Assembly (NCBI RefSeq): GCF_014204525.1
Contig: NZ_JACHLP010000001.1
Location: forward strand, 930,001 to 994,000
DNA from: Roseateles oligotrophus
Lineage (GTDB): Bacteria > Pseudomonadota > Gammaproteobacteria > Burkholderiales > Burkholderiaceae_C
Length of the DNA: 64,000 nt
Direction: 5' to 3'
Positions 1 through 64,000 of this stretch are shown in pieces. How positions within the stretch are numbered: the first letter of the stretch is position 1; every line of letters begins with the position of its first letter. The notes below the pieces were generated by a model, which saw only the letters and a program-made list of their open reading frames with translations, was not told where the DNA came from and searched no databases. The translations under genes were made by a program, and so were the position numbers.

Positions 1-520
1 GCTGATCGGCGGCGCCCGCCGCGACGAGGAAAAAGCCCGCGCCAAGGAGCGCATCTTCAGCCACCGCGATGCCTTCGGCCAATGGCAGCCCAAGGAGCAG
101 CGCCCCGAGCTGTGGAATCTGTTCAACACCCGCATCCGCCCGGGCGAGCATTTCCGCGCATTCCCCATCAGCAACTGGACCGAGCTGGATGTCTGGCTCT
201 ACATCGCCCGCGAAAACATCCCCCTGCCCAGCCTCTACTTCGCGCACCAGCGCCAGGTGATACGCCGCAAGGGCTTGCTGGTGCCGCTGACCGAGGTGAC
301 CCCGCCCGAGGCCGGCGAGACGGTGGAAACCGCCACCGTGCGCTTCCGCACCGTCGGCGATATGACTTGCACCTGCCCGGTGGAAAGCACGGCGGCCGAC
401 GCCAGCGACATCGTGGCCGAGACCCTGACCGTCACCGTCAGCGAGCGCGGCGCCACCCGCATGGACGACAGAACTTCGGAAGCCTCGATGGAGCGCCGCA
501 AGAAAGAGGGCTATTTCTGA
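1..520 (+). CDS. cysD: sulfate adenylyltransferase subunit 2 (partial, 5' end outside window)
   Basis: This is the C-terminal part, about 172 codons, of the ATP sulfurylase small subunit, which with CysN makes adenosine phosphosulfate from ATP and sulfate. The frame is open from the first bases. Readable family stretches include LIGGARRDEEKARAKER, FPISNWTELDVWLYI and GDMTCTCP, and the protein ends in RRKKEGYF, the usual CysD ending. The stop codon overlaps the cysN start by one base (TGATG), so the two are translationally coupled. The N-terminal PP-loop lies upstream of the window. Confidence 0.95.
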   Translation, partial: LIGGARRDEEKARAKERIFSHRDAFGQWQPKEQRPELWNLFNTRIRPGEHFRAFPISNWTELDVWLYIARENIPLPSLYFAHQRQVIRRKGLLVPLTEVTPPEAGETVETATVRFRTVGDMTCTCPVESTAADASDIVAETLTVTVSERGATRMDDRTSEASMERRKKEGYF

Positions 521-1818
521 TGAACACCGCCTTGAACACCGTGATTCACGACACCGACGTCGACACCCACCACCGCGCCCTGCGCTTCCTGACCGCCGGC
601 AGCGTGGACGACGGCAAGAGCACGCTGATCGGCCGCCTGCTGTTTGACAGCCGCGCCATCCTGGCCGACCAACTCGACGTGCTGGCCAAGCGCGCCGCCG
701 GCGAGCCCATCGACCTGAGCCTCTTGACCGACGGCCTGGAGGCCGAGCGCGAGCAAGGCATCACCATCGACGTGGCCTACCGCTACTTCGCCACCAAGAC
801 GCGCAAATTCATCATCGCCGACGCCCCCGGCCACGAGCAGTACACCCGCAATATGGTGACGGCCGCCGCCGGCTCGGACGCCGCCGTCGTGCTGGTGGAC
901 ATCACCAAGCTGGACACCTCGGTGGACGCCGTCGAGCTGCTGCCGCAGACCCGTCGGCATAGCTTGTTAGCCCATCTGCTGCGCGTGCCCAGCATCGTCT
1001 TCGCCGTCAACAAGCTGGACGCCGTGGCCCAGCCCGGCCCCGCGTTTGCAGCGGTCTCGAAAGCCTTGCGCGCCTTTGCCGCCCAGGCCGGCATCGAGAT
1101 CACCGCCATCGTGCCCGTCTCGGCCCTGCGCGGCGACAACGTCACCCAGCCCCTGGCGGCCGACTGGTATAGCGGCCCATCCCTGCTGCAGGTGCTGGAA
1201 AGCCTGCCCGGCGTGCAGGAAAAGGTCGAGGGCCAGCTCTTGATCCCCGTGCAGTACGTGGCCAAAGACGGCGAAGGCACTGGCCACCAGGCCCGCACGC
1301 TGTGGGGCCGCATCGCCCACGGCCAGGTGCAGGCCGGCGACGAGGTGCAGATCCTGCCCAGCGGCCAGACGGCACAAGTGGCCGAGGTGCGCCGCGCCGG
1401 CGAGACCGTGGCCCATTGCGTCGCCGGTGAATCCGCCGGTGTGGTGCTGGACCGCCAGTTGGACGTCTCGCGCGGCGACTGGATCGTCACCCCCGGTTCG
1501 GCCCAGCCCAGGCAGAGCTTCGAGGCCACGCTGGCCTGGCTGGACACCGAGCCCGCCGTGCCCGGCCGCAAATACTGGCTGCGCCACGGCAACCGCTGGG
1601 TGCAGGCCCGCATCAGCGCCATCCAGCATCGCCTGGACATCCACAGCCTGCAAGAGCAGGAGGCCACGCAGCTGAACGTCAACGAGATCGGCCATGTGCT
1701 GATCGAGACCCAGAGCCCCTTGCCGGTGGAGCCCTACACCAGCAACCGTGTCGGCGGCAGCCTGATCGTGGTGGACCCGACGAGCAACCGCAGCAGCGGC
1801 GCCCTGCTGGTGCGCTGA
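520..1818 (+). CDS. cysN: sulfate adenylyltransferase subunit 1 (GTPase)
   Basis: This is the GTPase subunit of ATP sulfurylase, 432 aa, which couples GTP hydrolysis to APS synthesis by CysD. Visible G motifs are G1 GSVDDGKS (residues 27-34), G3 DAPGH (101-105) and G4 NKLD (164-167), followed by EF-Tu-like beta-barrel domains. The start is the ATG overlapping the cysD stop. The frame stays open further upstream inside cysD, but homology begins at MNTALNTVIH. No APS kinase (CysC) domain is fused at the C-terminus, so this is a stand-alone CysN. Confidence 0.96.
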   Translation: MNTALNTVIHDTDVDTHHRALRFLTAGSVDDGKSTLIGRLLFDSRAILADQLDVLAKRAAGEPIDLSLLTDGLEAEREQGITIDVAYRYFATKTRKFIIADAPGHEQYTRNMVTAAAGSDAAVVLVDITKLDTSVDAVELLPQTRRHSLLAHLLRVPSIVFAVNKLDAVAQPGPAFAAVSKALRAFAAQAGIEITAIVPVSALRGDNVTQPLAADWYSGPSLLQVLESLPGVQEKVEGQLLIPVQYVAKDGEGTGHQARTLWGRIAHGQVQAGDEVQILPSGQTAQVAEVRRAGETVAHCVAGESAGVVLDRQLDVSRGDWIVTPGSAQPRQSFEATLAWLDTEPAVPGRKYWLRHGNRWVQARISAIQHRLDIHSLQEQEATQLNVNEIGHVLIETQSPLPVEPYTSNRVGGSLIVVDPTSNRSSGALLVR

Positions 1819-1869
1819 GCGCGCCGCGTCACAATCCACAGCCTAGCAACTGAGCAGCAAGCAAGCATC

Positions 1870-2652
1870 ATGGGAAAAGTCATCTTCGTCAGCGCTGGTC
1901 CCGGCGCGGCCGACCTGATCACCGTGCGGGGCGCGCGCGCCCTGGAGGCGGCCCAGGTGGTGCTGTTCGACGCGCTCACCGACCCGGCCCTGCGCGAGCT
2001 GGCGCCCACGGCCCAATGGATCGACGTGGGCAAGCGAGGCTTTTGCGACTCCACCAAGCAATGCGCCATCAATGCCGCCCTGGTCAAGCAGGCGCAAACG
2101 CATGAGCGGGTGGTGCGCCTGAAGGGCGGTGACGCCAGCGTCTTTGGCCGCCTGGAAGAAGAGCTGATCGCCCTGGCCGAGGCGGGCATAGCCTGCGAGG
2201 TCGTGCCCGGCGTGACCGCGGCCATCGCCGCCGCGGCCCAAACCCGCAAGCCCCTGACCCGCCGCGGTGTGGGCCGCAGCGTCAGCCTGACCACGGCCGT
2301 AACCCAGGATCTGGAGCTGCAAGCCGGCACGCGCAGCGCCGACACCGAGGTCTTCTACATGGCCGGCCGCCAGCTGGCCGCCCTGGGCCGCAAGCTGCTG
2401 GAGGCCGGCTGGGCGGGCGAGACGCCGGTCAGCGTGGTCTCGCGGGCAGGCTGCGAAGATGCCTTGAGCAGCGAACATTCGGTGGCCCAGCTGGCCGCCG
2501 CCAGCCTGCTGCACAAGGGCCGGCCCACCGTGGTGGTGGTGGGCGCAGGCGCCCGCCCCGTGCTGTCGCAAAACCACGAGAGGCCAACAAATTCCAGCAT
2601 CACCCCTGGACTTGCGCGGCATCAAGCCCGGAACCCAAGCCTGACCGATTAA
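1870..2652 (+). CDS. cobA: uroporphyrinogen-III C-methyltransferase
   Basis: SUMT, 260 aa, makes precorrin-2 from uroporphyrinogen III with two S-adenosylmethionine molecules. This is the first step to siroheme, the cofactor of sulfite reductase, or to cobalamin. Family motifs are VSAGPGAADLITVRG near the N-terminus, VRLKGGDASVFGR around residues 82-94 and VVPGVTAAIAAAA. There is no CysG-type dehydrogenase/ferrochelatase domain. It follows cysN by about 50 bp in the same direction, so the likely role is siroheme supply for sulfate assimilation. Confidence 0.93.
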   Translation: MGKVIFVSAGPGAADLITVRGARALEAAQVVLFDALTDPALRELAPTAQWIDVGKRGFCDSTKQCAINAALVKQAQTHERVVRLKGGDASVFGRLEEELIALAEAGIACEVVPGVTAAIAAAAQTRKPLTRRGVGRSVSLTTAVTQDLELQAGTRSADTEVFYMAGRQLAALGRKLLEAGWAGETPVSVVSRAGCEDALSSEHSVAQLAAASLLHKGRPTVVVVGAGARPVLSQNHERPTNSSITPGLARHQARNPSLTD

Positions 2653-2761
2653 AATCACGGGTTTTGTAAAGCTGCAATTCAGCCTTCAAGGCTTGGCCCT
2701 TCACCAGCGCCAGGGATCGCAGCCGCCACATTCCCGCATTCTTTCAAAAACGAGCTGATCT

Positions 2762-3085
2762 ATGACCCACGTCGTCCTCGAATCCTGCATCCGCTGCAAG
2801 TACACCGACTGCGTCGATGTCTGCCCGGTGGACTGCTTCCGCGAAGGCCAGAACTTCCTCGCCATCGACCCGGACGAATGCATCGACTGCGCCGTCTGCA
2901 TCCCCGAGTGCCCGGTCAACGCCATCGTCCCCGAAGAAGATGTGCCCGGCAATATGCAGCACATGATCAAACTGAATGCCGAGCTGGCCCAGAAGTGGCC
3001 CAGCATCACCAAGCGCAAGGCCTCGATGCCCGACGCTGAGGACTGGAAGGATCGCACGGACAAGCTGTCCGAACTGATCCGCTAA
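2762..3085 (+). CDS. fdxA: 7Fe ferredoxin (3Fe-4S/4Fe-4S), FdxA type
   Basis: Small electron carrier of 107 aa. Nine cysteines lie in the first 50 residues (9, 12, 17, 21, 25, 40, 43, 46, 50) in the arrangement of seven-iron ferredoxins, with one 3Fe-4S and one 4Fe-4S cluster. A C-terminal extension of about 50 residues is typical of the FdxA group. The next gene, 30 bp downstream, encodes a ferredoxin/flavodoxin NADP reductase of the thioredoxin-reductase-like type, so the two probably exchange electrons. Confidence 0.93.
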
Positions 3086-3089
3086 TTCT

Positions 3090-3106
3090 CCCGGCAGCTT
3101 GCCGGG
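3090..3106 (+). other. intergenic perfect hairpin between fdxA and the reductase gene
   Basis: A CCCGGCA arm (3090-3096) and a TGCCGGG arm (3100-3106) are separated by three bases, in the 30-bp gap between the ferredoxin and reductase genes. There is no T-run after it, so it is not a classical terminator. It could set the ratio of the two products by partial attenuation or by protecting the upstream mRNA end. The role is inferred. Confidence 0.4.
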
Positions 3107-3115
3107 ACCAACCCA

Positions 3116-4240
3116 ATGGAACTTCAATTGAACGCAGAGACCGCCCTGATGGCCGCCGACATTCCCACCCCAGGCCCCAACGCAATCGAGACCGATGCCG
3201 TCATCGTCGGGGCCGGTCCGGTCGGCCTGTTCCAGGTGTTTGAGCTGGGCTTGCTCGAAATCAAGGCCCACATCATCGACTCGCTGGCCTACCCCGGCGG
3301 CCAATGCATTGAGCTCTATCCCGACAAGCCCATCTACGACATCCCGGCCGTGCCCATCTGCACCGGCAAGGAGCTGACCGACAACCTGCTCAAACAGATC
3401 GAGCCCTTTGGCGCGACCTTCCATCTGGGCCAGGAAGTGACGACGGTGTTGAAGCAGCCCGATGGCCGCTTCTTCGTCGCCACCTCCAAGGGCACCGAAT
3501 TCCTGACCAAGACCATCTTCATCGCCGGCGGCGTGGGTAGCTTCCAGCCCCGTACCCTGAAGGTCGACGGCATCGACAAGTTCGAAGGCTCGCAGCTGCA
3601 CTACCGCGTGCGCAAGCCCGAGCAGTTTGCCGGCAAGAACCTGGTCATCGTCGGCGGCGGCGACTCGGCCCTGGACTGGGCGCTGAACTTCTGCGCCGGC
3701 AACGAAGACGGCGGCGCCAACAAGGCCGAGAGCGTGATCCTGCTGCACCGTCGCGACGGCTTCCGTGCCGCCCCGGCCAGCGTGGCCAAGATGCGCGAGC
3801 TCTGCGATGCCTACGAGATGCAGTTCGTGGTCGGCCAGGTCAGCGACATCGTCGAGGCCGATGGCGTGCTGAACGCGCTCAAGGTCACCGGCGGTGACGG
3901 CGTGACCCGCGTCGTGCCTTGCGACCAGGTGCTGGTGTTCTTCGGCCTTAGCCCCAAGCTGGGCCCGATCGCCGAATGGGGCCTGGCCCTGGAGCGCAAG
4001 CAGATCGTCGTCGACACCGAGAAGTTCGAGACCAGCGTGCCCGGCATCTTTGCCGTGGGCGATGTGAACACCTATCCCGGCAAGAAGAAGCTGATCCTGT
4101 CCGGCTTCCACGAATGCGCCCTGGCCGCCTTCGCTGCCGCGCCCTATATCTTCCCGGACAAGCGTGTGCATCTGCAGTACACCACCACCAGCCCCAAGCT
4201 GCACAAGGTGCTGGGCGTGGAATCTCCCGTATTTGACTGA
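3116..4240 (+). CDS. NAD(P)/FAD-dependent ferredoxin-NADP reductase (thioredoxin-reductase-like)
   Basis: Flavoenzyme of 374 aa. The FAD-binding Rossmann motif [12 protein letters not shown] begins about residue 29. [21 protein letters not shown] is the signature of the YumC/FNR group that lacks the redox-active CxxC of true thioredoxin reductases. A second dinucleotide motif, [13 protein letters not shown], binds NADPH, and GIFAVGDVN is the C-terminal FAD contact. Expected reaction: electron transfer between NADPH and ferredoxin or flavodoxin. It directly follows fdxA, a plausible partner. It carries an N-terminal tail of about 25 residues before the core. Confidence 0.88.
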
Positions 4241-4272
4241 GCACCCCGCAGGCGCCCCGCGCCCCGGCCAAG

Positions 4273-4299
4273 AAAGCCCGCTGCCCAGCGGGCTTTTTT
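4273..4299 (+). terminator. intrinsic terminator after the ferredoxin reductase gene
   Basis: AAAGCCCGC, a short loop, then GCGGGCTTTTTT. A GC stem followed directly by a T-run, 33 bp after the stop codon at 4240. It separates the fdxA-reductase unit from the riboswitch leader downstream. Confidence 0.85.
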
Positions 4300-4354
4300 C
4301 ATGGCCTGGCTACAATGCCACATCGCAAGCGGCTTCGCGGCTGCTTGCGTTTCT

Positions 4355-4483
4355 TCGCTAGGGGTGCTGGCTCATCGCATGAGCCGGCTGAGACAGTCCC
4401 TTTGAACCTGATTGACGGCATTCCGCCGTCAGGCCACATAGGCTTGCCTTTGTGGCCCGAGTTAATCCTCGCGCAGGGAAGCC
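4355..4483 (+). promoter_or_regulatory. TPP (THI-box) riboswitch
   Basis: The conserved thiamine-pyrophosphate aptamer strings are present in order: GGGGTGC (4361-4367), CCGGCTGAGA (4384-4393), CCCTTTGAACCTGA (4398-4411) and, near the 3' end, GCGCAGGGAAGC. Between them the P3 arm is enlarged by two extra hairpins (about 4413-4455). Downstream, 4512-4539 can form CGTTC/GAACG and GGGG/CCCC helices, and the G-run can alternatively pair with the C-run at 4551-4556. That is a plausible expression platform controlling translation of the receptor at 4577. An earlier inverted repeat (CGCAAGC...GCTTGCG, about 4323-4348) precedes the aptamer. Confidence 0.93.
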
Positions 4484-4576
4484 AGCTCGCATGCGGCCCG
4501 TGTCCAGGCCTCGTTCATTGGGAACGGGGGCTGCACCCCGCATCTCGCTTGCCCCCTGCCATCGCTTGAAGTCCCG

Positions 4577-6733
4577 ATGGCATACCCAAAAATCCCCCAC
4601 TCCTTCATTGCCGCAGCCGCTCTGCTGAGCTGCTCGGCGGCCGCCCTGGCTCAATCCGCCCTGCCCACCGTCACCGTGACCGGCCGCAGCGCCGACACGC
4701 CCGTCAGCGTCGGCGGTTTTGGCGAGACCCCCCTCGCCAAGCTGCCCATGCAGGCCAGCGTCCTGAACGCCGAGCGCCTGCAGGACCTGGGCCTGAGCAA
4801 TCTGGCCGGCATCACCGCCCTGGATGCCTCGCTGAGCGATGCCTACAACGCCGACGGCTATGTGTCCTATCTGAAGATCCGCGGCTTTGATCTGGACAAC
4901 CGCTTCAACTACCGCCGCGAGGGCCTGCCCATCAATGCCGAGACGGCGCTGAGTCTGGGCAATAAATCGGGCCTGGAAGTGCTCAAGGGCAGCAGCGGCA
5001 TCCAGGCCGGCACCAGCTCGCCCGGAGGTCTGGTGAATCTGCTGGTCAAGCGCCCCACGGCCAAGGACCTGACGGTGCTGGGCCTGAGCGTCAGCGAGCG
5101 CGGCACGGTGGAGGGCTCGGTCGACCTGAGCCGCCGCTTCGGCGAATCCCAAGCCTTCGGCCTGCGGCTCAATGCCAGTGCGGCCCAGCTCAAGCCCCTG
5201 CTCCGCGACGCGGACGGCAATCGCCAGCTCTTCGCCTTGGCGGGCGATTGGCGCGTGTCGCCCAGCACCTTGCTGGAGGCCGAGCTGGAATGGAATCGCC
5301 AAAGCCAGCCCAGCCAGCCCGGCTTCAGCCTGCTAGGCGACAAGCTGCCCGATGCAAGCCAGATCGATCCACGCATCAATCTGAACAATCAGAGCTGGAC
5401 ACAGCCCGTGGTGTTCAACAACCAGCATGCCTCGCTGCGCCTGACGCAAAAACTGAACGCCGACTGGACGGCCCAGGCCCATCTGGGCGTGCAGCGCCTG
5501 AAGACCGATGATCGCCTGGCCTATGCCTATGGCCTGTACGACCCGGACACTTACGACTGCGGCTCCACCTGCGACCGCTACAGCGCCGCGGGCACCTTCT
5601 CGGTCTGGGACTTCCGCAGCGAAAACGAGCGCCGCAATAGTGATGCCCTGGATCTGAATCTCAGCGGCAGGTTCAATACCGCAGGCTTCGCTCATCGGAT
5701 CCATAGCGGGGTCTTGTTCAGCCGCTTCAGCAGCCGCTTCCAGCGCCAGGCCTACAACTTGGTGGGCGTCGGCAATATTCAGGGTACGGCGCAACTGCCT
5801 TCCGACCCCAGCCTCACCGACGAGAACACCAATCGCGATGAACGCAGCAGCGAGTTCTATCTGCGCGACAGCGTGCAGCTGGGCAGCGATTGGCAGCTCT
5901 GGGCCGGCCTGCGCCACACCCGCTTGCAGCGCGACAGCGTGCGCACCGATGGCTCACGCCCCACCGGCTACTCGCAGGCCTTCACCACACCCTGGCTGGG
6001 CCTGGGCTACAACATCAACGCACAGCTGATGGCTTATGCCAGCTGGGGCGAAGGGGTGGAGAGCGAAGTCACACCCAATCGCAAGCGCTACGGCGACACG
6101 GCCGGCCAGGCCCTGCCGGCCCTGAAGAGCAAGCAGTTGGAAGTGGGCCTGAAGGCGGGCAGCAATACGGTGGACTGGTCCCTGAACTGGTTTGATGTGC
6201 AGCGCCCCAGCTGGCGCGACATCGGCCTGTGCAAGGACAGCAAACCCGGCAGCTGCGAGCGCCGCGCCGACGGCACGGCGCATCACCAGGGCTTTGAGGC
6301 CCAGGCCGATCTGAAATGGAGCGGCGGCGGTCTGCTGGCCAGCGCCATGAAGCTCAAGGCCCGCCGCGAGGGCAGCGCCGATGCCTCGCTCAACGGCCTG
6401 CGCCCGGCCAACGTGCCCGAGAACAATCTGCGCCTGCAGGCCCGCCAGAGCCTGGCCGCCCTGCCCGGCCTGCAACTGCAGCTGGGCCTGGTCTACGAGG
6501 GCCCGCGCGCCGTGCTGCCCGACAACAGCGTCAACATCCCGGGCTGGACCCGCATCGACGCCGGTGCGCGTTACGAACAATTGCTGGGCAAAACGCTGCT
6601 AACCTGGCGCGTGGGCGTGGACAATCTCGCCAATCGTCGCGCCTGGAAGGAATCACCCTTCCAGTTCGACCATGCTTACCTCTATCCCCTTGCGCCTCGC
6701 ACTTGGCGAACAAGTTTTGAAATTAGCTTGTAA
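4577..6733 (+). CDS. TonB-dependent outer-membrane receptor under TPP-riboswitch control (putative thiamine or precursor uptake)
   Basis: Outer-membrane receptor of 718 aa with a signal peptide (cleavage near ALAQS, residue 25), a likely TonB box LPTVTVTG and a plug domain carrying IRGFDLDNRFNYRREGLPI and LEVLKGSSGIQAGTSSPGG. A 22-strand barrel follows, ending in TSFEISL with the hydrophobic C-terminal pattern of outer-membrane proteins. The substrate is not shown by the protein itself. The TPP riboswitch about 95 bp upstream is the reason to infer thiamine, a phosphate ester or a pyrimidine/thiazole precursor. No thiamine ABC transporter is adjacent. The SD is weak (GAAG before the ATG), which suits riboswitch control of translation. 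Confidence 0.85.
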   Translation: MAYPKIPHSFIAAAALLSCSAAALAQSALPTVTVTGRSADTPVSVGGFGETPLAKLPMQASVLNAERLQDLGLSNLAGITALDASLSDAYNADGYVSYLKIRGFDLDNRFNYRREGLPINAETALSLGNKSGLEVLKGSSGIQAGTSSPGGLVNLLVKRPTAKDLTVLGLSVSERGTVEGSVDLSRRFGESQAFGLRLNASAAQLKPLLRDADGNRQLFALAGDWRVSPSTLLEAELEWNRQSQPSQPGFSLLGDKLPDASQIDPRINLNNQSWTQPVVFNNQHASLRLTQKLNADWTAQAHLGVQRLKTDDRLAYAYGLYDPDTYDCGSTCDRYSAAGTFSVWDFRSENERRNSDALDLNLSGRFNTAGFAHRIHSGVLFSRFSSRFQRQAYNLVGVGNIQGTAQLPSDPSLTDENTNRDERSSEFYLRDSVQLGSDWQLWAGLRHTRLQRDSVRTDGSRPTGYSQAFTTPWLGLGYNINAQLMAYASWGEGVESEVTPNRKRYGDTAGQALPALKSKQLEVGLKAGSNTVDWSLNWFDVQRPSWRDIGLCKDSKPGSCERRADGTAHHQGFEAQADLKWSGGGLLASAMKLKARREGSADASLNGLRPANVPENNLRLQARQSLAALPGLQLQLGLVYEGPRAVLPDNSVNIPGWTRIDAGARYEQLLGKTLLTWRVGVDNLANRRAWKESPFQFDHAYLYPLAPRTWRTSFEISL

Positions 6734-6757
6734 AGCTCTCAAAATCTGTACTACAAT
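6728..6757 (+). promoter_or_regulatory. sigma-70-type promoter for the tRNA-Asn genes
   Basis: TTGTAA (6728-6733) and TACAAT (6752-6757) are separated by 18 bp, 12 bp before the first tRNA. The -35 hexamer overlaps the stop codon of the receptor gene. Confidence 0.55.
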
Positions 6758-6769
6758 GCAAGGCTCAGT

Positions 6770-6845
6770 TCCTCGATAGCTCAGTCGGTAGAGCGCCGGA
6801 CTGTTAATCCGTAGGTCCCTGGTTCGAGCCCAGGTCGAGGAGCCA
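6770..6845 (+). tRNA. tRNA-Asn (GTT), copy 1
   Basis: A 76-nt cloverleaf. The acceptor stem is TCCTCGA with TCGAGGA, the discriminator is G and CCA is encoded. D arm is GCTCAGTCGGTAGAGC, anticodon GTT at 6803-6805, and the T loop is GGTTCGAGCC. The sequence is identical to the copy at 6952. Confidence 0.98.
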
Positions 6846-6859
6846 ACTGATAGCTCAGG

Positions 6860-6889
6860 AAGCCGCTGATTCGCAAGAGTCAGCGGCTT
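6860..6889 (+). terminator. hairpin after first tRNA-Asn
   Basis: AGCCGCTGA (6861-6869) pairs with TCAGCGGCT (6880-6888), followed by TTCGCTATTT. It is a plausible, weak intrinsic terminator or processing hairpin between the two tRNA genes. Confidence 0.5.
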
Positions 6890-6905
6890 TCGCTATTTAT
6901 GTAAG

Positions 6906-6930
6906 CCTATTCTTTTTTTTTTCGAATAGG
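6906..6930. repeat. inverted repeat with an all-T loop between the tRNA genes
   Basis: CCTATTC (6906-6912) and GAATAGG (6924-6930) flank a run of ten or more T and one C. Read on the plus strand it is a hairpin whose loop is the T-run itself. It could end transcription from the first tRNA or act as an exonuclease stop. Its function is unknown. Confidence 0.5.
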
Positions 6931-6951
6931 CCGAAATTTGTACCGATCAAT

Positions 6952-7027
6952 TCCTCGATAGCTCAGTCGGTAGAGCGCCGGACTGTTAATCCGTAGGTCC
7001 CTGGTTCGAGCCCAGGTCGAGGAGCCA
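6952..7027 (+). tRNA. tRNA-Asn (GTT), copy 2
   Basis: Identical to the first copy over all 76 nt, including the encoded CCA, with the anticodon GTT at 6985-6987. The flanks differ, so this is a duplicated gene. I see no strong separate promoter, and co-transcription with copy 1 is possible. Confidence 0.98.
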
Positions 7028-7028
7028 T

Positions 7029-7070
7029 TAAAAGCCCTGATGCCACACCGCATCGGGGCTTTTTCTTTTT
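7029..7070 (+). terminator. intrinsic terminator after second tRNA-Asn
   Basis: AAAAGCCC-TGATGC, a small loop, GCATC-GGGGCTTTTT, then TCTTTTT. A strong stem with a T-run starting two bases after the tRNA CCA end. It closes the tRNA unit just before the kinase gene. Confidence 0.85.
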
Positions 7071-7083
7071 CCGCTCAGCAAGC

Positions 7084-8400
7084 ATGAACACTCTGGAGCA
7101 ATTGCGTACAGGTCAGTTGTTAGGCACCAAGCATCTGAAGCTGGCCTGTGGGCTGAGCGAGTTCCCACCCGAGATCTTCGAGTTGGAGGACACGCTTGAG
7201 GTGCTGGATCTGTCCGGCAACGCCCTGTCCCGCCTGCCCGAGGACCTGCACCGCCTGAAGCGCCTGCGCATCCTGTTCTGCTCCGGCAATCGCTTCACCG
7301 AGCTGCCCGCCGTGCTGGGCGCTTGCGCAGCGCTGGAGATGGTGGGTTTCAAGAGCAACCAGATCTGCCGCGTGCCGGCCGAGGCCATTCCGCCGCAGCT
7401 GCGCTGGTTGATCTTGACCGACAACCAGATCGAAACCCTGCCCGCGACGCTGGGCCAATGCATGCGCCTGCAAAAGCTGGCCCTGGCGGGCAATCGCCTA
7501 CGCACCCTGCCCGCCAGCATGGCCGCCTGCACAGGGCTGGAGCTGCTGCGCATCTCGGCCAATCGGTTCAACGAGCTGCCTGGCTGGCTGCTCACCCTGC
7601 CCCGCCTCAGCTGGCTGGCGTTTGGCGGCAACCCCATGAATCTGGCGGCCGAGCGGCAAGCCCTTGAGCAAAGCCCTCTGCCCACCATTGCCTGGCCGCG
7701 TATCCGGCTGGGCCAGCAGTTAGGTGAAGGTGCATCCGGCTTCATCTATCGCGCCCAATTGGGCGAACCCCAGGCGGGCGAGGCCCTGGCCCTGAAGCTC
7801 TTCAAGGGCGAGGTCACCAGCGACGGCCTGCCCAGCAGCGAAATGGCCGCCGCCGTCCAGGCCGGCAGCCATCCACATCTGATCCCGGTGCAGGCCCGCC
7901 TGGTCGAACACCCCAAACAAGCCATGGGCTTGCTGATGCGCTTGGTGGACAACGATTTCCAAAGCCTGGCCGGCCCACCCAGCCTGCAATCCTGCACCCG
8001 CGATGTGTACGACGCCGAGCGGCGCTTCGAGCTGCCCGCCCTGCTGCGCCTGGCCAGCGGCATCGCCTCGGCGGCCCGGCATCTGCACAGCCGAGGCCTG
8101 CTGCACGGCGACCTCTACGGCCACAACATCTTGCACAACGGCCAAGGCAAGGCCTTGCTGGGGGATTTCGGTGCGGCCACATTCTTCGAGCGCGGTGACC
8201 GGGAGCTGGCGCAAGCGCTGCAAGCCATCGAGGTGCGCGCCTTTGCCTACTTGCTGGAAGAGTTGCTGGAACGCTGCCTCAGCGATGCGACCATGCTGGC
8301 GCCGCTACAGGTCTTGCTGAGGGCCTGCCTGGCGGAACAAGCCGCGCAGCGACCCTCCTTTGCCCAGATCGTTCAGCAGTTGGAACGGCTGCGAGCCTAA
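7084..8400 (+). CDS. leucine-rich-repeat serine/threonine protein kinase
   Basis: Protein of 438 aa with two parts. Residues about 36-185 hold roughly six or seven leucine-rich repeats of the LxxLxLxxNxLxxLP kind. Residues about 208-436 form a protein kinase domain with a glycine loop LGEGASGFIYRA (213-224), Lys238 in ALKLFKG, the catalytic loop HGDLYGHNIL with Asp343 and Asn348, and DFG at 361-363. The catalytic loop has HGD where HRD is usual, common in bacterial kinases. There is no signal peptide or transmembrane segment, so it is cytosolic. The substrate is unknown. It stands alone between tRNA genes and the bfd gene; its stop lies only 3 bp from the convergent bfd stop. Confidence 0.88.
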   Translation: MNTLEQLRTGQLLGTKHLKLACGLSEFPPEIFELEDTLEVLDLSGNALSRLPEDLHRLKRLRILFCSGNRFTELPAVLGACAALEMVGFKSNQICRVPAEAIPPQLRWLILTDNQIETLPATLGQCMRLQKLALAGNRLRTLPASMAACTGLELLRISANRFNELPGWLLTLPRLSWLAFGGNPMNLAAERQALEQSPLPTIAWPRIRLGQQLGEGASGFIYRAQLGEPQAGEALALKLFKGEVTSDGLPSSEMAAAVQAGSHPHLIPVQARLVEHPKQAMGLLMRLVDNDFQSLAGPPSLQSCTRDVYDAERRFELPALLRLASGIASAARHLHSRGLLHGDLYGHNILHNGQGKALLGDFGAATFFERGDRELAQALQAIEVRAFAYLLEELLERCLSDATMLAPLQVLLRACLAEQAAQRPSFAQIVQQLERLRA

Positions 8401-8403
8401 GGC

Positions 8404-8691
8404 CTAGGCCCGCAAAGCATCGGCGGCTACCGCCTGGACCGGCACCAGCACGGCGGCGGCGGCACCGGCGCAGGTCTTGCCGCAAGAAGTCGCGCAGGCA
8501 CCGCCGCAGCGACCAGCGCAACCGGCCTTCATCAAGGCCTCATCAAACACCTCGCGGGCGCAATCCAGGCAGCAGGCACAGGCCGAGGCCACCCGGGTTT
8601 CATCTTGCAGAAGATCAAAATTGCGAACGCCGGACTCCACGCTGCGGCGGATGTCGCGGTCGGAGACGCGATGGCAGAGGCAAACAATCAT
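8404..8691 (-). CDS. bfd: bacterioferritin-associated ferredoxin with a cysteine-repeat tail
   Basis: Bfd binds a 2Fe-2S cluster and reduces the iron core of bacterioferritin so that iron can be released. The cluster ligands are visible as CLC (Cys4, Cys6) and Cys38/Cys41. The length is 95 aa from MIVCLCHRVSD; the frame is open 12 codons further upstream, but this Met fits the family. After the normal domain a tail carries Cys58, 62, 66, 70 and 74, exactly every fourth residue, which is not part of E. coli Bfd as I know it. The bfr gene is next upstream on the same strand. Confidence 0.88.
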   Translation of the reverse strand: MIVCLCHRVSDRDIRRSVESGVRNFDLLQDETRVASACACCLDCAREVFDEALMKAGCAGRCGGACATSCGKTCAGAAAAVLVPVQAVAADALRA

Positions 8692-8752
8692 CGGGGAATC
8701 GCCAGCGGTTTGATCGGGCTGCACCAAGGTGCGATGGCCCGAATACTAACGC

Positions 8753-8773
8753 AAATGCGAATCCCTCTCAATA
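8753..8773 (-). promoter_or_regulatory. possible Fur-binding site upstream of bfd
   Basis: The stretch AAATGCGAATCCCTCTCAAT resembles the A/T-rich GAATNNNTCTCA form of beta-proteobacterial Fur sites and lies about 60-80 bp upstream of the bfd start. Bfd is iron-repressed in other bacteria. It is a weaker match than the sites at 9441 and 24150. Confidence 0.35.
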
Positions 8774-8780
8774 TCTATGG

Positions 8781-8798
8781 TCTTGGCAAACGCCAAGA
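8781..8798 (-). terminator. hairpin downstream of bfr
   Basis: TCTTGGC and GCCAAGA with a 4-base loop, 17 bp past the bfr stop codon. No clear T-run follows on the minus strand, so termination is uncertain. It separates bfr from the bfd promoter region. Confidence 0.35.
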
Positions 8799-8815
8799 AC
8801 CACATCACCGCTGAA

Positions 8816-9295
8816 TCAGGATGCGGCGCCGCCCATCTGGGTCTGCAGCCAGTTCTGCTCACCCAACTGGGCCACCAGCTCGATCTGGGTTTCCAGATGG
8901 TCGATGTGCTCCTCGGTGTCGGACAAGATTTCTTCCAGCACCTCACGGGACACGTAGTCGCGCACGGTTTCGCAGTAGGCGATTGCTTCCTTCAACAGCG
9001 GATGCGAGCCGACCTCGATCTTCAGATCACAGTGCAGGACCTCGACCGCGGACTCACCGATATACAGCTTGCCCAGATCCTGCAGATTGGGCAGGCCTTC
9101 CAGCATCAGGATGCGATCCATCAGCTTGTCGGCATGCTTCATCTCCTCGATGGACTCCTCGTACTCATGCTTGGCCAGGCGCTCAAAGCCCCAGTTCTTC
9201 AGCATGCGGTAGTGCAAGAAATATTGGTTGATGGCCGTCAGCTCATTCTTCAGCTGGGCATTCAGATACTCAATGACCTTGGCGTCACCCTTCAT
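8816..9295 (-). CDS. bfr: bacterioferritin
   Basis: Iron-storage subunit of 159 aa that forms a 24-mer shell with haem at dimer interfaces. The start [12 protein letters not shown] is the canonical Bfr N-terminus, with AGGAG upstream; the open frame beyond it is not conserved. Visible ligands are Met52 (haem), Glu18, Glu51, His54, Glu94 and His130. The position equivalent to Glu127 of E. coli Bfr reads Thr (DTEEHID), so the ferroxidase centre may differ or use the adjacent Glu128. Its neighbours bfd and hemP make an iron-handling cluster. Confidence 0.93.
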
Positions 9296-9440
9296 GGCAG
9301 GCTCCTCTTTGTTTGTTTGGACAGATGCTTGGTGCCGATTGTGGCTGGAGGCGCGAGCCACTCCCAGCAAATGCCCTCTTTTTCACTTTGCATGCGAAGC
9401 GTTCTCATGCAAGCCCTTGCGCTCATCGACATTAAATTTG

Positions 9441-9461
9441 TTATTAGCAATGATTCTCATT
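9441..9461 (+). promoter_or_regulatory. Fur box upstream of hemP
   Basis: The core AATGATTCTCATT (9449-9461) is close to the Fur consensus core AATGATAATCATT, in an A/T-rich stretch 13-33 bp before the hemP start. It sits where it would block transcription when iron is plentiful. Confidence 0.7.
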
Positions 9462-9473
9462 TAGAATTCAAAA

Positions 9474-9791
9474 ATGGATGCTCAATTCAACCCAACCGCC
9501 GCCTCGACTCCCTACCCCTCCGAGCTCGATGCGCCGCCCAAGGCCTCGCTTGCTCAGGCTCGTTCGCCCTACTCGACGAGTCAGCAAACCGTGCAACAAG
9601 CCTGTCGCCCCAGCGCCTCAAGCCACGCCTCCTTGGCCCCCGCAAGCTCGCACAAGCACGAGCAAGCCACCTTGCCGCGCTTCAATAGCGAGCAGTTGCT
9701 GAACGGTGCCCGCGAGATGGAAATCGAACATGGCGGCAGCCTGTATCGCCTGCGCCTGACGGCCTTGGGCAAGCTGATCCTGACCAAATAA
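9474..9791 (+). CDS. hemP: hemin uptake protein HemP with long N-terminal extension
   Basis: The C-terminal 35 residues, from SEQLLNGAREMEIEHGG to LGKLILTK, match the small HemP/HmuP protein linked to haem uptake. HemP proteins are usually about 60 aa; this one is 105 aa. The extra N-terminal 65-70 residues are Ser/Ala/Pro/Gln-rich and low-complexity. No ATG that would restore the short form is visible in frame before the conserved part, and the SD is poor. It follows a Fur box. No haem receptor or ABC transporter gene follows; the next gene is a PEP-CTERM protein. Confidence 0.82.
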   Translation: MDAQFNPTAASTPYPSELDAPPKASLAQARSPYSTSQQTVQQACRPSASSHASLAPASSHKHEQATLPRFNSEQLLNGAREMEIEHGGSLYRLRLTALGKLILTK

Positions 9792-10002
9792 ACCCACGAC
9801 GCGGCTCGCACCGAGCCATCTCACCATCGCACAAAGTGAGTTCAAGCCATCTATACAGGGGATTCGTGCAAACCGCACGAACCAATAAGATACCAATTTG
9901 AAGGAGAACGAAGAACCCGCGCTCACCTCCCTAGAATGAAGGGAGACGTCAGGGAAGTCTCCTGTCGTTCATTCTGTACACCAAGACACAGGGAAGCTTT
10001 TG
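9792..10002 (+). other. intergenic region with two stem-loops before a PEP-CTERM gene
   Basis: No gene is seen here. TTCGTGC (9863-9869) pairs with GCACGAA (9875-9881). A larger hairpin has outer arms GAATGAA (9934-9940) and TTCATTC (9968-9974) and inner arms GGAGAC/GTCTCC. The second lies about 30 bp before the start codon and may be part of the 5' leader. I found no convincing sigma-54 -24/-12 element. Confidence 0.4.
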
Positions 10003-11049
10003 ATGAATAGAAAATCCTCCAAGCGCGCGAGTGGAATCAAATTGGTATCTGCCGCAGCCTTGTTCTGCCTGGCCTCGGCTGCGCAAGCATTGCCGGTGCT
10101 GGACTTTGGTCCAGCCAGCCAGTACAGCGGCTTCTTTTTCTCCAACGTCAACGCCGCAGCCGACGTAGAAGGCCGCCTGGCCGTCGGCGGCAATCTGACC
10201 AGCGGATTCGACGTCGGCTACCGCAACCCCTACGGCAGCACCGCACCCTCCTTGGTCGTCGCGGGCAATGTATCCCTCACCAGCCAATGGGGCAGTGCCG
10301 GTTCGATCTACAACGGCCCGACCTACAGCACCAACACCAACAAGACCATCGGCCCCAGCACCGCACCATGGATTGGCGAGCACAAGCTGGCCGCAGGCAA
10401 TCTGGTCTACGGCGGCAGCCTGACCGCGGCGAACTGGCAGTACGCCACAGCGACCAAGAACGCCAACTACATCGACTTCGCCGCGGCCAAGACGCAGCTG
10501 AGCAATTTGTCGACCCAACTGGCCTCGGCAAGCCAAGTCGGCAGCTGGATCAGCGGCAGTAGCGGCGTGCAACTGATGGGCGACGGCGCTTCCGACATCC
10601 AGGTCTTCAATCTGGGTAACACCGAGCTGAAGAATATCTCGCTGAGCAATATCAAGGCCGGCGCTCACATCGTGATCAATAGCACCCTGAGCAATGTGGT
10701 GTTCTCGGGCGATCTGGGCGGCAACCTCGGCGCGTCGATCGATGGCCTGGCCAGCTTCCGCGACCGCGTGGTGTTCAACCTCAGCAATGCGAGCTCGGTC
10801 AATGTCAGCACCTTTCTGAATGGCAGCGTGCTGGCCGTCAACGCCGATGTGCTGGGTTCCGGTCATCTGGAAGGCACTTTGATCGCCAACTCGCTGAGCG
10901 CTGGCGCCAACGGCAAGCTGGAACTGGGCTATGAAACCTTCAGGCCCTATGTGCCCACCTCGCCCGTGCCCGAACCCGAGACCTATGCCTTGATGTTGGC
11001 CGGTCTGGCCGCCGTGAGCTTCATCGCCCGCCGCCGCAAGCTGGGCTGA
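10003..11049 (+). CDS. choice-of-anchor A family PEP-CTERM protein
   Basis: Exported protein of about 348 aa. It has a signal peptide (cleavage near AAQALP), a body in the style of choice-of-anchor A domains (FFFSNVNAAADVEGRLAVGGNL near the start, VVFNLSNASSVNV and GSVLAVNADVLGSGHLEGTLIANSL near the end) and a C-terminal sorting signal. That signal is VPEPETYALMLAGLAAVSF followed by IARRRK: PEP motif, hydrophobic helix, basic tail. Exosortase would cut it in the inner membrane; the mature product is probably released into an extracellular matrix. ATG 10003 is chosen, though TTG at 10000 is in frame. No exosortase gene is in the window. Confidence 0.85.
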   Translation: MNRKSSKRASGIKLVSAAALFCLASAAQALPVLDFGPASQYSGFFFSNVNAAADVEGRLAVGGNLTSGFDVGYRNPYGSTAPSLVVAGNVSLTSQWGSAGSIYNGPTYSTNTNKTIGPSTAPWIGEHKLAAGNLVYGGSLTAANWQYATATKNANYIDFAAAKTQLSNLSTQLASASQVGSWISGSSGVQLMGDGASDIQVFNLGNTELKNISLSNIKAGAHIVINSTLSNVVFSGDLGGNLGASIDGLASFRDRVVFNLSNASSVNVSTFLNGSVLAVNADVLGSGHLEGTLIANSLSAGANGKLELGYETFRPYVPTSPVPEPETYALMLAGLAAVSFIARRRKLG

Positions 11050-11090
11050 TGCAAGACGAGGAGGTGCTGAGTTCCAGCGTCTCCCTCCCT

Positions 11091-11122
11091 GGCGCCGACA
11101 AGAGCTCTGCCTTGTCGGCGCC
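11091..11122 (+). terminator. perfect 12-bp inverted repeat after the PEP-CTERM gene
   Basis: GGCGCCGACAAG (11091-11102) and CTTGTCGGCGCC (11111-11122) with an 8-base loop, then TTGCATTTG. A likely terminator for the plus-strand gene ending at 11049. Confidence 0.7.
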
Positions 11123-11169
11123 TTGCATTTGTGCAGCCCAAAGCCCAAGAGCAGGGCCGCGGAAACGAC

Positions 11170-11195
11170 AAAGGCCTCTCTCTCGAGAGGCCTTT
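11170..11195 (-). terminator. terminator for the minus-strand PEP-CTERM gene
   Basis: AAAGGCCTCTC (11170-11180) and GAGAGGCCTTT (11185-11195) with a 4-base loop, 36 bp beyond the stop of the convergent minus-strand gene. With A/T tracts on both sides it may work in both directions. Confidence 0.75.
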
Positions 11196-11230
11196 GCCAA
11201 TTGCGCCAGCGAGACTTCGCTGGCCGCGCC

Positions 11231-11929
11231 TCAAGCAGCGTTACGGCGACGGGCAACAAAGCCGAGCGCGGCCAAGCCCCCCAGCAACATGGCCAGGCTG
11301 GTCGGCTCCGGCACCGCCGTGGCCACCACCAGGTCCTGGAAGTTAGCGTTGCTCAGGCGGCTGATGGTGTAGAGGTCCGCACCTTGGTAATTGACGGCAG
11401 CATTCAGATAGCTGTGCACCTGGCTCACAAAGGCTGCATCATCCTGCGCCAGGCTGCCGCCCTGGCTCAACGGAGCACTCAGGCCGGTAAAGAAGAATGA
11501 ACCCTGATGAGCCGCCACGCTGAGGGGTGTGCCGGTGCTTTCATGAGTGATCTCCCACACCGCGGTTTGGAAAGCCGCCTGCTGGAAGGCATTGTTCAGG
11601 CCGGCGTAGCTGGTCGAAAACAAGCCCTGCAAAGCGGCCGCCTGGCTGCCGCTGAAGCTGCCCGGCGTATAGGTCTGAAAGCCCAGGAAATTGGGCGCGA
11701 ACTCTTGCTGCAACTCCACGCAATAGGCGATGAAGCTGCGGCCCTCGCGATCCACATAGTGCAGCCGGCCGGTGCTGTAATCCTGCGTATCGCTGGTACT
11801 CATCGCCAGGACGTCCGCGTCCTCCCGGACGAACTTGATGTCCAGGCTTTGAGCCGCCTGAGCATTGCCCACGGCCGCCACCCCAGCCAGCAAAAGGCCG
11901 GCGATTGTTGTCATCGTCGTATTTTTCAT
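11231..11929 (-). CDS. PEP-CTERM sorting domain protein
   Basis: Exported protein of 232 aa with a signal peptide MKNTTMTTIAGLLLAGVAA..AQA. It ends in VPEPTSLAMLLGGLAALGF followed by VARRRNAA, a canonical PEP-CTERM signal. The central part (YCVELQQEF, NAFQQAAFQTAVWEITHE, SYLNAAVNY) resembles PEP-CTERM proteins of the TQXA/thioester-like kind, where Cys and Gln could form an internal bond; that is a tentative reading. The start is set at MKNTT. It lies 63 bp downstream of the next PEP-CTERM gene on the same strand, so the two may be co-transcribed. Confidence 0.82.
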   Translation of the reverse strand: MKNTTMTTIAGLLLAGVAAVGNAQAAQSLDIKFVREDADVLAMSTSDTQDYSTGRLHYVDREGRSFIAYCVELQQEFAPNFLGFQTYTPGSFSGSQAAALQGLFSTSYAGLNNAFQQAAFQTAVWEITHESTGTPLSVAAHQGSFFFTGLSAPLSQGGSLAQDDAAFVSQVHSYLNAAVNYQGADLYTISRLSNANFQDLVVATAVPEPTSLAMLLGGLAALGFVARRRNAA

Positions 11930-11992
11930 GGATGGACTCTCCCAAATTCCGCAGTCTTGATGGCGTAATGCCAATTGCATGGAAACGAACGC

Positions 11993-12541
11993 TCAGGCCT
12001 TGCGGCGCTTGCGCAGCACCAGACCCATGGCCGCCAGAGCGGTCAGGCTCAGCACGGCCATCTGAGGCTCGGGAACGGTATTGCTGCTGGGGACCAGGCT
12101 CAACCCCCCCTGGTAGGCGCTGTAGTGCTTGCTACCCCAACCTTGTTCCACCACGATCAGCGTCCAGTCTCCGGCACTCAGGTTGACGGGAGCCAAGTTC
12201 CACTGCTCCACCCAATTCAAACCATTGCTCCAGTTGCCCGCCCTAGACTCGGTGAAGTCAACCCGCGTCACACCGTCAGACTTGAGCAGATAGGCGCTGG
12301 AGATGTCGATGGAGGGCAAGGCTGCCCCCATGCCCAAGGTCTGCAGACTTCCGGAGACCATACCGGCCTGCGCCAGGCGCAGGCTGTAACTGTCTTGCGT
12401 CTGCGCCGTGAATTTGATGTTGTCCTTGCCGAACTGGGCCGGCGCACTGGCGCTCAGCAAGATCGGCCCTGCCACGGCTTGGCCAAGAGCCGTCAGCAAC
12501 AAGCTCGCCACTGCGGCGTACATGGTTTTTTTGTTTCTCAT
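11993..12541 (-). CDS. PEP-CTERM sorting domain protein
   Basis: Exported protein of 182 aa starting at MRNKKTMYAAV; an open frame of 99 codons upstream lacks homology and signal-peptide character. Signal peptide cleavage is near QAVAGP. The body holds ADWTL-like beta strands (VNLSAGDWTLIVVEQGWG), and the C-terminus is VPEPQMAVLSLTALAAMGL then VLRKRRKA. Its function is unknown. It is first in a probable two-gene unit with the PEP-CTERM gene downstream. Confidence 0.8.
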   Translation of the reverse strand: MRNKKTMYAAVASLLLTALGQAVAGPILLSASAPAQFGKDNIKFTAQTQDSYSLRLAQAGMVSGSLQTLGMGAALPSIDISSAYLLKSDGVTRVDFTESRAGNWSNGLNWVEQWNLAPVNLSAGDWTLIVVEQGWGSKHYSAYQGGLSLVPSSNTVPEPQMAVLSLTALAAMGLVLRKRRKA

Positions 12542-12752
12542 GGCTTCACATTCCCTGTGTTTTGAAAGCAATCCTCGCCGGTGGTTTTCGAATGACGTCG
12601 AGCCCAAATTGCTTGCTTGGAATGCTAGAGGATCAGACCGGACATTCGCCCCGCACACCCGGCAGACTTGGGCGATAGGCGTGGAATACGCACGAGTTCT
12701 CCCTGCGGATCGCACCGTCGATCTGGCGCGGTAGGACACTGCCAGAAATGAC

Positions 12753-12782
12753 AAAGCCGCCCGGCTTGCACCGGGCGGCTTT
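12753..12782 (-). terminator. intrinsic terminator downstream of secA
   Basis: AAAGCCGCCCGG (12753-12764) and CCGGGCGGCTTT (12771-12782) form a 12-bp stem with a 6-base loop, 35 bp past the secA stop. Confidence 0.8.
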
Positions 12783-12816
12783 GGATTCTTCTCTGGCCTA
12801 GGCCAGGCTGGGGCGA

Positions 12817-15561
<2,745 letters not shown>

Positions 15562-15919
15562 GCAGCGTGATGGTTGTATCAATGGACGGGGACGGCGGAT
15601 GCTTGTGGTCACGCGCCACCCCTCGCTGAGATCCTCGTCGCCGGCATCGCCGATGCCGGGCAGGAGGTCCGATTTTGTTTTCTAAATGGTCTGTCTTCTG
15701 GACGCCGGGCTCATATGGGGCCGACCGTGATGCTATGCAATAGCTGCTGCGCAGCTTTTGCGTCCTAGCGCCGCCAGCCTTGGCTTGCCAATTCCACCGA
15801 GGTGCAAAACCTTGGCAGTTTAGCATCCGGGTCTGGCGCAGTTTTCTGCAGCAAGCCAGGAACGATAGACAGTCTCCGCGCCTGGCCCGCAGCCAACAAC
15901 GCGGACTACACTGCCCACC
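15562..15919. other. intergenic region between divergent secA and dciA-like genes
   Basis: It holds no supported gene. Small palindromes are CCGGCAT-CGCCG-ATGCCGG around 15642-15661 and AGCTGC-TGC-GCAGCT followed by TTTGCG around 15742-15760. Promoters for both neighbours should be here, but I cannot place -35/-10 hexamers with confidence. Confidence 0.4.
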
Positions 15920-16273
15920 ATGCGCCCCAGCTTCAGACCTCGCTCTTCGCCCGCCTCGCAAGGCGGGCGACAAGTGCCCGACCCGATGCCGATTGCCAAT
16001 GCCTTGGCTCAGCATGAAGGCCTGGCCAGACTGGGCATTTTGCTGCGCGAGTCGAACCGGCGAATGGACATCATCAAACCCGCCCTGCCCGGCGCGCTCA
16101 CGCGCTTCGTCAAGCCTGGGCCGGTGGACGAAGACGGCTGGACCTTGCTGGCGGCGAATGCAGCCATCGCCGCCAAGCTGCGCCATCTGCAGCCGCGCCT
16201 GGAGGCCATGCTGGCCGAGATGGGCATGGTGCCCGCCAAGGTAAGGGTGAAGGTTCAGCAGCAAGGCCTCTGA
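15920..16273 (+). CDS. DciA-like DUF721 protein
   Basis: Small protein of 117 aa. The part from ALAQHEGLARLGILLRESN through LPGALTRFV, LLAANAAIAAKLRHLQPRLE and VKVRVQ-type strands fits the KH-like core of the DUF721/DciA family, the ancestral loader of the replicative helicase DnaB. A similar gene sits near secA in other Burkholderiales. The N-terminal 20 residues are basic and probably disordered. The assignment is by pattern only. Confidence 0.6.
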   Translation: MRPSFRPRSSPASQGGRQVPDPMPIANALAQHEGLARLGILLRESNRRMDIIKPALPGALTRFVKPGPVDEDGWTLLAANAAIAAKLRHLQPRLEAMLAEMGMVPAKVRVKVQQQGL

Positions 16274-16364
16274 AGGCCAGCGGGCCGCGACGAAGCCGCG
16301 TTGAAAAGCAAAACGGCCGCTGTGATTACCCGTCAGGGCTTTCACAACGACCGTCGCTTGATTC

Positions 16365-16440
16365 TGGTGCCGGCTATCGGATTCGAACTGATGACCTACC
16401 GCTTACAAGGCGGTTGCTCTACCAACTGAGCTAAGCCGGC
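16365..16440 (-). tRNA. tRNA-Thr (TGT)
   Basis: A 76-nt cloverleaf on the minus strand. The acceptor stem is GCCGGCT with AGCCGGC, CCA is encoded, the D arm is AGCTCAGTTGGTAGAGC, the anticodon is TGT in CCTTGTAAGC, and the T loop is GTTCGAATC. Confidence 0.97.
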
Positions 16441-16480
16441 ACAAGCTGAGAATTATAGGGGCATTTTCCGCCCCTCAAAT

Positions 16481-17122
16481 TCATTTGACGCGTTTTAGTG
16501 CGGGACGGCCTGCACCGGGAGCGGGGCCGTTAGGTTCGTCGTCGCCATCGTCAGGCGCATCACCACCCACAGGCTCGGTGCTGCCGGCCGCCCCCAGCTC
16601 GGGCTTGGGCACATCCACATCCGCCTTGCTGGCCGGAATCGGAGCCAGGCGCAGACCGGGCTTGGCCTGCGCAGGCGCCGAAACGGGCGGCTGCGCCGCT
16701 TCGCTTGCCGGCGCCAGGCTGGCACCGGCGACACCGATGGAGTTGCTACCGCCTTGCGCATTGGCAGCCGTGCTGTCGGGCGGCGGAAAAGCCATGCCCT
16801 GCCCGTTCTCACGCGCATAGATGGCCACCACATGATCGACCGGCACGATGATCTCGCGGGCCGTGCCGCCGAAGCGCGCCTTGAACTGAATGAACTCGTT
16901 GCCGAGGTCCAGGCTGCTGGTCGCTTCGAAGCCGACGTTGAGAACAATCTCCTTATTGCTGACGTACTCCATCGGCACCTGCACGAACTTGTCCACATGC
17001 ACCGCGATATAGGGCGTGAAGCCGTTGTCGGTGCACCAGTCGTGCAGGGCGCGAATCAGGTACGGCCGCGTCGAGCTGCTCGCCCCGTTTGCCCCTGCGC
17101 CTTTGTCGCTGCTTTGATCCAT
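16481..17122 (-). CDS. sspB: ClpXP protease specificity-enhancing factor SspB
   Basis: Adaptor that hands ssrA-tagged proteins to ClpXP. The conserved domain is TRPYLIRALHDWCTDNGFTPYI followed by VQVPMEYV, LNVGFEATSSLDLGN and RFGGTAREIIVPVDHVVAIYARENGQGM. A long Pro/Ala-rich disordered tail ends in basic LKRVK, the family's ClpX-binding end. It is 213 aa with an ATG start at 17122. It follows sspA by 10 bp, the usual pair. Confidence 0.92.
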   Translation of the reverse strand: MDQSSDKGAGANGASSSTRPYLIRALHDWCTDNGFTPYIAVHVDKFVQVPMEYVSNKEIVLNVGFEATSSLDLGNEFIQFKARFGGTAREIIVPVDHVVAIYARENGQGMAFPPPDSTAANAQGGSNSIGVAGASLAPASEAAQPPVSAPAQAKPGLRLAPIPASKADVDVPKPELGAAGSTEPVGGDAPDDGDDEPNGPAPGAGRPALKRVK

Positions 17123-17132
17123 GAGGCGGGCT

Positions 17133-17750
17133 TTACTTGCGCATGACCTTTTCGGACGGCGTCAGCGCTTCGATATAGGCCGGACGCGAGAAGATGCGCT
17201 CGGCATACTTCAGCAGGGGCAGCGCGTTCTTGGACAGGTCGATGCCGTAATAGTCGAGGCGCCACAGCAGCGGCGCAATCGCCACGTCCAGCATGGAGAA
17301 ATCGTCGCCCAACATGTATTTGTTCTTCAGGAAGATGGGGGCGAGCTGAGTCAGGCGGTCGCGAATCTGGGCGCGCGCCTTTTCCAACTGCTTGTCAGCG
17401 GCCTTGACGGCTTGGCTGCGGCCTTCCAGCACATTGACGTGGGCGAACAACTCCTTTTCGAAGTTCAGCAGGAACAGACGCACGCGGGCGCGAGCCACCG
17501 GGTCGCCGGGCATCAGCTGGGGATGCGGAAAGCGCTCATCGATGTACTCATTGATGATGTGCGACTCATACAGGATCAGGTCGCGTTCAACGAGGATGGG
17601 CACCTCGTTGTAGGGGTTCATCAAGGCGATGTCTTCGGGCTTGGCGAACAGGTCAACGTCGCGGATTTCGAAGTCCATGCCCTTTTCAAACAGCACGAAG
17701 CGGCAGCGATGCGAGTAAGGGCAGGTGGTTCCAGAATAAAGCACCATCAT
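17133..17750 (-). CDS. sspA: stringent starvation protein A (GST-like)
   Basis: RNA-polymerase-associated glutathione-S-transferase-fold protein, about 205 aa. N-terminal thioredoxin-like part: MMVLYSGTTCPYSHRCRFVL; the cis-Pro region is NEVPILVERDLILYESHIINEYIDE. The C-terminal helical domain holds MLGDDFSMLDVAIAPLLWRLDYYGI. Two Met codons in tandem (17750 and 17747) are possible starts. It lies downstream of petABC and before sspB, the common Burkholderiales order. Confidence 0.93.
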   Translation of the reverse strand: MMVLYSGTTCPYSHRCRFVLFEKGMDFEIRDVDLFAKPEDIALMNPYNEVPILVERDLILYESHIINEYIDERFPHPQLMPGDPVARARVRLFLLNFEKELFAHVNVLEGRSQAVKAADKQLEKARAQIRDRLTQLAPIFLKNKYMLGDDFSMLDVAIAPLLWRLDYYGIDLSKNALPLLKYAERIFSRPAYIEALTPSEKVMRK

Positions 17751-17904
17751 GGCGGCAGGCTCCGAGAGGTCAGGTAGAAAAATTCGCGGTCCAGCAGAGA
17801 GGATCCGCACAAAAGGCAAACGCAGTGGGTCGCTGCGAGAGCAATCCACTGCGCTTTGTGGCCCGAAGCCTGGTGCAAATCGCACCAGATCGAGGCCCCC
17901 AGCT

Positions 17905-18675
17905 TTACTTCACGTCTTTCCAGTACGCGGCATTCAAACGCCAGGCAAACAAGGTCAGCACAGCCAAGAACATCAGCACGACCACACCGAGGCGGAAGCG
18001 CTGGGCCTGGGCCGGCTCGCCCATCCACTGCAGATAGGCTACCAGATCACCAACAGCACTGTCGTATTGATGGGCATCCAACTGGCCGGGCGTCAATTGC
18101 TCGAAGCCCTTGAATTCGTGCACGGTCTTGCTGTGGTCGTGCGGATCTTTCACTTCCTCGAACCTGGCCGCGCGCTGGCCTTGCAACTCCCACAGCACAT
18201 GCGGCATCGCAACGCTGGGGAAGGCCAGATTATTCCATCCCGTGGCCTTGCTGTCGTCGCGGTAGAAAGTCCGCATATAGGTGTAGAGGAAATCAGCCCC
18301 CGAACCCTTGGAACCATCGGCGCGCGAACGGGCAATCACGGTCAGGTCGGGCGGGGTCGCACCGAACCAGTCCTTGGCCTGTTTGGGGTCCATGGTGATC
18401 TTCATCTGGTCGCCCACCTTGTCGGCGGCAAACATCAGATTGCTCTTGATCTGCGCTTCGCTCAGGCCCAGATCACGCAGACGGTTGTAACGGTTATAGG
18501 CCGCCGAGTGGCAGTTCAGGCAGTAATTGACGAACAGCTTGGCACCGTTTTGCAGCGCCGCCACATCCTGCATCTTTTCCTTGGGGAACTTGTCCCACTG
18601 GATGCCGCCGCCAGACGCCAGGGCGCCAGAGACCAGGCCAAAGCAGGTCAGCAGCGTAGCGATGAGTTTCTTCAT
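17905..18675 (-). CDS. petC: cytochrome c1 of the bc1 complex
   Basis: Haem c subunit of respiratory complex III, 256 aa. Signal peptide MKKLIATLLTCFGLVSGALA; haem-binding CLNCH followed by SAAYNRYNRLRDLG; later LYTYMRTFYRD and MPHVLWELQG. One C-terminal membrane anchor (VVVLMFLAVLTLFAWRLN) ends in AAYWKDVK. The start is set at MKKLIAT, the signal peptide start. It is the third gene of petABC. Confidence 0.95.
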   Translation of the reverse strand: MKKLIATLLTCFGLVSGALASGGGIQWDKFPKEKMQDVAALQNGAKLFVNYCLNCHSAAYNRYNRLRDLGLSEAQIKSNLMFAADKVGDQMKITMDPKQAKDWFGATPPDLTVIARSRADGSKGSGADFLYTYMRTFYRDDSKATGWNNLAFPSVAMPHVLWELQGQRAARFEEVKDPHDHSKTVHEFKGFEQLTPGQLDAHQYDSAVGDLVAYLQWMGEPAQAQRFRLGVVVLMFLAVLTLFAWRLNAAYWKDVK

Positions 18676-18695
18676 TCTTTGGACTCCGTTGCTTT

Positions 18696-20105
18696 TCAGT
18701 GGGCGTGGAAGGTCACACGATCGGGCACTTGTTTGAACTGCCCCAGCTTGCTCCACCAAGGCATCAGGAGGAAGAAGCCAAAGTAGAAGATCGTGCCGAT
18801 TTGCGACACCAGGGTGCCCAGATCGGTCGGCGGCTGAATGCCCAGATAGCCCAGCACCAGGAAGAACACCACGAACACGGCGTAGACATAGCCATGCCAG
18901 CCCGGACGGTAACGGATGGACTTGACCGGGCTGTGATCCAGCCAGGGCAGGAAGAACAGGATCACGACCGCACCGCCCATCACCACCACGCCCCAGAACT
19001 TGGCATCGAAGACCTTGAGCAGGAAGCAGGCCACAGCGGCGATCACCAGCACGGCCAGCTTGGCCTTGGCAGTGAAGCTGCCCTTGATCACCGCCAGCAA
19101 GGCCGACAGGCCGATGATGCCCACCAGCACATTGACCATGGTGTCGGTGGTGGCGCGCAGCATCGAATAGAAGGGCGTGAAATACCAGACCGGGGCGATG
19201 TGGGCCGGCGTCTTCAGCGGATCGGCCGGGATGAAGTTGTTGTACTCCAGGAAGTAGCCACCCAACTCAGGCGCGAAGAAGATGATGCCGGTGAACACCA
19301 TCAGGAACAGGCAGACGCCGTAGATATCGTGCACCGAGTAATAGGGATGGAAAGGCACGCCATCCAGCGGATGACCGTTCGCGTCCTTGGGCGCCTTGGG
19401 GCCCTTGATCTCGACACCATCCGGGTTGTTCGAGCCCACTTCGTGCAGCGCGATGATGTGTGCCACCACCAGACCCAGCAGCACCAGGGGCACGGCGATG
19501 ACGTGGAAGCTGAAGAAACGGTTCAGGGTCGCGTCGCCAACGACGAAGTCACCGCGAATCAGCAGGGCCAGGTCGTTGCCCACAAAGGGCACGGCGGCAA
19601 ACAGATTCACGATCACCTGGGCGCCCCAGTAGGACATCTGGCCCCAGGGCAGCAGATAGCCCATGAAGGCCTCGGCCATCAGGCACAGGAAGATGCCACA
19701 ACCGAAGATCCAGACCAACTCGCGCGGCTTGCGGTAGGAGCCATAGAGCAGACCGCGGAACATATGCAGGTACACGACGACGAAGAAGGCCGAAGCACCC
19801 GTCGAATGCATATAGCGGATCAGCCAGCCCCAGGGCACATCGCGCATGATGTACTCGACCGAGGCGAAGGCCAGGGCCGCATCCGGCTTGTAGTGCATCA
19901 CCAGGAAGATGCCGGTCACGATCTGGATCACCAGCACCAGCAGGGCCAGCGAGCCGAAGATGTACCACCAGTTGAAATTTTTCGGAGCGTAGTACTCCGA
20001 CATATGCTCTTTGAAGAGCTTGCTCGCCGGGAAGCGGTTGTCCACCCAAGTCAGGAGCTTGTCGCCCATGGGTGCGCCAGCGGGAGCTTCTTTGAATTCA
20101 GCCAT
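18696..20105 (-). CDS. petB: cytochrome b of the bc1 complex
   Basis: Membrane subunit of complex III with two haem b groups, 469 aa. Typical strings are FNWWYIFGSLALLVLVIQIVTGI-like first helix, MHSTGASAFFVVVYLHMFRGL, GYLLPWGQMSYWGAQVI, PFHPYYSVHD and PEWYF-like PVWYFTPFYSMLR. The b-haem histidines lie in these helices. It is full-length and uninterrupted, 20 bp upstream of petC. Confidence 0.97.
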   Translation of the reverse strand: MAEFKEAPAGAPMGDKLLTWVDNRFPASKLFKEHMSEYYAPKNFNWWYIFGSLALLVLVIQIVTGIFLVMHYKPDAALAFASVEYIMRDVPWGWLIRYMHSTGASAFFVVVYLHMFRGLLYGSYRKPRELVWIFGCGIFLCLMAEAFMGYLLPWGQMSYWGAQVIVNLFAAVPFVGNDLALLIRGDFVVGDATLNRFFSFHVIAVPLVLLGLVVAHIIALHEVGSNNPDGVEIKGPKAPKDANGHPLDGVPFHPYYSVHDIYGVCLFLMVFTGIIFFAPELGGYFLEYNNFIPADPLKTPAHIAPVWYFTPFYSMLRATTDTMVNVLVGIIGLSALLAVIKGSFTAKAKLAVLVIAAVACFLLKVFDAKFWGVVVMGGAVVILFFLPWLDHSPVKSIRYRPGWHGYVYAVFVVFFLVLGYLGIQPPTDLGTLVSQIGTIFYFGFFLLMPWWSKLGQFKQVPDRVTFHAH

Positions 20106-20176
20106 TTTGACCTCTGTCCTTCAACCTGTTTTGGCCAGTTTTGGCCTGCCTTGGCCAGTCTTGGCCTGCCTGGGTT

Positions 20177-20773
20177 TTAAGCCGCCTTGTCTTCGCCAAT
20201 CAGCAGCTTGGCGTCGGACAGATACATATGGGGAGGCACTTCGAGGTTATCCGGCGCGGGCTTGTTCTTGAACACGCGGCCCGCCAGATCGAATGTCGAG
20301 CCATGGCAAGGGCAGAGGAAGCCGCCATGCCAGTCATCCGGCAGCGAGGGCTGAGGACCCATCTGGAACTTATCGCTGGGCGAGCAGCCCAGATGCGAGC
20401 AAATGCCCACGACCACCAGAAATTCGGGCTTGATCGAACGCGCGGCATTCTTTGCGTAAGCCGGCGTCGGGTAGGCCGTGCGCGCCGAATTCGGATCTGC
20501 CAACTCGTTGTCGAACTTGGACAATGCCGCCAGTTGCTCGGGCGTGCGCCGCACGATCCAAACCGGCTTGCCACGCCATTCCACGGTCAATTTCTCACCC
20601 GGCTTGATGCCGCTGATGTCCACCTCCACCGGTGCCCCGGCGGCCTTGGCGCGCTCAGAAGGCGTGAAAGTACTGACGAAAGGTACGGCGGTGGCTACAC
20701 CGCCAACGGCGCCTGCGCAACTTGTGGCGATGAGCCAGGTACGCTTGCCGTGGTCCACTTGCTGGTCACTCAT
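20177..20773 (-). CDS. petA: Rieske iron-sulfur subunit of the bc1 complex
   Basis: 198 aa. An N-terminal membrane anchor carries a Tat-like context (GKRTWLIATSCAGAVGGVATAVPF), and the Rieske cluster motifs are CSHLGC and CPCHGSTFD. It starts at MSDQQVDHGKR; an upstream in-frame codon is less likely. It is the first gene of the petABC operon, transcribed on the minus strand, divergent from mscL. The tat genes at 32524-34109 would export such a subunit. Confidence 0.96.
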   Translation of the reverse strand: MSDQQVDHGKRTWLIATSCAGAVGGVATAVPFVSTFTPSERAKAAGAPVEVDISGIKPGEKLTVEWRGKPVWIVRRTPEQLAALSKFDNELADPNSARTAYPTPAYAKNAARSIKPEFLVVVGICSHLGCSPSDKFQMGPQPSLPDDWHGGFLCPCHGSTFDLAGRVFKNKPAPDNLEVPPHMYLSDAKLLIGEDKAA

Positions 20774-21000
20774 GAGTATCCTCAAACGAGACTTCTGATC
20801 GGGGGCAACCCGGGATTCTAACGGACTGCAGGACCCCCTAGCCTATCAGGCCGGGCCCCACTGGTATCCACACCACAATATCAGTGTTTTACCGCTGGCG
20901 AAGCTGTCAATCCGCCCTTCATCATGCACCGGGGCAAGAAACACAGTCTTGCTTTTCAACAACAAATATGGGTTTAGCCCACTGTTTTTTGGAGTCTTCC

Positions 21001-21438
21001 ATGAGTTTCTTTTCCGAGTTCAAAGAGTTTGCCGTCAAGGGCAATGTGGTCGATCTGGCCGTCGGCGTCATCATTGGCGGAGCCTTTGGCAAGATCGTGG
21101 ATTCGATCGTCAAGGATCTCATCATGCCCATCGTCGGCAAAATTTTTGGCGGCCTGGACTTTTCGAACTACTTCATCCTGCTGTCCAACCCGCCTGCCGA
21201 TTTCAAGGGGCCCATGACTTATGAGGCCCTCAGCAAGGCCGGTGTGCCCATGTTTGCCTATGGCAGCTTCCTGACGGTGCTGGTCAATTTCATCATCCTG
21301 GCCTTCATCATTTTCCTGATGATCAAGCAGATCAACCGCCTCAAGCGCGAAGAGGCACCGGCCGCTCCCGCCGAAGCCCCCGCCACCCCGGAAGACATCC
21401 AGCTGCTGCGCGAAATCCGCGACTCGCTCAAGCGCTGA
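21001..21438 (+). CDS. mscL: large-conductance mechanosensitive channel
   Basis: Homopentameric pressure-relief channel, 145 aa. The first helix and pore-lining TM1 read [20 protein letters not shown] then [22 protein letters not shown]2 is [20 protein letters not shown], followed by a C-terminal cytoplasmic helix bundle ([15 protein letters not shown]). The start is at MSFFSEF; the 39-codon upstream extension is not conserved. Confidence 0.96.
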
Positions 21439-21664
21439 AGCCGCACACGGCCCGCGCAAGGCCGCCAAGGGCTTGCGCGGCCCCGAGCACCCCAGACCCA
21501 AACACCCCAGGCCTGTAAGCAAAAGTTTCAACAGCGGCAGGTGTTAGCTAGTTGCCACGAACACCGCCCGCGAAACACCCGACAAGCCCGTGTCGGCATG
21601 AATTCGGCGCGATACTTCGGACAAACACTGTAGCGAGAACACTACAGCCTTGGTCCTTCGCGTC

Positions 21665-24064
21665 ATGAATTCCTCCGAATCCCGCCTCAACCCTCATTTG
21701 GAGGCCGCCCTCCAGCGCATTCGCACGGCTGTCGAACAGGCGGCCGAACGCTGTGCCGAGGGTCTGGGCCTGGCAGCCCTGTCGGCCGGCATGATCAAAC
21801 GCCGCGACGCGCTGCTCGCCGCCCAGTTCCAGTTCCGCAAACAGCAAGGCCTGTTCGCCCAAGCATTCAGCCAAAGCCTGCGCAAGCAGATCAGCGAGGT
21901 CCGGCAAGAAAGCCCGCTCGCCAGCCCCCGCAAGGAATGGACCGAGCTCTCCCTGATGGACGACGAGCAGGTCGACGCCCTGGTGGCCGCCGACCGCATC
22001 GGCCTGGCGATCGGCCACCAAAGTGAGTGGGAACTGCGCGAGGTGGAGTCCTACGCCGCCAGCCTGCAACTGGGCGAGCGTCATCCGCTACGCCCCGAAG
22101 CCCTGGGCCAGGCGCTGCTGAATGCCGTGCATGCCGTCAGTGAAGAGGCCGAAATCCGGCAAATCCTGATTGATGAGTTGACCCGGGCCATGGCCCAGGA
22201 AATGCGGGCCTGCTATGCCGATATCGCCGCGCTCTTCCGCAGCCGGGGCCTGCGCCCGCAGGATTTGCGGGTGCGCAGCGTGGAGGCCGGCGGTGGCGGG
22301 CCCTCCACCCGCTCCTCCCCCCTGCATTCGCTCAGCGGCCAGCCCGCGGACTTCAGTCACTCGGAGGCCGGGCCGTTTGCGGCTGCGAGCGCCAGCGGCG
22401 CTGGGCCGGGCTGGGCATCTTCCAGTGCAGGCACCGGCAACTACCCCGGCACAGGCTCAGGCATGGGCGGCGGCGGAAGCAGCGGCGGCACAGCAGCAGG
22501 CAGGCCGGGTCAGATCGACCCGCAGTTGATGGACTTGCTACGCCGCCTGGCCCAGGTCAGCCAAACCCTGCCCAGCATGCCCGGCACCCTGCCAAGCGAG
22601 ACGGACGGAGCCGCCAGCCCAAACCCCGCGAACCCCGCACACTGGCCGATGGAGGGCAATAGCCTGGCCGGCGGCCTGCCCGCCAATCTGATCCAGTTGC
22701 ACCGGGACGAGCTGCGCCAGGCTGCCACCGGCCGCCTGGACCATATGGTCATCGATGTCGTCAGCAGCCTGTTCGACCAGGTGCTGTCCGACCCCAAGGT
22801 GCCGCCGCAGATGGCGCGCCTGCTGGCACGCTTGCAGCTGCCGGTCCTGCGCGCGGCCCTGGGCGACCCCAGCTTCTTCTCCACCCGCCGCCATCCGGTG
22901 CGGCTCTTCGTCAACCGCATGGCCTCGCTGGCCTGCGCCTTCGAGGACTTCAGCGAAGACCCGGGCCGCGCCTTCCTGGGCCGTGTGCGGGAACTGGTCG
23001 AAGAGCTGGTGGCCGGCGACTTTGAGCACATGCCGCTCTACACCGCCAAGCTGGACGCGCTGGAGCACTTCATCGCCGAGCAGATCAGCGCCAGCCTGCA
23101 GTCGCAGGGCGAGCTGCCCGAAAAGCTGGCCCGCAAAGAGCTCGACCTGCGCCTGCAACAGCGCTACGCCAAGCAACTGGCCGCGGCCCTGCAGGTGGTC
23201 GAGATGCCGGACTTTCTGCACAACTTCCTGGCCCAGATCTGGAGCCAGGCCATCATGCACGCCGACCGTGACCTGCAAGGTCCGCCCGAACGCGTCCAGC
23301 GCTTCCGCCTGCTGGGCCGGGACTTGGTGATGAGCGTGCAGCCCAAGGGCCGCACCGCCCAGCGCCAGGTCTTTCTGGGCCAATTGCCCGGCCTGATGAG
23401 CACCCTGGCCGAAGGCCTGGACCTGATCGCCTGGCCGGACGCCGCGCGCAAGCAGTTCTACGGCGAACTGCTGCCCGCCCATGCCGAATCCCTCAAAGGC
23501 CAGGCTCCCAGCGCTCTGGAGGCCAATCTGCTGAGCCGCCAGCTGGACGGGATTTTTGCCGTCGCCACGCCGGAGGAACAAAGCCTGGGCTTGCCCGCCC
23601 CCGGCCTTGATCTGGACCTGGACCTCAGCAGCAGCGAGGCCAGCCAGCTCGGCCTGATCCAGGAGGCCAGTGTGGACTGGCAGGGCGAGCTGGACATCGA
23701 TCTGTCGGCCGAAGCCCCGCTACAGGCCGCCGACATCAGCATCAGCGGCCTGCCGGCCGCCAGCGAAGCCCCCGAACCCAGCAGCGGCGAGTTGCTGATC
23801 GAGCATCTGCACCTCGGCTTCTCCTACCAGATGCACACCGGCGAGCGCTGGCAAAAGGTGCGCCTGGCCCATGTCAGCGCGGGCCGCAGCTTCTTCATCT
23901 TCACTCACGGCAGCAAACACCAGCAGACGGTCACGATGACGGCCCGCATGCTCAAGCGCCTGTGCGAGTCCAAGCGCCTGCGTGCCTTCGAAAACGCCTA
24001 TCTGCTGGAGCGCGCCATGGCGCGCACCCGCAAGCAGTTGGCCGAGATCGGCAGCAAGGGCTAA
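21665..24064 (+). CDS. DUF1631 family protein
   Basis: Large, apparently soluble protein of 799 aa. It belongs by pattern to the DUF1631 family common in beta- and gammaproteobacteria; function unknown. A helical N-terminal half is interrupted by a Gly/Ser-rich low-complexity linker (about residues 215-290). A conserved middle contains RHPVRLFVNRMASLACAFED. The C-terminal section includes GERWQKVRLAHVSAGRSFF and MLKRLCESKRLRAFENAYLLERAM. There is no signal peptide or transmembrane helix. ATG 21665 is preferred over a TTG at 21650. Confidence 0.75.
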   Translation: MNSSESRLNPHLEAALQRIRTAVEQAAERCAEGLGLAALSAGMIKRRDALLAAQFQFRKQQGLFAQAFSQSLRKQISEVRQESPLASPRKEWTELSLMDDEQVDALVAADRIGLAIGHQSEWELREVESYAASLQLGERHPLRPEALGQALLNAVHAVSEEAEIRQILIDELTRAMAQEMRACYADIAALFRSRGLRPQDLRVRSVEAGGGGPSTRSSPLHSLSGQPADFSHSEAGPFAAASASGAGPGWASSSAGTGNYPGTGSGMGGGGSSGGTAAGRPGQIDPQLMDLLRRLAQVSQTLPSMPGTLPSETDGAASPNPANPAHWPMEGNSLAGGLPANLIQLHRDELRQAATGRLDHMVIDVVSSLFDQVLSDPKVPPQMARLLARLQLPVLRAALGDPSFFSTRRHPVRLFVNRMASLACAFEDFSEDPGRAFLGRVRELVEELVAGDFEHMPLYTAKLDALEHFIAEQISASLQSQGELPEKLARKELDLRLQQRYAKQLAAALQVVEMPDFLHNFLAQIWSQAIMHADRDLQGPPERVQRFRLLGRDLVMSVQPKGRTAQRQVFLGQLPGLMSTLAEGLDLIAWPDAARKQFYGELLPAHAESLKGQAPSALEANLLSRQLDGIFAVATPEEQSLGLPAPGLDLDLDLSSSEASQLGLIQEASVDWQGELDIDLSAEAPLQAADISISGLPAASEAPEPSSGELLIEHLHLGFSYQMHTGERWQKVRLAHVSAGRSFFIFTHGSKHQQTVTMTARMLKRLCESKRLRAFENAYLLERAMARTRKQLAEIGSKG

Positions 24065-24149
24065 ACCCCGCCGCAACCGGCCTGTCCGGCCATATATCCC
24101 AGTAATTTTGAAGTTATTTGATCGAACCCATTCTCTTTCGAGTGCGTGA

Positions 24150-24168
24150 GATAATAAGAATCATTATC
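24150..24168 (+). promoter_or_regulatory. strong Fur box upstream of the ECF sigma factor gene
   Basis: GATAATAAGAATCATTATC matches 17 of 19 positions of the classical Fur consensus. It ends 16 bp before the sigma factor start codon, so iron-bound Fur should repress that gene directly. Confidence 0.9.
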
Positions 24169-24184
24169 AATCGCATTCAATACT

Positions 24185-24700
24185 ATGACTACCAGCGAAG
24201 AACACTCGCCTGTGACCGCCTGCTTTGTCACACATCGAGTGGCCTTGTGTTTGGCGGCGCAAAAAGTCATCGAGAACCGCGCCCTGGCCGAGGAGATCGC
24301 ACAAGAGGCCTATCTCAAGCTCAGCGAGCTCAAGCTGGAAGTCAAACATCCGCTGGCCTACTGCTATCAGATCGTGCGCAATCTCGCCATCGACCGCAAA
24401 CGCCGCCATCGCATGGAATGCCTGCTATTTGTCGCCGAAGAACAGGGCCATGACGTCGCCACAGGCGCCGGCACACCAGAGCAAATCGCCATCGCCCGGC
24501 AACAACTGACCCTGGTCATGCAGTTGCTGGACAGACTCCCCGAACGCGTGCGCCAAGCCTATGTGCTGCACCGCCTGGATGGCCTGACCCAGCGCGATAT
24601 TGGCAAGTTGCTGGGCGTGTCGGCCGCGCTGGTCAATTTCATGATCAGCGAAGCGGCCAAGCTGCTACAGAACCACCGCGCTCTGCGCGTCATCGATTGA
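24185..24700 (+). CDS. FecI/PvdS-like ECF sigma factor
   Basis: Sigma-70 family protein of 171 aa. Region 2 is seen as ALAEEIAQEAYLKLSELKLE and LAYCYQIVRNLAIDRKRRH; region 4 is LDRLPERVRQAYVLHRLDG then TQRDIGKLLGVSAALVNFM. A strong Fur box lies just upstream. No fecR-like anti-sigma gene follows, and the siderophore receptor at 26258 has no N-terminal signalling domain. It therefore looks like a PvdS-type iron-starvation sigma set only by Fur. Its last 36 bases overlap the convergent PepSY gene. Confidence 0.87.
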   Translation: MTTSEEHSPVTACFVTHRVALCLAAQKVIENRALAEEIAQEAYLKLSELKLEVKHPLAYCYQIVRNLAIDRKRRHRMECLLFVAEEQGHDVATGAGTPEQIAIARQQLTLVMQLLDRLPERVRQAYVLHRLDGLTQRDIGKLLGVSAALVNFMISEAAKLLQNHRALRVID

Positions 24701-25825
24701 CGCGTCCGTCCGCAAACTTGGCCGGTAACGCTTGAACCACAGATACAAGCCGCTGCCCAGCACGATAAGGGTGGCGATATCCAGCAAGGCCCAGAGCACC
24801 TTCATCGGCATGCCACCGTAATCGCCAAAATGCAGGGGCTGAGAGATCAGCAGTGCGTTCAGATACCAAGGCAGCTCGGGGGCGGCCGTGACCGCGGCCG
24901 TGCGTGCATCCACCAGCACGGGTTGGAGCAGGCGCGAAGTCAGCGGCGTATTGCCATGCATCAAAAATGTCAGGTGCTGTGCACTGGAGTAGGCCGTGCC
25001 GGGGAAGGCAATGAAGGACAGCTTCTTGCCGGGTTCATGCGCCAGAGCGGCCTCCAACGCTTGCTGCGCGGGGGCCCGGTCGGCGACCGGAACAACAGGC
25101 TGCCCCTGATAGGAAGCGAGCAAGCCGGTGAGTTGCTGGTACTGCCAATACTTGACCAGCAGATCGGCCCAGGTATTGATCATGCCGGTAGCGCCGACAA
25201 CCAGTGCCCAAACCAGGGTCACGATGCCCAGCAGATTGTGCAGGTCCAGCCATTTGATACGCGTCGAGCGCCCTCGGCGCACCTCACCAAAGCGCAAGCG
25301 GCGCATGAAGGGGGCGTACAGCAGCACGCCCGACACGATGGCGACCAGCAGCAGCAAACCCATCAGGCCCAGAAACAGCTTGCCGGGCAGGCCCGCAAAC
25401 ATATCCACATGCAGCCTCAGCATCACATACATAAAGCCCTCGTTGACGGCCGGTTGGGCCAGCACGGCGGCCGTGTGCCCATCGACGGTGACGATCTTGT
25501 AATCCTCGGTCGGCGCTGGCGTGGGCGTCAGGGTGACCGACCATAGCCGGTCATTCTCCTCATCCTGCGCGGCGAACTGGATCACCCGCTCCGGGTGGCG
25601 AGCCTGGGCCGCCGCCAGGATGCGATCCAGGCTGGCCGCCGGCCGCCCCTGCTCCGCCGCGCTCAGTGCCGGCGGATCGACCTCGGTGCCCAATAGATGG
25701 CCGATCTCGTGATGAAAGATCAGCGGCAGGCCGGTCAGACAGAGCAGGAACATGAAAACCGTGCAGATGAGGCTGCTCCATTTGTGCAGCCAGGAGCAAA
25801 TCTTCAGCGAGCGCGTGTTGAGCAT
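24665..25825 (-). CDS. PepSY-associated membrane protein (PiuB-like)
   Basis: Inner-membrane protein of 386 aa with about four transmembrane helices: ICTVFMFLLCLTGLPLIFHH near the start, LFLGLMGLLLLVAIVSGVLL, LLGIVTLVWALVVGATGM and ALLDIATLIVLGSGLYLWF near the end. Periplasmic PepSY-like stretches lie between them. Such proteins accompany TonB siderophore receptors and are thought to help reduce or process the ferric siderophore in the periplasm. It lies in the iron cluster, in one unit with the small membrane gene upstream. Confidence 0.82.
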   Translation of the reverse strand: MLNTRSLKICSWLHKWSSLICTVFMFLLCLTGLPLIFHHEIGHLLGTEVDPPALSAAEQGRPAASLDRILAAAQARHPERVIQFAAQDEENDRLWSVTLTPTPAPTEDYKIVTVDGHTAAVLAQPAVNEGFMYVMLRLHVDMFAGLPGKLFLGLMGLLLLVAIVSGVLLYAPFMRRLRFGEVRRGRSTRIKWLDLHNLLGIVTLVWALVVGATGMINTWADLLVKYWQYQQLTGLLASYQGQPVVPVADRAPAQQALEAALAHEPGKKLSFIAFPGTAYSSAQHLTFLMHGNTPLTSRLLQPVLVDARTAAVTAAPELPWYLNALLISQPLHFGDYGGMPMKVLWALLDIATLIVLGSGLYLWFKRYRPSLRTDASIDDAQSAVVL

Positions 25826-25859
25826 GGGGCTTCTTTCAATCGTGTTGTCGGCGACGGGC

Positions 25860-26042
25860 TCAGGTCTTGCGCAAGGCCAGACCGGCCATCACAGCCACGG
25901 GCAGGCCCAGGGCGAACCAAGACCAGACATCGCCCCAACCCTCCGAGACCAGCGCACTCAGCAGGCCGCTGGCGCTGAGCAGGCCCAGCAGCACAGGCCA
26001 GGTCCAGAGCCGGACAGCGGCAGATCGTTTGTTTTCATTCAT
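25860..26042 (-). CDS. small two-helix membrane protein of the iron cluster
   Basis: 60 aa, starting at MNENKRSAAVRLWTWPVLLG. Two hydrophobic stretches (VLLGLLSASGLLSALVSEGW and WFALGLPVAVMAGLALR) end in a short basic tail. It is 34 bp upstream of the PepSY gene on the same strand. Small proteins of this kind often sit beside PiuB-like genes; the function is unknown. Confidence 0.65.
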   Translation of the reverse strand: MNENKRSAAVRLWTWPVLLGLLSASGLLSALVSEGWGDVWSWFALGLPVAVMAGLALRKT

Positions 26043-26101
26043 CGGTGACTTTCGGCTATCGGTTGGCAAGCAAGCGGCGAGATGTCGGCGCGCCCGGGAC
26101 A

Positions 26102-26158
26102 TAGACGAAGGAGGCTTTGTTTTGTTCAGCCTGAACAAAACAAAGCCTCCTTCGTCTA
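26102..26158. repeat. perfect 28-bp inverted repeat in the iron cluster
   Basis: The left arm 26102-26129 is the exact reverse complement of the right arm 26131-26158, with a single C between. The arms contain GGAGGCTTTG and TTGTTCAG. It lies between the divergent small membrane gene and the siderophore receptor gene, 100 bp before the receptor start. No T-run follows on either strand. It could be a cruciform, a leader hairpin acting on the receptor mRNA, or a footprint of a small repeat element. Confidence 0.85.
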
Positions 26159-26257
26159 CCCACACGCAAGCCGTGATCCAAACGCCAGCCCCAAACACCA
26201 TGCGCCAACGCCTGGGCAGCACTCAAGCCCAGACACACAAAGCCTCGTACCACCTCC

Positions 26258-28489
26258 ATGAGCTCATATCCACAACACCTAATCACCCATCCCATCGCAC
26301 TCGGGCTGCGCGCCGCGTGCTCCGCTGCCGCCCTGTCAAGCCTGCTGAGCACAACCGCCCATGCCGACCCCGTGGAGGGCGGCAGCCTGCCCCTCGTGCG
26401 CGCCCGCGCCGACCGTGAATCCGCCGCCGGCCCCGTCAATGGCCTCACGGCTAAGCGCAGCGCCACCGGCACCAAGACCGACACGGCATTGACGGAAACA
26501 CCGCAGTCCATCTCCGTCATCGCGGCGGGCGAGATCGAGGCCCGCGCCGCCACCAATCTGAAAGAGGCCGTGGGCTACACAGCCGGGGTCACGCCCTCGG
26601 TGTCCTACGACGCCCGCGAAGACCTGATCAGCTTGCGCGGCTTCCCCTTCGACTGGGCGTCCAGCTATCTCGACGGGCTGCAAATGCCCTCGTCCACTTA
26701 CGGCAATGCCTTGTTGGAGCCCTATGGCCTGGAGCGCGTCGAGGTGCTCAAGGGACCGGCGTCCATGCTTTACGGGGCCTCGTCAACCGGCGGCTTGCTG
26801 AATATGGTGTCCAAGCGCCCGCTGGCCGATGCTTTCCGCGAGCTGCAGCTGCAGCTCGGCGACCACGACCGGCGCCAACTGGCGGCCGATCTGTCCGGCC
26901 CGGTCGGGGCAGACAAGACCTGGCGCTACCGCCTGACCGGCCTGCTGCGCAAGAGTGCCAACGAAGTTGAATTTGTGCGCGACAACCGCGTCTTCATCGC
27001 CCCATCGCTGAGCTGGCATCCTTCCGCGCAAACACAGCTGACCCTGCTGGCCAGCTACCAAAAGGACGACCTCGGCCAAAGCGGCGGCACACAAGCCTTT
27101 CTGCCCGCCTCCGGCATTGCCCTGCCCAACCCGAACGGCAAGATCTCCCGCCGCACCAATGGCGGCGAGCCGGGTTTCGACTTCTACAAGAAAGAGCAGC
27201 GCGCGCTGGGCTATGAAGTCGAACATCGCTTTGACCCGCATTGGGCCTTGCAGCAAAGCCTGCGCTGGCGCGAGCTCAGGCTGGACTATCAAAGCGGCTA
27301 CGGCATGGGTCTGGATGCCGATGATGCCAAGCAACGCACGCTGAAGCGCTCGGCCTTTGGCTCCTTCGGCGGCAACAAGTCGCTGTCGGCAGATACCCGG
27401 CTGCTTACCAACTGGGGTACGGAGGCCCTCGCGCACACCAGTATGCTGGGCCTGGACTACCGCCATAGCAAGGTTGACGAACGCAACTACTTCGGTGCTG
27501 CCCCATCAATCGACATCTTCGCCCCGGTCTATGGCGCAAACATGGTATTGCCCGCCGTCCCTGATGCCGATCAGACGGTAGAGAACCGCCAGTTGGGTCT
27601 CTATCTGCAGGATCAGCTGAAGATCGCGCAGCGCTGGACCGTGACCCTGGGCCTGCGCTGGGATGCCAGCCGCAACAAGGTCAGCGAACGCCGCTCACCT
27701 GACACAGCCCTCACCAAGAATGAGAGCCAGCTGACCGGCCGCGCCGGCCTCAACTACCTGTTCGATAACGGCCTGAGCCCCTATCTGAGCGTCGCGACCT
27801 CGTTCACGCCAACGCTGGACCCCAATGCCTATGGCGAGCCCTTTGATGCACGCACGGGCAAGCAGTTTGAGTTGGGCCTCAAGTACCAGCCGCTTGGCAG
27901 CGACAGCTTGGTCACGGCCGCGGTCTTCGACATCCGCCAACGCAACACGCTGACGGCCGACCCCGACCAGGCCAAGCATCCCTTTGGCCAGGTGCAGACC
28001 GGTGAATACCGCTCGCGCGGTTTCGAACTTGAGGCCAGGACGCAGTTCGACCTCGGCGCCCCAAGAGCACTCGGCGCGACGGTCGCCTACACCTATCTGG
28101 ACCCCAAGTACACCAAGGCCGCGCCGGGCGCCGAGCTTCTGCCGTTCAGCAATCTGGGCCGCGCGCCCAAGGGCATCGCCAAGCACAGCGGCTCACTATG
28201 GCTGGACTACCGCCTGCCGCTGCTCAAAGGCAGCAGCGTCGCCCTGGGGGCGCGCTATGTCGGCGAGCGTCCCAACACCGATATGGAAATGCTGGGCGTG
28301 CCGAACAGCCGTTTCATGCTGCCGGCCTTCACCGTGTTCGATGCGGCCCTGCGCTACGAGACCGGCGCCTACCGACTGGCCCTGAACCTGGCCAATCTTG
28401 CGGACAAGGAAATCTATGACTGCTGGGGTGATCGCTGCTGGTATGGCGCCGGCCGCAGCCTGCGCGCGACGCTGAGCTATAACTGGTGA
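26258..28489 (+). CDS. TonB-dependent siderophore receptor
   Basis: Ferric-siderophore outer-membrane receptor of 743 aa. Signal peptide to about TTAHADP. The plug has TPQSISVIAAGEIEARAATN, LISLRGFPFDWASSYLDGLQ and LERVEVLKGPASMLYGASS, typical of the FhuA/FpvA/FoxA group. The barrel ends in SLRATLSYNW with the C-terminal aromatic residue. The N-terminus has no STN signalling domain. It sits with a Fur-controlled sigma factor and a PepSY protein. The siderophore cannot be told from sequence. Confidence 0.9.
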   Translation: MSSYPQHLITHPIALGLRAACSAAALSSLLSTTAHADPVEGGSLPLVRARADRESAAGPVNGLTAKRSATGTKTDTALTETPQSISVIAAGEIEARAATNLKEAVGYTAGVTPSVSYDAREDLISLRGFPFDWASSYLDGLQMPSSTYGNALLEPYGLERVEVLKGPASMLYGASSTGGLLNMVSKRPLADAFRELQLQLGDHDRRQLAADLSGPVGADKTWRYRLTGLLRKSANEVEFVRDNRVFIAPSLSWHPSAQTQLTLLASYQKDDLGQSGGTQAFLPASGIALPNPNGKISRRTNGGEPGFDFYKKEQRALGYEVEHRFDPHWALQQSLRWRELRLDYQSGYGMGLDADDAKQRTLKRSAFGSFGGNKSLSADTRLLTNWGTEALAHTSMLGLDYRHSKVDERNYFGAAPSIDIFAPVYGANMVLPAVPDADQTVENRQLGLYLQDQLKIAQRWTVTLGLRWDASRNKVSERRSPDTALTKNESQLTGRAGLNYLFDNGLSPYLSVATSFTPTLDPNAYGEPFDARTGKQFELGLKYQPLGSDSLVTAAVFDIRQRNTLTADPDQAKHPFGQVQTGEYRSRGFELEARTQFDLGAPRALGATVAYTYLDPKYTKAAPGAELLPFSNLGRAPKGIAKHSGSLWLDYRLPLLKGSSVALGARYVGERPNTDMEMLGVPNSRFMLPAFTVFDAALRYETGAYRLALNLANLADKEIYDCWGDRCWYGAGRSLRATLSYNW

Positions 28490-28491
28490 CA

Positions 28492-29523
28492 TCAGCGCAG
28501 GGGCTCGCCCACCAAGCGCCGCGCCATGCGGATTGCCGCCACCAGGCTGGCGGCGTCGGCCAGGCCCTGACCGGCGATGTCAAACGCCGTGCCGTGGTCG
28601 GGGCTGGTGCGTGCAAAGGGCAGGCCTAGCGTCACGTTGACGCCCTGCTCCACGCCCAGGTATTTGACCGGGATCAGGCCATGGTCATGCGTCATGGCCA
28701 CGACCAGATCGAATTCACCGGGATGCTCGGCCGTGTTGCGAGCGCGCATGAACACCGTGTCCGGCGCATAGGGGCCGCTGGCGTCCAGGCCCAGGCGGCG
28801 GGCATGGGCGATGGCAGGGGCGATGTGCTCGATCTCCTCGCGCCCGAACAAGCCGCCCTCGCCCGCATGCGGATTCAGGCCGGCCACCGCGATGCGCGGC
28901 TGCTTGAAGCCAAAGCGCAGCAAGGCCGCGTGGCTGATGCTGATCGTTTCCAAAACCGCCGCCTCGCTGATGCCCTCGATGGCCTCCCGCAGGGCGCAAT
29001 GAATGGTCACCAGCACCGTGCGCAACTCCTCGTTGGCCAGCATCATGCGCACCGGCGGCGCGACACCGTCCACCGCGGCCAGGGCCTGCAGCATCTCGGT
29101 GTGGCCGGGGTAGGCCACGCCGGCCGCATGCAAGGCCTCCTTGTGGATGGGCGCGGTGACGATGGTGCCGCCCTGCCCGGCTTGCACGGCCCGCACCGCC
29201 GCCTCGATGCACAGCGCTGCCGCCGCGCCCGCGCGGGCCTCGACGCGGCCTTGCGGCAGCTCGATCAAGCCCGGCGCCAGGCCCGGCGGCTGCCAGACCG
29301 GCAAGCTGCCCGGGGGCACCGGCTCATCCGGCGTCTCCAGCCGCAGGACCGGCAGGCTGGCGCCGATTTGACGCAGGGCACGGCGCATAACCGCCACATC
29401 GCCCACCACGCGGCAATCCGCCGCATGCCCCTGGGCAAAGGCGCGGGTGATGATCTCGGGGCCGATGCCGCAGACATCACCCTGGGTGATCAGCAGGGGC
29501 AAGGGTTTTGTTGTCGTGTTCAT
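28492..29523 (-). CDS. PdxA-family 4-phosphate dehydrogenase
   Basis: Metal- and NAD-dependent dehydrogenase/decarboxylase of 343 aa. Conserved strings: LLITQGDVCGIGPEII, TAPIHKEALHAAGVAYPGHTEML, AGLNPHAGEGGLFGREE and NVTLGLPFARTSPDHGTAFDIAG. In the vitamin B6 route PdxA oxidises 4-phosphohydroxy-L-threonine. The MTHDHGLIPVKYLG segment differs from the MYHDQG-type of many true PdxA proteins and recalls the PdxA2 branch acting on threonate-4-phosphate-like substrates, so the substrate is uncertain. The start is at MNTTTKPLP (29523). Confidence 0.82.
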   Translation of the reverse strand: MNTTTKPLPLLITQGDVCGIGPEIITRAFAQGHAADCRVVGDVAVMRRALRQIGASLPVLRLETPDEPVPPGSLPVWQPPGLAPGLIELPQGRVEARAGAAAALCIEAAVRAVQAGQGGTIVTAPIHKEALHAAGVAYPGHTEMLQALAAVDGVAPPVRMMLANEELRTVLVTIHCALREAIEGISEAAVLETISISHAALLRFGFKQPRIAVAGLNPHAGEGGLFGREEIEHIAPAIAHARRLGLDASGPYAPDTVFMRARNTAEHPGEFDLVVAMTHDHGLIPVKYLGVEQGVNVTLGLPFARTSPDHGTAFDIAGQGLADAASLVAAIRMARRLVGEPLR

Positions 29524-29624
29524 GCGGGAGGGGCTCAGGATGGCGGGCTCAGCGTTGATTTTCACTCAGGCGCATGCGCTATTCTTTTGCGCCCCCGGCA
29601 CTTCGCCGGCTGACCGATCCCACC

Positions 29625-30548
29625 ATGACTCAACACGCCCCCACCTATCCCATCGGCACGCCCGGCCAGCCCTGGGGCCAGCCCGAGATCGCGGCCTGGC
29701 GCGCCGGCATCGTCCGGCAGCGTCGCTACGAGGACTTGCTCGCCGCCATCAGGCCACTGGGCGCGGACTTCGACCTCATCGAATACGGCGCGCTGGACTA
29801 CGAGGACCAGCATTTCCCGCTGCTGGCCCTGCACAGCCGCGGCTGGCGCGATGAGTTGCCGGTACTGGTGGTCACCGGCGGTGTGCATGGTTACGAGACC
29901 AGCGGCGTGCTGGGCGCCCTGCAATTCCTGCGCGAGCATGGGCTGGAAACGGCCGGCCGCGCCAATCTGCTGGTCGCGCCCTGCGTAAGCCCCTGGGCTT
30001 ACGAGCGCATCCAGCGCTGGAACCACGATGCCCTGGACCCCAACCGCAACTTCCGCCCCGGCAGCCCGGTCGGCGAGTCGGCCGCACTGTTCGCCCTGCT
30101 GGCGCCGCTGCGCGGCCGGGTGCTCATGCACATCGACCTGCACGAGACCACGGACAGCGATGAAGCCGAGTTCCGCCCCGCCCTGGCCGCGCGCGACGGT
30201 GAAGCCTTTGAGCCCGACACCGTGCCCGATGGCTTCTACCTCGTCGATGACGCGGAGCGTCCGCAGCCGGCCTTCCAGCGCGCCGTCATCGAGGCGGTGG
30301 CCGCCGTCACCCATATCGCGCCGGCCGACGCCAAGGGCCTGATCATCGGCAGCCCCTTGCAGTCGCCCGGCGTCATCAGCTTCGCGGTGGCGACGAAAGG
30401 CCTGTGCGCCGCGATCACGGCCGCGCGCTTCAGCACCACCACCGAGGTCTACCCCGACAGCCCGCGCACGACGCCCCAGCAATGCGTAGACGCCCAGGTC
30501 ACGGCGGTGCGCGCGGCCATCGCCTACGCGCTGGCGCATCAAAACTAA
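29625..30548 (+). CDS. M14-family metallocarboxypeptidase-like protein
   Basis: 307 aa, zinc-peptidase fold of the carboxypeptidase/succinylglutamate desuccinylase kind. Zinc ligands are readable as the HxxE motif in GGVHGYETSG and a later His in HIDLHETTDSD. The probable catalytic Glu is in TTTEVYPDSP. No signal peptide, so it is cytosolic. The start chosen is MTQHAPTYP at 29625. It is divergent from the pdxA-like gene by about 100 bp and convergent with the Nif3-like gene (3-bp gap). The substrate is unknown. Confidence 0.72.
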   Translation: MTQHAPTYPIGTPGQPWGQPEIAAWRAGIVRQRRYEDLLAAIRPLGADFDLIEYGALDYEDQHFPLLALHSRGWRDELPVLVVTGGVHGYETSGVLGALQFLREHGLETAGRANLLVAPCVSPWAYERIQRWNHDALDPNRNFRPGSPVGESAALFALLAPLRGRVLMHIDLHETTDSDEAEFRPALAARDGEAFEPDTVPDGFYLVDDAERPQPAFQRAVIEAVAAVTHIAPADAKGLIIGSPLQSPGVISFAVATKGLCAAITAARFSTTTEVYPDSPRTTPQQCVDAQVTAVRAAIAYALAHQN

Positions 30549-30551
30549 GCG

Positions 30552-31301
30552 CTAAGCCGGATTGGCGATGTCGATGAATTGCTGCCTCAGTCCGAACTGG
30601 CTTGCCAGCTGCTGGCCCAGGGCCTGCACGCCGTAGCGCTCGGTGGCGTGGTGGCCGGCGGCGATGAAGGCCACGCCGGTCTCGGCGGCGTAATGGGCTT
30701 GCGGCTCGGAGATTTCGCCGGTGACGAAAACATCGGCGCCGGCCGCAATCGCCGCCTCAAAGTAACCCTGGGCCCCACCGGTACACCAGGCCACGCGGCG
30801 CAGCGGCCGGCCATCGCCCGCCGCCTGCACCGTGCTGCGGCCCAGGGCTTTTTCGAGATGGGTGGCCAACTCGCCCAGCGTGCAGGCCTCGGGCAGCCGG
30901 CCCAGCCAGCCCAGCTCCTGCTCGCCAAAGCGGGCCTCGGCCGTCCAGCCCAGCAGCCGCCCGAGTTGGGCGTTATTACCCAGCTCGGCATGGGCGTCCA
31001 GCGGCAGGTGGTAGGCGTAGAGATTGATGTCATGCGCCAAGAGCTTGGCCAGGCGCTGCTTCATCCAGCCGGTGACGCGGCCGTCCTGGCCGCGCCAGAA
31101 CAGGCCGTGGTGTACCAGCAGGGCATCGGCCTTGGCGGCGATGGCCGCGTCGATCAGGGCGGCACTGGCGGTCACGCCGCAGACCAGATGGCCAATCTCC
31201 TCCCTGCCCTCGACCTGCAAACCATTCGGCCCATAATCCTTGAAGCGAGCCGTCTCCAGCAAGGCATGGAGATGGCGGTCGAGATCGTTTCTATGCACCA
31301 T
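30552..31301 (-). CDS. Nif3-like dinuclear metal centre hexameric protein
   Basis: 249 aa, NIF3/YbgI family. Metal-binding strings are [31 protein letters not shown] and [17 protein letters not shown]. Members form toroidal hexamers with two metals per subunit; YbgI-type proteins are linked to nucleotide or cofactor hydrolysis, but the reaction is not settled. It starts with ATG at 31301, 37 bp from the divergent protease gene, a pairing I know from other Burkholderiales. Confidence 0.88.
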
Positions 31302-31338
31302 GGCGTGTTTGTTGTTTGATAGAGAGAGGGTTTGAGGC

Positions 31339-32511
31339 GTGCGCAGACTTTGGTTGATTTTCGCTCAGGCCACCACGGTGGGCCTGGCCCTGCTGTTCGT
31401 GCTGAGCACGCTCAAGCCCGATTGGCTGCGCCGTGCGAACCCGGCCCAGCCGATTGTGCTGGGCGCCAGCGCCCCGCTGGCGGCGGGCCGAGCGGAGGCT
31501 AAGGCGGTGGACACCCATCGCGGCGGCTACAGCCTCGCCGCCAAGCGGGCCGCACCGGCGGTGGTCAGCGTCATGGCCAGCAAGGCCCCGGCCCGCAATG
31601 CCGGCAGCGACGAGCGCTGGCACCGCTTCCACTTCGGCCCGCGCGGCCAGAACCCGCCGCAGGAGCGCCGCCCCCAGACCGGCCTGGGCTCGGGCGTGAT
31701 CGTCTCCGAACAGGGCTATCTGCTCACCAACAGCCATGTGGTGGAGGGGGCCTCGGATATCGAGGTCATGCTGACCGACGGCCGCCAGGCCCGCGCCAGC
31801 CTGGTCGGTACCGACCCCGAGACCGATATCGCCGTACTCAAGATCGATCTGCCCGGCCTGCCCGTCATCCAGCTGGGCCAGGTGGAAGGTCTGCAGGTGG
31901 GCGATGTGGTCTTGGCCATAGGCAACCCCTTCAATGTGGGTCAGACCGTCACCTCGGGCATCGTCAGCGCCCTGGAGCGGGATCAGTTGGGCATCAACAC
32001 CTTCGAGAACTTCATCCAGACCGATGCCGCCATCAACCCCGGCAACTCCGGCGGCGCCCTGGTGGACGAGGCCGGCCGCCTGGTCGGCATCAACACCGCC
32101 ATCTACTCGCGCAGCGGCGGCAGCTTGGGGATTGGCTTCGCCATCCCCATCAACACCGCCACCCAGGTGATGGAAAGCCTGCTGCGCGATGGCCAGGTGC
32201 AGCGCGGCTGGATAGGCGTGCAATTGCGCGAGCTGACCCCTGAGTTCGCCGAGGCCTTCAAGCTGCCCATTCACGAAGGGGTGCTGATCAGCGGCGTGCT
32301 GGCCGAGGGCCCCGCCGCCAAGGCCGGCGTCAAACCCGGCGATGTGATCGTGCAGGTGGGCAAGGCCGTGGTCCACAGCCCGGCCCAATTGCTGACGGCC
32401 ATCTCCGCCGTGCCACCCAAGAGCGCCACCACCTTGAGCCTGCTGCGCGGCCAGCAAAAGCTGGAGATTGCACTGACCGTGGCCCAGCGGCCCAAACCCA
32501 GGCCGCAGTGA
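31339..32511 (+). CDS. DegS/DegQ-like periplasmic serine protease
   Basis: Trypsin-like HtrA family protease of 390 aa with an uncleaved N-terminal membrane anchor ([19 protein letters not shown]). Catalytic triad: His in LTNSHVVEG, Asp in [12 protein letters not shown], Ser in [13 protein letters not shown] single PDZ domain follows ([12 protein letters not shown].. [18 protein letters not shown]). One PDZ plus an anchor resembles DegS/AlgW, which start the envelope stress response. The start is GTG. It is convergent with tatC (12-bp gap). Confidence 0.9.
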
Positions 32512-32523
32512 GCTGTGCGGGGC

Positions 32524-33321
32524 TCAGGCCTTGGTCTGCGCCTCGCCGGCCTCGTCATCCGGCGTCTTGGAGTAGCGGATGAAATAGCCCGCGGCAAACA
32601 CCCCCAGCTCGTACAAGATGCACATGGGAATGGCCAGGGCCAGCTGCGAGACCACATCGGGCGGCGTGATGACGGCCGCGATCACAAAGGCCAGGACGAT
32701 GAAGTAGCCGCGCCACTCGCGCAATTTAGCCACCGTCACCAAGCCCATGCGGGCCGCCACCACCACCACCACCGGCACCTCGAAAGCGGCGCCGAAGGCG
32801 ATGAACATGGACATCACAAAGCTCAGATAGGCCTCGATATCGGGCGCCGCCATGATGCTCTTGGGTGCAAAACCCTGGATGAACTTGAACACCTGGCCAA
32901 AGACGAAGAAGTAGCAGAACGCCACGCCAACGAAGAAGAGCACGGTGCTGGAGACCACCAGCGGCATCACCAGACGCTTCTCGTGCGAATACAGGCCCGG
33001 CGCCACAAAGGCCCAGACCTGGTAGAGCACCACCGGCAAGGCCAGGAAGAAGGCCGCCATCAGCGTGATCTTCAGGGGCACCAGAAAGGGCGAGATCACA
33101 TTGGTGGCGATCATGGTCGAGCCCTTGGGCAGATGCGCCACCAGGGGCGCGGCCAGCAGGTCGTAGAGCGCGGAGGGGCCGGGGAAGACGGCCAGAATGC
33201 CGAACACCACCGCCACCGCGATGCTGGCGCGCACCAGGCGGTCGCGCAGCTCGATCAGATGGGAGACAAAAGGCTGTTCGGTGCCGGCGAGCTCATCCTC
33301 GGGCTTGTGGGAATCGGTCAT
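32524..33321 (-). CDS. tatC: twin-arginine translocase subunit TatC
   Basis: Signal-receptor subunit of the Tat export system, 265 aa with six transmembrane helices. Family strings: PFVSHLIELRDRLVRA near the N-terminus, PFLVPLKITLMAAFFLALPVV-like second helix, YQVWAFVAPGLYSHEKR and the C-terminal FVIAAVITPPDVVSQ. Translated after tatB in a tatABC order. Confidence 0.96.
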   Translation of the reverse strand: MTDSHKPEDELAGTEQPFVSHLIELRDRLVRASIAVAVVFGILAVFPGPSALYDLLAAPLVAHLPKGSTMIATNVISPFLVPLKITLMAAFFLALPVVLYQVWAFVAPGLYSHEKRLVMPLVVSSTVLFFVGVAFCYFFVFGQVFKFIQGFAPKSIMAAPDIEAYLSFVMSMFIAFGAAFEVPVVVVVAARMGLVTVAKLREWRGYFIVLAFVIAAVITPPDVVSQLALAIPMCILYELGVFAAGYFIRYSKTPDDEAGEAQTKA

Positions 33322-33350
33322 GGGGAATCAGGGGTTCGGTGCGAGGAAGC

Positions 33351-33845
33351 CTAAACCTTGGCAGAGGGCGGACGGAAACGCGCCACCCGGGCGGCGCCCG
33401 ACTGCACATAACGACGCACGCCTTGACGCTGCTTGTACCACTGCGGGGTGGCGCTGCGCTTGACCCGCCAGTTCTTCTTGGGCGCCTGGTAGCCGGAGCG
33501 CGCCGAGCTCAGCGGCCCGCCCTCGTAGGCATAGCTGCTGTCCGGATCCAGGCCGGTGCTCGCATCGCCCCAAGTCTGCTCGAAGACCTGGCTGGCGGAG
33601 TTGATCTCCTGCTGCACCGAGGCACCGATATCGCGTGCCGCCTCTTCGATGCCGCCCTTCATCTTCTTGAGCTCTTCCAGCTCGATGGAGCGGTTGACCT
33701 CGGCCTTGACGTCGGCCACATAGCGCTGCGCCTTGCCCAGCAAATGGCCCACGGTGCGGGCCACGCGCGGCAGGCGCTCGGGGCCCAGCACGACCAGGGC
33801 CACGGCGCCGATCAGGGCGATCTTGTCAAAGCCGAAATCAAGCAT
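33351..33845 (-). CDS. tatB: Sec-independent translocase subunit TatB
   Basis: 164 aa. The N-terminus [20 protein letters not shown] then [18 protein letters not shown] is the TatB membrane helix and amphipathic helix. A long charged helix and a basic tail ([16 protein letters not shown]) follow. TatB and TatC together recognise twin-arginine signal peptides. Confidence 0.93.
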
Positions 33846-33878
33846 GCTGGAGGCGCCGGGTGAGTCGCATCGCGAAGA

Positions 33879-34109
33879 TCAAGATTTGGTCTTGGCTTCG
33901 ACGTCGACGGTATTGCTGTCGCTGGCCTTGTTGGCCGTGACCTGCTGCGCCGGAGCCTCGGGCGCGGCGCTGCCGTCCTTCATGCCGTCCTTGAAACCCT
34001 TGACGGCCGAACCCAGGTCATTGCCGACGTTCTTCAACTTCTTGGTTCCAAACACCAGCACCACGATCACAAGAACGATGAGCCAGTGCCAAATGCTGAA
34101 TGAACCCAT
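33879..34109 (-). CDS. tatA: Sec-independent translocase subunit TatA
   Basis: 76 aa pore-forming subunit. [20 protein letters not shown] is the single membrane helix, then [20 protein letters not shown] is the amphipathic helix. First of the tatABC genes. Upstream, 330 bp separate it from hinT and hold a structured element instead of the usual short gap. Confidence 0.94.
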
Positions 34110-34231
34110 GATTTTTCTCCTACGGTAGATGGTCAGATTCTAGTGGGCCCGCATGACAGTTTTTGCGAAAGAGTCAGGCGGAGCAGACCCGGGCGGCCGC
34201 CCGCAGCCGACGCTTGGAGCGCGCCCCTCAA

Positions 34232-34437
34232 AGGCTGAGAACTTTTGTAGCGAGCGGTCGTCAGGCTAGGCTGAGGTCGGACACAGGAAGTCCTGAGGAC
34301 TTCCTGTGCCTAGCAAAGGCCAAGGCCTCTGGCCTTGGCGGACGGAGCACAGGAACCGGAACGTACTCCCTGTACGTGAGGATTCCGAGCACCGCCCAAC
34401 GACGCCTGACGGCCGCGCAGTAAAAAGTTCTCAGCCT
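34232..34437 (+). ncRNA. candidate structured RNA or small mobile element with nested inverted repeats
   Basis: No ORF is supported here. The ends are inverted: AGGCTGAGAACTTTT (34232-34246) against AAAAGTTCTCAGCCT (34423-34437), 15 bp perfect, continued by CGTCAGGC (34259-34266) against GCCTGACG (34404-34411). Inside lie CACAGGAAGTCC/GGACTTCCTGTG (34282-34308), GCCAAGGCC/GGCCTTGGC (34319-34339) and GTAC/GTAC plus GGAA..TTCC pairings (34352-34386). Read on plus, the order AGGCTGAG, GGCC-loop-GGCC, GGACG, GGAAC, GAGCA recalls the core of IscB-linked HEARO/omega RNAs; this comparison is from memory. A palindrome GGGCGGCCGCCC lies upstream at about 34191-34202. Strand and family are tentative. 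A non-autonomous MITE is the main alternative. Confidence 0.5.
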
Positions 34438-34438
34438 C

Positions 34439-34789
34439 TCAGCCCTTGAGCCAGGGCCGCGGGCCACCCATCACATGCATATGCAGGTGGTAGATCTCCT
34501 GCCCGCCGTCCGGCCCGGTGTTGATGACGGTTCTAAAGCCATTCGTCACACCCAGCTCGCGCATCAGGCGCGGCGCCAGCACAGCCATGCGGCCCAGCAG
34601 CTCGGCATGTTGCTCGCCCACCTCCGCCATCGTCGCGATATGCAGCTTGGGGATGATCAGCACATGGACCGGCGCCCAGGGGTGGATGTCGTGGAAGGCC
34701 AGCAGATGCTCGTCTTCAAAAGCCTTGCGGCTGGGGATCTGGCCCGCGACGATTTTGCAGAACAGGCAGTTGGGATCGGTGGCAGACAT
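34439..34789 (-). CDS. hinT: HIT family nucleotide-binding protein (HinT-like)
   Basis: 116 aa. Starts MSATDPNCLFCKIVAGQIPS, has HPWAPVHVLIIPK, and the histidine triad HLHMHV followed by MGGPRPWLKG. HinT hydrolyses AMP-lysine-type phosphoramidates. Longer open frame upstream is unrelated. It belongs to the his-tat gene row; its stop codon is only a few bases from the structured element that separates it from tatA. Confidence 0.92.
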   Translation of the reverse strand: MSATDPNCLFCKIVAGQIPSRKAFEDEHLLAFHDIHPWAPVHVLIIPKLHIATMAEVGEQHAELLGRMAVLAPRLMRELGVTNGFRTVINTGPDGGQEIYHLHMHVMGGPRPWLKG

Positions 34790-34824
34790 AGTTGTTCCGT
34801 CAGGCAAATGCGCTCGGCCAGGGC

Positions 34825-35214
34825 TCAGACAATGGCCCGGCCGGCGTTCATGGTGGTCCAGCCCCGCACGATGCGGTAGAGGAACCAGATCGAGATCAGC
34901 GCCCAGGCAATCCAGCCCGGCACCAGCAGCAAGAGCCAGAGCGGAGACGTGAGCAGATACAGGCCGCCCGCCCACATCACGCTGCGCAAGCGCCAGCTGA
35001 AGTGCGAGGCCTGCCAGCTGCCGGCCGCCTCATCGCGCTTGACCAGATCCAGAATCACCGCCAGCAGCAGCAAGAAGACGCTGGCCTGCACGCCCGGCAG
35101 CACCGCCCCCACCGCCACAATCGTGTGCAGCAGATAACTGACCAAACCCACGCTGCGCAGGGATTGCTCGCGCTGCGGGTCCAGCAGCACCGTATCGGCG
35201 ATTTCATCAGTCAT
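34825..35214 (-). CDS. small integral membrane protein (DUF4870-like)
   Basis: 129 aa with about three hydrophobic segments: [35 protein letters not shown] and [20 protein letters not shown]. The start [11 protein letters not shown] overlaps the hisE stop by 8 bp, so translation is coupled. A gene like this is often found between hisE and hinT in Burkholderiales. Function unknown. Confidence 0.75.
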
Positions 35215-35572
35215 TGGGTTCCTCCTCCATGCTCTTGCCGCGGGCGGCAAACTCCTGCAGGCCCGACAAGCCCTCGCGGCGCGCCAGCTCGGCCAGGACC
35301 TGTTCGGGCTTGAGGCCGAAATGCGCGAGCGCGATCAGCGAGTGGAACCAGAGATCGGCCACCTCGTAGACGATCTTTTGCGCGTCGCCATCCTTGGCCG
35401 CCATCACCGTCTCGCAGGCTTCCTCGCCGACCTTTTTGAGAATCGCATCCAGGCCTTTATCAAACAGCTTGGCCACATAGCTGGTGGCGGGGTCGCCGCC
35501 ATGGCTGGGCTTGCGCGACTCGATCACGGCGGCCACGCGGGCCAGGATGTCCTGATTGCTGATGGCGCTCAT
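35207..35572 (-). CDS. hisE: phosphoribosyl-ATP pyrophosphatase
   Basis: Second step of histidine synthesis, PR-ATP to PR-AMP, 121 aa. MazG-like helical fold with [31 protein letters not shown] and [14 protein letters not shown]. It overlaps hisI by 4 bp (ATGA). In this group HisI and HisE are separate proteins, not fused. Confidence 0.94.
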
Positions 35573-35967
35573 TTGTAAATCTTCTCGGGGTCCTTGAGTA
35601 CCGGCTCGACCGCCACCCAGCTGCCCGCTTCAAAACGTTGGTAAAAGCAGCTGTGCCGCCCGGTGTGGCAGGCAATTGAAGGTGACTCGGGCTCATGCCC
35701 CTGCTGCGTGATGCGCAGCAGGATCACATCGTTATCGCAGTCCAGGCGCATCTCGTGCACCTTCTGGATATGGCCGGATTCCTCGCCCTTGTGCCAGAGC
35801 TTGTTGCGCGAGCGGCTCCAGTACACCGCCTCGCCCTTGTCCATGGTCAGTTGCAAGGCCTCGCGATTCATCCAGGCAAACATCAGCACATCGCCCGTGC
35901 CATGCTCCTGCGCGATCACCGGCACCAGGCCGGCGGCGTCCCATTTGATGTGATCCAAGCAGTTCAT
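35569..35967 (-). CDS. hisI: phosphoribosyl-AMP cyclohydrolase
   Basis: Third step of histidine synthesis, 132 aa. Motifs [34 protein letters not shown], the metal-binding [12 protein letters not shown] and [13 protein letters not shown] with zinc cysteines. The rest of the his operon is not seen directly upstream; the next gene upstream is mutT. Confidence 0.95.
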
Positions 35968-35995
35968 CGCCCTGAGTGTAGTGGGGGGGCGGAGC

Positions 35996-36475
35996 TCAGG
36001 CCTCAGCCCCCGTCAGATAGGTGGCGCCGACAAAGCCGCGTTCGGCGGCAAACCAGTCCAGCACGGGAATGGTGCCGGGCAGGACCGGCTGCACCTGCAC
36101 CGGCAGCTCCTGCCAGGCCATGGCCTGCTGCTCGCGCATCTCGAACTCGCCGCTCCACTCGTAGACCTTGCAGAAGTGCAGGCGCACACGGGCATGCTCG
36201 TAGTCCATGGTCAGCTCCTGCCAGGCATGGGCCGAGCCTATCGTGATGCCCAGCTCCTCGTGCAGCTCGCGCGCCAGCGCCTGCTCCACGCTCTCACCCG
36301 CCTCCAGCTTGCCGCCGGGGAATTCCCAGTAGCCGGCATAGACCTTGCCGACCGGGCGTGAGGTCAGCAGAAAACGCCCTTCGCGGCCCTGGGCATCGCG
36401 CTCCACCAGCACGCCCACGGCCACATCCACGGCCTTGCGGACAGCCGCCACGGATTCTTCTTGTTCTTGCTTCAA
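35996..36475 (-). CDS. mutT: NUDIX hydrolase, MutT-like 8-oxo-dGTP diphosphatase
   Basis: 159 aa. NUDIX box [20 protein letters not shown] then EL, within residues about 54-76. [11 protein letters not shown] before it is typical of MutT. Sanitises oxidised dGTP. The frame starts with TTG at 36475 with a purine-rich SD; an internal GTG near VDVAVGVLV is an alternative. It follows the DUF815 gene by 9 bp. Confidence 0.85.
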
Positions 36476-36484
36476 ATCAAACTC

Positions 36485-37420
36485 TCAGACATGGTCCAGA
36501 CCTTCGGGAGGCGGGGTGCTGGCCGCGGCATGGCTAGGTTCCTGCGAGGCCTCCAGCCCGCCGCGCCCGGCCAGATCGCGGGCAAACTGATAAGCCACCC
36601 GGCCCGAGCGCGAGCCGCGCTCCAGCGCCCACACCAGGGCCGGCTGGCGGGCGGCCGTGATCTGCGCCTCGCTCACGCCCAGGGCGCGCAACCACTGGGC
36701 GGCAATGGCCAGGTATTCGTCCTGGCTGAAGGGGTAGAAGCTCAGCCAGAGGCCGAAGCGCTCGGACAGCGAGATCTTCTCCTCCACCGCCTCGCCGGGA
36801 TGGACCTCGCCGTCCTCGGTGTGCTTGTAGCCCAGGTTGTCGCGCATCTGCTCGGGCAGCAGGTGGCGGCGATTGCTGGTGGCGTAGATCAGCAGATTGT
36901 CGCTGGCGGCGGCGACCGAACCGTCCAGCACCGACTTCAAGGCCTTGTAGCCGGCCTCGCCCTCGTCGAAGCTGAGGTCGTCGCAAAAGATCACAAAACG
37001 CTCGGGCCTCTCCGCCACCAGCTCGATCAGATCGGGCAGCTCGACCAGATCGGCCTTGTCCACCTCGATCAGGCGCAGGCCTTGCGGCGCGAACTCGTTC
37101 AAGCAGGCCTTGATCAGCGAACTCTTGCCCGTGCCGCGCGCGCCGGTCAGCAAGACATTGTTGGCGGGCCGGCCGGCCACGAACTGGGCGGTGTTCTGCA
37201 GCAGGCGCTGCTTTTGCGGCTCGACTTCCTGCAAATCCTGCAGGCGGATCTGCGCCACATGGCGCACCGGCTCCAGCACGCAGCGCCCCGCCCGTTTGCG
37301 GTAGCGGAAGGCCAGCGAGGCCGACCAATCGGGCGCCGCCGCAGCCGGCGGCAGCAAGGCCTCCATCCGCGCCAGCAGGCCCTCGGCCCGCGCCAGCAAT
37401 GCGTGCAGGGAATCCGTCAT
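36485..37420 (-). CDS. DUF815 family AAA ATPase
   Basis: 311 aa. Walker A GARGTGKSSLIKA, Walker B-like FVIFCDDLSFDEGEAGYKAL, sensor-like IYATSNRRHLLPE. The family (YcjX/DUF815 annotation style, ATP-binding protein) is widespread in Burkholderiales; role unknown. It is cytosolic. It lies in one direction with mutT downstream and slmA upstream. Confidence 0.85.
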   Translation of the reverse strand: MTDSLHALLARAEGLLARMEALLPPAAAAPDWSASLAFRYRKRAGRCVLEPVRHVAQIRLQDLQEVEPQKQRLLQNTAQFVAGRPANNVLLTGARGTGKSSLIKACLNEFAPQGLRLIEVDKADLVELPDLIELVAERPERFVIFCDDLSFDEGEAGYKALKSVLDGSVAAASDNLLIYATSNRRHLLPEQMRDNLGYKHTEDGEVHPGEAVEEKISLSERFGLWLSFYPFSQDEYLAIAAQWLRALGVSEAQITAARQPALVWALERGSRSGRVAYQFARDLAGRGGLEASQEPSHAAASTPPPEGLDHV

Positions 37421-37435
37421 GGCAAGCCCGCGAAA

Positions 37436-38140
37436 TCAGGCCACCAGCAGCTTGAGCGAGAACTCCAGCTGCTCGGTCGGCAGGCGCTTGAAGCCCGAGC
37501 GGGCATAGCGCTGCAGGCGGCCAATCATGAAGCTCAAGAGCACCGAGGCCTGGGCATTGGCCTCCACCGTGGGCGTGGCCGAACCGCGCGCCTCGGCGGC
37601 ATTGCGCAAGACCTGGCGCAGCGTGGATTCGATGCGGTCGAAGAACTGGTTCATGCGCGCCACCAGGCGCTCGTTCTCGTAGACCAGGGCATCGCCCACC
37701 ATCACGCGGGTCATGCCGGGATTGCGCTCGCCGAACTGCATCAGCACGGCGACGATCTTCTGCGCCTGGGCCTGGCCCGAACCTTCGCGCTCGACGATCT
37801 GGTTCAGCAGGGTGAAGATGCTACCCTCGATGAACTCGATCAGGCCTTCAAACATCTGCGCCTTGCTGGCGAAATGGCGGTACAGCGCCGCCTCGCTGAC
37901 GGACAGCTTGGCCGCCAGCGCGGCGGTGGTGACGCGGTCGGCGCCGGGCTGCTCCAGCATGCCGGCCAGGGTCTGCAGGATCTGCACGCGGCGCTCGCCG
38001 GGCTTGGGTCGCTTGCGGGCCGGTGCGGCCTCGGCCGGAGCCTCATCCGAAGCCGGCAAGGGGGTTTGCGCCACAGGCAGGGCCACCTCCTCGCTGACGG
38101 CGGATTCGGACGGAGACAGAGCGGGCAAGGAGGCGGGCAT
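37436..38140 (-). CDS. slmA: nucleoid occlusion factor SlmA (TetR family)
   Basis: 234 aa. TetR-type helix-turn-helix in TTAALAAKLSVSEAALYRHF, preceded by RRVQILQTLAGMLEQPGADR. The C-terminal half matches SlmA (FIEGSIFTLLNQIVERE, MTRVMVGDALVYENERL). SlmA blocks FtsZ assembly over the chromosome. A Pro/Ala/Glu-rich N-terminal tail of about 60 residues precedes the domain; start at MPASLPALS. Its usual neighbours argB and the HAD gene are close, with a response regulator gene between. Confidence 0.87.
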   Translation of the reverse strand: MPASLPALSPSESAVSEEVALPVAQTPLPASDEAPAEAAPARKRPKPGERRVQILQTLAGMLEQPGADRVTTAALAAKLSVSEAALYRHFASKAQMFEGLIEFIEGSIFTLLNQIVEREGSGQAQAQKIVAVLMQFGERNPGMTRVMVGDALVYENERLVARMNQFFDRIESTLRQVLRNAAEARGSATPTVEANAQASVLLSFMIGRLQRYARSGFKRLPTEQLEFSLKLLVA

Positions 38141-38222
38141 CGGGGGACAGGATTCAAGGGGGAGATTGGCCGGGATTCTGTCACAGCCGGCAAGCCCCTC
38201 AAGCTGGCCGCCGCCGCCAGCC

Positions 38223-38912
38223 TCAGTCGCGCAACCAGCCCAGCCGCCTGGCTTCGTAGATGGCCTCCACCTTGGAGCGCACATGCAGTTTGCGATAGAC
38301 CCGCTTCACATAGGTGGTCACCGTGTGCGAAGACACGCTCATGAATTGCGCGATCTCGTCAAAGGTGAAACCCTTGGCCGCCAGATGCAGCACCCGCGAC
38401 TCCTGCTCCGACAGGGCAATCGCATCCTCCTCCAGCAGCGCGCCCATCGAGGGGTCTTGCGGCACGGGCATGGGCGCCCCCGCAGGGGCCGGCGCCAGGC
38501 GCAGCAGCAGGCGGCGCGCGATGATGGGGCTGATGGGGCTGCCGCCGGCCCGCAGGCTGCGCAGCTGGCCCGGCAGGTCCAGGGCCAGGCTGTCCTTCAG
38601 CAGATAGCCGGTGGCACCGGCCTCGATGCTGGACAGCACATGCTGCTCGTCCCCGAACACCGAGATCACCATCACCTCGCAATCGGGTTTGACATGGGAG
38701 GCGTGGCGTATCAGTTCGATCCCGCTGCCGCCCGGCAGGTCCAGATCGACCAGCAAGACATCGGGGCGGTATTGGTCGAACAAACGCATGCCCTGGATCA
38801 GATCGGGCGCGACGCCCAGCAACTGGATGTCGCGAACATTGGTCAGGGAGTGCACGAAGGCATCGCGAAACCGGGCCTGGTCTTCAACAATCAGCACGGA
38901 AAAAGTAGGCAT
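38223..38912 (-). CDS. orphan LuxR-type response regulator
   Basis: 229 aa. Receiver domain: acidic pair ED (10-11), phospho-acceptor Asp56 in DVLLVDLDLPGGSG, and Lys in GYLLKDS. NarL/LuxR HTH: LSEQESRVLHLAAKGFTFDE then IAQFMSVSSHTVTTYVKRVY. No histidine kinase gene is nearby. The start chosen is MPTFSVLIVEDQ. An upstream in-frame extension of 23 codons is possible. Confidence 0.87.
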   Translation of the reverse strand: MPTFSVLIVEDQARFRDAFVHSLTNVRDIQLLGVAPDLIQGMRLFDQYRPDVLLVDLDLPGGSGIELIRHASHVKPDCEVMVISVFGDEQHVLSSIEAGATGYLLKDSLALDLPGQLRSLRAGGSPISPIIARRLLLRLAPAPAGAPMPVPQDPSMGALLEEDAIALSEQESRVLHLAAKGFTFDEIAQFMSVSSHTVTTYVKRVYRKLHVRSKVEAIYEARRLGWLRD

Positions 38913-39135
38913 GGATTTCACGGTAATGACAAAGCTCTTCAAACGGTCGGCCGGTGCCGCGAGCCGCTCAGCACGCGTCACCGGGATGTCACACCATAAC
39001 GCGCCACCTCTTCAAAACTCACCCTACGATCATGGGATCAATACGCAGCGAAATGCCAACTATCACCGGTATCTTCAGCTTTCATCGAGGCAGACCGGTT
39101 GGCCCCGAGGTTTAGACCGAGCTCCTTAATTGCGC

Positions 39136-39819
39136 TCAACGCAAGAGTTGGCGCAGGCTGCTAAGGCGCCGGTCCACATAGGCCGGGCGGCCGCGCAGGC
39201 CGCGCCCGCCAAGCGGGCCTTGGGTCTTGCTGGCGGCACGCAGCCAACGCTGCATCCAGACCGTCCGCATGCCCACGCGGCGGGCGGATTTTTGATGTTC
39301 CAAGGTGTCTTCGACCAGGATGCAGTCGGCCGGCCGCAGGCGCAGCCGGGCCAGCAGATGGCGGAATAGGCGGGCGTCTGGCTTGGGCCGCAACTCGCCA
39401 AACATGGCCATCTGTTCCATCGCGATCACGGCCTCAAAACAGTCTGCCACGCCCAAGGCCCGCAGCACCCGCAAGGCGTAGGCCAGGGGTGCGTTGGTCA
39501 GGAGGAATTTGCGCCCGGGCAGCTCGCGCAGAGCGGCCAGATCGTGGGCATGGCTGTGCACATGCGACTCCAGGCTCGGCAAGGCATGGGTCTCGTGCAG
39601 GAAATGGGCGGCGCTGACGCCGTGGTGCTTGACCAGGCCCAGCAAGGTGGCGCCGTAGCGCCGCCAGTAAAGGCCGCGCAAACGGCTGGCCTCGGCGGCA
39701 TCCACCTGCAGATGGCGGGCGATGTAGTCCGTCATCGCCGCCGACAGCTCGCCAAACACCTGGGCCGAGGCATTGTGCAAGGTGTTGTCGAGATCGAAGA
39801 ACCAGACGGGCGCCCGCAC
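39136..39819 (-). CDS. HAD family pyrimidine 5'-nucleotidase-like phosphatase
   Basis: 227 aa. HAD motif I WFFDLDNTLHNA (both aspartates), motif II LLTNAP, and motif III/IV KPDARLF with CILVEDTLEHQKSAR. Matches the SDT1-like pyrimidine 5'-nucleotidase group, which dephosphorylates UMP/CMP-type substrates; substrate not proven. GTG start. It follows argB by about 75 bp on the same strand, a common pairing. Confidence 0.82.
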   Translation of the reverse strand: MRAPVWFFDLDNTLHNASAQVFGELSAAMTDYIARHLQVDAAEASRLRGLYWRRYGATLLGLVKHHGVSAAHFLHETHALPSLESHVHSHAHDLAALRELPGRKFLLTNAPLAYALRVLRALGVADCFEAVIAMEQMAMFGELRPKPDARLFRHLLARLRLRPADCILVEDTLEHQKSARRVGMRTVWMQRWLRAASKTQGPLGGRGLRGRPAYVDRRLSSLRQLLR

Positions 39820-39832
39820 GATGCCTGCCGAA

Positions 39833-39915
39833 TCAGTGGGGGCGAATCATTGCAAGTCCTCGCTTCGCTCAGACGCGGAACAAGCCTTCGCTCCCTCAAT
39901 GGGAGCGAATCATTG
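39833..39915. repeat. direct repeat duplicating the last codons of argB, with an internal hairpin
   Basis: Two 20-bp copies, 39833-39852 and 39896-39915, differ at two positions and are 63 bp apart. The second copy is the end of argB (minus-strand codons for MIRSH and stop). The first would read MIRPH and stop in the same frame. Between them, TTCGCTCCC (39888-39896) pairs with GGGAGCGAA (39901-39909) and GGAACAA with TTGTTCC outside it. Confidence 0.6.
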
Positions 39916-40816
39916 TTCCGTAAGCTTGATCGCTGAGGATCTCCAGCAGCATCGCATGCGGCACGCGGCCGTCGATGATGTGGACGGCGTTGACGCCGCT
40001 GCGGGCGGCGTCCAGGGCCGAGGCGATCTTGGGCAGCATGCCGCCGGACAGGGTGCCGTCGGCGAACAAGGCGTCGATCTCGCGGGCACTGAGGTCGGTC
40101 AGCAGATTGCCGGCCTTGTCCAGCACGCCGGGCGTGTTGGTCAAGAGCACCAGCTTCTCGGCCTTCAGCACCTCGGCCAGCTTGCCGGCCACCACATCGG
40201 CGTTGATGTTGTAGCTCTCATTGCTCTCACCGAAACCGATGGGGCTGATGACGGGGATGAACTGATCGTCCTGCAGCGCCTTGACCACGCTGGGGTCGAT
40301 GCTGACGATATCGCCCACCTGGCCGATATCGTGTTCCTTGGCCGGATCGTCCTTGTCCAGCATCTTGAGCTTTTTGGCGCGGATCATGCCGCCGTCGCGG
40401 CCCGTCAGGCCCACGGCCTTGCCGCCGGCCACATTGATCAGGCCCACGATGTCTTGCTGCACCTGGCCGGCCAGCACCCACTCGACCACCTCCATGGTCT
40501 CCTCGTCGGTGACGCGCATGCCCTGGATGAAATGGCCCTTCTTGCCCAGGCGGCTCAGCGCACCCTCGATCTGCGGGCCGCCGCCATGCACGACCACCGG
40601 GTTCAGGCCCACCAGCTTCAGCAGCACCACGTCCTCGGCAAAGTCCTGCTGCAGGGCCGGGTCCGTCATGGCATTGCCGCCGTATTTGATGACGATGGTC
40701 TTGCCGTGGAATTTGCGGATGTAGGGCAGGGCCTGGGAGAGGATCTCCGCCTTCTCGCGCGGGGCGATGTGGGAGACATCCGTGGTGGCAGCGGGAGCGG
40801 CGGACTCGTGTTTCAT
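39896..40816 (-). CDS. argB: acetylglutamate kinase
   Basis: Second step of arginine synthesis, 306 aa. [12 protein letters not shown] with the ATP-binding lysine, [71 protein letters not shown] and [16 protein letters not shown] at 40816. The 3' end lies in a local duplication. Confidence 0.97.
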
Positions 40817-40925
40817 GACGGCGATGAAAGTAGCAGGAATGAGGCCGCGATTGTAGGGCGCACCCCGGCAAAACCCGGCGTCAGGGCAGAGACAATGCGG
40901 GCCATTTCTTCAATCAGGAGACCCT

Positions 40926-41366
40926 GTGATCGCCCTGCTGCAAAGAGTCAAACACGCCCAGGTCGAAGTGGCCGGCCGGGTGGTGGGCGCCATCGGCCCA
41001 GGCCTGGCTGTGCTGGTCTGTGCCGAGCCCGGCGATACCGAGGCGCAGGCCGACAAGCTGATCAACAAGGTGCTGGGCCTGCGCATCTTCGGCGACGCGG
41101 CGGGCAAGATGAATCTGAGCCTGCAGGATGTGCGGGGCGGGCTCTTGATCGTCTCGCAATTCACGCTGGCGGCCGACACCAGCAGCGGCAAACGCCCCAG
41201 CTTTACGGGTGCTGCGGGGCCAGAGCTGGGCCGCCGCCTCTACGAGCACTGCCTGGCCCAGGCGCGGCGCCTGCACCCCGAGGTGGCGGGCGGCGAATTC
41301 GGCGCCGATATGCAGCTGAGCCTGCTCAACGACGGGCCGGTGACCATCCCGCTACGCGTGAACTAA
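40926..41366 (+). CDS. dtd: D-aminoacyl-tRNA deacylase
   Basis: 146 aa. Removes D-amino acids (and glycine from tRNA-Ala) from tRNA. Motifs [36 protein letters not shown] and [10 protein letters not shown], the last containing the GP dipeptide of the active site. GTG start with AGGAG five bases upstream. Convergent with the Bug gene; the stops overlap by 4 bp. Confidence 0.95.
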
Positions 41367-42367
41367 TCGGCATAACTGCCCGCCGCACGTATCACCGCGC
41401 CCCATTTGGCGATCTCGGCCTTGACGAACTTCTTGTGCTCGGCGCCCTGGCTGCGGCCGTCTTCGATCAAGGTGGCGCCCTGGGCGGCCTGCGCGGCGCG
41501 AAAAGCCGGGTCGGCCCTGAGCTGCTGCAGGGCGGCGGCGAGCTTGTCCAGCGCCGGCTTGGGCGTGCCATGCGGGGCGTACAAGCCATGCCAGACCGAG
41601 ACCGAAAAACCCTTCAGCCCCAGCTCATCCAGCGTGGGCACGGCGGCCAGATTGGGCAGCGTCGTCAGGCGCTGGGTGCTGGTCACGGCATAGGCCTTGA
41701 TGCGGCCACGCGCGATCTGGGCGGCGGTGTCGCTGGTCTGGTCGCACAAAAGATCGACCTGATCGGCCAGCAGATCGGCCATGGCCGGCGAAGCACCGCG
41801 GTAGCGCACCGTGCGCAGGTCCAGATGGGTGACGCTGCGGAACAGCATGCCGCACAGATGCGAGGCCGAACCCTGGCCGGCATTGGCCAGATTGATCTTG
41901 CCGCGGTTGCTCACCATCCACTGGCTCAGCTCCGCATAGTTCTTGGCCGGCAGGCCGGGCCGGCCCACCAGCACCATGGGCAGCTCGTTGATCAGGCCCA
42001 GATAGTCAAAGTCTTCCAGCGGCTTGTAGCTCAGGCCCGGCACCAGGGAGGGCGCCGTGGCCATGCCGATGTGATGCAGCAGCAAGGTGTAGCCGTCGGC
42101 TGTGGCGCGCGCCACCTTGGCCGCGCCCACCGTGCCGCCACCGCCGCCAATGTTTTCGCGCTGCACCGCCACGCCCAGGGTTTTGCGCAGGGCCTCGGCC
42201 AGGTCGCGGGCCAGCAAATCGGTGGGGCCGCCGGCCGGAAAGGGTACGACCAGGGTGATGGGATGTTCGGGGAACTCCGCCCGCGCGCTCTGCGCCGCCA
42301 GCAGCCCCAAAGTTACGCTCAAAATAATTGTTAGCCGGCGCCTGCCGAATCGTTTTTTATTTGCCAT
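41363..42367 (-). CDS. Bug/TctC family tripartite tricarboxylate-type binding protein
   Basis: Periplasmic solute-binding protein, 334 aa. Signal peptide [19 protein letters not shown]. The Bug fold strings are [63 protein letters not shown] and VDLLCDQTS. No TctA/TctB permease genes are adjacent, which is usual for the many Bug proteins in Burkholderiales. The ligand is unknown. The start is set at MANKKRF. Confidence 0.87.
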
Positions 42368-42460
42368 CTCTCCCACCCGGCGCGAACGACCGCGCAGCTG
42401 GCATGCTAGGCCGGGGAGCGGCGGCGCCGCTAACGGGTATTACGTAGATCAGCGCAGGGC

Positions 42461-43741
42461 TCACTGATAGCTGCGCGCGTCCTCGATCACCTTGCCGTCA
42501 TTGGGCAGGCTGCCGGCCGGCAGCAGCAGCACCTCGCAGCGCAGCTTGGTGATCTCGCGCATGGCCTGGGCCAGGCCCTCGGCCAGGCCTTCGGGCGCCG
42601 CGCCCGCCAGCTCCACCTTCAGGCACATGCGGTCCTGCGCCATCTCGCCCTCCACCACCAGGCGCGCCCGGCCCAGGCCGGGAAAGCGCCGCAAGGCCTC
42701 GGCCACCTGGCCGGCATGGACAAACATGCCGCGCACCTTGGCCGACTGATCGGCCCGGCCCAGCCAGCCGCGGATGCGGCGATTGCTGCGCCCCGTGGGG
42801 CAGCTGCCGGGCATGAAGGCCGAGAGATCGCCGGTGCCGAAGCGGATCAGCGGGTAGCCGGGCGTCAGCGTGGTCACGACCAGCTCGCCCACCTCGCCAT
42901 CGGGCAGAGGCTCGCCCGTGCCTGGGCGGACGATCTCGACGATCACGCCTTCGGCCAGCACCAGGCCCTCGCGGGCCGCGGTCTCGTAGGCGATCAGGCC
43001 CAGATCGGCCGTGGCATAACACTGAAAACCCTGCACCCCGCGCGCCGCAAACCAGTCGCGCAGCGAGGGCGTGAAGGCCTCGCCGCTGAACAAGGCCTTG
43101 CGCAGGCTGCCGACATCCGCGGCGCTCTCGGCCGCCTTGTCCAGCAGAATCTTCAAAAAGCTGGGCGTGCCCACAAAACCCTGCGGGCGCAGCTCGACCA
43201 TGGCCTGCAGCTGCAGCTCGGTATTGCCCACGCCGCCGGGGAAGACGGTGAGCCCCAAGGCATGGGCGCCGCCTTCCATCATGGCGCCGGCCGGGGTCAG
43301 GTGGTAGCTGAAGCCGTTGTGCAGCAAGTCGCCGGCCCGCATGCCGGCGGCATGCAGGGCGCGGGCCACGCGCCAGTAGTCGGGGCCCTCACCATCGGCC
43401 TCGGGCTCGTAAATCGTGCCGGGCGACTGGAAGACCCGGCGCGCACCGCTGGCCCGCAGCAGGCCGGTCCAGCCGATGGCTGCAAAACCACCAAAGGGAT
43501 CCTCGGCCCGCTGTGCCTGCTGGCGGGCTAACAGCTCGCTCTTGCGTATCACCGGCAGCCGGGCCAGGGCGGCACGGCTATCGATGCTGCTGGCCGCCAC
43601 GCCGGCCAGGATCTCGGCATAGGCCCTGGTGTTGGCCTGGGCATGGGCGATCTGGGCCGGCAAGGCGGCCAGCAAGGCCTGCTCGCGCAGCTGCGGGTCG
43701 CGGGTTTCCAGCGCGTCAAAAAATGTGTCGGGGCTGGTCAT
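42461..43741 (-). CDS. phenylacetate-CoA-ligase-like AMP-forming enzyme
   Basis: 426 aa, PaaK-like branch of the adenylate-forming family. Readable: PVIRKSELLARQQ, GTIYEPEADG, FSYHLTPAGAMMEGGAHALG, FVGTPSFLKILL, YATADLGLIAYE, GEVGELVVTTL, YPLIRFGTGDLS and the C-terminal RIRGWLGRADQSAKVRGMFV. It probably activates an aromatic or branched acid to the CoA ester. Last gene of the ABC transporter operon; overlaps the preceding small gene by 4 bp. The substrate may be what the transporter imports. Confidence 0.83.
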   Translation of the reverse strand: MTSPDTFFDALETRDPQLREQALLAALPAQIAHAQANTRAYAEILAGVAASSIDSRAALARLPVIRKSELLARQQAQRAEDPFGGFAAIGWTGLLRASGARRVFQSPGTIYEPEADGEGPDYWRVARALHAAGMRAGDLLHNGFSYHLTPAGAMMEGGAHALGLTVFPGGVGNTELQLQAMVELRPQGFVGTPSFLKILLDKAAESAADVGSLRKALFSGEAFTPSLRDWFAARGVQGFQCYATADLGLIAYETAAREGLVLAEGVIVEIVRPGTGEPLPDGEVGELVVTTLTPGYPLIRFGTGDLSAFMPGSCPTGRSNRRIRGWLGRADQSAKVRGMFVHAGQVAEALRRFPGLGRARLVVEGEMAQDRMCLKVELAGAAPEGLAEGLAQAMREITKLRCEVLLLPAGSLPNDGKVIEDARSYQ

Positions 43742-44040
43742 TGGCTCTCATCCGTCCAGCGCGCCAGGCGGCGCTTGATCTCGTCTTGCAGGCTGCGCAC
43801 ATCGGCGCTGTTCTTGCAGAGCTTCAAATCCCATTCCGGCCTTTGCGCCGGGCGCTTGGCCAGGCGCGCCTGCAAGCACCCGTCGGCAAGGCTGAACTCC
43901 AGCACGACCTGGCCCTGCAGCAAAAAGCTGTCGCCGCGGTTCTGCAGCGCGCGCAGATCTCGCAGATGGCGCTTGAGCGTCAGCAAGGCCTGCTCGGGCT
44001 TGAAGGCCGGCGGGGCGAAAAAGTCTTCTTCCCCGCTCAT
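43738..44040 (-). CDS. small conserved protein of the branched-chain-type transporter operon
   Basis: 100 aa, starting at MSGEEDFFAPPAFKPEQALL. It has charged helices (TLKRHLRDLRALQNRG, VRSLQDEIKRRLARW) around a beta section (SFLLQGQVVLEFSLADGCLQ). No signal peptide. It overlaps livF upstream and the ligase gene downstream by 4 bp each (ATGA), which argues it is translated. I do not recognise a function. Confidence 0.7.
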   Translation of the reverse strand: MSGEEDFFAPPAFKPEQALLTLKRHLRDLRALQNRGDSFLLQGQVVLEFSLADGCLQARLAKRPAQRPEWDLKLCKNSADVRSLQDEIKRRLARWTDESQ

Positions 44041-44843
44041 GCCAGCCAGCGCTTTCTGCGCTTGTAGCTCTTCACGTCCTTGAAGCTCTTGCGGTCGCCA
44101 CCGCCGGTGCCGAGGTAAAACTCCTTCACGTCCTCGTTCTCGCGCAAGGCCTTGGCCTCGCCGTCCATCACCACCCGGCCGCTTTCCAGGATGTAGCCGT
44201 AGTCGGCATAACGCAAAGCCATGCTGGTGTTCTGCTCGGCCAGCAAAAAGGTCACGCCTTCCTTGCTGTTCAGGTCTTTGACGATCTCGAACACCTCCTC
44301 GACGATTTGCGGCGCCAGGCCCATGGAGGGCTCGTCCAGCAAGACCATCTTGGGATTGGCCATCAGGGCGCGGCCGATGGCGCACATCTGCTGCTCGCCG
44401 CCCGAGGTGTAGGCGGCTTGCGAAGTGCGTCGGGTCTTCAGCCGGGGGAAGTAGTTGTAGACCTTGTCCAGGGTCTGCTGCACGGCCTTGCTGCCGTCCT
44501 TGCGGGTGTAGGCGCCGGTCAGCAGGTTTTCCTCGATGCTGAGGTGGGCGAAGCAATGCCGGCCCTCCATCACCTGAACCACGCCGCGCTCCACCATCTC
44601 GGCCGTGCTGAGCTTGTGGATGGGCTCGCCGCGCAGCTCGATGGAACCCTTGGTGACCTCGCCGCGCTCCCCCGCCAGCAGATTGGAGACGGCCCGCAAG
44701 GTGGTGGTCTTGCCCGCGCCATTGCCGCCCAGCAAGGCGACGATGCCGCCCTCCTTCACCTGCAGGGACACGCCCTTGAGCACCAGGATCACATGGTTGT
44801 AGATGACCTCGATGCCGTTCACATTCAGCAGCACATTGCTCAT
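44037..44843 (-). CDS. livF: branched-chain-type ABC transporter ATP-binding protein LivF
   Basis: 268 aa. Walker A LLGGNGAGKTTTL, signature TSGGEQQMCAIGRAL (the usual LSGGQ reads TSGGE), Walker B MVLLDEPSMGLAP, H-loop region LLAEQNTSMAL. It energises the LivHM permease with LivG. A basic C-terminal tail (KRRKRWLA) follows. Confidence 0.92.
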   Translation of the reverse strand: MSNVLLNVNGIEVIYNHVILVLKGVSLQVKEGGIVALLGGNGAGKTTTLRAVSNLLAGERGEVTKGSIELRGEPIHKLSTAEMVERGVVQVMEGRHCFAHLSIEENLLTGAYTRKDGSKAVQQTLDKVYNYFPRLKTRRTSQAAYTSGGEQQMCAIGRALMANPKMVLLDEPSMGLAPQIVEEVFEIVKDLNSKEGVTFLLAEQNTSMALRYADYGYILESGRVVMDGEAKALRENEDVKEFYLGTGGGDRKSFKDVKSYKRRKRWLA

Positions 44844-44865
44844 TCTTGCCTCTTCAAATCAGCCC

Positions 44866-44940
44866 TAGGTCGGGTTGGCGTTAGCTAAACCCGACCTACC
44901 GGCGAAGCGTCGGGTTACGCTTTCGCTAACCCGACCTACC
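44866..44940. repeat. REP-like palindromic repeat pair
   Basis: TAGGTCGGGTT (44866-44876) pairs with AACCCGACCTA (44888-44898). A second palindrome, GTCGGGTT (44909-44916) and AACCCGAC (44928-44935), follows. AACCCGACCTACC occurs twice (44888-44900 and 44928-44940). The GTCGGGTTA...TAACCCGAC type is known from repetitive extragenic palindromes moved by RAYT transposases. It fills most of the gap between the binding-protein gene and livF. Confidence 0.75.
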
Positions 44941-44956
44941 TTCCTCACTCAGCGGA

Positions 44957-46282
44957 TCAAGATTGACAATCAGCGGGGGCGCGGCGCTCCAGCTTCTTTT
45001 CGCCGGCGTATTTGTCCGCCGCCGCCCTGACCATGGGCTTGAGGATTTGCTCATCGGCCTGCAGCCAGTCGGAGCTGAAGTTCCACTTGGCACCATCCCA
45101 GGTATGGACGCGCGCCCAGGTCGAACCCATATGGTCCTGGCAGGAGGTACTGATGGGGCGCAACACACCGGCAAAGCCCAGGGCGTCGAGGCGCTTCTGG
45201 TCCAGGGCCAGGTTCTCCAGGCCCCAGCGCACCTGCTCGGCCGTCATCACCTTGCCCTTGCCGAAGCGCTCCTGCGCGCGGCGCACGGCCTCGATGCCCA
45301 GCATCTGGATGATCAGCCCGCGGGTGTAGAGCACCGAGCCGACCTCGTCCTTGGGGCCTGTGCCCTGGCCCTTCTCGTGCACATGCTTGAGGATGTCCTG
45401 GATCACCTTGGGGCTTTGGCCCGAGGTGTTCAGGGCCAGGGCGTTATAGCCCTTGGCGCCCTCGCCCACGTCCTTGACATCGGGCTCGGCGCCGGCCCAC
45501 CAGACGCCATACATCTTCTCGCGCGGATAGCCGGTGGCCTGGGCCTCCTTCAGCGCGGTGGAGTTCATCACGCCCCAGCCCCACAGCAAGACGAAGTCGG
45601 GCCGCTGCTGGCGCACCTGCAGCCAGGCGGACTTCTGCTCCACGCCGGGCGCGGTGACGGGGATCTTGATCAGCTCGAAGCCATGCATCTTCTGGCGCTC
45701 GTCCAGCAAGGGCATGGGCTCCTTACCGAAGGGCGAGTCGTGGTAGACCAGGGCGATCTTCTTGCCCTTGAGCTTGTCGAAGCCGCCCTCCTTCTTGGCC
45801 AGATGCTGGATCAGCATATCGGCCGCCGTCCAGTAACTGCCCATCAGCGGGAAGTTCCACTTGAACACGCCGCCGTCCTGCGAGGCCGCCAGACCATAGC
45901 CCAGGGTGATCAGCGGGATCTTGTCCTTGATGACCTTGTCGGTCAGCGCGAAGGTGATGCCGGTGGCCTGGGGGTCGAACAGCGAGGCGCCCTTGCCCTT
46001 CAGCCGTTCATAGCATTCCACGCCCTTGTCGGTGGCATAGCCGGTCTCGCATTCCTCGAAAGTCAGCTTGACGCCGTTCACCCCGCCGTCGCGGGCATTG
46101 ATCATCTTGAGGTAGTCCTGCTTGCCATTGGCCCAGGGCGTGCCGTTCGGCGCATAGGGGCCGGTGCGGTAGACCAGCAGAGGGAAGAACTGCTCCTTGG
46201 CCTGCGCCAGGGCCTCGCTCACCAGAGCGCTCAGGCCCAGGGCCGTCAGGGCGCTGGCGATGGCAAATGTCTTCAGCTTCAT
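44957..46282 (-). CDS. branched-chain-type ABC transporter substrate-binding protein
   Basis: Periplasmic binding protein of 441 aa, LivK-like type I fold. Signal peptide MKLKTFAIASALTALGLSA..LA. Strings include LLVYRTGPYAPNGTPWANGK, GVNGVKLTFEECETGYATDK, DPQATGITFALTDKVIKDKI and LVYHDSPFGKEPM. Cys at ECETGYATDKGVECYER may form a disulfide. The ligand is probably an organic acid, given two acyl-CoA ligases in the operon, but this is inferred. Confidence 0.87.
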   Translation of the reverse strand: MKLKTFAIASALTALGLSALVSEALAQAKEQFFPLLVYRTGPYAPNGTPWANGKQDYLKMINARDGGVNGVKLTFEECETGYATDKGVECYERLKGKGASLFDPQATGITFALTDKVIKDKIPLITLGYGLAASQDGGVFKWNFPLMGSYWTAADMLIQHLAKKEGGFDKLKGKKIALVYHDSPFGKEPMPLLDERQKMHGFELIKIPVTAPGVEQKSAWLQVRQQRPDFVLLWGWGVMNSTALKEAQATGYPREKMYGVWWAGAEPDVKDVGEGAKGYNALALNTSGQSPKVIQDILKHVHEKGQGTGPKDEVGSVLYTRGLIIQMLGIEAVRRAQERFGKGKVMTAEQVRWGLENLALDQKRLDALGFAGVLRPISTSCQDHMGSTWARVHTWDGAKWNFSSDWLQADEQILKPMVRAAADKYAGEKKLERRAPADCQS

Positions 46283-46324
46283 GATGCTTGTCTCCTGTGA
46301 GGGTTGTAGGAATCGATCAGATGT

Positions 46325-47389
46325 TCAATGCGGGAAGGGCCAGAGGCGCAGCTTCTCCTTGGCCGTGGACCACAGCCGCGCCAGGCCATGCGGCTCTTTG
46401 ATGAGAAAGAAAATGATCAGGGCGCCGAACACCATCAGCTCCAGATGGGAGGCCGTCTCGGTGCCGATAGGAATGCCCAAGGCCTGCGGCAGCTGATTCA
46501 GCACGATGGGCAGGAAGATGATGAAGGCCGCGCCAAAAAAGCTGCCCATCACCGAACCCAGGCCGCCGATGATGACCATGAAGAGCAGCTGGAAACTGCG
46601 GTCTATGGAGAAGGCCGCCGGCTCCCAGGAGCCCAGATGCACAAAGCCCCACAGCGCGCCGGCCACGCCGACGATGAAGCTGCTGACGGCAAAAGCACTC
46701 AGCTTGGCATAGACCGGGCGGATGCCGATGACGCTGGCGGCCACGTCCATATCGCGCATGGCCATCCACTCGCGGCCGATGGCGCCGCGCACCAGGTTCT
46801 TGGTCAGCAGGGCAAAGAGGCCGACAAAGCTCAGCACAAACAAATACTTCTGCACCGGCGCGTCCAGCGAGACGCCCAGCACATGCAAGTCCGACACCGA
46901 GACATTGCCCGAGGAGGAGTTGTTGGTGAACCATTTGATGCGCAGAAAAGCCCAGTCGCAAAAGAACTGCGCCGCCAGCGTCGCCACCGCCAGGTACAGG
47001 CCCTTGATGCGCAGCGAGGGGATGCCGAACAGCACACCCACCGCGGTGGCGCACAGGCCGCCCAGCAGGATGGAGGCGATCAAGGGCATGCCCTCGATGC
47101 GGACCTGGAAGTTATAGGCCGCGTAAGCCCCGACGGCCATGAAAGCCCCCGTGCCCAGCGAGATCTGGCCGCAATAACCGACCAGCACATTCAGGCCCAG
47201 GGCCGCCAGCGAGAGGATCAGAAAGGGGATCAGGATGGCGCTGAACAGATAGTCCGAGGCCAGCAGCGGCAGCAGCCCAAAGGCCAGCAGCAGCAAGGCC
47301 AGCATGGCGATGCGGTCCTGCCGGATGGCGAAGATCTGGCTGTCGGCGCGGTAAGAGGTTTTGAACTGGCCGTTCTCACGGTAAAGCAT
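46325..47389 (-). CDS. livM: branched-chain-type ABC transporter permease LivM
   Basis: 354 aa with about nine or ten helices. LLLLAFGLLPLLASDYLFSA, LNVLVGYCGQISLGTGAFMA (the conserved GYCGQISLG motif), GIPSLRIKGLYLAVATLAAQ, ATLAAQFF and the EAA-like loop IGREWMAMRDMDVAASVIG. Ends LIKEPHGLARLW. Pairs with LivH. Confidence 0.92.
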   Translation of the reverse strand: MLYRENGQFKTSYRADSQIFAIRQDRIAMLALLLLAFGLLPLLASDYLFSAILIPFLILSLAALGLNVLVGYCGQISLGTGAFMAVGAYAAYNFQVRIEGMPLIASILLGGLCATAVGVLFGIPSLRIKGLYLAVATLAAQFFCDWAFLRIKWFTNNSSSGNVSVSDLHVLGVSLDAPVQKYLFVLSFVGLFALLTKNLVRGAIGREWMAMRDMDVAASVIGIRPVYAKLSAFAVSSFIVGVAGALWGFVHLGSWEPAAFSIDRSFQLLFMVIIGGLGSVMGSFFGAAFIIFLPIVLNQLPQALGIPIGTETASHLELMVFGALIIFFLIKEPHGLARLWSTAKEKLRLWPFPH

Positions 47390-47407
47390 GTATTCCCCTT
47401 AGCAAGT

Positions 47408-48337
47408 TCAGACGCGGTCAATAATCTTCTCGCCGAAAAGCCCTTGCGGCCTAACGAGCAGAAACAGCAGCGCCAGCACATAGGCAAACCAGATCTCGAT
47501 GCCGCCGCCCATCAGCGGGCCCAGATAGACCTCGGAGACCTTCTCGCCCACGCCTATCACCAGGCCGCCAATGATGGCGCCGGGCACCGAGGTCAGGCCG
47601 CCCAGGATCACCACCGGCAAGGCCTTCAGCGCCACCAGGGAGAGCGAGAACTGCACCCCTAACTTGCTGCCCCAGATGACACCCGCCACCAGGGCCACGA
47701 CGCCGGCCACGCTCCAGACGATGATCCAGATGCGCGAGAGCGGGATGCCGATGGACTGGGCCGCCTGGTGGTCGTCGGCCACGGCGCGCAGGGCCCGGCC
47801 GGTGGAAGTTTTCTGGAAGAACAGGGCCAGCAAGACCACCATGGCCGCGGCGATCAGGGCGGCATAAAGGTCTTCCTTATTGACCAGCACGCCGCCCTCG
47901 AAAGCCTTCTCGAACAGAAAGATCGGGTCCTTGGGCATGCCCACATCGATCTTGTAGATGTCCGAGCCGAACAGGGTCTGGCCCAGGCCTTCGAGCAGAT
48001 AGGTCACGCCGATGGTGGCCATCAAGAGCGTGATGCCCTCCTGGTTGACCAGCTTGCCCAGCACCAGCCGCTCCACGCCCCAAGCCACCGCCACCATCAC
48101 CGCGCAGGCGGCGCTAAAGCCCAGCACATTGACCAGCACCGGATGGCTGATGCCCGTCCACAGCGGTATCCATTCGGTGAAGCGCGCCATGGCCAGGGCG
48201 GCAAACAGCACCATGGCGCCCTGCGCGAAATTAAACACCCCGCTGGCCTTGTAGATCAGCACAAAGCCCAGCGCGATCAGGGAGTACAGCATGCCCGTCA
48301 TCAGGCCGCCGAAGATGGTTTCAATCAAAAATCCCAT
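47408..48337 (-). CDS. livH: branched-chain-type ABC transporter permease LivH
   Basis: 309 aa. GMLYSLIALGFVLIYKASGV, NFAQGAMVLFAALAMA and the EAA-like loop STGRALRAVADDHQAAQSIG, plus GGLTSVPGAIIGGLVIGVGE. Ends LVRPQGLFGEKIIDRV, typical of LivH. It lies 10 bp downstream of livG and 18 bp upstream of livM. Confidence 0.93.
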   Translation of the reverse strand: MGFLIETIFGGLMTGMLYSLIALGFVLIYKASGVFNFAQGAMVLFAALAMARFTEWIPLWTGISHPVLVNVLGFSAACAVMVAVAWGVERLVLGKLVNQEGITLLMATIGVTYLLEGLGQTLFGSDIYKIDVGMPKDPIFLFEKAFEGGVLVNKEDLYAALIAAAMVVLLALFFQKTSTGRALRAVADDHQAAQSIGIPLSRIWIIVWSVAGVVALVAGVIWGSKLGVQFSLSLVALKALPVVILGGLTSVPGAIIGGLVIGVGEKVSEVYLGPLMGGGIEIWFAYVLALLFLLVRPQGLFGEKIIDRV

Positions 48338-48347
48338 GGCCAGCCCT

Positions 48348-49133
48348 TTAATGCGTCGTGCCGAGATAGGCGCGGATCACGTCTTCGTTACCCCGCACCT
48401 CATCGGGGGCGCCATCGCCTATCTTCTTGCCGTAGTCCAGCACGACGACCCGGTCCGAGATGTCCATCACCACGCCCATATCGTGTTCGATCAGCACGAT
48501 GGTGGTGCCGAACTCGTCGTTGACGTCGAGGATGAAGCGGCACATATCCTGCTTCTCCTCCACATTCATGCCGGCCATGGGCTCGTCCAGCAGCAGCACC
48601 TGGGGCTCCATGGCCAGGGCGCGGCCCAGGTCCACCCGCTTTTGCAGGCCGTAGGGCAGACGGCCCACGGGGGTCTTGCGATGGGCCTGGATCTCCAGGA
48701 AGTCGATGATGCGTTCGACCTTCTCGCGCTGGGCGCTCTCCTCGCGCTCGGCCGGGCCCCAACGCAAGGCCTGCATCAAAAGGCCGGTCTTCATATGCAG
48801 GCTGCGGCCGGTCATGATGTTGTCCAGCACGCTCATGCCCTTGAACAAGGCCAGGTTCTGGAAGGTGCGGGCCACGCCCATCTCGGCCACCTGGCGTGAG
48901 CTGAGGTGCTTGAAGGTCTTGCCGCGGAAAGCGATAGCACCCTGCTGCGGCTGGTAGACGCCGTTGATGCAGTTGAGCATGGAGCTCTTGCCCGCGCCGT
49001 TGGGGCCGATGATGGCGCGGATCTCATGCTCGCGCACATTGAAGCTGATGTCCGTCAACGCCTTGACGCCACCGAAGCTCAGGCTGATGTTTTTGATGTC
49101 GAGGATGACATCGCCGATCTTTTTGTCAGCCAT
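48348..49133 (-). CDS. livG: branched-chain-type ABC transporter ATP-binding protein LivG
   Basis: 261 aa. Walker A IIGPNGAGKSSMLN, signature-like LPYGLQKRVDLGRALAM, Walker B VLLLDEPMAGMNVEE, H-loop VLIEHDMGVVMDI. Its ATG overlaps the stop of the upstream AMP-ligase by one base (TGATG). Confidence 0.93.
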   Translation of the reverse strand: MADKKIGDVILDIKNISLSFGGVKALTDISFNVREHEIRAIIGPNGAGKSSMLNCINGVYQPQQGAIAFRGKTFKHLSSRQVAEMGVARTFQNLALFKGMSVLDNIMTGRSLHMKTGLLMQALRWGPAEREESAQREKVERIIDFLEIQAHRKTPVGRLPYGLQKRVDLGRALAMEPQVLLLDEPMAGMNVEEKQDMCRFILDVNDEFGTTIVLIEHDMGVVMDISDRVVVLDYGKKIGDGAPDEVRGNEDVIRAYLGTTH

Positions 49134-51103
49134 CAGGCCGCCCTCCTCGTGCTTGCTGGCGCGAATGTCTTGGCATCGCTAATCTTGAGATCCGCTGACA
49201 CCGAGCCCGTCCGGCCGTCCTCGAAACGCACCGCCGTCTCGATGAACTGCGAGCTTTTCCCCTCGTACAGCGCGTCGATCAAGACCGCGTATTTCTCCGC
49301 GATGGCACCACGCCTGACCTTGCGGGTGCGGGTCAGCTCGCCGTCATCGGCGTCCAGCTCCTTGTGCAGGATCAGGAAGCGGCAGATCTGGCTGCCGGCC
49401 AGCAGCTCGTCCTCGGCCAGGTCGGCGTTGACCTGCTCCACGCAGTCGCGGATCAGGGCATAGACCTCGGGCTTTTGCGCCAGATCGGTATAGCCCGCGT
49501 AGGCGATATTGCGCCGCTCGGCCCAGTTGCCCACCGCGTCGAAATCGATATTGATGAAGGCGCAGACCTTCTCGCGCCCGTCGCCAAAGGCCACGGCCTC
49601 CTTGATATGGGCAAAGAACTTGAGCTTGTTCTCCACATATTTGGGCGCGAACATGGCGGCGTCGAAAGCGCCGCCCCGGAGCCGGCCCACGTCCTTGGCA
49701 CGGTCGATGATCTTCAGATGGCCATGCGCGTCGATGAAGCCGGCGTCGCCGGTGTGGTACCAACCCTCCGCCGTCAGCACCTCGGCGGTGGCCGCCTCGT
49801 TCTTGTAATAGCCCCTGAGCAAACCCGGCGACTTGACGAGGATCTCCCCGCTGCCGCTCAACTTGATTTCCACGCCTTCGATGGGCACACCCACCGTGTC
49901 GGCGCGCGCCTCATGGTCCGGCTGCAGGCAGACGAAGACCGCCGTCTCGGTCGAGCCATAAAGCTGCTTGAGATTGATGCCTATGCTGCGGTAGAAGCTG
50001 AACAGATCGGGGCCTATGGCCTCGCCCGCGGTGTAGGCCACCCGCACCCGGCTGAAACCCAGGGTGTTGCGCAGCGGCCCGTAGATGGCCAGGTTCCCTA
50101 ATGCGTATTTCAAGCGGTCCAACAAGCCGACCGGCTTGCCGTCCATCAGCGCCGGGCCGACGCGGCGGGCCAGCTTCATGCAGGCCTGGAACAGCCAGCG
50201 CTTGGGCGCGGAGGCGTCCTCCATGCGAATCATCACGCTGGTCAGCAAGCCCTCGAAGACCCGCGGCGGGGCGAAGTAGTAGGTCGGGCCGATCTCCTTC
50301 AGATCGATGCTGACTGTGCTGCTGGACTCGGGGCAGTTGACCACATAGCCGCAGGCCATCCACTGGGCATAGCTGAAGATGTTCTGGCCTATCCAGGCGG
50401 GCGGCAGATAGGCCAGCACCTCCTCGGCGGACGTCAGCTTGTCAAAGCGCGCACCGGCCTGGGCGCGGTCGATCAGGCTGGCGTGGGTGTGGACCACGCC
50501 CTTGGGATTGCCCGTCGTGCCCGAGGTGAAGAACATCGCCGCCACGTCGCTGGCGCGGCCCTGGGCCACCGCCTCGGCATAAAAGCCCGGATGCAGCTCG
50601 GCATGGGCGCGGCCGGCCGCGCAGAGCTGGTCCAGCGAGGCCAGGCCAGGCTCGGCATAGCTGCGCAGGCCGCGCGGATCGTCGAACCAGATATGGCCCA
50701 GCCGGGGCAGCTGCTCGCGCAGCTCCAGCATCTTGTCGACCTGCTCCTGGTCCTCCACCACCGCAAACGCGATCTCGGCGTTATTGACCGGGAACACAAA
50801 CTCGGCCGCCACGGCGTCCTGATAAAGCGGCACCGGCACGGCCCCCAGGGACTGCGCGGCCAGCATGGCGGCCGACAAGCGCGGCCGGTTCTCGCCCAGC
50901 ACCAGCAGATGGTCGCCACGCCGCAGGCCCGCCTGCGCCAGGCCGTGCGCCAGCTCGCGCACCAGCGCGGCCAGCTGGGCCCAGCTGAGGGTCTGCCAGA
51001 TGCCGTATTCCTTCTCGCGCAGGGCGGCAGCCTCGGGCCGCTGGGCCGCATGGGCCAGCAGAAGGCGCGGGAAGGTTGTCCCCTTGCTTGCTTCGTCGTC
51101 CAC
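49133..51103 (-). CDS. long-chain-type acyl-CoA synthetase (AMP-forming)
   Basis: 656 aa. ATP/AMP motif MFFTSGTTGNPKGVVHTHAS, A5-like QLYGSTETAVFVCLQ, GWYHTGDAGFIDAHGHLKII and DRAKDVGRLRGGAFDAAMFA. It belongs to the FadD15-like group seen beside Liv-type transporters. It starts with GTG preceded by AGGAGA. First gene of the operon that continues through livG, livH, livM, the binding protein, livF, a small gene and the second ligase. The acid activated is unknown. Confidence 0.87.
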   Translation of the reverse strand: MDDEASKGTTFPRLLLAHAAQRPEAAALREKEYGIWQTLSWAQLAALVRELAHGLAQAGLRRGDHLLVLGENRPRLSAAMLAAQSLGAVPVPLYQDAVAAEFVFPVNNAEIAFAVVEDQEQVDKMLELREQLPRLGHIWFDDPRGLRSYAEPGLASLDQLCAAGRAHAELHPGFYAEAVAQGRASDVAAMFFTSGTTGNPKGVVHTHASLIDRAQAGARFDKLTSAEEVLAYLPPAWIGQNIFSYAQWMACGYVVNCPESSSTVSIDLKEIGPTYYFAPPRVFEGLLTSVMIRMEDASAPKRWLFQACMKLARRVGPALMDGKPVGLLDRLKYALGNLAIYGPLRNTLGFSRVRVAYTAGEAIGPDLFSFYRSIGINLKQLYGSTETAVFVCLQPDHEARADTVGVPIEGVEIKLSGSGEILVKSPGLLRGYYKNEAATAEVLTAEGWYHTGDAGFIDAHGHLKIIDRAKDVGRLRGGAFDAAMFAPKYVENKLKFFAHIKEAVAFGDGREKVCAFINIDFDAVGNWAERRNIAYAGYTDLAQKPEVYALIRDCVEQVNADLAEDELLAGSQICRFLILHKELDADDGELTRTRKVRRGAIAEKYAVLIDALYEGKSSQFIETAVRFEDGRTGSVSADLKISDAKTFAPASTRRAA

Positions 51104-51306
51104 CGGAATTGTCTCCTTCTGGCTCGCTGGGCTGGCCGCAAAACGGCAGGCCCGGCGGCTTTGTTGTGCCTGGATAGTAGGCGCGACTTTGACGCTTGCC
51201 TGTCATTACAACGACAATCCTAGGGAGACTCCGGGGCGTGCTTTCCCGGGGGTTTTGCGCCAGCATTTGTAAGCTTCCTGTCACCCTCGGCAAGGAACAC
51301 TGCGGG

Positions 51307-52032
51307 ATGCACTCCGTCGATGTATCAGGTCATGTCGCCCTGCGCCAACGTGCCAGAACCGCCACCACAGCCGAGCTCGCCGCCATCCCCTGGCTGAGTC
51401 TGCTGAGCCCCGAGCAGCGCGAGCGCACGGTGGCCCAATTGGAGGTGGCCGATGCCGAGGTGGGCGAGCGCATCTGTCGCATCGGCCGCAAGGCCAATTT
51501 CTGGTTCGGCGTGATCGACGGCCTGCTGAAGATGAGCAATGACGATTCATCAGGCCAGGCCATCACCTTCACCGGCGTGCCACCGGGCGGCTGGTTCGGC
51601 GAGGGCACCTTGCTCAAGCGCGAGTGCTACCGCTACAACATCCAGGTGCTGCGGCCCAGCATCGTGGCCGGCCTGCCCATCGACAGTTTTCACGAGCTGC
51701 TGGAAAACAGCCTGGCCTTCAACCGCTTCATGCTCAACCAGTTGAACGAGCGCCTGGGCCAGTTCATCGCCGCGCGCGAGATCGACCGCATCAGCGACCC
51801 CGATCTGCGCGTGGCCCGCAATCTGGCCGCCCTCTTCCACCCCCAGCTCTACCCCGGCGTGGGCAGCCTGCTGCGCATCACCCAGCAGGAGCTGGGCTAT
51901 CTGGTGGGCTTGTCGCGCCAGCGCGTCAACCAGGCCCTCAACCGCCTGGCCCGCGATCAGCTGATCAGCATCGAATACGGCGGCCTGCGCGTGCTCAATC
52001 TGGCCGGGTTGCAGAGCTTCCCCAAGGCCTGA
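51307..52032 (+). CDS. Crp/Fnr family transcriptional regulator
   Basis: 241 aa. N-terminal cyclic-nucleotide-binding-like beta roll (LSPEQRERTVAQLEVADAEV, FTGVPPGGWFGEGTLLKRE) and a C-terminal winged helix with HTH ITQQELGYLVGLSRQRVNQA. There is no Fnr-type cysteine cluster. ATG 51307 with AAGGAA upstream; an earlier open frame is not conserved. It is divergent from the acyl-CoA synthetase/liv operon, 203 bp apart, and is a likely regulator of it. Confidence 0.85.
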   Translation: MHSVDVSGHVALRQRARTATTAELAAIPWLSLLSPEQRERTVAQLEVADAEVGERICRIGRKANFWFGVIDGLLKMSNDDSSGQAITFTGVPPGGWFGEGTLLKRECYRYNIQVLRPSIVAGLPIDSFHELLENSLAFNRFMLNQLNERLGQFIAAREIDRISDPDLRVARNLAALFHPQLYPGVGSLLRITQQELGYLVGLSRQRVNQALNRLARDQLISIEYGGLRVLNLAGLQSFPKA

Positions 52033-52061
52033 GCCCAGAGGAAGCGCTGCCGGGCGCAGGC

Positions 52062-53435
52062 TCAGGACGGCAAGGCGTTCTTGTAGACCTTGCCATCCTT
52101 CATGATCACCAAGAAGTTCTTGGCCGGGTTGGCGATCAACTGGATGTTCTCGAGCGGGTTGCCGTCCACCAGCAGCAGATCGGCCAGGGCGCCCTCCGCC
52201 ACCACGCCCAGGCGGCCGCGATAGGGGCTGCGCGCGCCGGCCAGGGCCAGCAACTCGGCGTTCACCGAGGTGCCCATCTTCAAGACCTCCACCGGGCTGA
52301 ACCAGCGCGTCATCTTGGCCAGTTGCTCGCCCTGGGTGGCGGCCACGGCGGCGTCGAACAAGGTGTCGGTGCCCCAGGCCGTCTTGATCTTGTACTTGCG
52401 CGCCAGGGCGTAGGCGGTGTCGGTGCCGCTGAACATCTCCAACTGCTTCAGGCGGTTGGCGGAACCCTCGGGAAAGGGCGAGGGATGGTCATCGACAAAA
52501 GGCTGCAAGCTCCACCAGATGCCCTTCTCGGCCATCAGCTTGGCGGTGGCGTCGTCCAGCAACTGGCCATGGTCGATGCAGCGCACGCCGGCCTCGATGG
52601 CCTGGCGCACCGCCCGCGGCGTGTAGGCATGGACGGTCACATAAGTGCCCCAATTCTCGGCCGCCTCGACGGCGGCCCGCAGCTCGGGCACGGTGTACTG
52701 GGTCACGTCCAGCGGGTCGTAGTTGGAGGACACACCGCCGCCGGCCATCAGCTTGAGCTGGGAGGCGCCCAGGGCCAGCAGCTCGCGGCTGCGCTGGCGC
52801 ACGGTGTCAGCGTTGTCGGCGATGACGGCGGCGCCCACACGCTCGCTGAAGCTGTACTCGCCGGGCCGCACGGGTAATTCATTAGGCAGGCGGAAGTCGC
52901 CATGGCCGCCGGTCTGCGAGATGAAGGCACCGGAGGGGAAGATGCGCGGCCCATTGACCAAGCCCATATCGATGCCACGCTTGAGGCCGAACACCGGCCC
53001 GCCCAGGTCGCGGATGGTGGTGAAGCCGCGCATCAAGGTATCGTTGGCCGCCTTCACCGCCGCCACATTGACGAAGCCCACATCGCTGGTGAGGATGACC
53101 AGCTGCGGCACGGTGGCAAACATGATGTGGGTGTGGGCGTCGATCAGGCCCGGCATCAGGGTGCGGCCCTCGCCTTGCACCCGGCTCACCTCGGCGCCGG
53201 CCGGCACCGAGATGGGCGCGCTGGAAATCGTCTTCACCACATTGCCCATCACCAGCACATTGGCCGGGGCGGAGAGCTTGTCGGCCGTACCATTGAAAAC
53301 CCGCACGTTTTCAAACAACACGCCGCTGAGCTTGGGCGTCATGGCGCTGGGCGTCTGGGCCTGCACCAAACCCTGTGTTGCCACGGCAGCCAGCACCAGC
53401 AAGGCACTCAGAATTTTTCTACGCTTGTTCTGCAT
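52062..53435 (-). CDS. exported amidohydrolase (imidazolonepropionase/prolidase-like)
   Basis: 457 aa. Signal peptide MQNKRRKILSALLVLAAVAT to about VQAQT. Metal site strings: LMPGLIDAHTHIMFAT, the bridging-Lys region LKLMAGGGVSS, VTVHAYTPRA, CIDHGQLLD and AWGTDTLFD. Matches the metal-dependent hydrolases that include Xaa-Pro carboxypeptidases of the amidohydrolase superfamily. A second in-frame Met three codons earlier (53444) is possible; GGGGA eight bases before 53435 favours that one. Confidence 0.83.
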   Translation of the reverse strand: MQNKRRKILSALLVLAAVATQGLVQAQTPSAMTPKLSGVLFENVRVFNGTADKLSAPANVLVMGNVVKTISSAPISVPAGAEVSRVQGEGRTLMPGLIDAHTHIMFATVPQLVILTSDVGFVNVAAVKAANDTLMRGFTTIRDLGGPVFGLKRGIDMGLVNGPRIFPSGAFISQTGGHGDFRLPNELPVRPGEYSFSERVGAAVIADNADTVRQRSRELLALGASQLKLMAGGGVSSNYDPLDVTQYTVPELRAAVEAAENWGTYVTVHAYTPRAVRQAIEAGVRCIDHGQLLDDATAKLMAEKGIWWSLQPFVDDHPSPFPEGSANRLKQLEMFSGTDTAYALARKYKIKTAWGTDTLFDAAVAATQGEQLAKMTRWFSPVEVLKMGTSVNAELLALAGARSPYRGRLGVVAEGALADLLLVDGNPLENIQLIANPAKNFLVIMKDGKVYKNALPS

Positions 53436-53519
53436 TCGAAACATCCCCGGTTCGAGATGGCGGAAGACCATCTTCGCCGCCGATTCTGCGCCAGAACCGA
53501 CGTCGGCCCGATGTCAAAA

Positions 53520-54107
53520 TTACGCGCCGAAAGGCGTCGGCATGGGCAGGGTGTGCGGGGTGTTGGCGTAATGCCTGGCCCCCATCTCGTAGAGCAGGCT
53601 GGGCGCCTGGCCGGGCACATCGGCGAGCGAGCCCTTGAGCCGCATGCCGATGCGCTCCAGCGTCTTGCGCGAAGGCATATTGGCCGGCCGCACCACGGCC
53701 AGCACGGCCGGGGCATGGAGCTGCTCGAAAGCCAGGGCCAGCGCGGCCAGGGCCATCTCCGAGGCATAGCCCTGGCCCCAGGCCTGGGGGCGGAAGCGGA
53801 AGTACAGATTCAAGCCCGTCTGCCCCTCGATGGGCTTGGCCATGATGCCGCCAAAGCCCAGCAATTGCTCGGGCTGCTGCCGCGCCGCAATCGCCCAGTA
53901 ACCATAGCCCTGCGCCCGCCAATGCGCGAGCCAGCCCTGCAGCAAGACCTCGGCCTCCTGGACGGAACGCATGGGGCCGCCGGGGTTGAAGCGGTTGGTG
54001 ATGGGATCGGCATGGATCTCGAAGATCGCGGCCAGATCGGCTGCGGCCGGCTCGCGCAGCAGTAAACGGCTCGTCTCTATCGCCGCCAAAGGCGTCTGCA
54101 AGGTCAT
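53520..54107 (-). CDS. GNAT acetyltransferase, RimJ/RimL-like
   Basis: 195 aa. TSRLLLREPAAADLAAIFEI, LGFGGIMAKP, the acetyl-CoA motif A RPQAWGQGYASEMALAALAL and NMPSRKTLERIGMRLKG are typical of ribosomal-protein-style acetyltransferases. The target is unknown. ATG 54107 is chosen over an upstream GTG. Confidence 0.82.
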   Translation of the reverse strand: MTLQTPLAAIETSRLLLREPAAADLAAIFEIHADPITNRFNPGGPMRSVQEAEVLLQGWLAHWRAQGYGYWAIAARQQPEQLLGFGGIMAKPIEGQTGLNLYFRFRPQAWGQGYASEMALAALALAFEQLHAPAVLAVVRPANMPSRKTLERIGMRLKGSLADVPGQAPSLLYEMGARHYANTPHTLPMPTPFGA

Positions 54108-54273
54108 GGCTTCCGGCTCCACAAAGATGACGAACTGGTGAAAACCCTGATTTTGACCCCTAAAACAGGACCGGAAGCGAGAGGCCCCTCAATCAAAGGA
54201 TGTCTGCGAGAAATCTTGAACGCCGGCCCGCCCGGCCTCCCGAGAAGCTTTCTGGCCGCCGCGCCCTGCCATA

Positions 54274-54293
54274 TACTGTACAAATACACAGTA
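54274..54293 (+). promoter_or_regulatory. LexA (SOS) box upstream of imuA
   Basis: TACTGTACAAATACACAGTA, with CTGT-N8-ACAG symmetry, matches the classical SOS box. It ends 25 bp before the imuA start, so LexA would repress the whole imuA-imuB-dnaE2 cassette until DNA damage. Confidence 0.9.
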
Positions 54294-54318
54294 TTCCGCT
54301 CGTCAAGCCCCTTTCCCC

Positions 54319-55140
54319 ATGCCCACCTCCCCCGCCTCCTGCCCCGCGCAGCCCTTGCCAGGGCTCGCGCCCTCGGCCGGCTCGCCGGGCCTGAGCGCGC
54401 AGGCCCTGCACGCCCAGCTCTGGCGCGCCAGCCATCTGAGCAGCAACGCGAAGCCCTGCGTGAGCAGCGGCTTTGCGGCGCTGGACGCGGAGCTGCCCGG
54501 CAAGGGCTGGCCCACCCATGGCCTGAGCGAGATCCTGCAACACACCGCCGTGCATCTGGAATGGCGCTTGCTGGCCCCGGCCTTGCGCACCCTGCTGGAC
54601 GAGCCGGCGCAATACCGCCCGCTGCTGCTGATCAACCCGCCGCTAACACCCAATCTACCCGGCTTGCAAGCCAGCGGCCTGCCCGCACGCCAGCTGGTCT
54701 GGATCCAGGCCGACAGCCCCCAGCAGCAGCTCTGGGCCACCGAGCAGGCCATCAAGGCCAATGCCGCGGCCGCCGTGCTGGCCTGGCTGCCCCGGGCCAG
54801 GCCCGAGCAGATCCGGCGTTTGCAAAGCCATGCCCAGGCCTCGTCGGCGCCGGTTTTTTTGCTGCGCCCCTTGAACGTGCAAGCCCAGTCCTCGGCCGCG
54901 CCGCTGCGCCTGGCCCTGCGGCCCGGGCGCGACTGGTGCCTGCATCTGCACATCCTCAAACGCCGCGGCCCCTGCCACGAAGGCGAAATGCGCCTGCAGG
55001 CCCTGCCCGCCGGCCTGCAACAGCTGCTGACGCCCCGCATGCTGAGCCAGCCCTGGCCGCCGCGACCCGCCCTCGCCCCCCGCACCGAAACCACCGAGCT
55101 TCGCCATGCATTGGCTCGCCCTGCTCTTACCCCCCACTGA
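54319..55140 (+). CDS. imuA: SOS mutagenesis protein ImuA
   Basis: 273 aa RecA/SulA-like accessory protein of the mutagenic translesion complex. Readable: SSGFAALDAELPGKGWPTHGLSEI, LEWRLLAPAL, PARQLVWIQADSPQQQLWATEQA and AAAAVLAWLPRARPEQIRRLQ. Its 3' end overlaps imuB by 35 bp. It is directly after a LexA box. Confidence 0.88.
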   Translation: MPTSPASCPAQPLPGLAPSAGSPGLSAQALHAQLWRASHLSSNAKPCVSSGFAALDAELPGKGWPTHGLSEILQHTAVHLEWRLLAPALRTLLDEPAQYRPLLLINPPLTPNLPGLQASGLPARQLVWIQADSPQQQLWATEQAIKANAAAAVLAWLPRARPEQIRRLQSHAQASSAPVFLLRPLNVQAQSSAAPLRLALRPGRDWCLHLHILKRRGPCHEGEMRLQALPAGLQQLLTPRMLSQPWPPRPALAPRTETTELRHALARPALTPH

Positions 55141-56437
55141 GACGGCGGCTGCCCAGCAGCAGGCCCTGGCCTGGTGGGCCCTGCAGTTCACGCCGCGGGT
55201 GGCCTGCCTGGAGGAGGCGGTGCTGCTGGAGGTGCAGAGCAGCCTGCGCCTGTTCGGCGGCGCGGCGGCCCTGCACCGCAGCCTGCGGCCGCGCGCCGAG
55301 CAGGCCGGCCTGAGCCTGCACGCCGCCGCCTGGGCACCCAGCAGCCTGGGCGCACTGGCCCTGGCGCGCTGCCAGAGCGGCCTGGATGAATCCTCGCAAT
55401 GGCCGGCCGAGCAAGCCTTCGGCGCCCAGCTGGACGCCCTGCCCCTGCAGGCCCTCAGCGCCTGCCGCCCCCACCTGGCCATGCTGGCCCGGCTGGGCCT
55501 GCGCCGCCTGGGCGAGCTGCGCCGCCTGCCCCGCCCCGCCCTGGCGCGGCGCTTTGGCCAAGGCCTGCTGCTGGCCCTGGACCGGGCCTACGGCCAACTG
55601 GCCGAGGCCCATGCCTGGGTGGAGATCCCGGCACGCTTCCAGGCCCGGCTGGAGCTGCCCCAGCGCAGCGATAACGCCCTGGCCCTGCAGCACCATGCCC
55701 AGCAGCTGCTGCAGCAGCTCTGCGCCTGGCTGGCCGCCCGCCATGCCGGCGTGCTGGGCCTGACGCTGCGCTGGGAACACGACGCCATGCGCGCCCGCGA
55801 GATCGCCAGCCATGGCGAGCTGCGGCTGCAGACGGCCGAGATCAGCCGCGACTACCGCCACCTCGGCCGCCTGCTGAACGAGCATCTGCTGCGCCTGCAG
55901 CTGCCCGCCCCGGTGGGCGAGATCAGCCTGCATGCCGACGAGATCCTGCCCCTGCGCGAGCTCAGCGCCAAGCTGCTGCCCCCCAGCGGCGAGCAGGGAA
56001 GCAGCGGCGCAGCACAGGAATCCATCACCCAGCTGCTGGAACGCCTGGCCCTGCGCCTGGGGGCCGAACACGTGCGCTGCGGCCAGTTGCGCGAAGACCA
56101 CCGGCCCGAGCAGATGCAGCAATGGCAGGCCTGGCCGGGGCCGAGTTCCCGGCCGCCGGCCCGCCTGCCCGCATGCCCCCAACCCAGCTGGCTGCTGCCC
56201 CAACCCTTGCGCCTGGACGTGCAGCAAGATCAACCGCTCTACCAAGGCCCGCTGCAATTGCTGGCCGGCCCGCAGCGCATCGAGAGCGGCTGGTGGCAGA
56301 ACGAAGGCCGGCCCGCCCAGCGCGACTACTTCATCGCGCTGAGCGAAGCGGCCGGCACGCTGTGGATTTTTCATGAGCGCCTGCCGGCCGGTGGCCTGGA
56401 CGAGCAGGGCTGGTTTCTGCACGGCTTCTTCGCATGA
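55106..56437 (+). CDS. imuB: Y-family polymerase-like protein ImuB
   Basis: 443 aa. Catalytically inactive Y-family homologue that bridges DnaE2 and the beta clamp. Conserved WALQFTPRVACLEEAVLLEVQ and SLRLFGG, then finger/thumb region LARLGLRRLGELRRLPRPALARRFG. The usual stretch of about 60 residues between the first strand (MHWLALLLPP) and ALAWWALQFTP is very short here. A clear QLxLF-type clamp motif was not found by eye. Overlaps imuA by 35 bp and dnaE2 by 4 bp. Confidence 0.87.
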   Translation: MHWLALLLPPTETAAAQQQALAWWALQFTPRVACLEEAVLLEVQSSLRLFGGAAALHRSLRPRAEQAGLSLHAAAWAPSSLGALALARCQSGLDESSQWPAEQAFGAQLDALPLQALSACRPHLAMLARLGLRRLGELRRLPRPALARRFGQGLLLALDRAYGQLAEAHAWVEIPARFQARLELPQRSDNALALQHHAQQLLQQLCAWLAARHAGVLGLTLRWEHDAMRAREIASHGELRLQTAEISRDYRHLGRLLNEHLLRLQLPAPVGEISLHADEILPLRELSAKLLPPSGEQGSSGAAQESITQLLERLALRLGAEHVRCGQLREDHRPEQMQQWQAWPGPSSRPPARLPACPQPSWLLPQPLRLDVQQDQPLYQGPLQLLAGPQRIESGWWQNEGRPAQRDYFIALSEAAGTLWIFHERLPAGGLDEQGWFLHGFFA

Positions 56438-59400
56438 GCCCGAGCTCACAACCCACGGCCCTGCCGGCCTATGCCGAGCTGCACTGCCTCAGCCACTACA
56501 GCTTTTTACGCGGCGCCTCCAGCCCCGGCGAGCTGGTTGAGCGCGCGCATTATCAAAGTTATGCCGCCCTGGCCATCACCGATGAATGCTCGATGGCCGG
56601 CGTGGTGCGCGCCCATGTGGCGGCCAAGGCCTGCGGGCTCAAGCTGCTGATCGGTGCCGAGTTCGCCGTGCATGCGGACGCCGCCGAAGCAGCAGACGCC
56701 GCGCCGCAGTTCAAGCTCGTGCTGATCGCCCGCCATCTGCAGGGTTATGGCGACCTCTGCCAGTTCATCACCGATCTGCGCCGCAGCGCGCCCAAGGGCA
56801 CTTACCGCCTGAGCCTGGCCCGGCTGCAGATCGAGGCCCCTCGCCTGGGCCGCGACTGCCTGGCCCTGCTGCTGCCCCTGCGCAGCAGCCCGGACGCGCA
56901 GCTGCTGATGGACACCGCTTGGCTGCAGCGTCACTTCAGCGGCCCCATCTGGTTGGGCGCGGAGCTGCTGCGCGAGCTGGGCGATGAAGCCTGGCTGCAA
57001 GGCCTGCGCACGCTCGCCCAGGCCAGCGGCCTGCGCCTGCTGGCCGCCGGCGATGTGCACCTGCATGTGCGCTCGCGCAAGCCCTTGCAGGATGTGATGA
57101 CGGCCACCCGCCTGAACCGGCCCATCGCCCTGTGCGGCCTGGACCTGCAGCCCAATGCCGAGCGCCATCTGCGCAGCCGCCTGCGCCTGGCCCAGCTCTA
57201 CCCGCCCGAGCTGCTCGCCGAGACCCTGGCGGTGGCGGCGGCCTGCGAGTTCTCGCTGGACGAAATCCGCTACCGCTACCCCACCGAGGTGGTGCCGGCC
57301 GGCAGCACACCGGCCCGCCATCTGCGGGCGCTGACCGAGGCGGGGGCGCTCAGGCGCTGGCCGGGGGGCGTGGATGCACGCTGGCGGGCTTTGATCGAGC
57401 ATGAGCTGGACCTGATCAACGAGCTGGGCTACGAGCATTACTTCCTCACCGTGGCCGATGTCGTCGCCTTCGCGCGCGGACGGGAAATCCTCTGCCAGGG
57501 CCGCGGCTCGGCGGCCAATAGCGTGGTCTGCTTCTGCCTGGGCATCACCGAGGTGGATCCGGCGCGCAGCAGCGTCTTGTTCGAGCGCTTCATCAGCCGC
57601 GAGCGCAAGGAGCCGCCCGATATCGATGTGGACTTCGAGCACGAGCGCCGCGAGGAAGTGATCCAGTACCTCTACCGCAAATACGGCCGCGAGCGCGCCG
57701 CCCTGACCGCCGTGCTGATCTGCTACCGGCCGCGCAGCGCCCTGCGCGATGTGGGCCGCGCCCTGCAGATCGACGAGGCCTTGATCGAAAGCCTGGCCAA
57801 GGACCACAGCGGCTGGAGCGCGGAAGTGCTGCCCGAACACCGTTTGCAGGAGTTGCAGCAGGAGCTAGGGCTGGACCTCGACGCCCCCAGCCTGCGCCAG
57901 TTGCTCCTGCTAACCCGCCAGCTGATGGGCATGCCCCGCCACCTCAGCCAGCACCCCGGCGGCTTTGTGCTGACCGAGGGGCCGCTCTCCCGCCTGGTGC
58001 CGATCGAGAACGCCAGCATGCCGGAGCGCACCGTCATCCAATGGGACAAGGACGATATCGACGCCCTGGGCCTGATGAAGGTGGACGTGCTGGCCCTGGG
58101 CATGCTCAGCGCCCTGCGGCGCAGCTTTGCGCTGATCTCGCAGCTGCGCGGCCGGCCCTTCGGCATGGCCGATGTGCCCGAGGACGACCCCGCCACCTAC
58201 GACATGATTTGCCAGGCCGACACCATCGGCGTGTTCCAGATCGAGTCGCGCGCCCAGATGTCCATGCTGCCGCGCCTGCGGCCGCGCTGCTTCTACGACC
58301 TGGTGGTGGAGGTCGCCATCGTGCGGCCCGGGCCCATCCAGGGCGGCATGGTCCACCCCTATCTGACCAACCGGGCCAAACCGCCGGGCACCATCACATT
58401 CCCCAAAGACGCGCTGAAACCCGCGCTCAGCCGCACCCATGGCGTGCCCATCTTCCAGGAGCAAGTCATGCAGGTGGCGATGATTGCGGCCGATTTCAGC
58501 GCCGGCGAGGCCGACCAGCTGCGCCGCGCCATGGCGGCCTGGAAGCGACCCGGCGACCTGCAGAAGTTCTACGAAAAAATCCTCAGCGGCATGGCCAGGA
58601 ACGGCTACACCGAGGACTTCGCCGAGGCCATCTTCCGCCAGATCAAGGGCTTTGCCTCCTACGGTTTCCCGGAATCGCATGCGGCCAGCTTTGCCCTGCT
58701 GGCCTATGTGTCCTCCTGGATCAAATGCCATGAGCCGGCGGCCTTTCTCTGCGCCCTGCTGAACTCGCAGCCGCTGGGCTTTTACACCCCCAGCCAGCTG
58801 GTGCAGGATGCGCGCCGCCACCGGGTCGAGGTGCGCGCGGCGGACGTCAATCTGAGCGGCGTGGACAGCCGGCTGGAGCCCTGCCCCGGCCAGGCCCAGC
58901 CCGCCGTTCGCCTGGGCCTGCGCCTGGTGGCCGGCCTGGCTGAAGCAGCGGCTCAGCGCATCGAGGCGGCGCGCAGCCAGGCCTTGTTCAGCGACACGCA
59001 AGACCTGGCCCTGCGTGCGGCGCTGGATCAACAAGACATGCAACAGCTGGCCGCCGCCGACGCCTTGATGAGCCTGGCCGGCCACCGCCGCCAGCAGGTC
59101 TGGCAGGCCTCGGCCCAGCACACCCTCCCGGCCCTGCTGCAGGGCTCGCTGCCGCTGGAAGAAAGCCTCCAGCTGCCCGCCGCCCGCGAGGGCGAAGAGG
59201 TCTTGTGGGACTACGCCTCGCTGGGCTTGAGCCTGCGCAGCCACCCGCTCAAGCTGCTGCGCCCGCAGCTGGCCCGCCGCGGCCTGCTGACGGCCGAGCA
59301 GTTGCAGAACTGGCGCAGCGGCCGCCCGGCCCATGCCTGCGGCATCATCACCGTGCGCCAGCGCCCGCAGACGGCCAAGGGCACGCTCTTCATCAGCCTG

Positions 59401-59604
59401 GAAGACGAAACCGGCAGCGTGCAGGTGATCGTCTGGTCCGATGTCTACACCGCCAACCGCACGCTGCTACGCCATGCACGACTCCTGGCCGTGCATGGCA
59501 AGTGGCAGTTCGAGAACCAGGTACGCCATCTGCTGGCGCAGCGCTTTGAAGACCTGACGCCGATGCTGGGGCGGCTGGGGACGGAGAGCCGGGATTTCCG
59601 CTGA
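56434..59604 (+). CDS. dnaE2: error-prone DNA polymerase DnaE2 (ImuC)
   Basis: 1056 aa C-family polymerase for induced mutagenesis and damage tolerance. PHP domain begins YAELHCLSHYSFLRGASSPG, AITDECSMAGVVRAH. The catalytic region has PPDIDVDFEHERREEVIQY (Asp about 396 and 398) and LGLMKVDVLALGML. HhH and OB-fold parts follow (GIITVRQRPQTAKGTLFISL, EDETGSVQVIVW). It is in the order imuA-imuB-dnaE2, after a LexA box. Confidence 0.95.
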   Translation: MSPSSQPTALPAYAELHCLSHYSFLRGASSPGELVERAHYQSYAALAITDECSMAGVVRAHVAAKACGLKLLIGAEFAVHADAAEAADAAPQFKLVLIARHLQGYGDLCQFITDLRRSAPKGTYRLSLARLQIEAPRLGRDCLALLLPLRSSPDAQLLMDTAWLQRHFSGPIWLGAELLRELGDEAWLQGLRTLAQASGLRLLAAGDVHLHVRSRKPLQDVMTATRLNRPIALCGLDLQPNAERHLRSRLRLAQLYPPELLAETLAVAAACEFSLDEIRYRYPTEVVPAGSTPARHLRALTEAGALRRWPGGVDARWRALIEHELDLINELGYEHYFLTVADVVAFARGREILCQGRGSAANSVVCFCLGITEVDPARSSVLFERFISRERKEPPDIDVDFEHERREEVIQYLYRKYGRERAALTAVLICYRPRSALRDVGRALQIDEALIESLAKDHSGWSAEVLPEHRLQELQQELGLDLDAPSLRQLLLLTRQLMGMPRHLSQHPGGFVLTEGPLSRLVPIENASMPERTVIQWDKDDIDALGLMKVDVLALGMLSALRRSFALISQLRGRPFGMADVPEDDPATYDMICQADTIGVFQIESRAQMSMLPRLRPRCFYDLVVEVAIVRPGPIQGGMVHPYLTNRAKPPGTITFPKDALKPALSRTHGVPIFQEQVMQVAMIAADFSAGEADQLRRAMAAWKRPGDLQKFYEKILSGMARNGYTEDFAEAIFRQIKGFASYGFPESHAASFALLAYVSSWIKCHEPAAFLCALLNSQPLGFYTPSQLVQDARRHRVEVRAADVNLSGVDSRLEPCPGQAQPAVRLGLRLVAGLAEAAAQRIEAARSQALFSDTQDLALRAALDQQDMQQLAAADALMSLAGHRRQQVWQASAQHTLPALLQGSLPLEESLQLPAAREGEEVLWDYASLGLSLRSHPLKLLRPQLARRGLLTAEQLQNWRSGRPAHACGIITVRQRPQTAKGTLFISLEDETGSVQVIVWSDVYTANRTLLRHARLLAVHGKWQFENQVRHLLAQRFEDLTPMLGRLGTESRDFR

Positions 59605-59627
59605 GAGGCCGAATCCCGTCTGCGGCT

Positions 59628-60704
59628 TCAGGCCAGGCGCTCGACGGCGGCCAGATAGCGCGGGTTGCGCATCAGCTCATCCCAGGTCAGGGGCACGGTC
59701 TGGGGCAGCAGATCCAGGCGGCGGGACTCGCTATCGGGCTCGGGCGTCCAGCGGCCCTCGGCCTGGGCCTGGCTCAGGCCGGCCAGCAGCTCGTCGATGG
59801 CCTCACCGCCGTTCACCGCCGACTGATTGCACAGCAGCACCAGATCGCAGCCGGCCTCCAGCGCGGCCAGGGCCGCCTCGGTATAGCCGATGGCCCGGCC
59901 TTCCAGCACGCGGGCACCGGCCATGCCCAGGTCGTCGCTGAAGATGGCGCCGCCAAAGCCCAGCTTGTCGCGCAGCACCTGCTGCAACCAGCGGCGGCTG
60001 AAGCCGGCCGGGCGGCGGTCCACCTTGGGGTAGATCACATGGGCGGGCATCACGGCCGAGAGGCTGAGGCTCAGCCACTCGAAGGGCTTGGCATCCGCCG
60101 CCAGAATGGCTTTGAGGCTGCGCCGGTCCACCGGCACGTCCACATGGCTGTCGGCCGCCACAAAGCCGTGGCCCGGGAAATGTTTGCCGCAGCTGCTCAT
60201 GCCGGCCAGCAGCAGGCCTTGCATCAGGCTCTTGGCCAGCACGCTGACGACGCGCGGGTCGCCGTGGAAGGCGCGCTCGCCGATGACGGCGCTGAGGCCA
60301 TGGTCCAGATCGAGCACCGGCGTGAAGCTGAAGTCCACCCCGCAGGCGCGCAGCTCGGCGGCCAGCACAAAGCCGCTGGCGGTGGCCGCCTCGGTAGCGC
60401 GCATGGCGTCCTGCATCCATAACTCACCGAGCGAGCGCATGGCAGGCAAATGGGTGAAGCCATCGCTGCGGAAGCGCTGCACCCGGCCGCCCTCGTGGTC
60501 GACGGCGATCAGGATGTCGGGCCTGATGGCCTTGATGCTGGCAGTCAGCGCCACCAGCTGGGCACGGCTCTCGAAATTGCGCGCAAACAGGATCAGGCCG
60601 CCCACCAGGGGGTGGTTCAGGCGCTGGGCCTCGGCTTCGCTCAGGGCGAGGCCGGCGACGTCCAGTACGACGGGGGCATGGGGCGTGTCTTGCATTTTTT
60701 TCAT
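59628..60704 (-). CDS. nagZ: beta-N-acetylhexosaminidase NagZ
   Basis: Cytosolic GH3 enzyme of cell-wall recycling, 358 aa. It removes GlcNAc from anhydro-muropeptides. VDHEGGRVQRFR, SCGKHFPGHGFVAADSHVDV (catalytic His/Asp loop), VMPAHVIYPKVD and nucleophile Asp in IFSDDLGMAGA. ATG 60704 overlaps the acpS stop by one base (TGATG). A TTG one codon earlier is possible. Confidence 0.94.
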   Translation of the reverse strand: MKKMQDTPHAPVVLDVAGLALSEAEAQRLNHPLVGGLILFARNFESRAQLVALTASIKAIRPDILIAVDHEGGRVQRFRSDGFTHLPAMRSLGELWMQDAMRATEAATASGFVLAAELRACGVDFSFTPVLDLDHGLSAVIGERAFHGDPRVVSVLAKSLMQGLLLAGMSSCGKHFPGHGFVAADSHVDVPVDRRSLKAILAADAKPFEWLSLSLSAVMPAHVIYPKVDRRPAGFSRRWLQQVLRDKLGFGGAIFSDDLGMAGARVLEGRAIGYTEAALAALEAGCDLVLLCNQSAVNGGEAIDELLAGLSQAQAEGRWTPEPDSESRRLDLLPQTVPLTWDELMRNPRYLAAVERLA

Positions 60705-61099
60705 CAATCCTTGCTTTCCACCACCACAAAGGCGGCGGCGTATTCGGTCTCGTCCGTCACGCTGACATGCGCTTTCAGGCCCTTGGCTTCAAACCAAATC
60801 GCTAACTCGCCATGCAGACGAATCTCGGGCTTGCCGCTGGCGGCCTTGACGATCTCGCAGTCGCGCCAGCTCATGGGCATGCGCATGCCCATCCCGATGG
60901 CTTTGGAGAAGGCCTCTTTGGCGGAGAAACGGGTGGCCAGATAGCTGATGCCGCGCGCGGGCACGCGCGCGCTGCGCTCGCGGAACACCGCCAGCTCGTG
61001 CGGGCCCAACACCTTCTCGGCAAAGCGCTCACCGCGCCGCGCCAGGGTTTCGCGAATGCGGCGGATGTCGCAGATATCGGTGCCGATGCCGTAGATCAT
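60704..61099 (-). CDS. acpS: holo-[acyl-carrier-protein] synthase
   Basis: 131 aa. Transfers phosphopantetheine to [23 protein letters not shown] with the metal Asp8, and [18 protein letters not shown] with the second metal ligand Glu. Its start overlaps the stop of the KilA-N gene by 4 bp (ATGA), so the foreign-looking gene is directly coupled to this essential one. Confidence 0.96.
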
Positions 61100-61935
61100 G
61101 ATTGTTTTGACGGGCCGGAATGCCCCAACTGCTTGAGGGAAACCACGCCCACCAGCGAACGCATCTGCGTGATGGCGATGGCGTTCAACTGCACCAAGCG
61201 TTCAGCGGCAGCCAGCCCTTGATGAATCAACACCGCATTGATGCTTTCAAGATTGGACAGCACCACCAATTGCTCCAGCGTCGCCGCATCGCGCATATTG
61301 CCACTCTGGTTTGCGTTGACCTGCCGCCACTGGGCTGCCGTGATGCCGAACAAGGCGACGTTGAGCAAATCGGCTTCACTGGCATAAACGATAACGGTCT
61401 GCGCCGGCGTGAGAAGCGGCGGGATCAGACGCTCCTTGATGGCGTCGGTGTGAATCCTGTAATTGACCTTGGCCAAGGTGCGTTGAAAGCTCCAGGCCAA
61501 GGAGGTGGCGCGGGCCTCTTCATCCTTGAGGCGCTGAAATTCCTTGATGAGGTAGAGCTTGAATTCCGGGCTGAGCCAGGAGCCGAACTCGAAAGCGATG
61601 TCCTTGTGGGCATAGGTTCCGCCATACCGTCCAGCCTTGGCATGCAGACCGATGGCAGCAGTGGCCGCTATCCACTTCTTCGCTGACAGGAAGAAGCTAT
61701 TGCGCCCAGCATCATTTTTAATTCCCTCGAATTCGAGGGAATTGAAGCCGGGGTTGTTGAGTTGTTCCCACACGCCCAGGAACAGCACGGTGTCCTTGTT
61801 CTTGAGCCATTGCTCGATCAGGGCGCTGCCACCGTCAAAGTTCTTCACCATATCGGTCAGCGAGATGTAGTCCTGCTCGTGACGGCTGGCGATGCTGACT
61901 TCGGTCCCTTGAACCTTGATGACACGATTCGTCAT
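61096..61935 (-). CDS. KilA-N domain protein inserted in the pdxJ-acpS operon
   Basis: 279 aa. The N-terminal half is a KilA-N domain, a DNA-binding fold common in large viruses, phages and bacterial islands: [52 protein letters not shown] and [21 protein letters not shown] helical C-terminal half follows ([27 protein letters not shown]-like). GGAGATG before the ATG is a good SD. The DNA is visibly richer in A/T than its neighbours. No phage genes are near. It overlaps acpS by 4 bp and may be transferred. Function unknown. Confidence 0.82.
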
Positions 61936-61964
61936 GACATCTCCATTTATGAAAGAGCCGTTGA

Positions 61965-62486
61965 TTAGGCTTGCTCCAGCGCCGGCCAGCCCAGCACTTC
62001 GTTGCGATGGCGCTCACCGCCCAGCTCGAACCAGGTTTCGCCCCAGTAGGCAGCGCCTTCGCGACGGTAAAAGCGCAGTGCATCGACATTGCCAACCCAG
62101 GAGCTCAGCCACAGCGCTTGCTCGGGCCACTCCTGCCGGCACTGGCGCAACAAGCGAGCGCCCAAACCCTGGCCCTGGCTGCGGGGCGAGACGTAGAGTC
62201 GCTTCAATTCAACCGAGGGCGCGCCGAGCTCGACCGGGCAAAGTGCGGTCTCGTCCAGCTGTGCCCAGGCCAACAGGGTTGACCCGCGCTCGATCACCCA
62301 GCTGCGCCCCAGGTCCATGGCTTGACGCAGAAGCTGCTCATCAAACTCCTGCCTCAGATAGTCGGCCACATCGGCGTTGACGCCATCGTCAATCACATAG
62401 CGGTCCAACCAAACCCAGCGCGCCAGGGCGGCGATGCGCTGGGCATCTTCGGGCTTGGCACGGCGCATCAAGAGTTCTGCCGTCAT
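61965..62486 (-). CDS. GNAT family N-acetyltransferase
   Basis: 173 aa. Motif A ELKRLYVSPRSQGQGLGARL then LRQCRQEW, and GNVDALRFYRREGAAYWGE for the C-terminal strand. It starts at ATG 62486 overlapping the pdxJ stop by 4 bp (ATGA). It ends 29 bp before the KilA-N gene. The acetyl acceptor is unknown. Confidence 0.85.
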   Translation of the reverse strand: MTAELLMRRAKPEDAQRIAALARWVWLDRYVIDDGVNADVADYLRQEFDEQLLRQAMDLGRSWVIERGSTLLAWAQLDETALCPVELGAPSVELKRLYVSPRSQGQGLGARLLRQCRQEWPEQALWLSSWVGNVDALRFYRREGAAYWGETWFELGGERHRNEVLGWPALEQA

Positions 62487-63292
62487 GCGGATTCAGCCCT
62501 CACGTAGGCGCGCTGAATGCAGCGCTGGTACTCGCGCACCGTCTCGGCATAGCCCAGCTCCAAGGCGTCGGCGATCAGGGCGTGGCCGATGGAGACTTCT
62601 TGCACGCCGGGCACGGCGCGCAAAAAGGCGGTGAGGTTGTCACGGTTCAAATCATGGCCGGCGTTGACGCCCAGGCCCACGGCCAGGGCCGCCTCGGCCG
62701 TGCGGGTGAAGCCGGCCAGCACGGCGGCCTCGCGCTCGCTGCCGAAGGCGCTGGCATAGGTCTCGGTATACAGCTCCACCCGGTCGGCTCCCAGCTGGGC
62801 CACAAAAGCCATGGCCTCGGGCACGGGGTCCATGAAGAGGCTGACGCGCACACCTAGCGCCTTGGCCTCGGCCACCAGGGGGGCCAAACGTTGCAAATCA
62901 GCGGGGAACTGCCAGCCATGGTCGGAGGTGAACTGGTCCTCGCTGTCCGGCACAAAGGTCACCTGATGGGGACGCAGCTCGCGCACAAAGTCCATCAGGT
63001 TCTGGGTCGGGTTGCCCTCGATGTTGTATTCCACCTGGGGCCAGTCGCGGCGCAGCATCTCGGCCAGCTCGTGCACGTCCTGGCTGCGGATGTGGCGGGC
63101 GTCCGGCCGCGGGTGCACGGTGATGCCCTGCGCCCCGGCCAGCAAACAGGCCTCGGCCGCGCGCAAGACGCTGGGGATGCCCAGATGGCGGGTATTGCGC
63201 AACAAGGCCACCTTGTTGACATTGACCGACAGGGCGCAGCGGCCGCCGGCGGCATGGTGGGAGCTGGACTCGGGGGCGACCAAGGGGTTCAT
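62483..63292 (-). CDS. pdxJ: pyridoxine 5'-phosphate synthase
   Basis: Last step of de novo vitamin B6 synthesis, condensing 3-amino-2-oxopropyl phosphate with deoxyxylulose 5-phosphate. SVNVNKVALLRNTRHLGIPS is the hallmark; also AGAQGITVHPRPDARHI, EYNIEGNP, VTFVPDSEDQFTSDHGW, VSLFMDPVP and GVNAGHDLNRDNL. 269 aa from MNPLVAPESS; an alternative start at 63322 overlaps the recO stop (ATGA) and would add 10 residues. It carries about 20 extra residues before the barrel. Confidence 0.94.
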   Translation of the reverse strand: MNPLVAPESSSHHAAGGRCALSVNVNKVALLRNTRHLGIPSVLRAAEACLLAGAQGITVHPRPDARHIRSQDVHELAEMLRRDWPQVEYNIEGNPTQNLMDFVRELRPHQVTFVPDSEDQFTSDHGWQFPADLQRLAPLVAEAKALGVRVSLFMDPVPEAMAFVAQLGADRVELYTETYASAFGSEREAAVLAGFTRTAEAALAVGLGVNAGHDLNRDNLTAFLRAVPGVQEVSIGHALIADALELGYAETVREYQRCIQRAYVRAESA

Positions 63293-63318
63293 GGCTGGCT
63301 TTCTCTGCAACTTGTCTG

Positions 63319-64000
63319 TCATTCGATGAGTTTCTGCACCTCCACCATCACCTGGCGGGTGCGCAAGGGCTTGTGGCCCAGATGATAGTGAAGCAGGCCG
63401 CGCAGGCTTTGGCGCAGCGGGGCCAAGCAGGCCGCGCAAGCGTATTGCAGGGCGGCGCTGCTGCCGTGCAGCAAGGCGGCTTGCAGCTGGATCAGGCTGG
63501 CGCCGCTGAAGGCCGCGGCCTCGCCGGCATGGGGCAGCACGCCGACCTCGGCGCTGAGCATATAGGTCCGGCCCGGGTCCAGCGGCGCCTGGGTGAGGGT
63601 GGACAGGCTCAGATCGGGCAGCAAGCCGATCTCCAGCAGCAGGCGCAGCTCAAAAGCGCGCAAGGCCGCCTGCGATTGCGCATCTTCCTGGGCGTGCAGT
63701 TCGGGCAGGGTGTCGGCGTAGGCCTCGAAGAGCTGGGGATGAGGGTCTTGCCGGGCCAGCAGCTTGAGCAGCAGCTCGTTGAGGTAATAAGCCGAGAACA
63801 GCGCGGCGCCGGCCGGCAGCGTCATGCCTCCGGCCCATTCGGCCCCGCGCAGGGTGACAACCTCGGCCACGTCGCCCTCGGCCGTCTTGCCCGGCTTGGA
63901 CAGCGTGACCTGGATGCGCTGAAACGGCAGCAGCACGGCGCGCAGCTGCGAATAGGGCCGCTTGGCGCCCTTGGCGACCACGGCGATGCGGCCCTGCTCG
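63319..64000 (-). CDS. recO: DNA repair protein RecO (partial, N-terminus outside window)
   Basis: About 227 codons of the recombination mediator that loads RecA with RecR. The frame is open to the right window edge, so the true start is beyond it. Readable: VVAKGAKRPYSQLRAVLLPF (OB-fold part), FSAYYLNELLLKLLARQDPH and ALRAFELRLLLEIGLLPDLS. The later zinc-type cysteines are reduced to CAACLAPL. It is upstream of pdxJ in the conserved recO-pdxJ order. Confidence 0.9.
   Translation of the reverse strand, partial: EQGRIAVVAKGAKRPYSQLRAVLLPFQRIQVTLSKPGKTAEGDVAEVVTLRGAEWAGGMTLPAGAALFSAYYLNELLLKLLARQDPHPQLFEAYADTLPELHAQEDAQSQAALRAFELRLLLEIGLLPDLSLSTLTQAPLDPGRTYMLSAEVGVLPHAGEAAAFSGASLIQLQAALLHGSSAALQYACAACLAPLRQSLRGLLHYHLGHKPLRTRQVMVEVQKLIE

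Follow-up and report, generated by a model that had tools for sequence, protein, structure and literature searches.

A small mobile palindrome without a gene of its own, inserted at the stop codon of hinT in Roseateles oligotrophus

The gap between hinT and tatA in Roseateles oligotrophus spans 329 nt from the hinT stop codon (34439-34441) to the tatA start (34109), in agreement with the enlargement to about 330 bp remarked upon in a preliminary description of this DNA, and raises the question of what the structured stretch occupying it might be. The window, i.e. the whole 64,000-nucleotide stretch that was analyzed, lies in contig C1 of a draft genome of 5.34 Mb. The preliminary description considered a free-standing HEARO/omega-type RNA, with a non-autonomous transposable element as the alternative. 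Our analysis indicates that the structured stretch represents a single member of a family of small, mobile DNA palindromes that carry no gene. It favors the latter alternative, which is backed by the existence of further copies and of empty sites as well as by the inverted ends and a target duplication, and we set the probability that the window element is a non-autonomous, MITE-like mobile element at about 0.86. The features of the locus are as follows.

34231-34438, minus strand (the sense strand, reading away from hinT): the whole element, 208 bp, a member of a genomic repeat family, with ends defined by a 22-copy comparison and by empty sites.
34423-34438, minus strand: 5' (sense) terminal inverted repeat, GAGGCTGAGAACTTTT, defined by repeat search and copy comparison.
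34231-34246, minus strand: 3' (sense) terminal inverted repeat, with its outermost base deviating from the family (A instead of G on the plus strand).
34439-34441, minus strand: first copy of the target duplication, TGA, which is the hinT stop codon.
34228-34230, minus strand: second copy of the target duplication, TGA.
34340-34398, minus strand: conserved core hairpin, GGTGCTCGGAATCCTCACGTAC...GTACGTTCCGGTTCC, defined by pattern search, alignment A1 and covariation.
34268-34337 (limits approximate), minus strand: additional module (about 68 bp, two hairpins) that distinguishes a longer subfamily of 206-208 bp.
34439-34795, minus strand: hinT, with a HIT domain (PF01230, E 3e-23), whose stop codon is the docking site.
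33879-34109, minus strand: tatA, the next gene on the same strand (PF02416, E 1.3e-13).

Read along the minus strand, the locus has the order hinT ...CTGA / GAGGCTGAGAACTTTT TACTGCGCG ... GGTGCTCGGAATCCTCACGTAC..GTACGTTCCGGTTCC ... CGCTCGCTAC AAAAGTTCTCAGCCTT / TGAG, and model R1 matches the window copy at 34439-34296 on this strand with 92.5 bits. The perfect 15-bp terminal inverted repeats described earlier are present at 34232-34246 and 34423-34437; the bounds drawn from them (34232-34437) are corrected here to 34231-34438, with minus as the sense strand. The second, inner 8-bp repeat, AGGCTGAG, does exist (34268-34275), but it is not an independent nested pair, because it complements the right terminal repeat and directly repeats the left one. 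The earlier count of at least three further hairpins is borne out by three located inside the element, of which two are perfect (34282-34294/34296-34308 and 34319-34327/34331-34339) and one is 73% complementary (34352-34366/34372-34386). Folds of the region 34222-34450 lie far beyond shuffled sequences on both the plus strand (-123.9 kcal/mol, z -7.9) and the minus strand (-127.6 kcal/mol, z -9.1), with 0 of 200 shuffles equaling the value in either case. The ORFs of 86 and 68 amino acids that cross the element match no Pfam family at E<=0.001, in keeping with the earlier view that it contains no supported ORF.

The element belongs to a repeat family with 23 clear copies in its own genome, counting the window copy and one cut by a contig end, and a covariance model recovers 24 matches there, including one diverged copy and the contig-end fragment. 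The other full copies in this genome measure 138-140 bp between their inner ends, and across two genomes of the genus the distance between the inner 15-bp ends ranges from 137 to 230 bp. The 68-bp module is missing from the 138-140 bp sister copies and is aligned in 6 copies of the relative G014. Matches were found in 27 of the 58 relatives searched, among them all 17 of the same genus, whereas the hinT-tatA gap itself is empty in 15 of the 15 same-genus relatives in which it was readable (64-117 nt versus 329 nt here; L192 and L193 gave no readable gap). Because the site is empty in all of these, the element most likely reached it after the split from these relatives. Outside chromosomes, the plasmid and phage sets contain 3 records each with matches to an own-genome copy at E<=1e-5. 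The copy number is highest in G014, an assembly that is 79% complete, with 109 end-sequence matches corresponding to about 50 copies; the own genome has 42 such matches, and the 16 remaining relatives have between 0 and 17. This is a recent burst and makes G014 a good hunting ground for an active transposase.

The placement of the copies relative to genes is strongly biased. This was assessed in 54 copies from two genomes of the genus, namely 22 from the own genome and 32 from G014, the latter being those with both ends pairable among the matches listed; the contig-end-cut copy in C5 and one left end in L231 with no right end were left out. In 45 of the 54, the start of the element coincides with the stop of an ORF (80 codons or more) on the same strand, and 2 show the reversed arrangement. 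As 80-codon frames ending at a nearby TGA are common by chance in GC-rich DNA, checks of codon periodicity and Pfam membership were added. With coding-like periodicity required, 39 of 54 copies remain (18/22 own, 21/32 G014), and Pfam recognizes 15 of the 18 docked genes of the own genome and all 10 that were tested of the 21 in G014. The docked genes include those for enolase, delta-aminolevulinic acid dehydratase, glutamate-cysteine ligase and RapZ, as well as hinT. Of the 54 copies, 31 are bordered on the left by the pentamer CTGAG and 32 on the right, and the flanks are best read as a duplication of TGA within a CTGAG target, with the consequence that the host gene retains its stop codon. 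In 6 of the 54 copies the stop lies at -2 and is made partly from the first bases of the element itself. The insertion in the window lies at the hinT stop codon, and the family shows one prevailing orientation, on the same strand behind the upstream gene.

The target sequence alone predicts about a fifth of the copies at stop codons, as against the 72-83% observed. Within the window, 10 CTGAG pentamers coincide with in-frame stops and 37 lie at other noncoding sites, giving an expectation of about 21%, although the gene caller used for this background is rough and overlooked hinT. The binomial probabilities against this expectation are 4e-22 for 45/54 and 2e-15 for 39/54, and those against an assumed 50% are 4e-7 and 7e-4, respectively. 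No long ORF ends at 7 of the 32 copies in G014 and 2 of the 22 in the own genome, and a further 6, counted among the 45, do not pass the coding test; the own-genome copy at C1:235438 is antisense to both of its neighbors.

Beyond the genus, the core pattern was found in at least 119 stretches of named genomes, from the Burkholderiales (Paucibacter and Mitsuaria among them), Xanthomonas, Dyella, Gallionella, Pseudomonas, Aeromonas, the Enterobacterales and the Chlorobi, with the last contributing 12 of 80 core loci among the matches listed. The named genomes constitute a sample, in which L118, at least, shares its assembly with G014. A simple gene caller muddled the neighbor classes, with 24 of 100 copies seemingly inside genes, and was replaced by position-specific counts, periodicity and Pfam; copies near contig edges were dropped, leaving 96 for the position bins and 100 for the neighbor classes. 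A same-strand ORF of at least 120 codons stops inside the 30-nt bin that holds the element start in 68 of 96 copies; the mirrored bin reaches 23 and the remaining sense bins 1-10. Raising the minimum ORF length to 200 codons gives 40 of 86, versus 14 in the mirrored bin and 0-8 in the others. The stops in this sample comprise TGA (31), TAA (28) and TAG (15), and they are most frequent 50-51 nt ahead of the core motif. From 22 docked genes picked, 20 were tested and 19 confirmed by Pfam; those from Chlorobi records include a nitrogenase component and HisG. A model built from 58 diverse copies detects the family in 72 of 398 genomes from the phylum, spread over 45 of 213 genera, with the own genome counted.

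In Escherichia coli, 5375 of 5426 genomes match a Citrobacter copy, at a median of 5 places. One of these matches starts 3 nt after the stop of qseE, ahead of qseG, another lies antisense between pheM and pheS, and a third, on a plasmid, lies between divergent genes. Hence, one of three distinct sites is at a stop and two are not, and these exceptions weigh against a strict rule of stop-docking. On a Comamonas plasmid (L264) a match starts 6 nt past the stop codon of a gene for a 3-hydroxyacyl-CoA dehydrogenase/enoyl-CoA hydratase, a gene type that also precedes several core-only copies.

A set of short-ended copies that retain the core (L053, L056, L057, L058, L059, L061 and L065) was observed behind the same enoyl-CoA hydratase-type gene in six own-genus relatives and one other genus. 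The encoded proteins end in ML(Q/S)TGKPVRN, and Pfam recognizes ECH_1 in all 4 that were checked of these 7 genes. Pfam assigns neighbors of other core-only copies to the periplasmic binding protein and YbaB families, and those of two more to COX3 and Cpn60. The outer stems of the short-ended copies behind the enoyl-CoA hydratase-type gene differ in sequence with pairing mostly kept, a hint that a function has been preserved. That core-only copies recur downstream of the same genes across several genera suggests retention, perhaps function, over passive hopping.

The palindrome itself bears a clear imprint of conserved pairing. In an alignment of 58 sequences, whose structure was derived from that same alignment and in which the search pattern itself had fixed many central letters, 93% of the cells are paired versus 77% in shuffled controls, and covariation is 0.427 versus 0.141, with 0 of 500 shuffles as high in either measure. 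Sliding the partners against each other abolishes this pairing signal; the number of further pair types, one of five covariation measures, is unexceptional (91 of 500 shuffles as high). Compensatory changes between the arms are thus present: in the outer stem formed by the inverted ends, 8 of 8 pairs show both-sided changes, and in helices 1-4 there are 11 one-sided versus 269 two-sided changed cells. RNA stems are expected to show more G-U intermediates. Since one-sided and G-U steps are so few, the palindrome seems to be maintained at the DNA level, for example via a transposase that would require matched ends, or through copying from arm to arm. Homologous cores combined with differing inverted ends occur across many Proteobacteria and in the Chlorobi.

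The exchange of ends is best illustrated by Xanthomonas hortorum, where one end sequence bounds elements of 67, 143-144, 449-454, 530 and 679 bp (eight read). Their flanks are CTAAG on both sides in 3 of 8, CTTAG on both sides in 1 of 8 and unequal in 4 of 8. The loci L218, L220, L222, L223 and L224 have AGAGCGGCTAACAAAAC ends, the same as those of sX9-type elements. Within the larger of these elements lie stretches of 48-49 bp with 76-81% identity to the center of the RU-2/YPAL repeat from Yersinia; 8 such matches are spread over 5 of 6 loci, and the best has an E value of 2.5e-7 against a small database. Two repeat families known from different genera accordingly have terminal repeats in common. 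As to the core itself, homology with YPAL/RU-2 was considered and rejected, given that there was no significant match to 98 cores or to the window copy (best E 0.81).

Taken together, the explanation to which we assign high probability is that of a MITE-like, non-autonomous DNA element that docks on stop codons, is moved in trans, and whose copies are filtered by selection. A DDE-type transposase would act in trans on the ends and would use CTNAG-like targets, each of which carries a stop triplet on at least one strand; selection would then clear insertions that break genes or promoters, leaving the copies on stops. The inverted ends, the TNA duplication inside CTNAG and the lack of an ORF are shared with MITEs of IS5/IS1031-type elements, whose duplication looks alike. 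Usual MITEs keep their ends and vary on the inside. The window family is the reverse, with an inside kept between phyla and ends that vary, and no partner IS was found among the sequences searched. The end-sequence searches revealed no autonomous element with these ends in the draft of the own genome, in the drafts of same-genus relatives or, among the matches listed, in the 79% complete G014. No partner with the other end type was seen in X. hortorum, where two long intervals seem to be elements of this kind that host nested ISs: one (L218) contains a DDE_Tnp_1 transposase and the other (L219) an apparent IS110-type gene, as judged by eye.

At hinT-tatABC, the insertion would have added a very stable hairpin to the intergenic mRNA. 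This may shield the hinT 3' end and may lower tatA expression or separate it from that of hinT; gene order makes the earlier proposed splitting of the hinT-tatA transcript plausible.

The family overlaps with an annotated small RNA. The Rfam entry sX9 (RF02228), a Xanthomonas sRNA, matches the 3' half of this element in the same orientation, whereas the unit described here is a mobile palindrome that exceeds the length of that model. Of 22 own-genome matches, 8 reach or exceed the gathering score of sX9, as do 7 of 20 tested loci, these 7 belonging to Xanthomonas, Dyella, Pseudomonas and Herbaspirillum. With 34.2 bits the window copy falls short of the gathering score of 44, probably due to the interrupting extra module. 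Accordingly, sX9 is the 3' portion of the mobile palindrome. PMC9029176 lists sX9 among the 20 most prevalent bacterial sRNA annotations. In a literature search of partial coverage that reached few subscription journals, sX9 was not described as mobile and was not joined to the E. coli repeats.

This bears on an alternative that we regard as unlikely though deserving of consideration, namely that the element is a portable 3'-UTR RNA device, in which the sense RNA (sX9) functions at mRNA 3' ends and both docking and orientation reflect positive selection. It would account for the predominance of the sense orientation (45 versus 2), for the conservation of the core between Chlorobi and Proteobacteria, for the catalogued status of sX9 as an sRNA, and for the core-only copies that were kept across genera behind the enoyl-CoA hydratase-type, ybaB and periplasmic-binding-protein genes, their outer stems still pairing despite sequence differences. 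However, the scarcity of one-sided G-U intermediates, the lineage-specific burst in G014 and the empty site at hinT argue against it, the asymmetric CTGAG target may by itself dictate orientation, and the invariant letters of the core were partly set by the search pattern. An insertion process that actively seeks stop codons, coupled to mRNA, translation termination or R-loops, is improbable. The use of all three stops across lineages, the sharp peak ahead of the core motif and the excess above the target-sequence background are consistent with such a process. Yet CTGAG flanks are also seen at copies away from stops (L244, L235 and L025) and CTCAG flanks on both sides of L245, so that a DNA pentamer may suffice, and selection can supply the remainder, with the background itself coming from a rough gene caller that missed hinT. 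Still more improbable is a REP/REPIN-type repeat mobilized by RAYT, the HUH tyrosine transposase. One end of the core carries GTAGCGAGC and the core ends are GTAG/CTAC as in REPs, whose GTAG termini are reported to supply stop codons (PMC3733652). REPs and REPINs are RAYT-tied palindromes of 20-40 bp in high copy, whereas the family studied here has a target duplication, long inverted ends, a unit of 138-208 bp and tens rather than hundreds of copies. A free-standing RNA of the HEARO/omega type, its guide adjoining 34232, has in its favor the previously noted order of short motifs and nothing else, and is effectively negligible, as the covariance searches rule it out for the window copy: HEARO (RF02033) has no match at the gathering score in the window, is absent among the nine Rfam matches at E<=10 in 34100-34500 and has 0 matches at E<=1 in the whole genome. 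The likeness is confined to a compact set of hairpins beside a gene, with terminal inverted repeats and a target duplication in place of a covariance match; most sister copies lack the two-hairpin 68-bp module, and no guide position is involved to the left of 34232. The IscB-type domain PF14239 has no match in the genome, and control genomes gave none either. Of the three refuting conditions named in the preliminary description, the lack of a covariance hit holds for HEARO, whereas further copies and compensatory changes do exist.

Returning to the mobile palindrome, a close behavioral counterpart is the YPAL/RU-2 repeat of Yersinia, which was reportedly found by De Gregorio in 2006 to be inserted shortly after stop codons. 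Like the window family, it is a miniature insertion with target duplications and filled and empty sites, although its core sequence is unlike. PMC2229807 describes units of about 168 bp, with target duplications of variable length (3 to 26 bp), that are reported to be expressed together with upstream genes. The RSA/BEE95 enterobacterial intergenic repeats also come into comparison, as E. coli carries relatives of the window family, for which RSA is probably the E. coli name. In a tentative synthesis that we hold to be possible rather than probable, all of these would belong to one ancient family of mobile palindromic cassettes that has so far been recognized piecemeal, comprising sX9, probably RSA, and perhaps the YPAL core via the shared Xanthomonas ends, which would dock on stops across phyla, swap ends to fit local transposases, keep its core and give host genes an oriented 3'-UTR RNA.

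The present results would recast the widely annotated sRNA sX9 as the 3' portion of a mobile element. The family would further offer a clean system of a transposable element living on stop codons without harm to genes, in which one may ask whether insertions become regulators at mRNA 3' ends, while the retention of the inside with exchange of the ends presents a testable puzzle of conservation. Annotation should treat such copies neither as independent sRNA genes nor as HEARO RNAs.

The 68-bp module of the window copy also resembles hairpin-rich repeats elsewhere in the own genome, at L029:2075-2128 (C13) and L030:2077-2146 (C12), with 83% and 76% identity over 58 and 70 nt, respectively, and may have been derived from this second repeat family.
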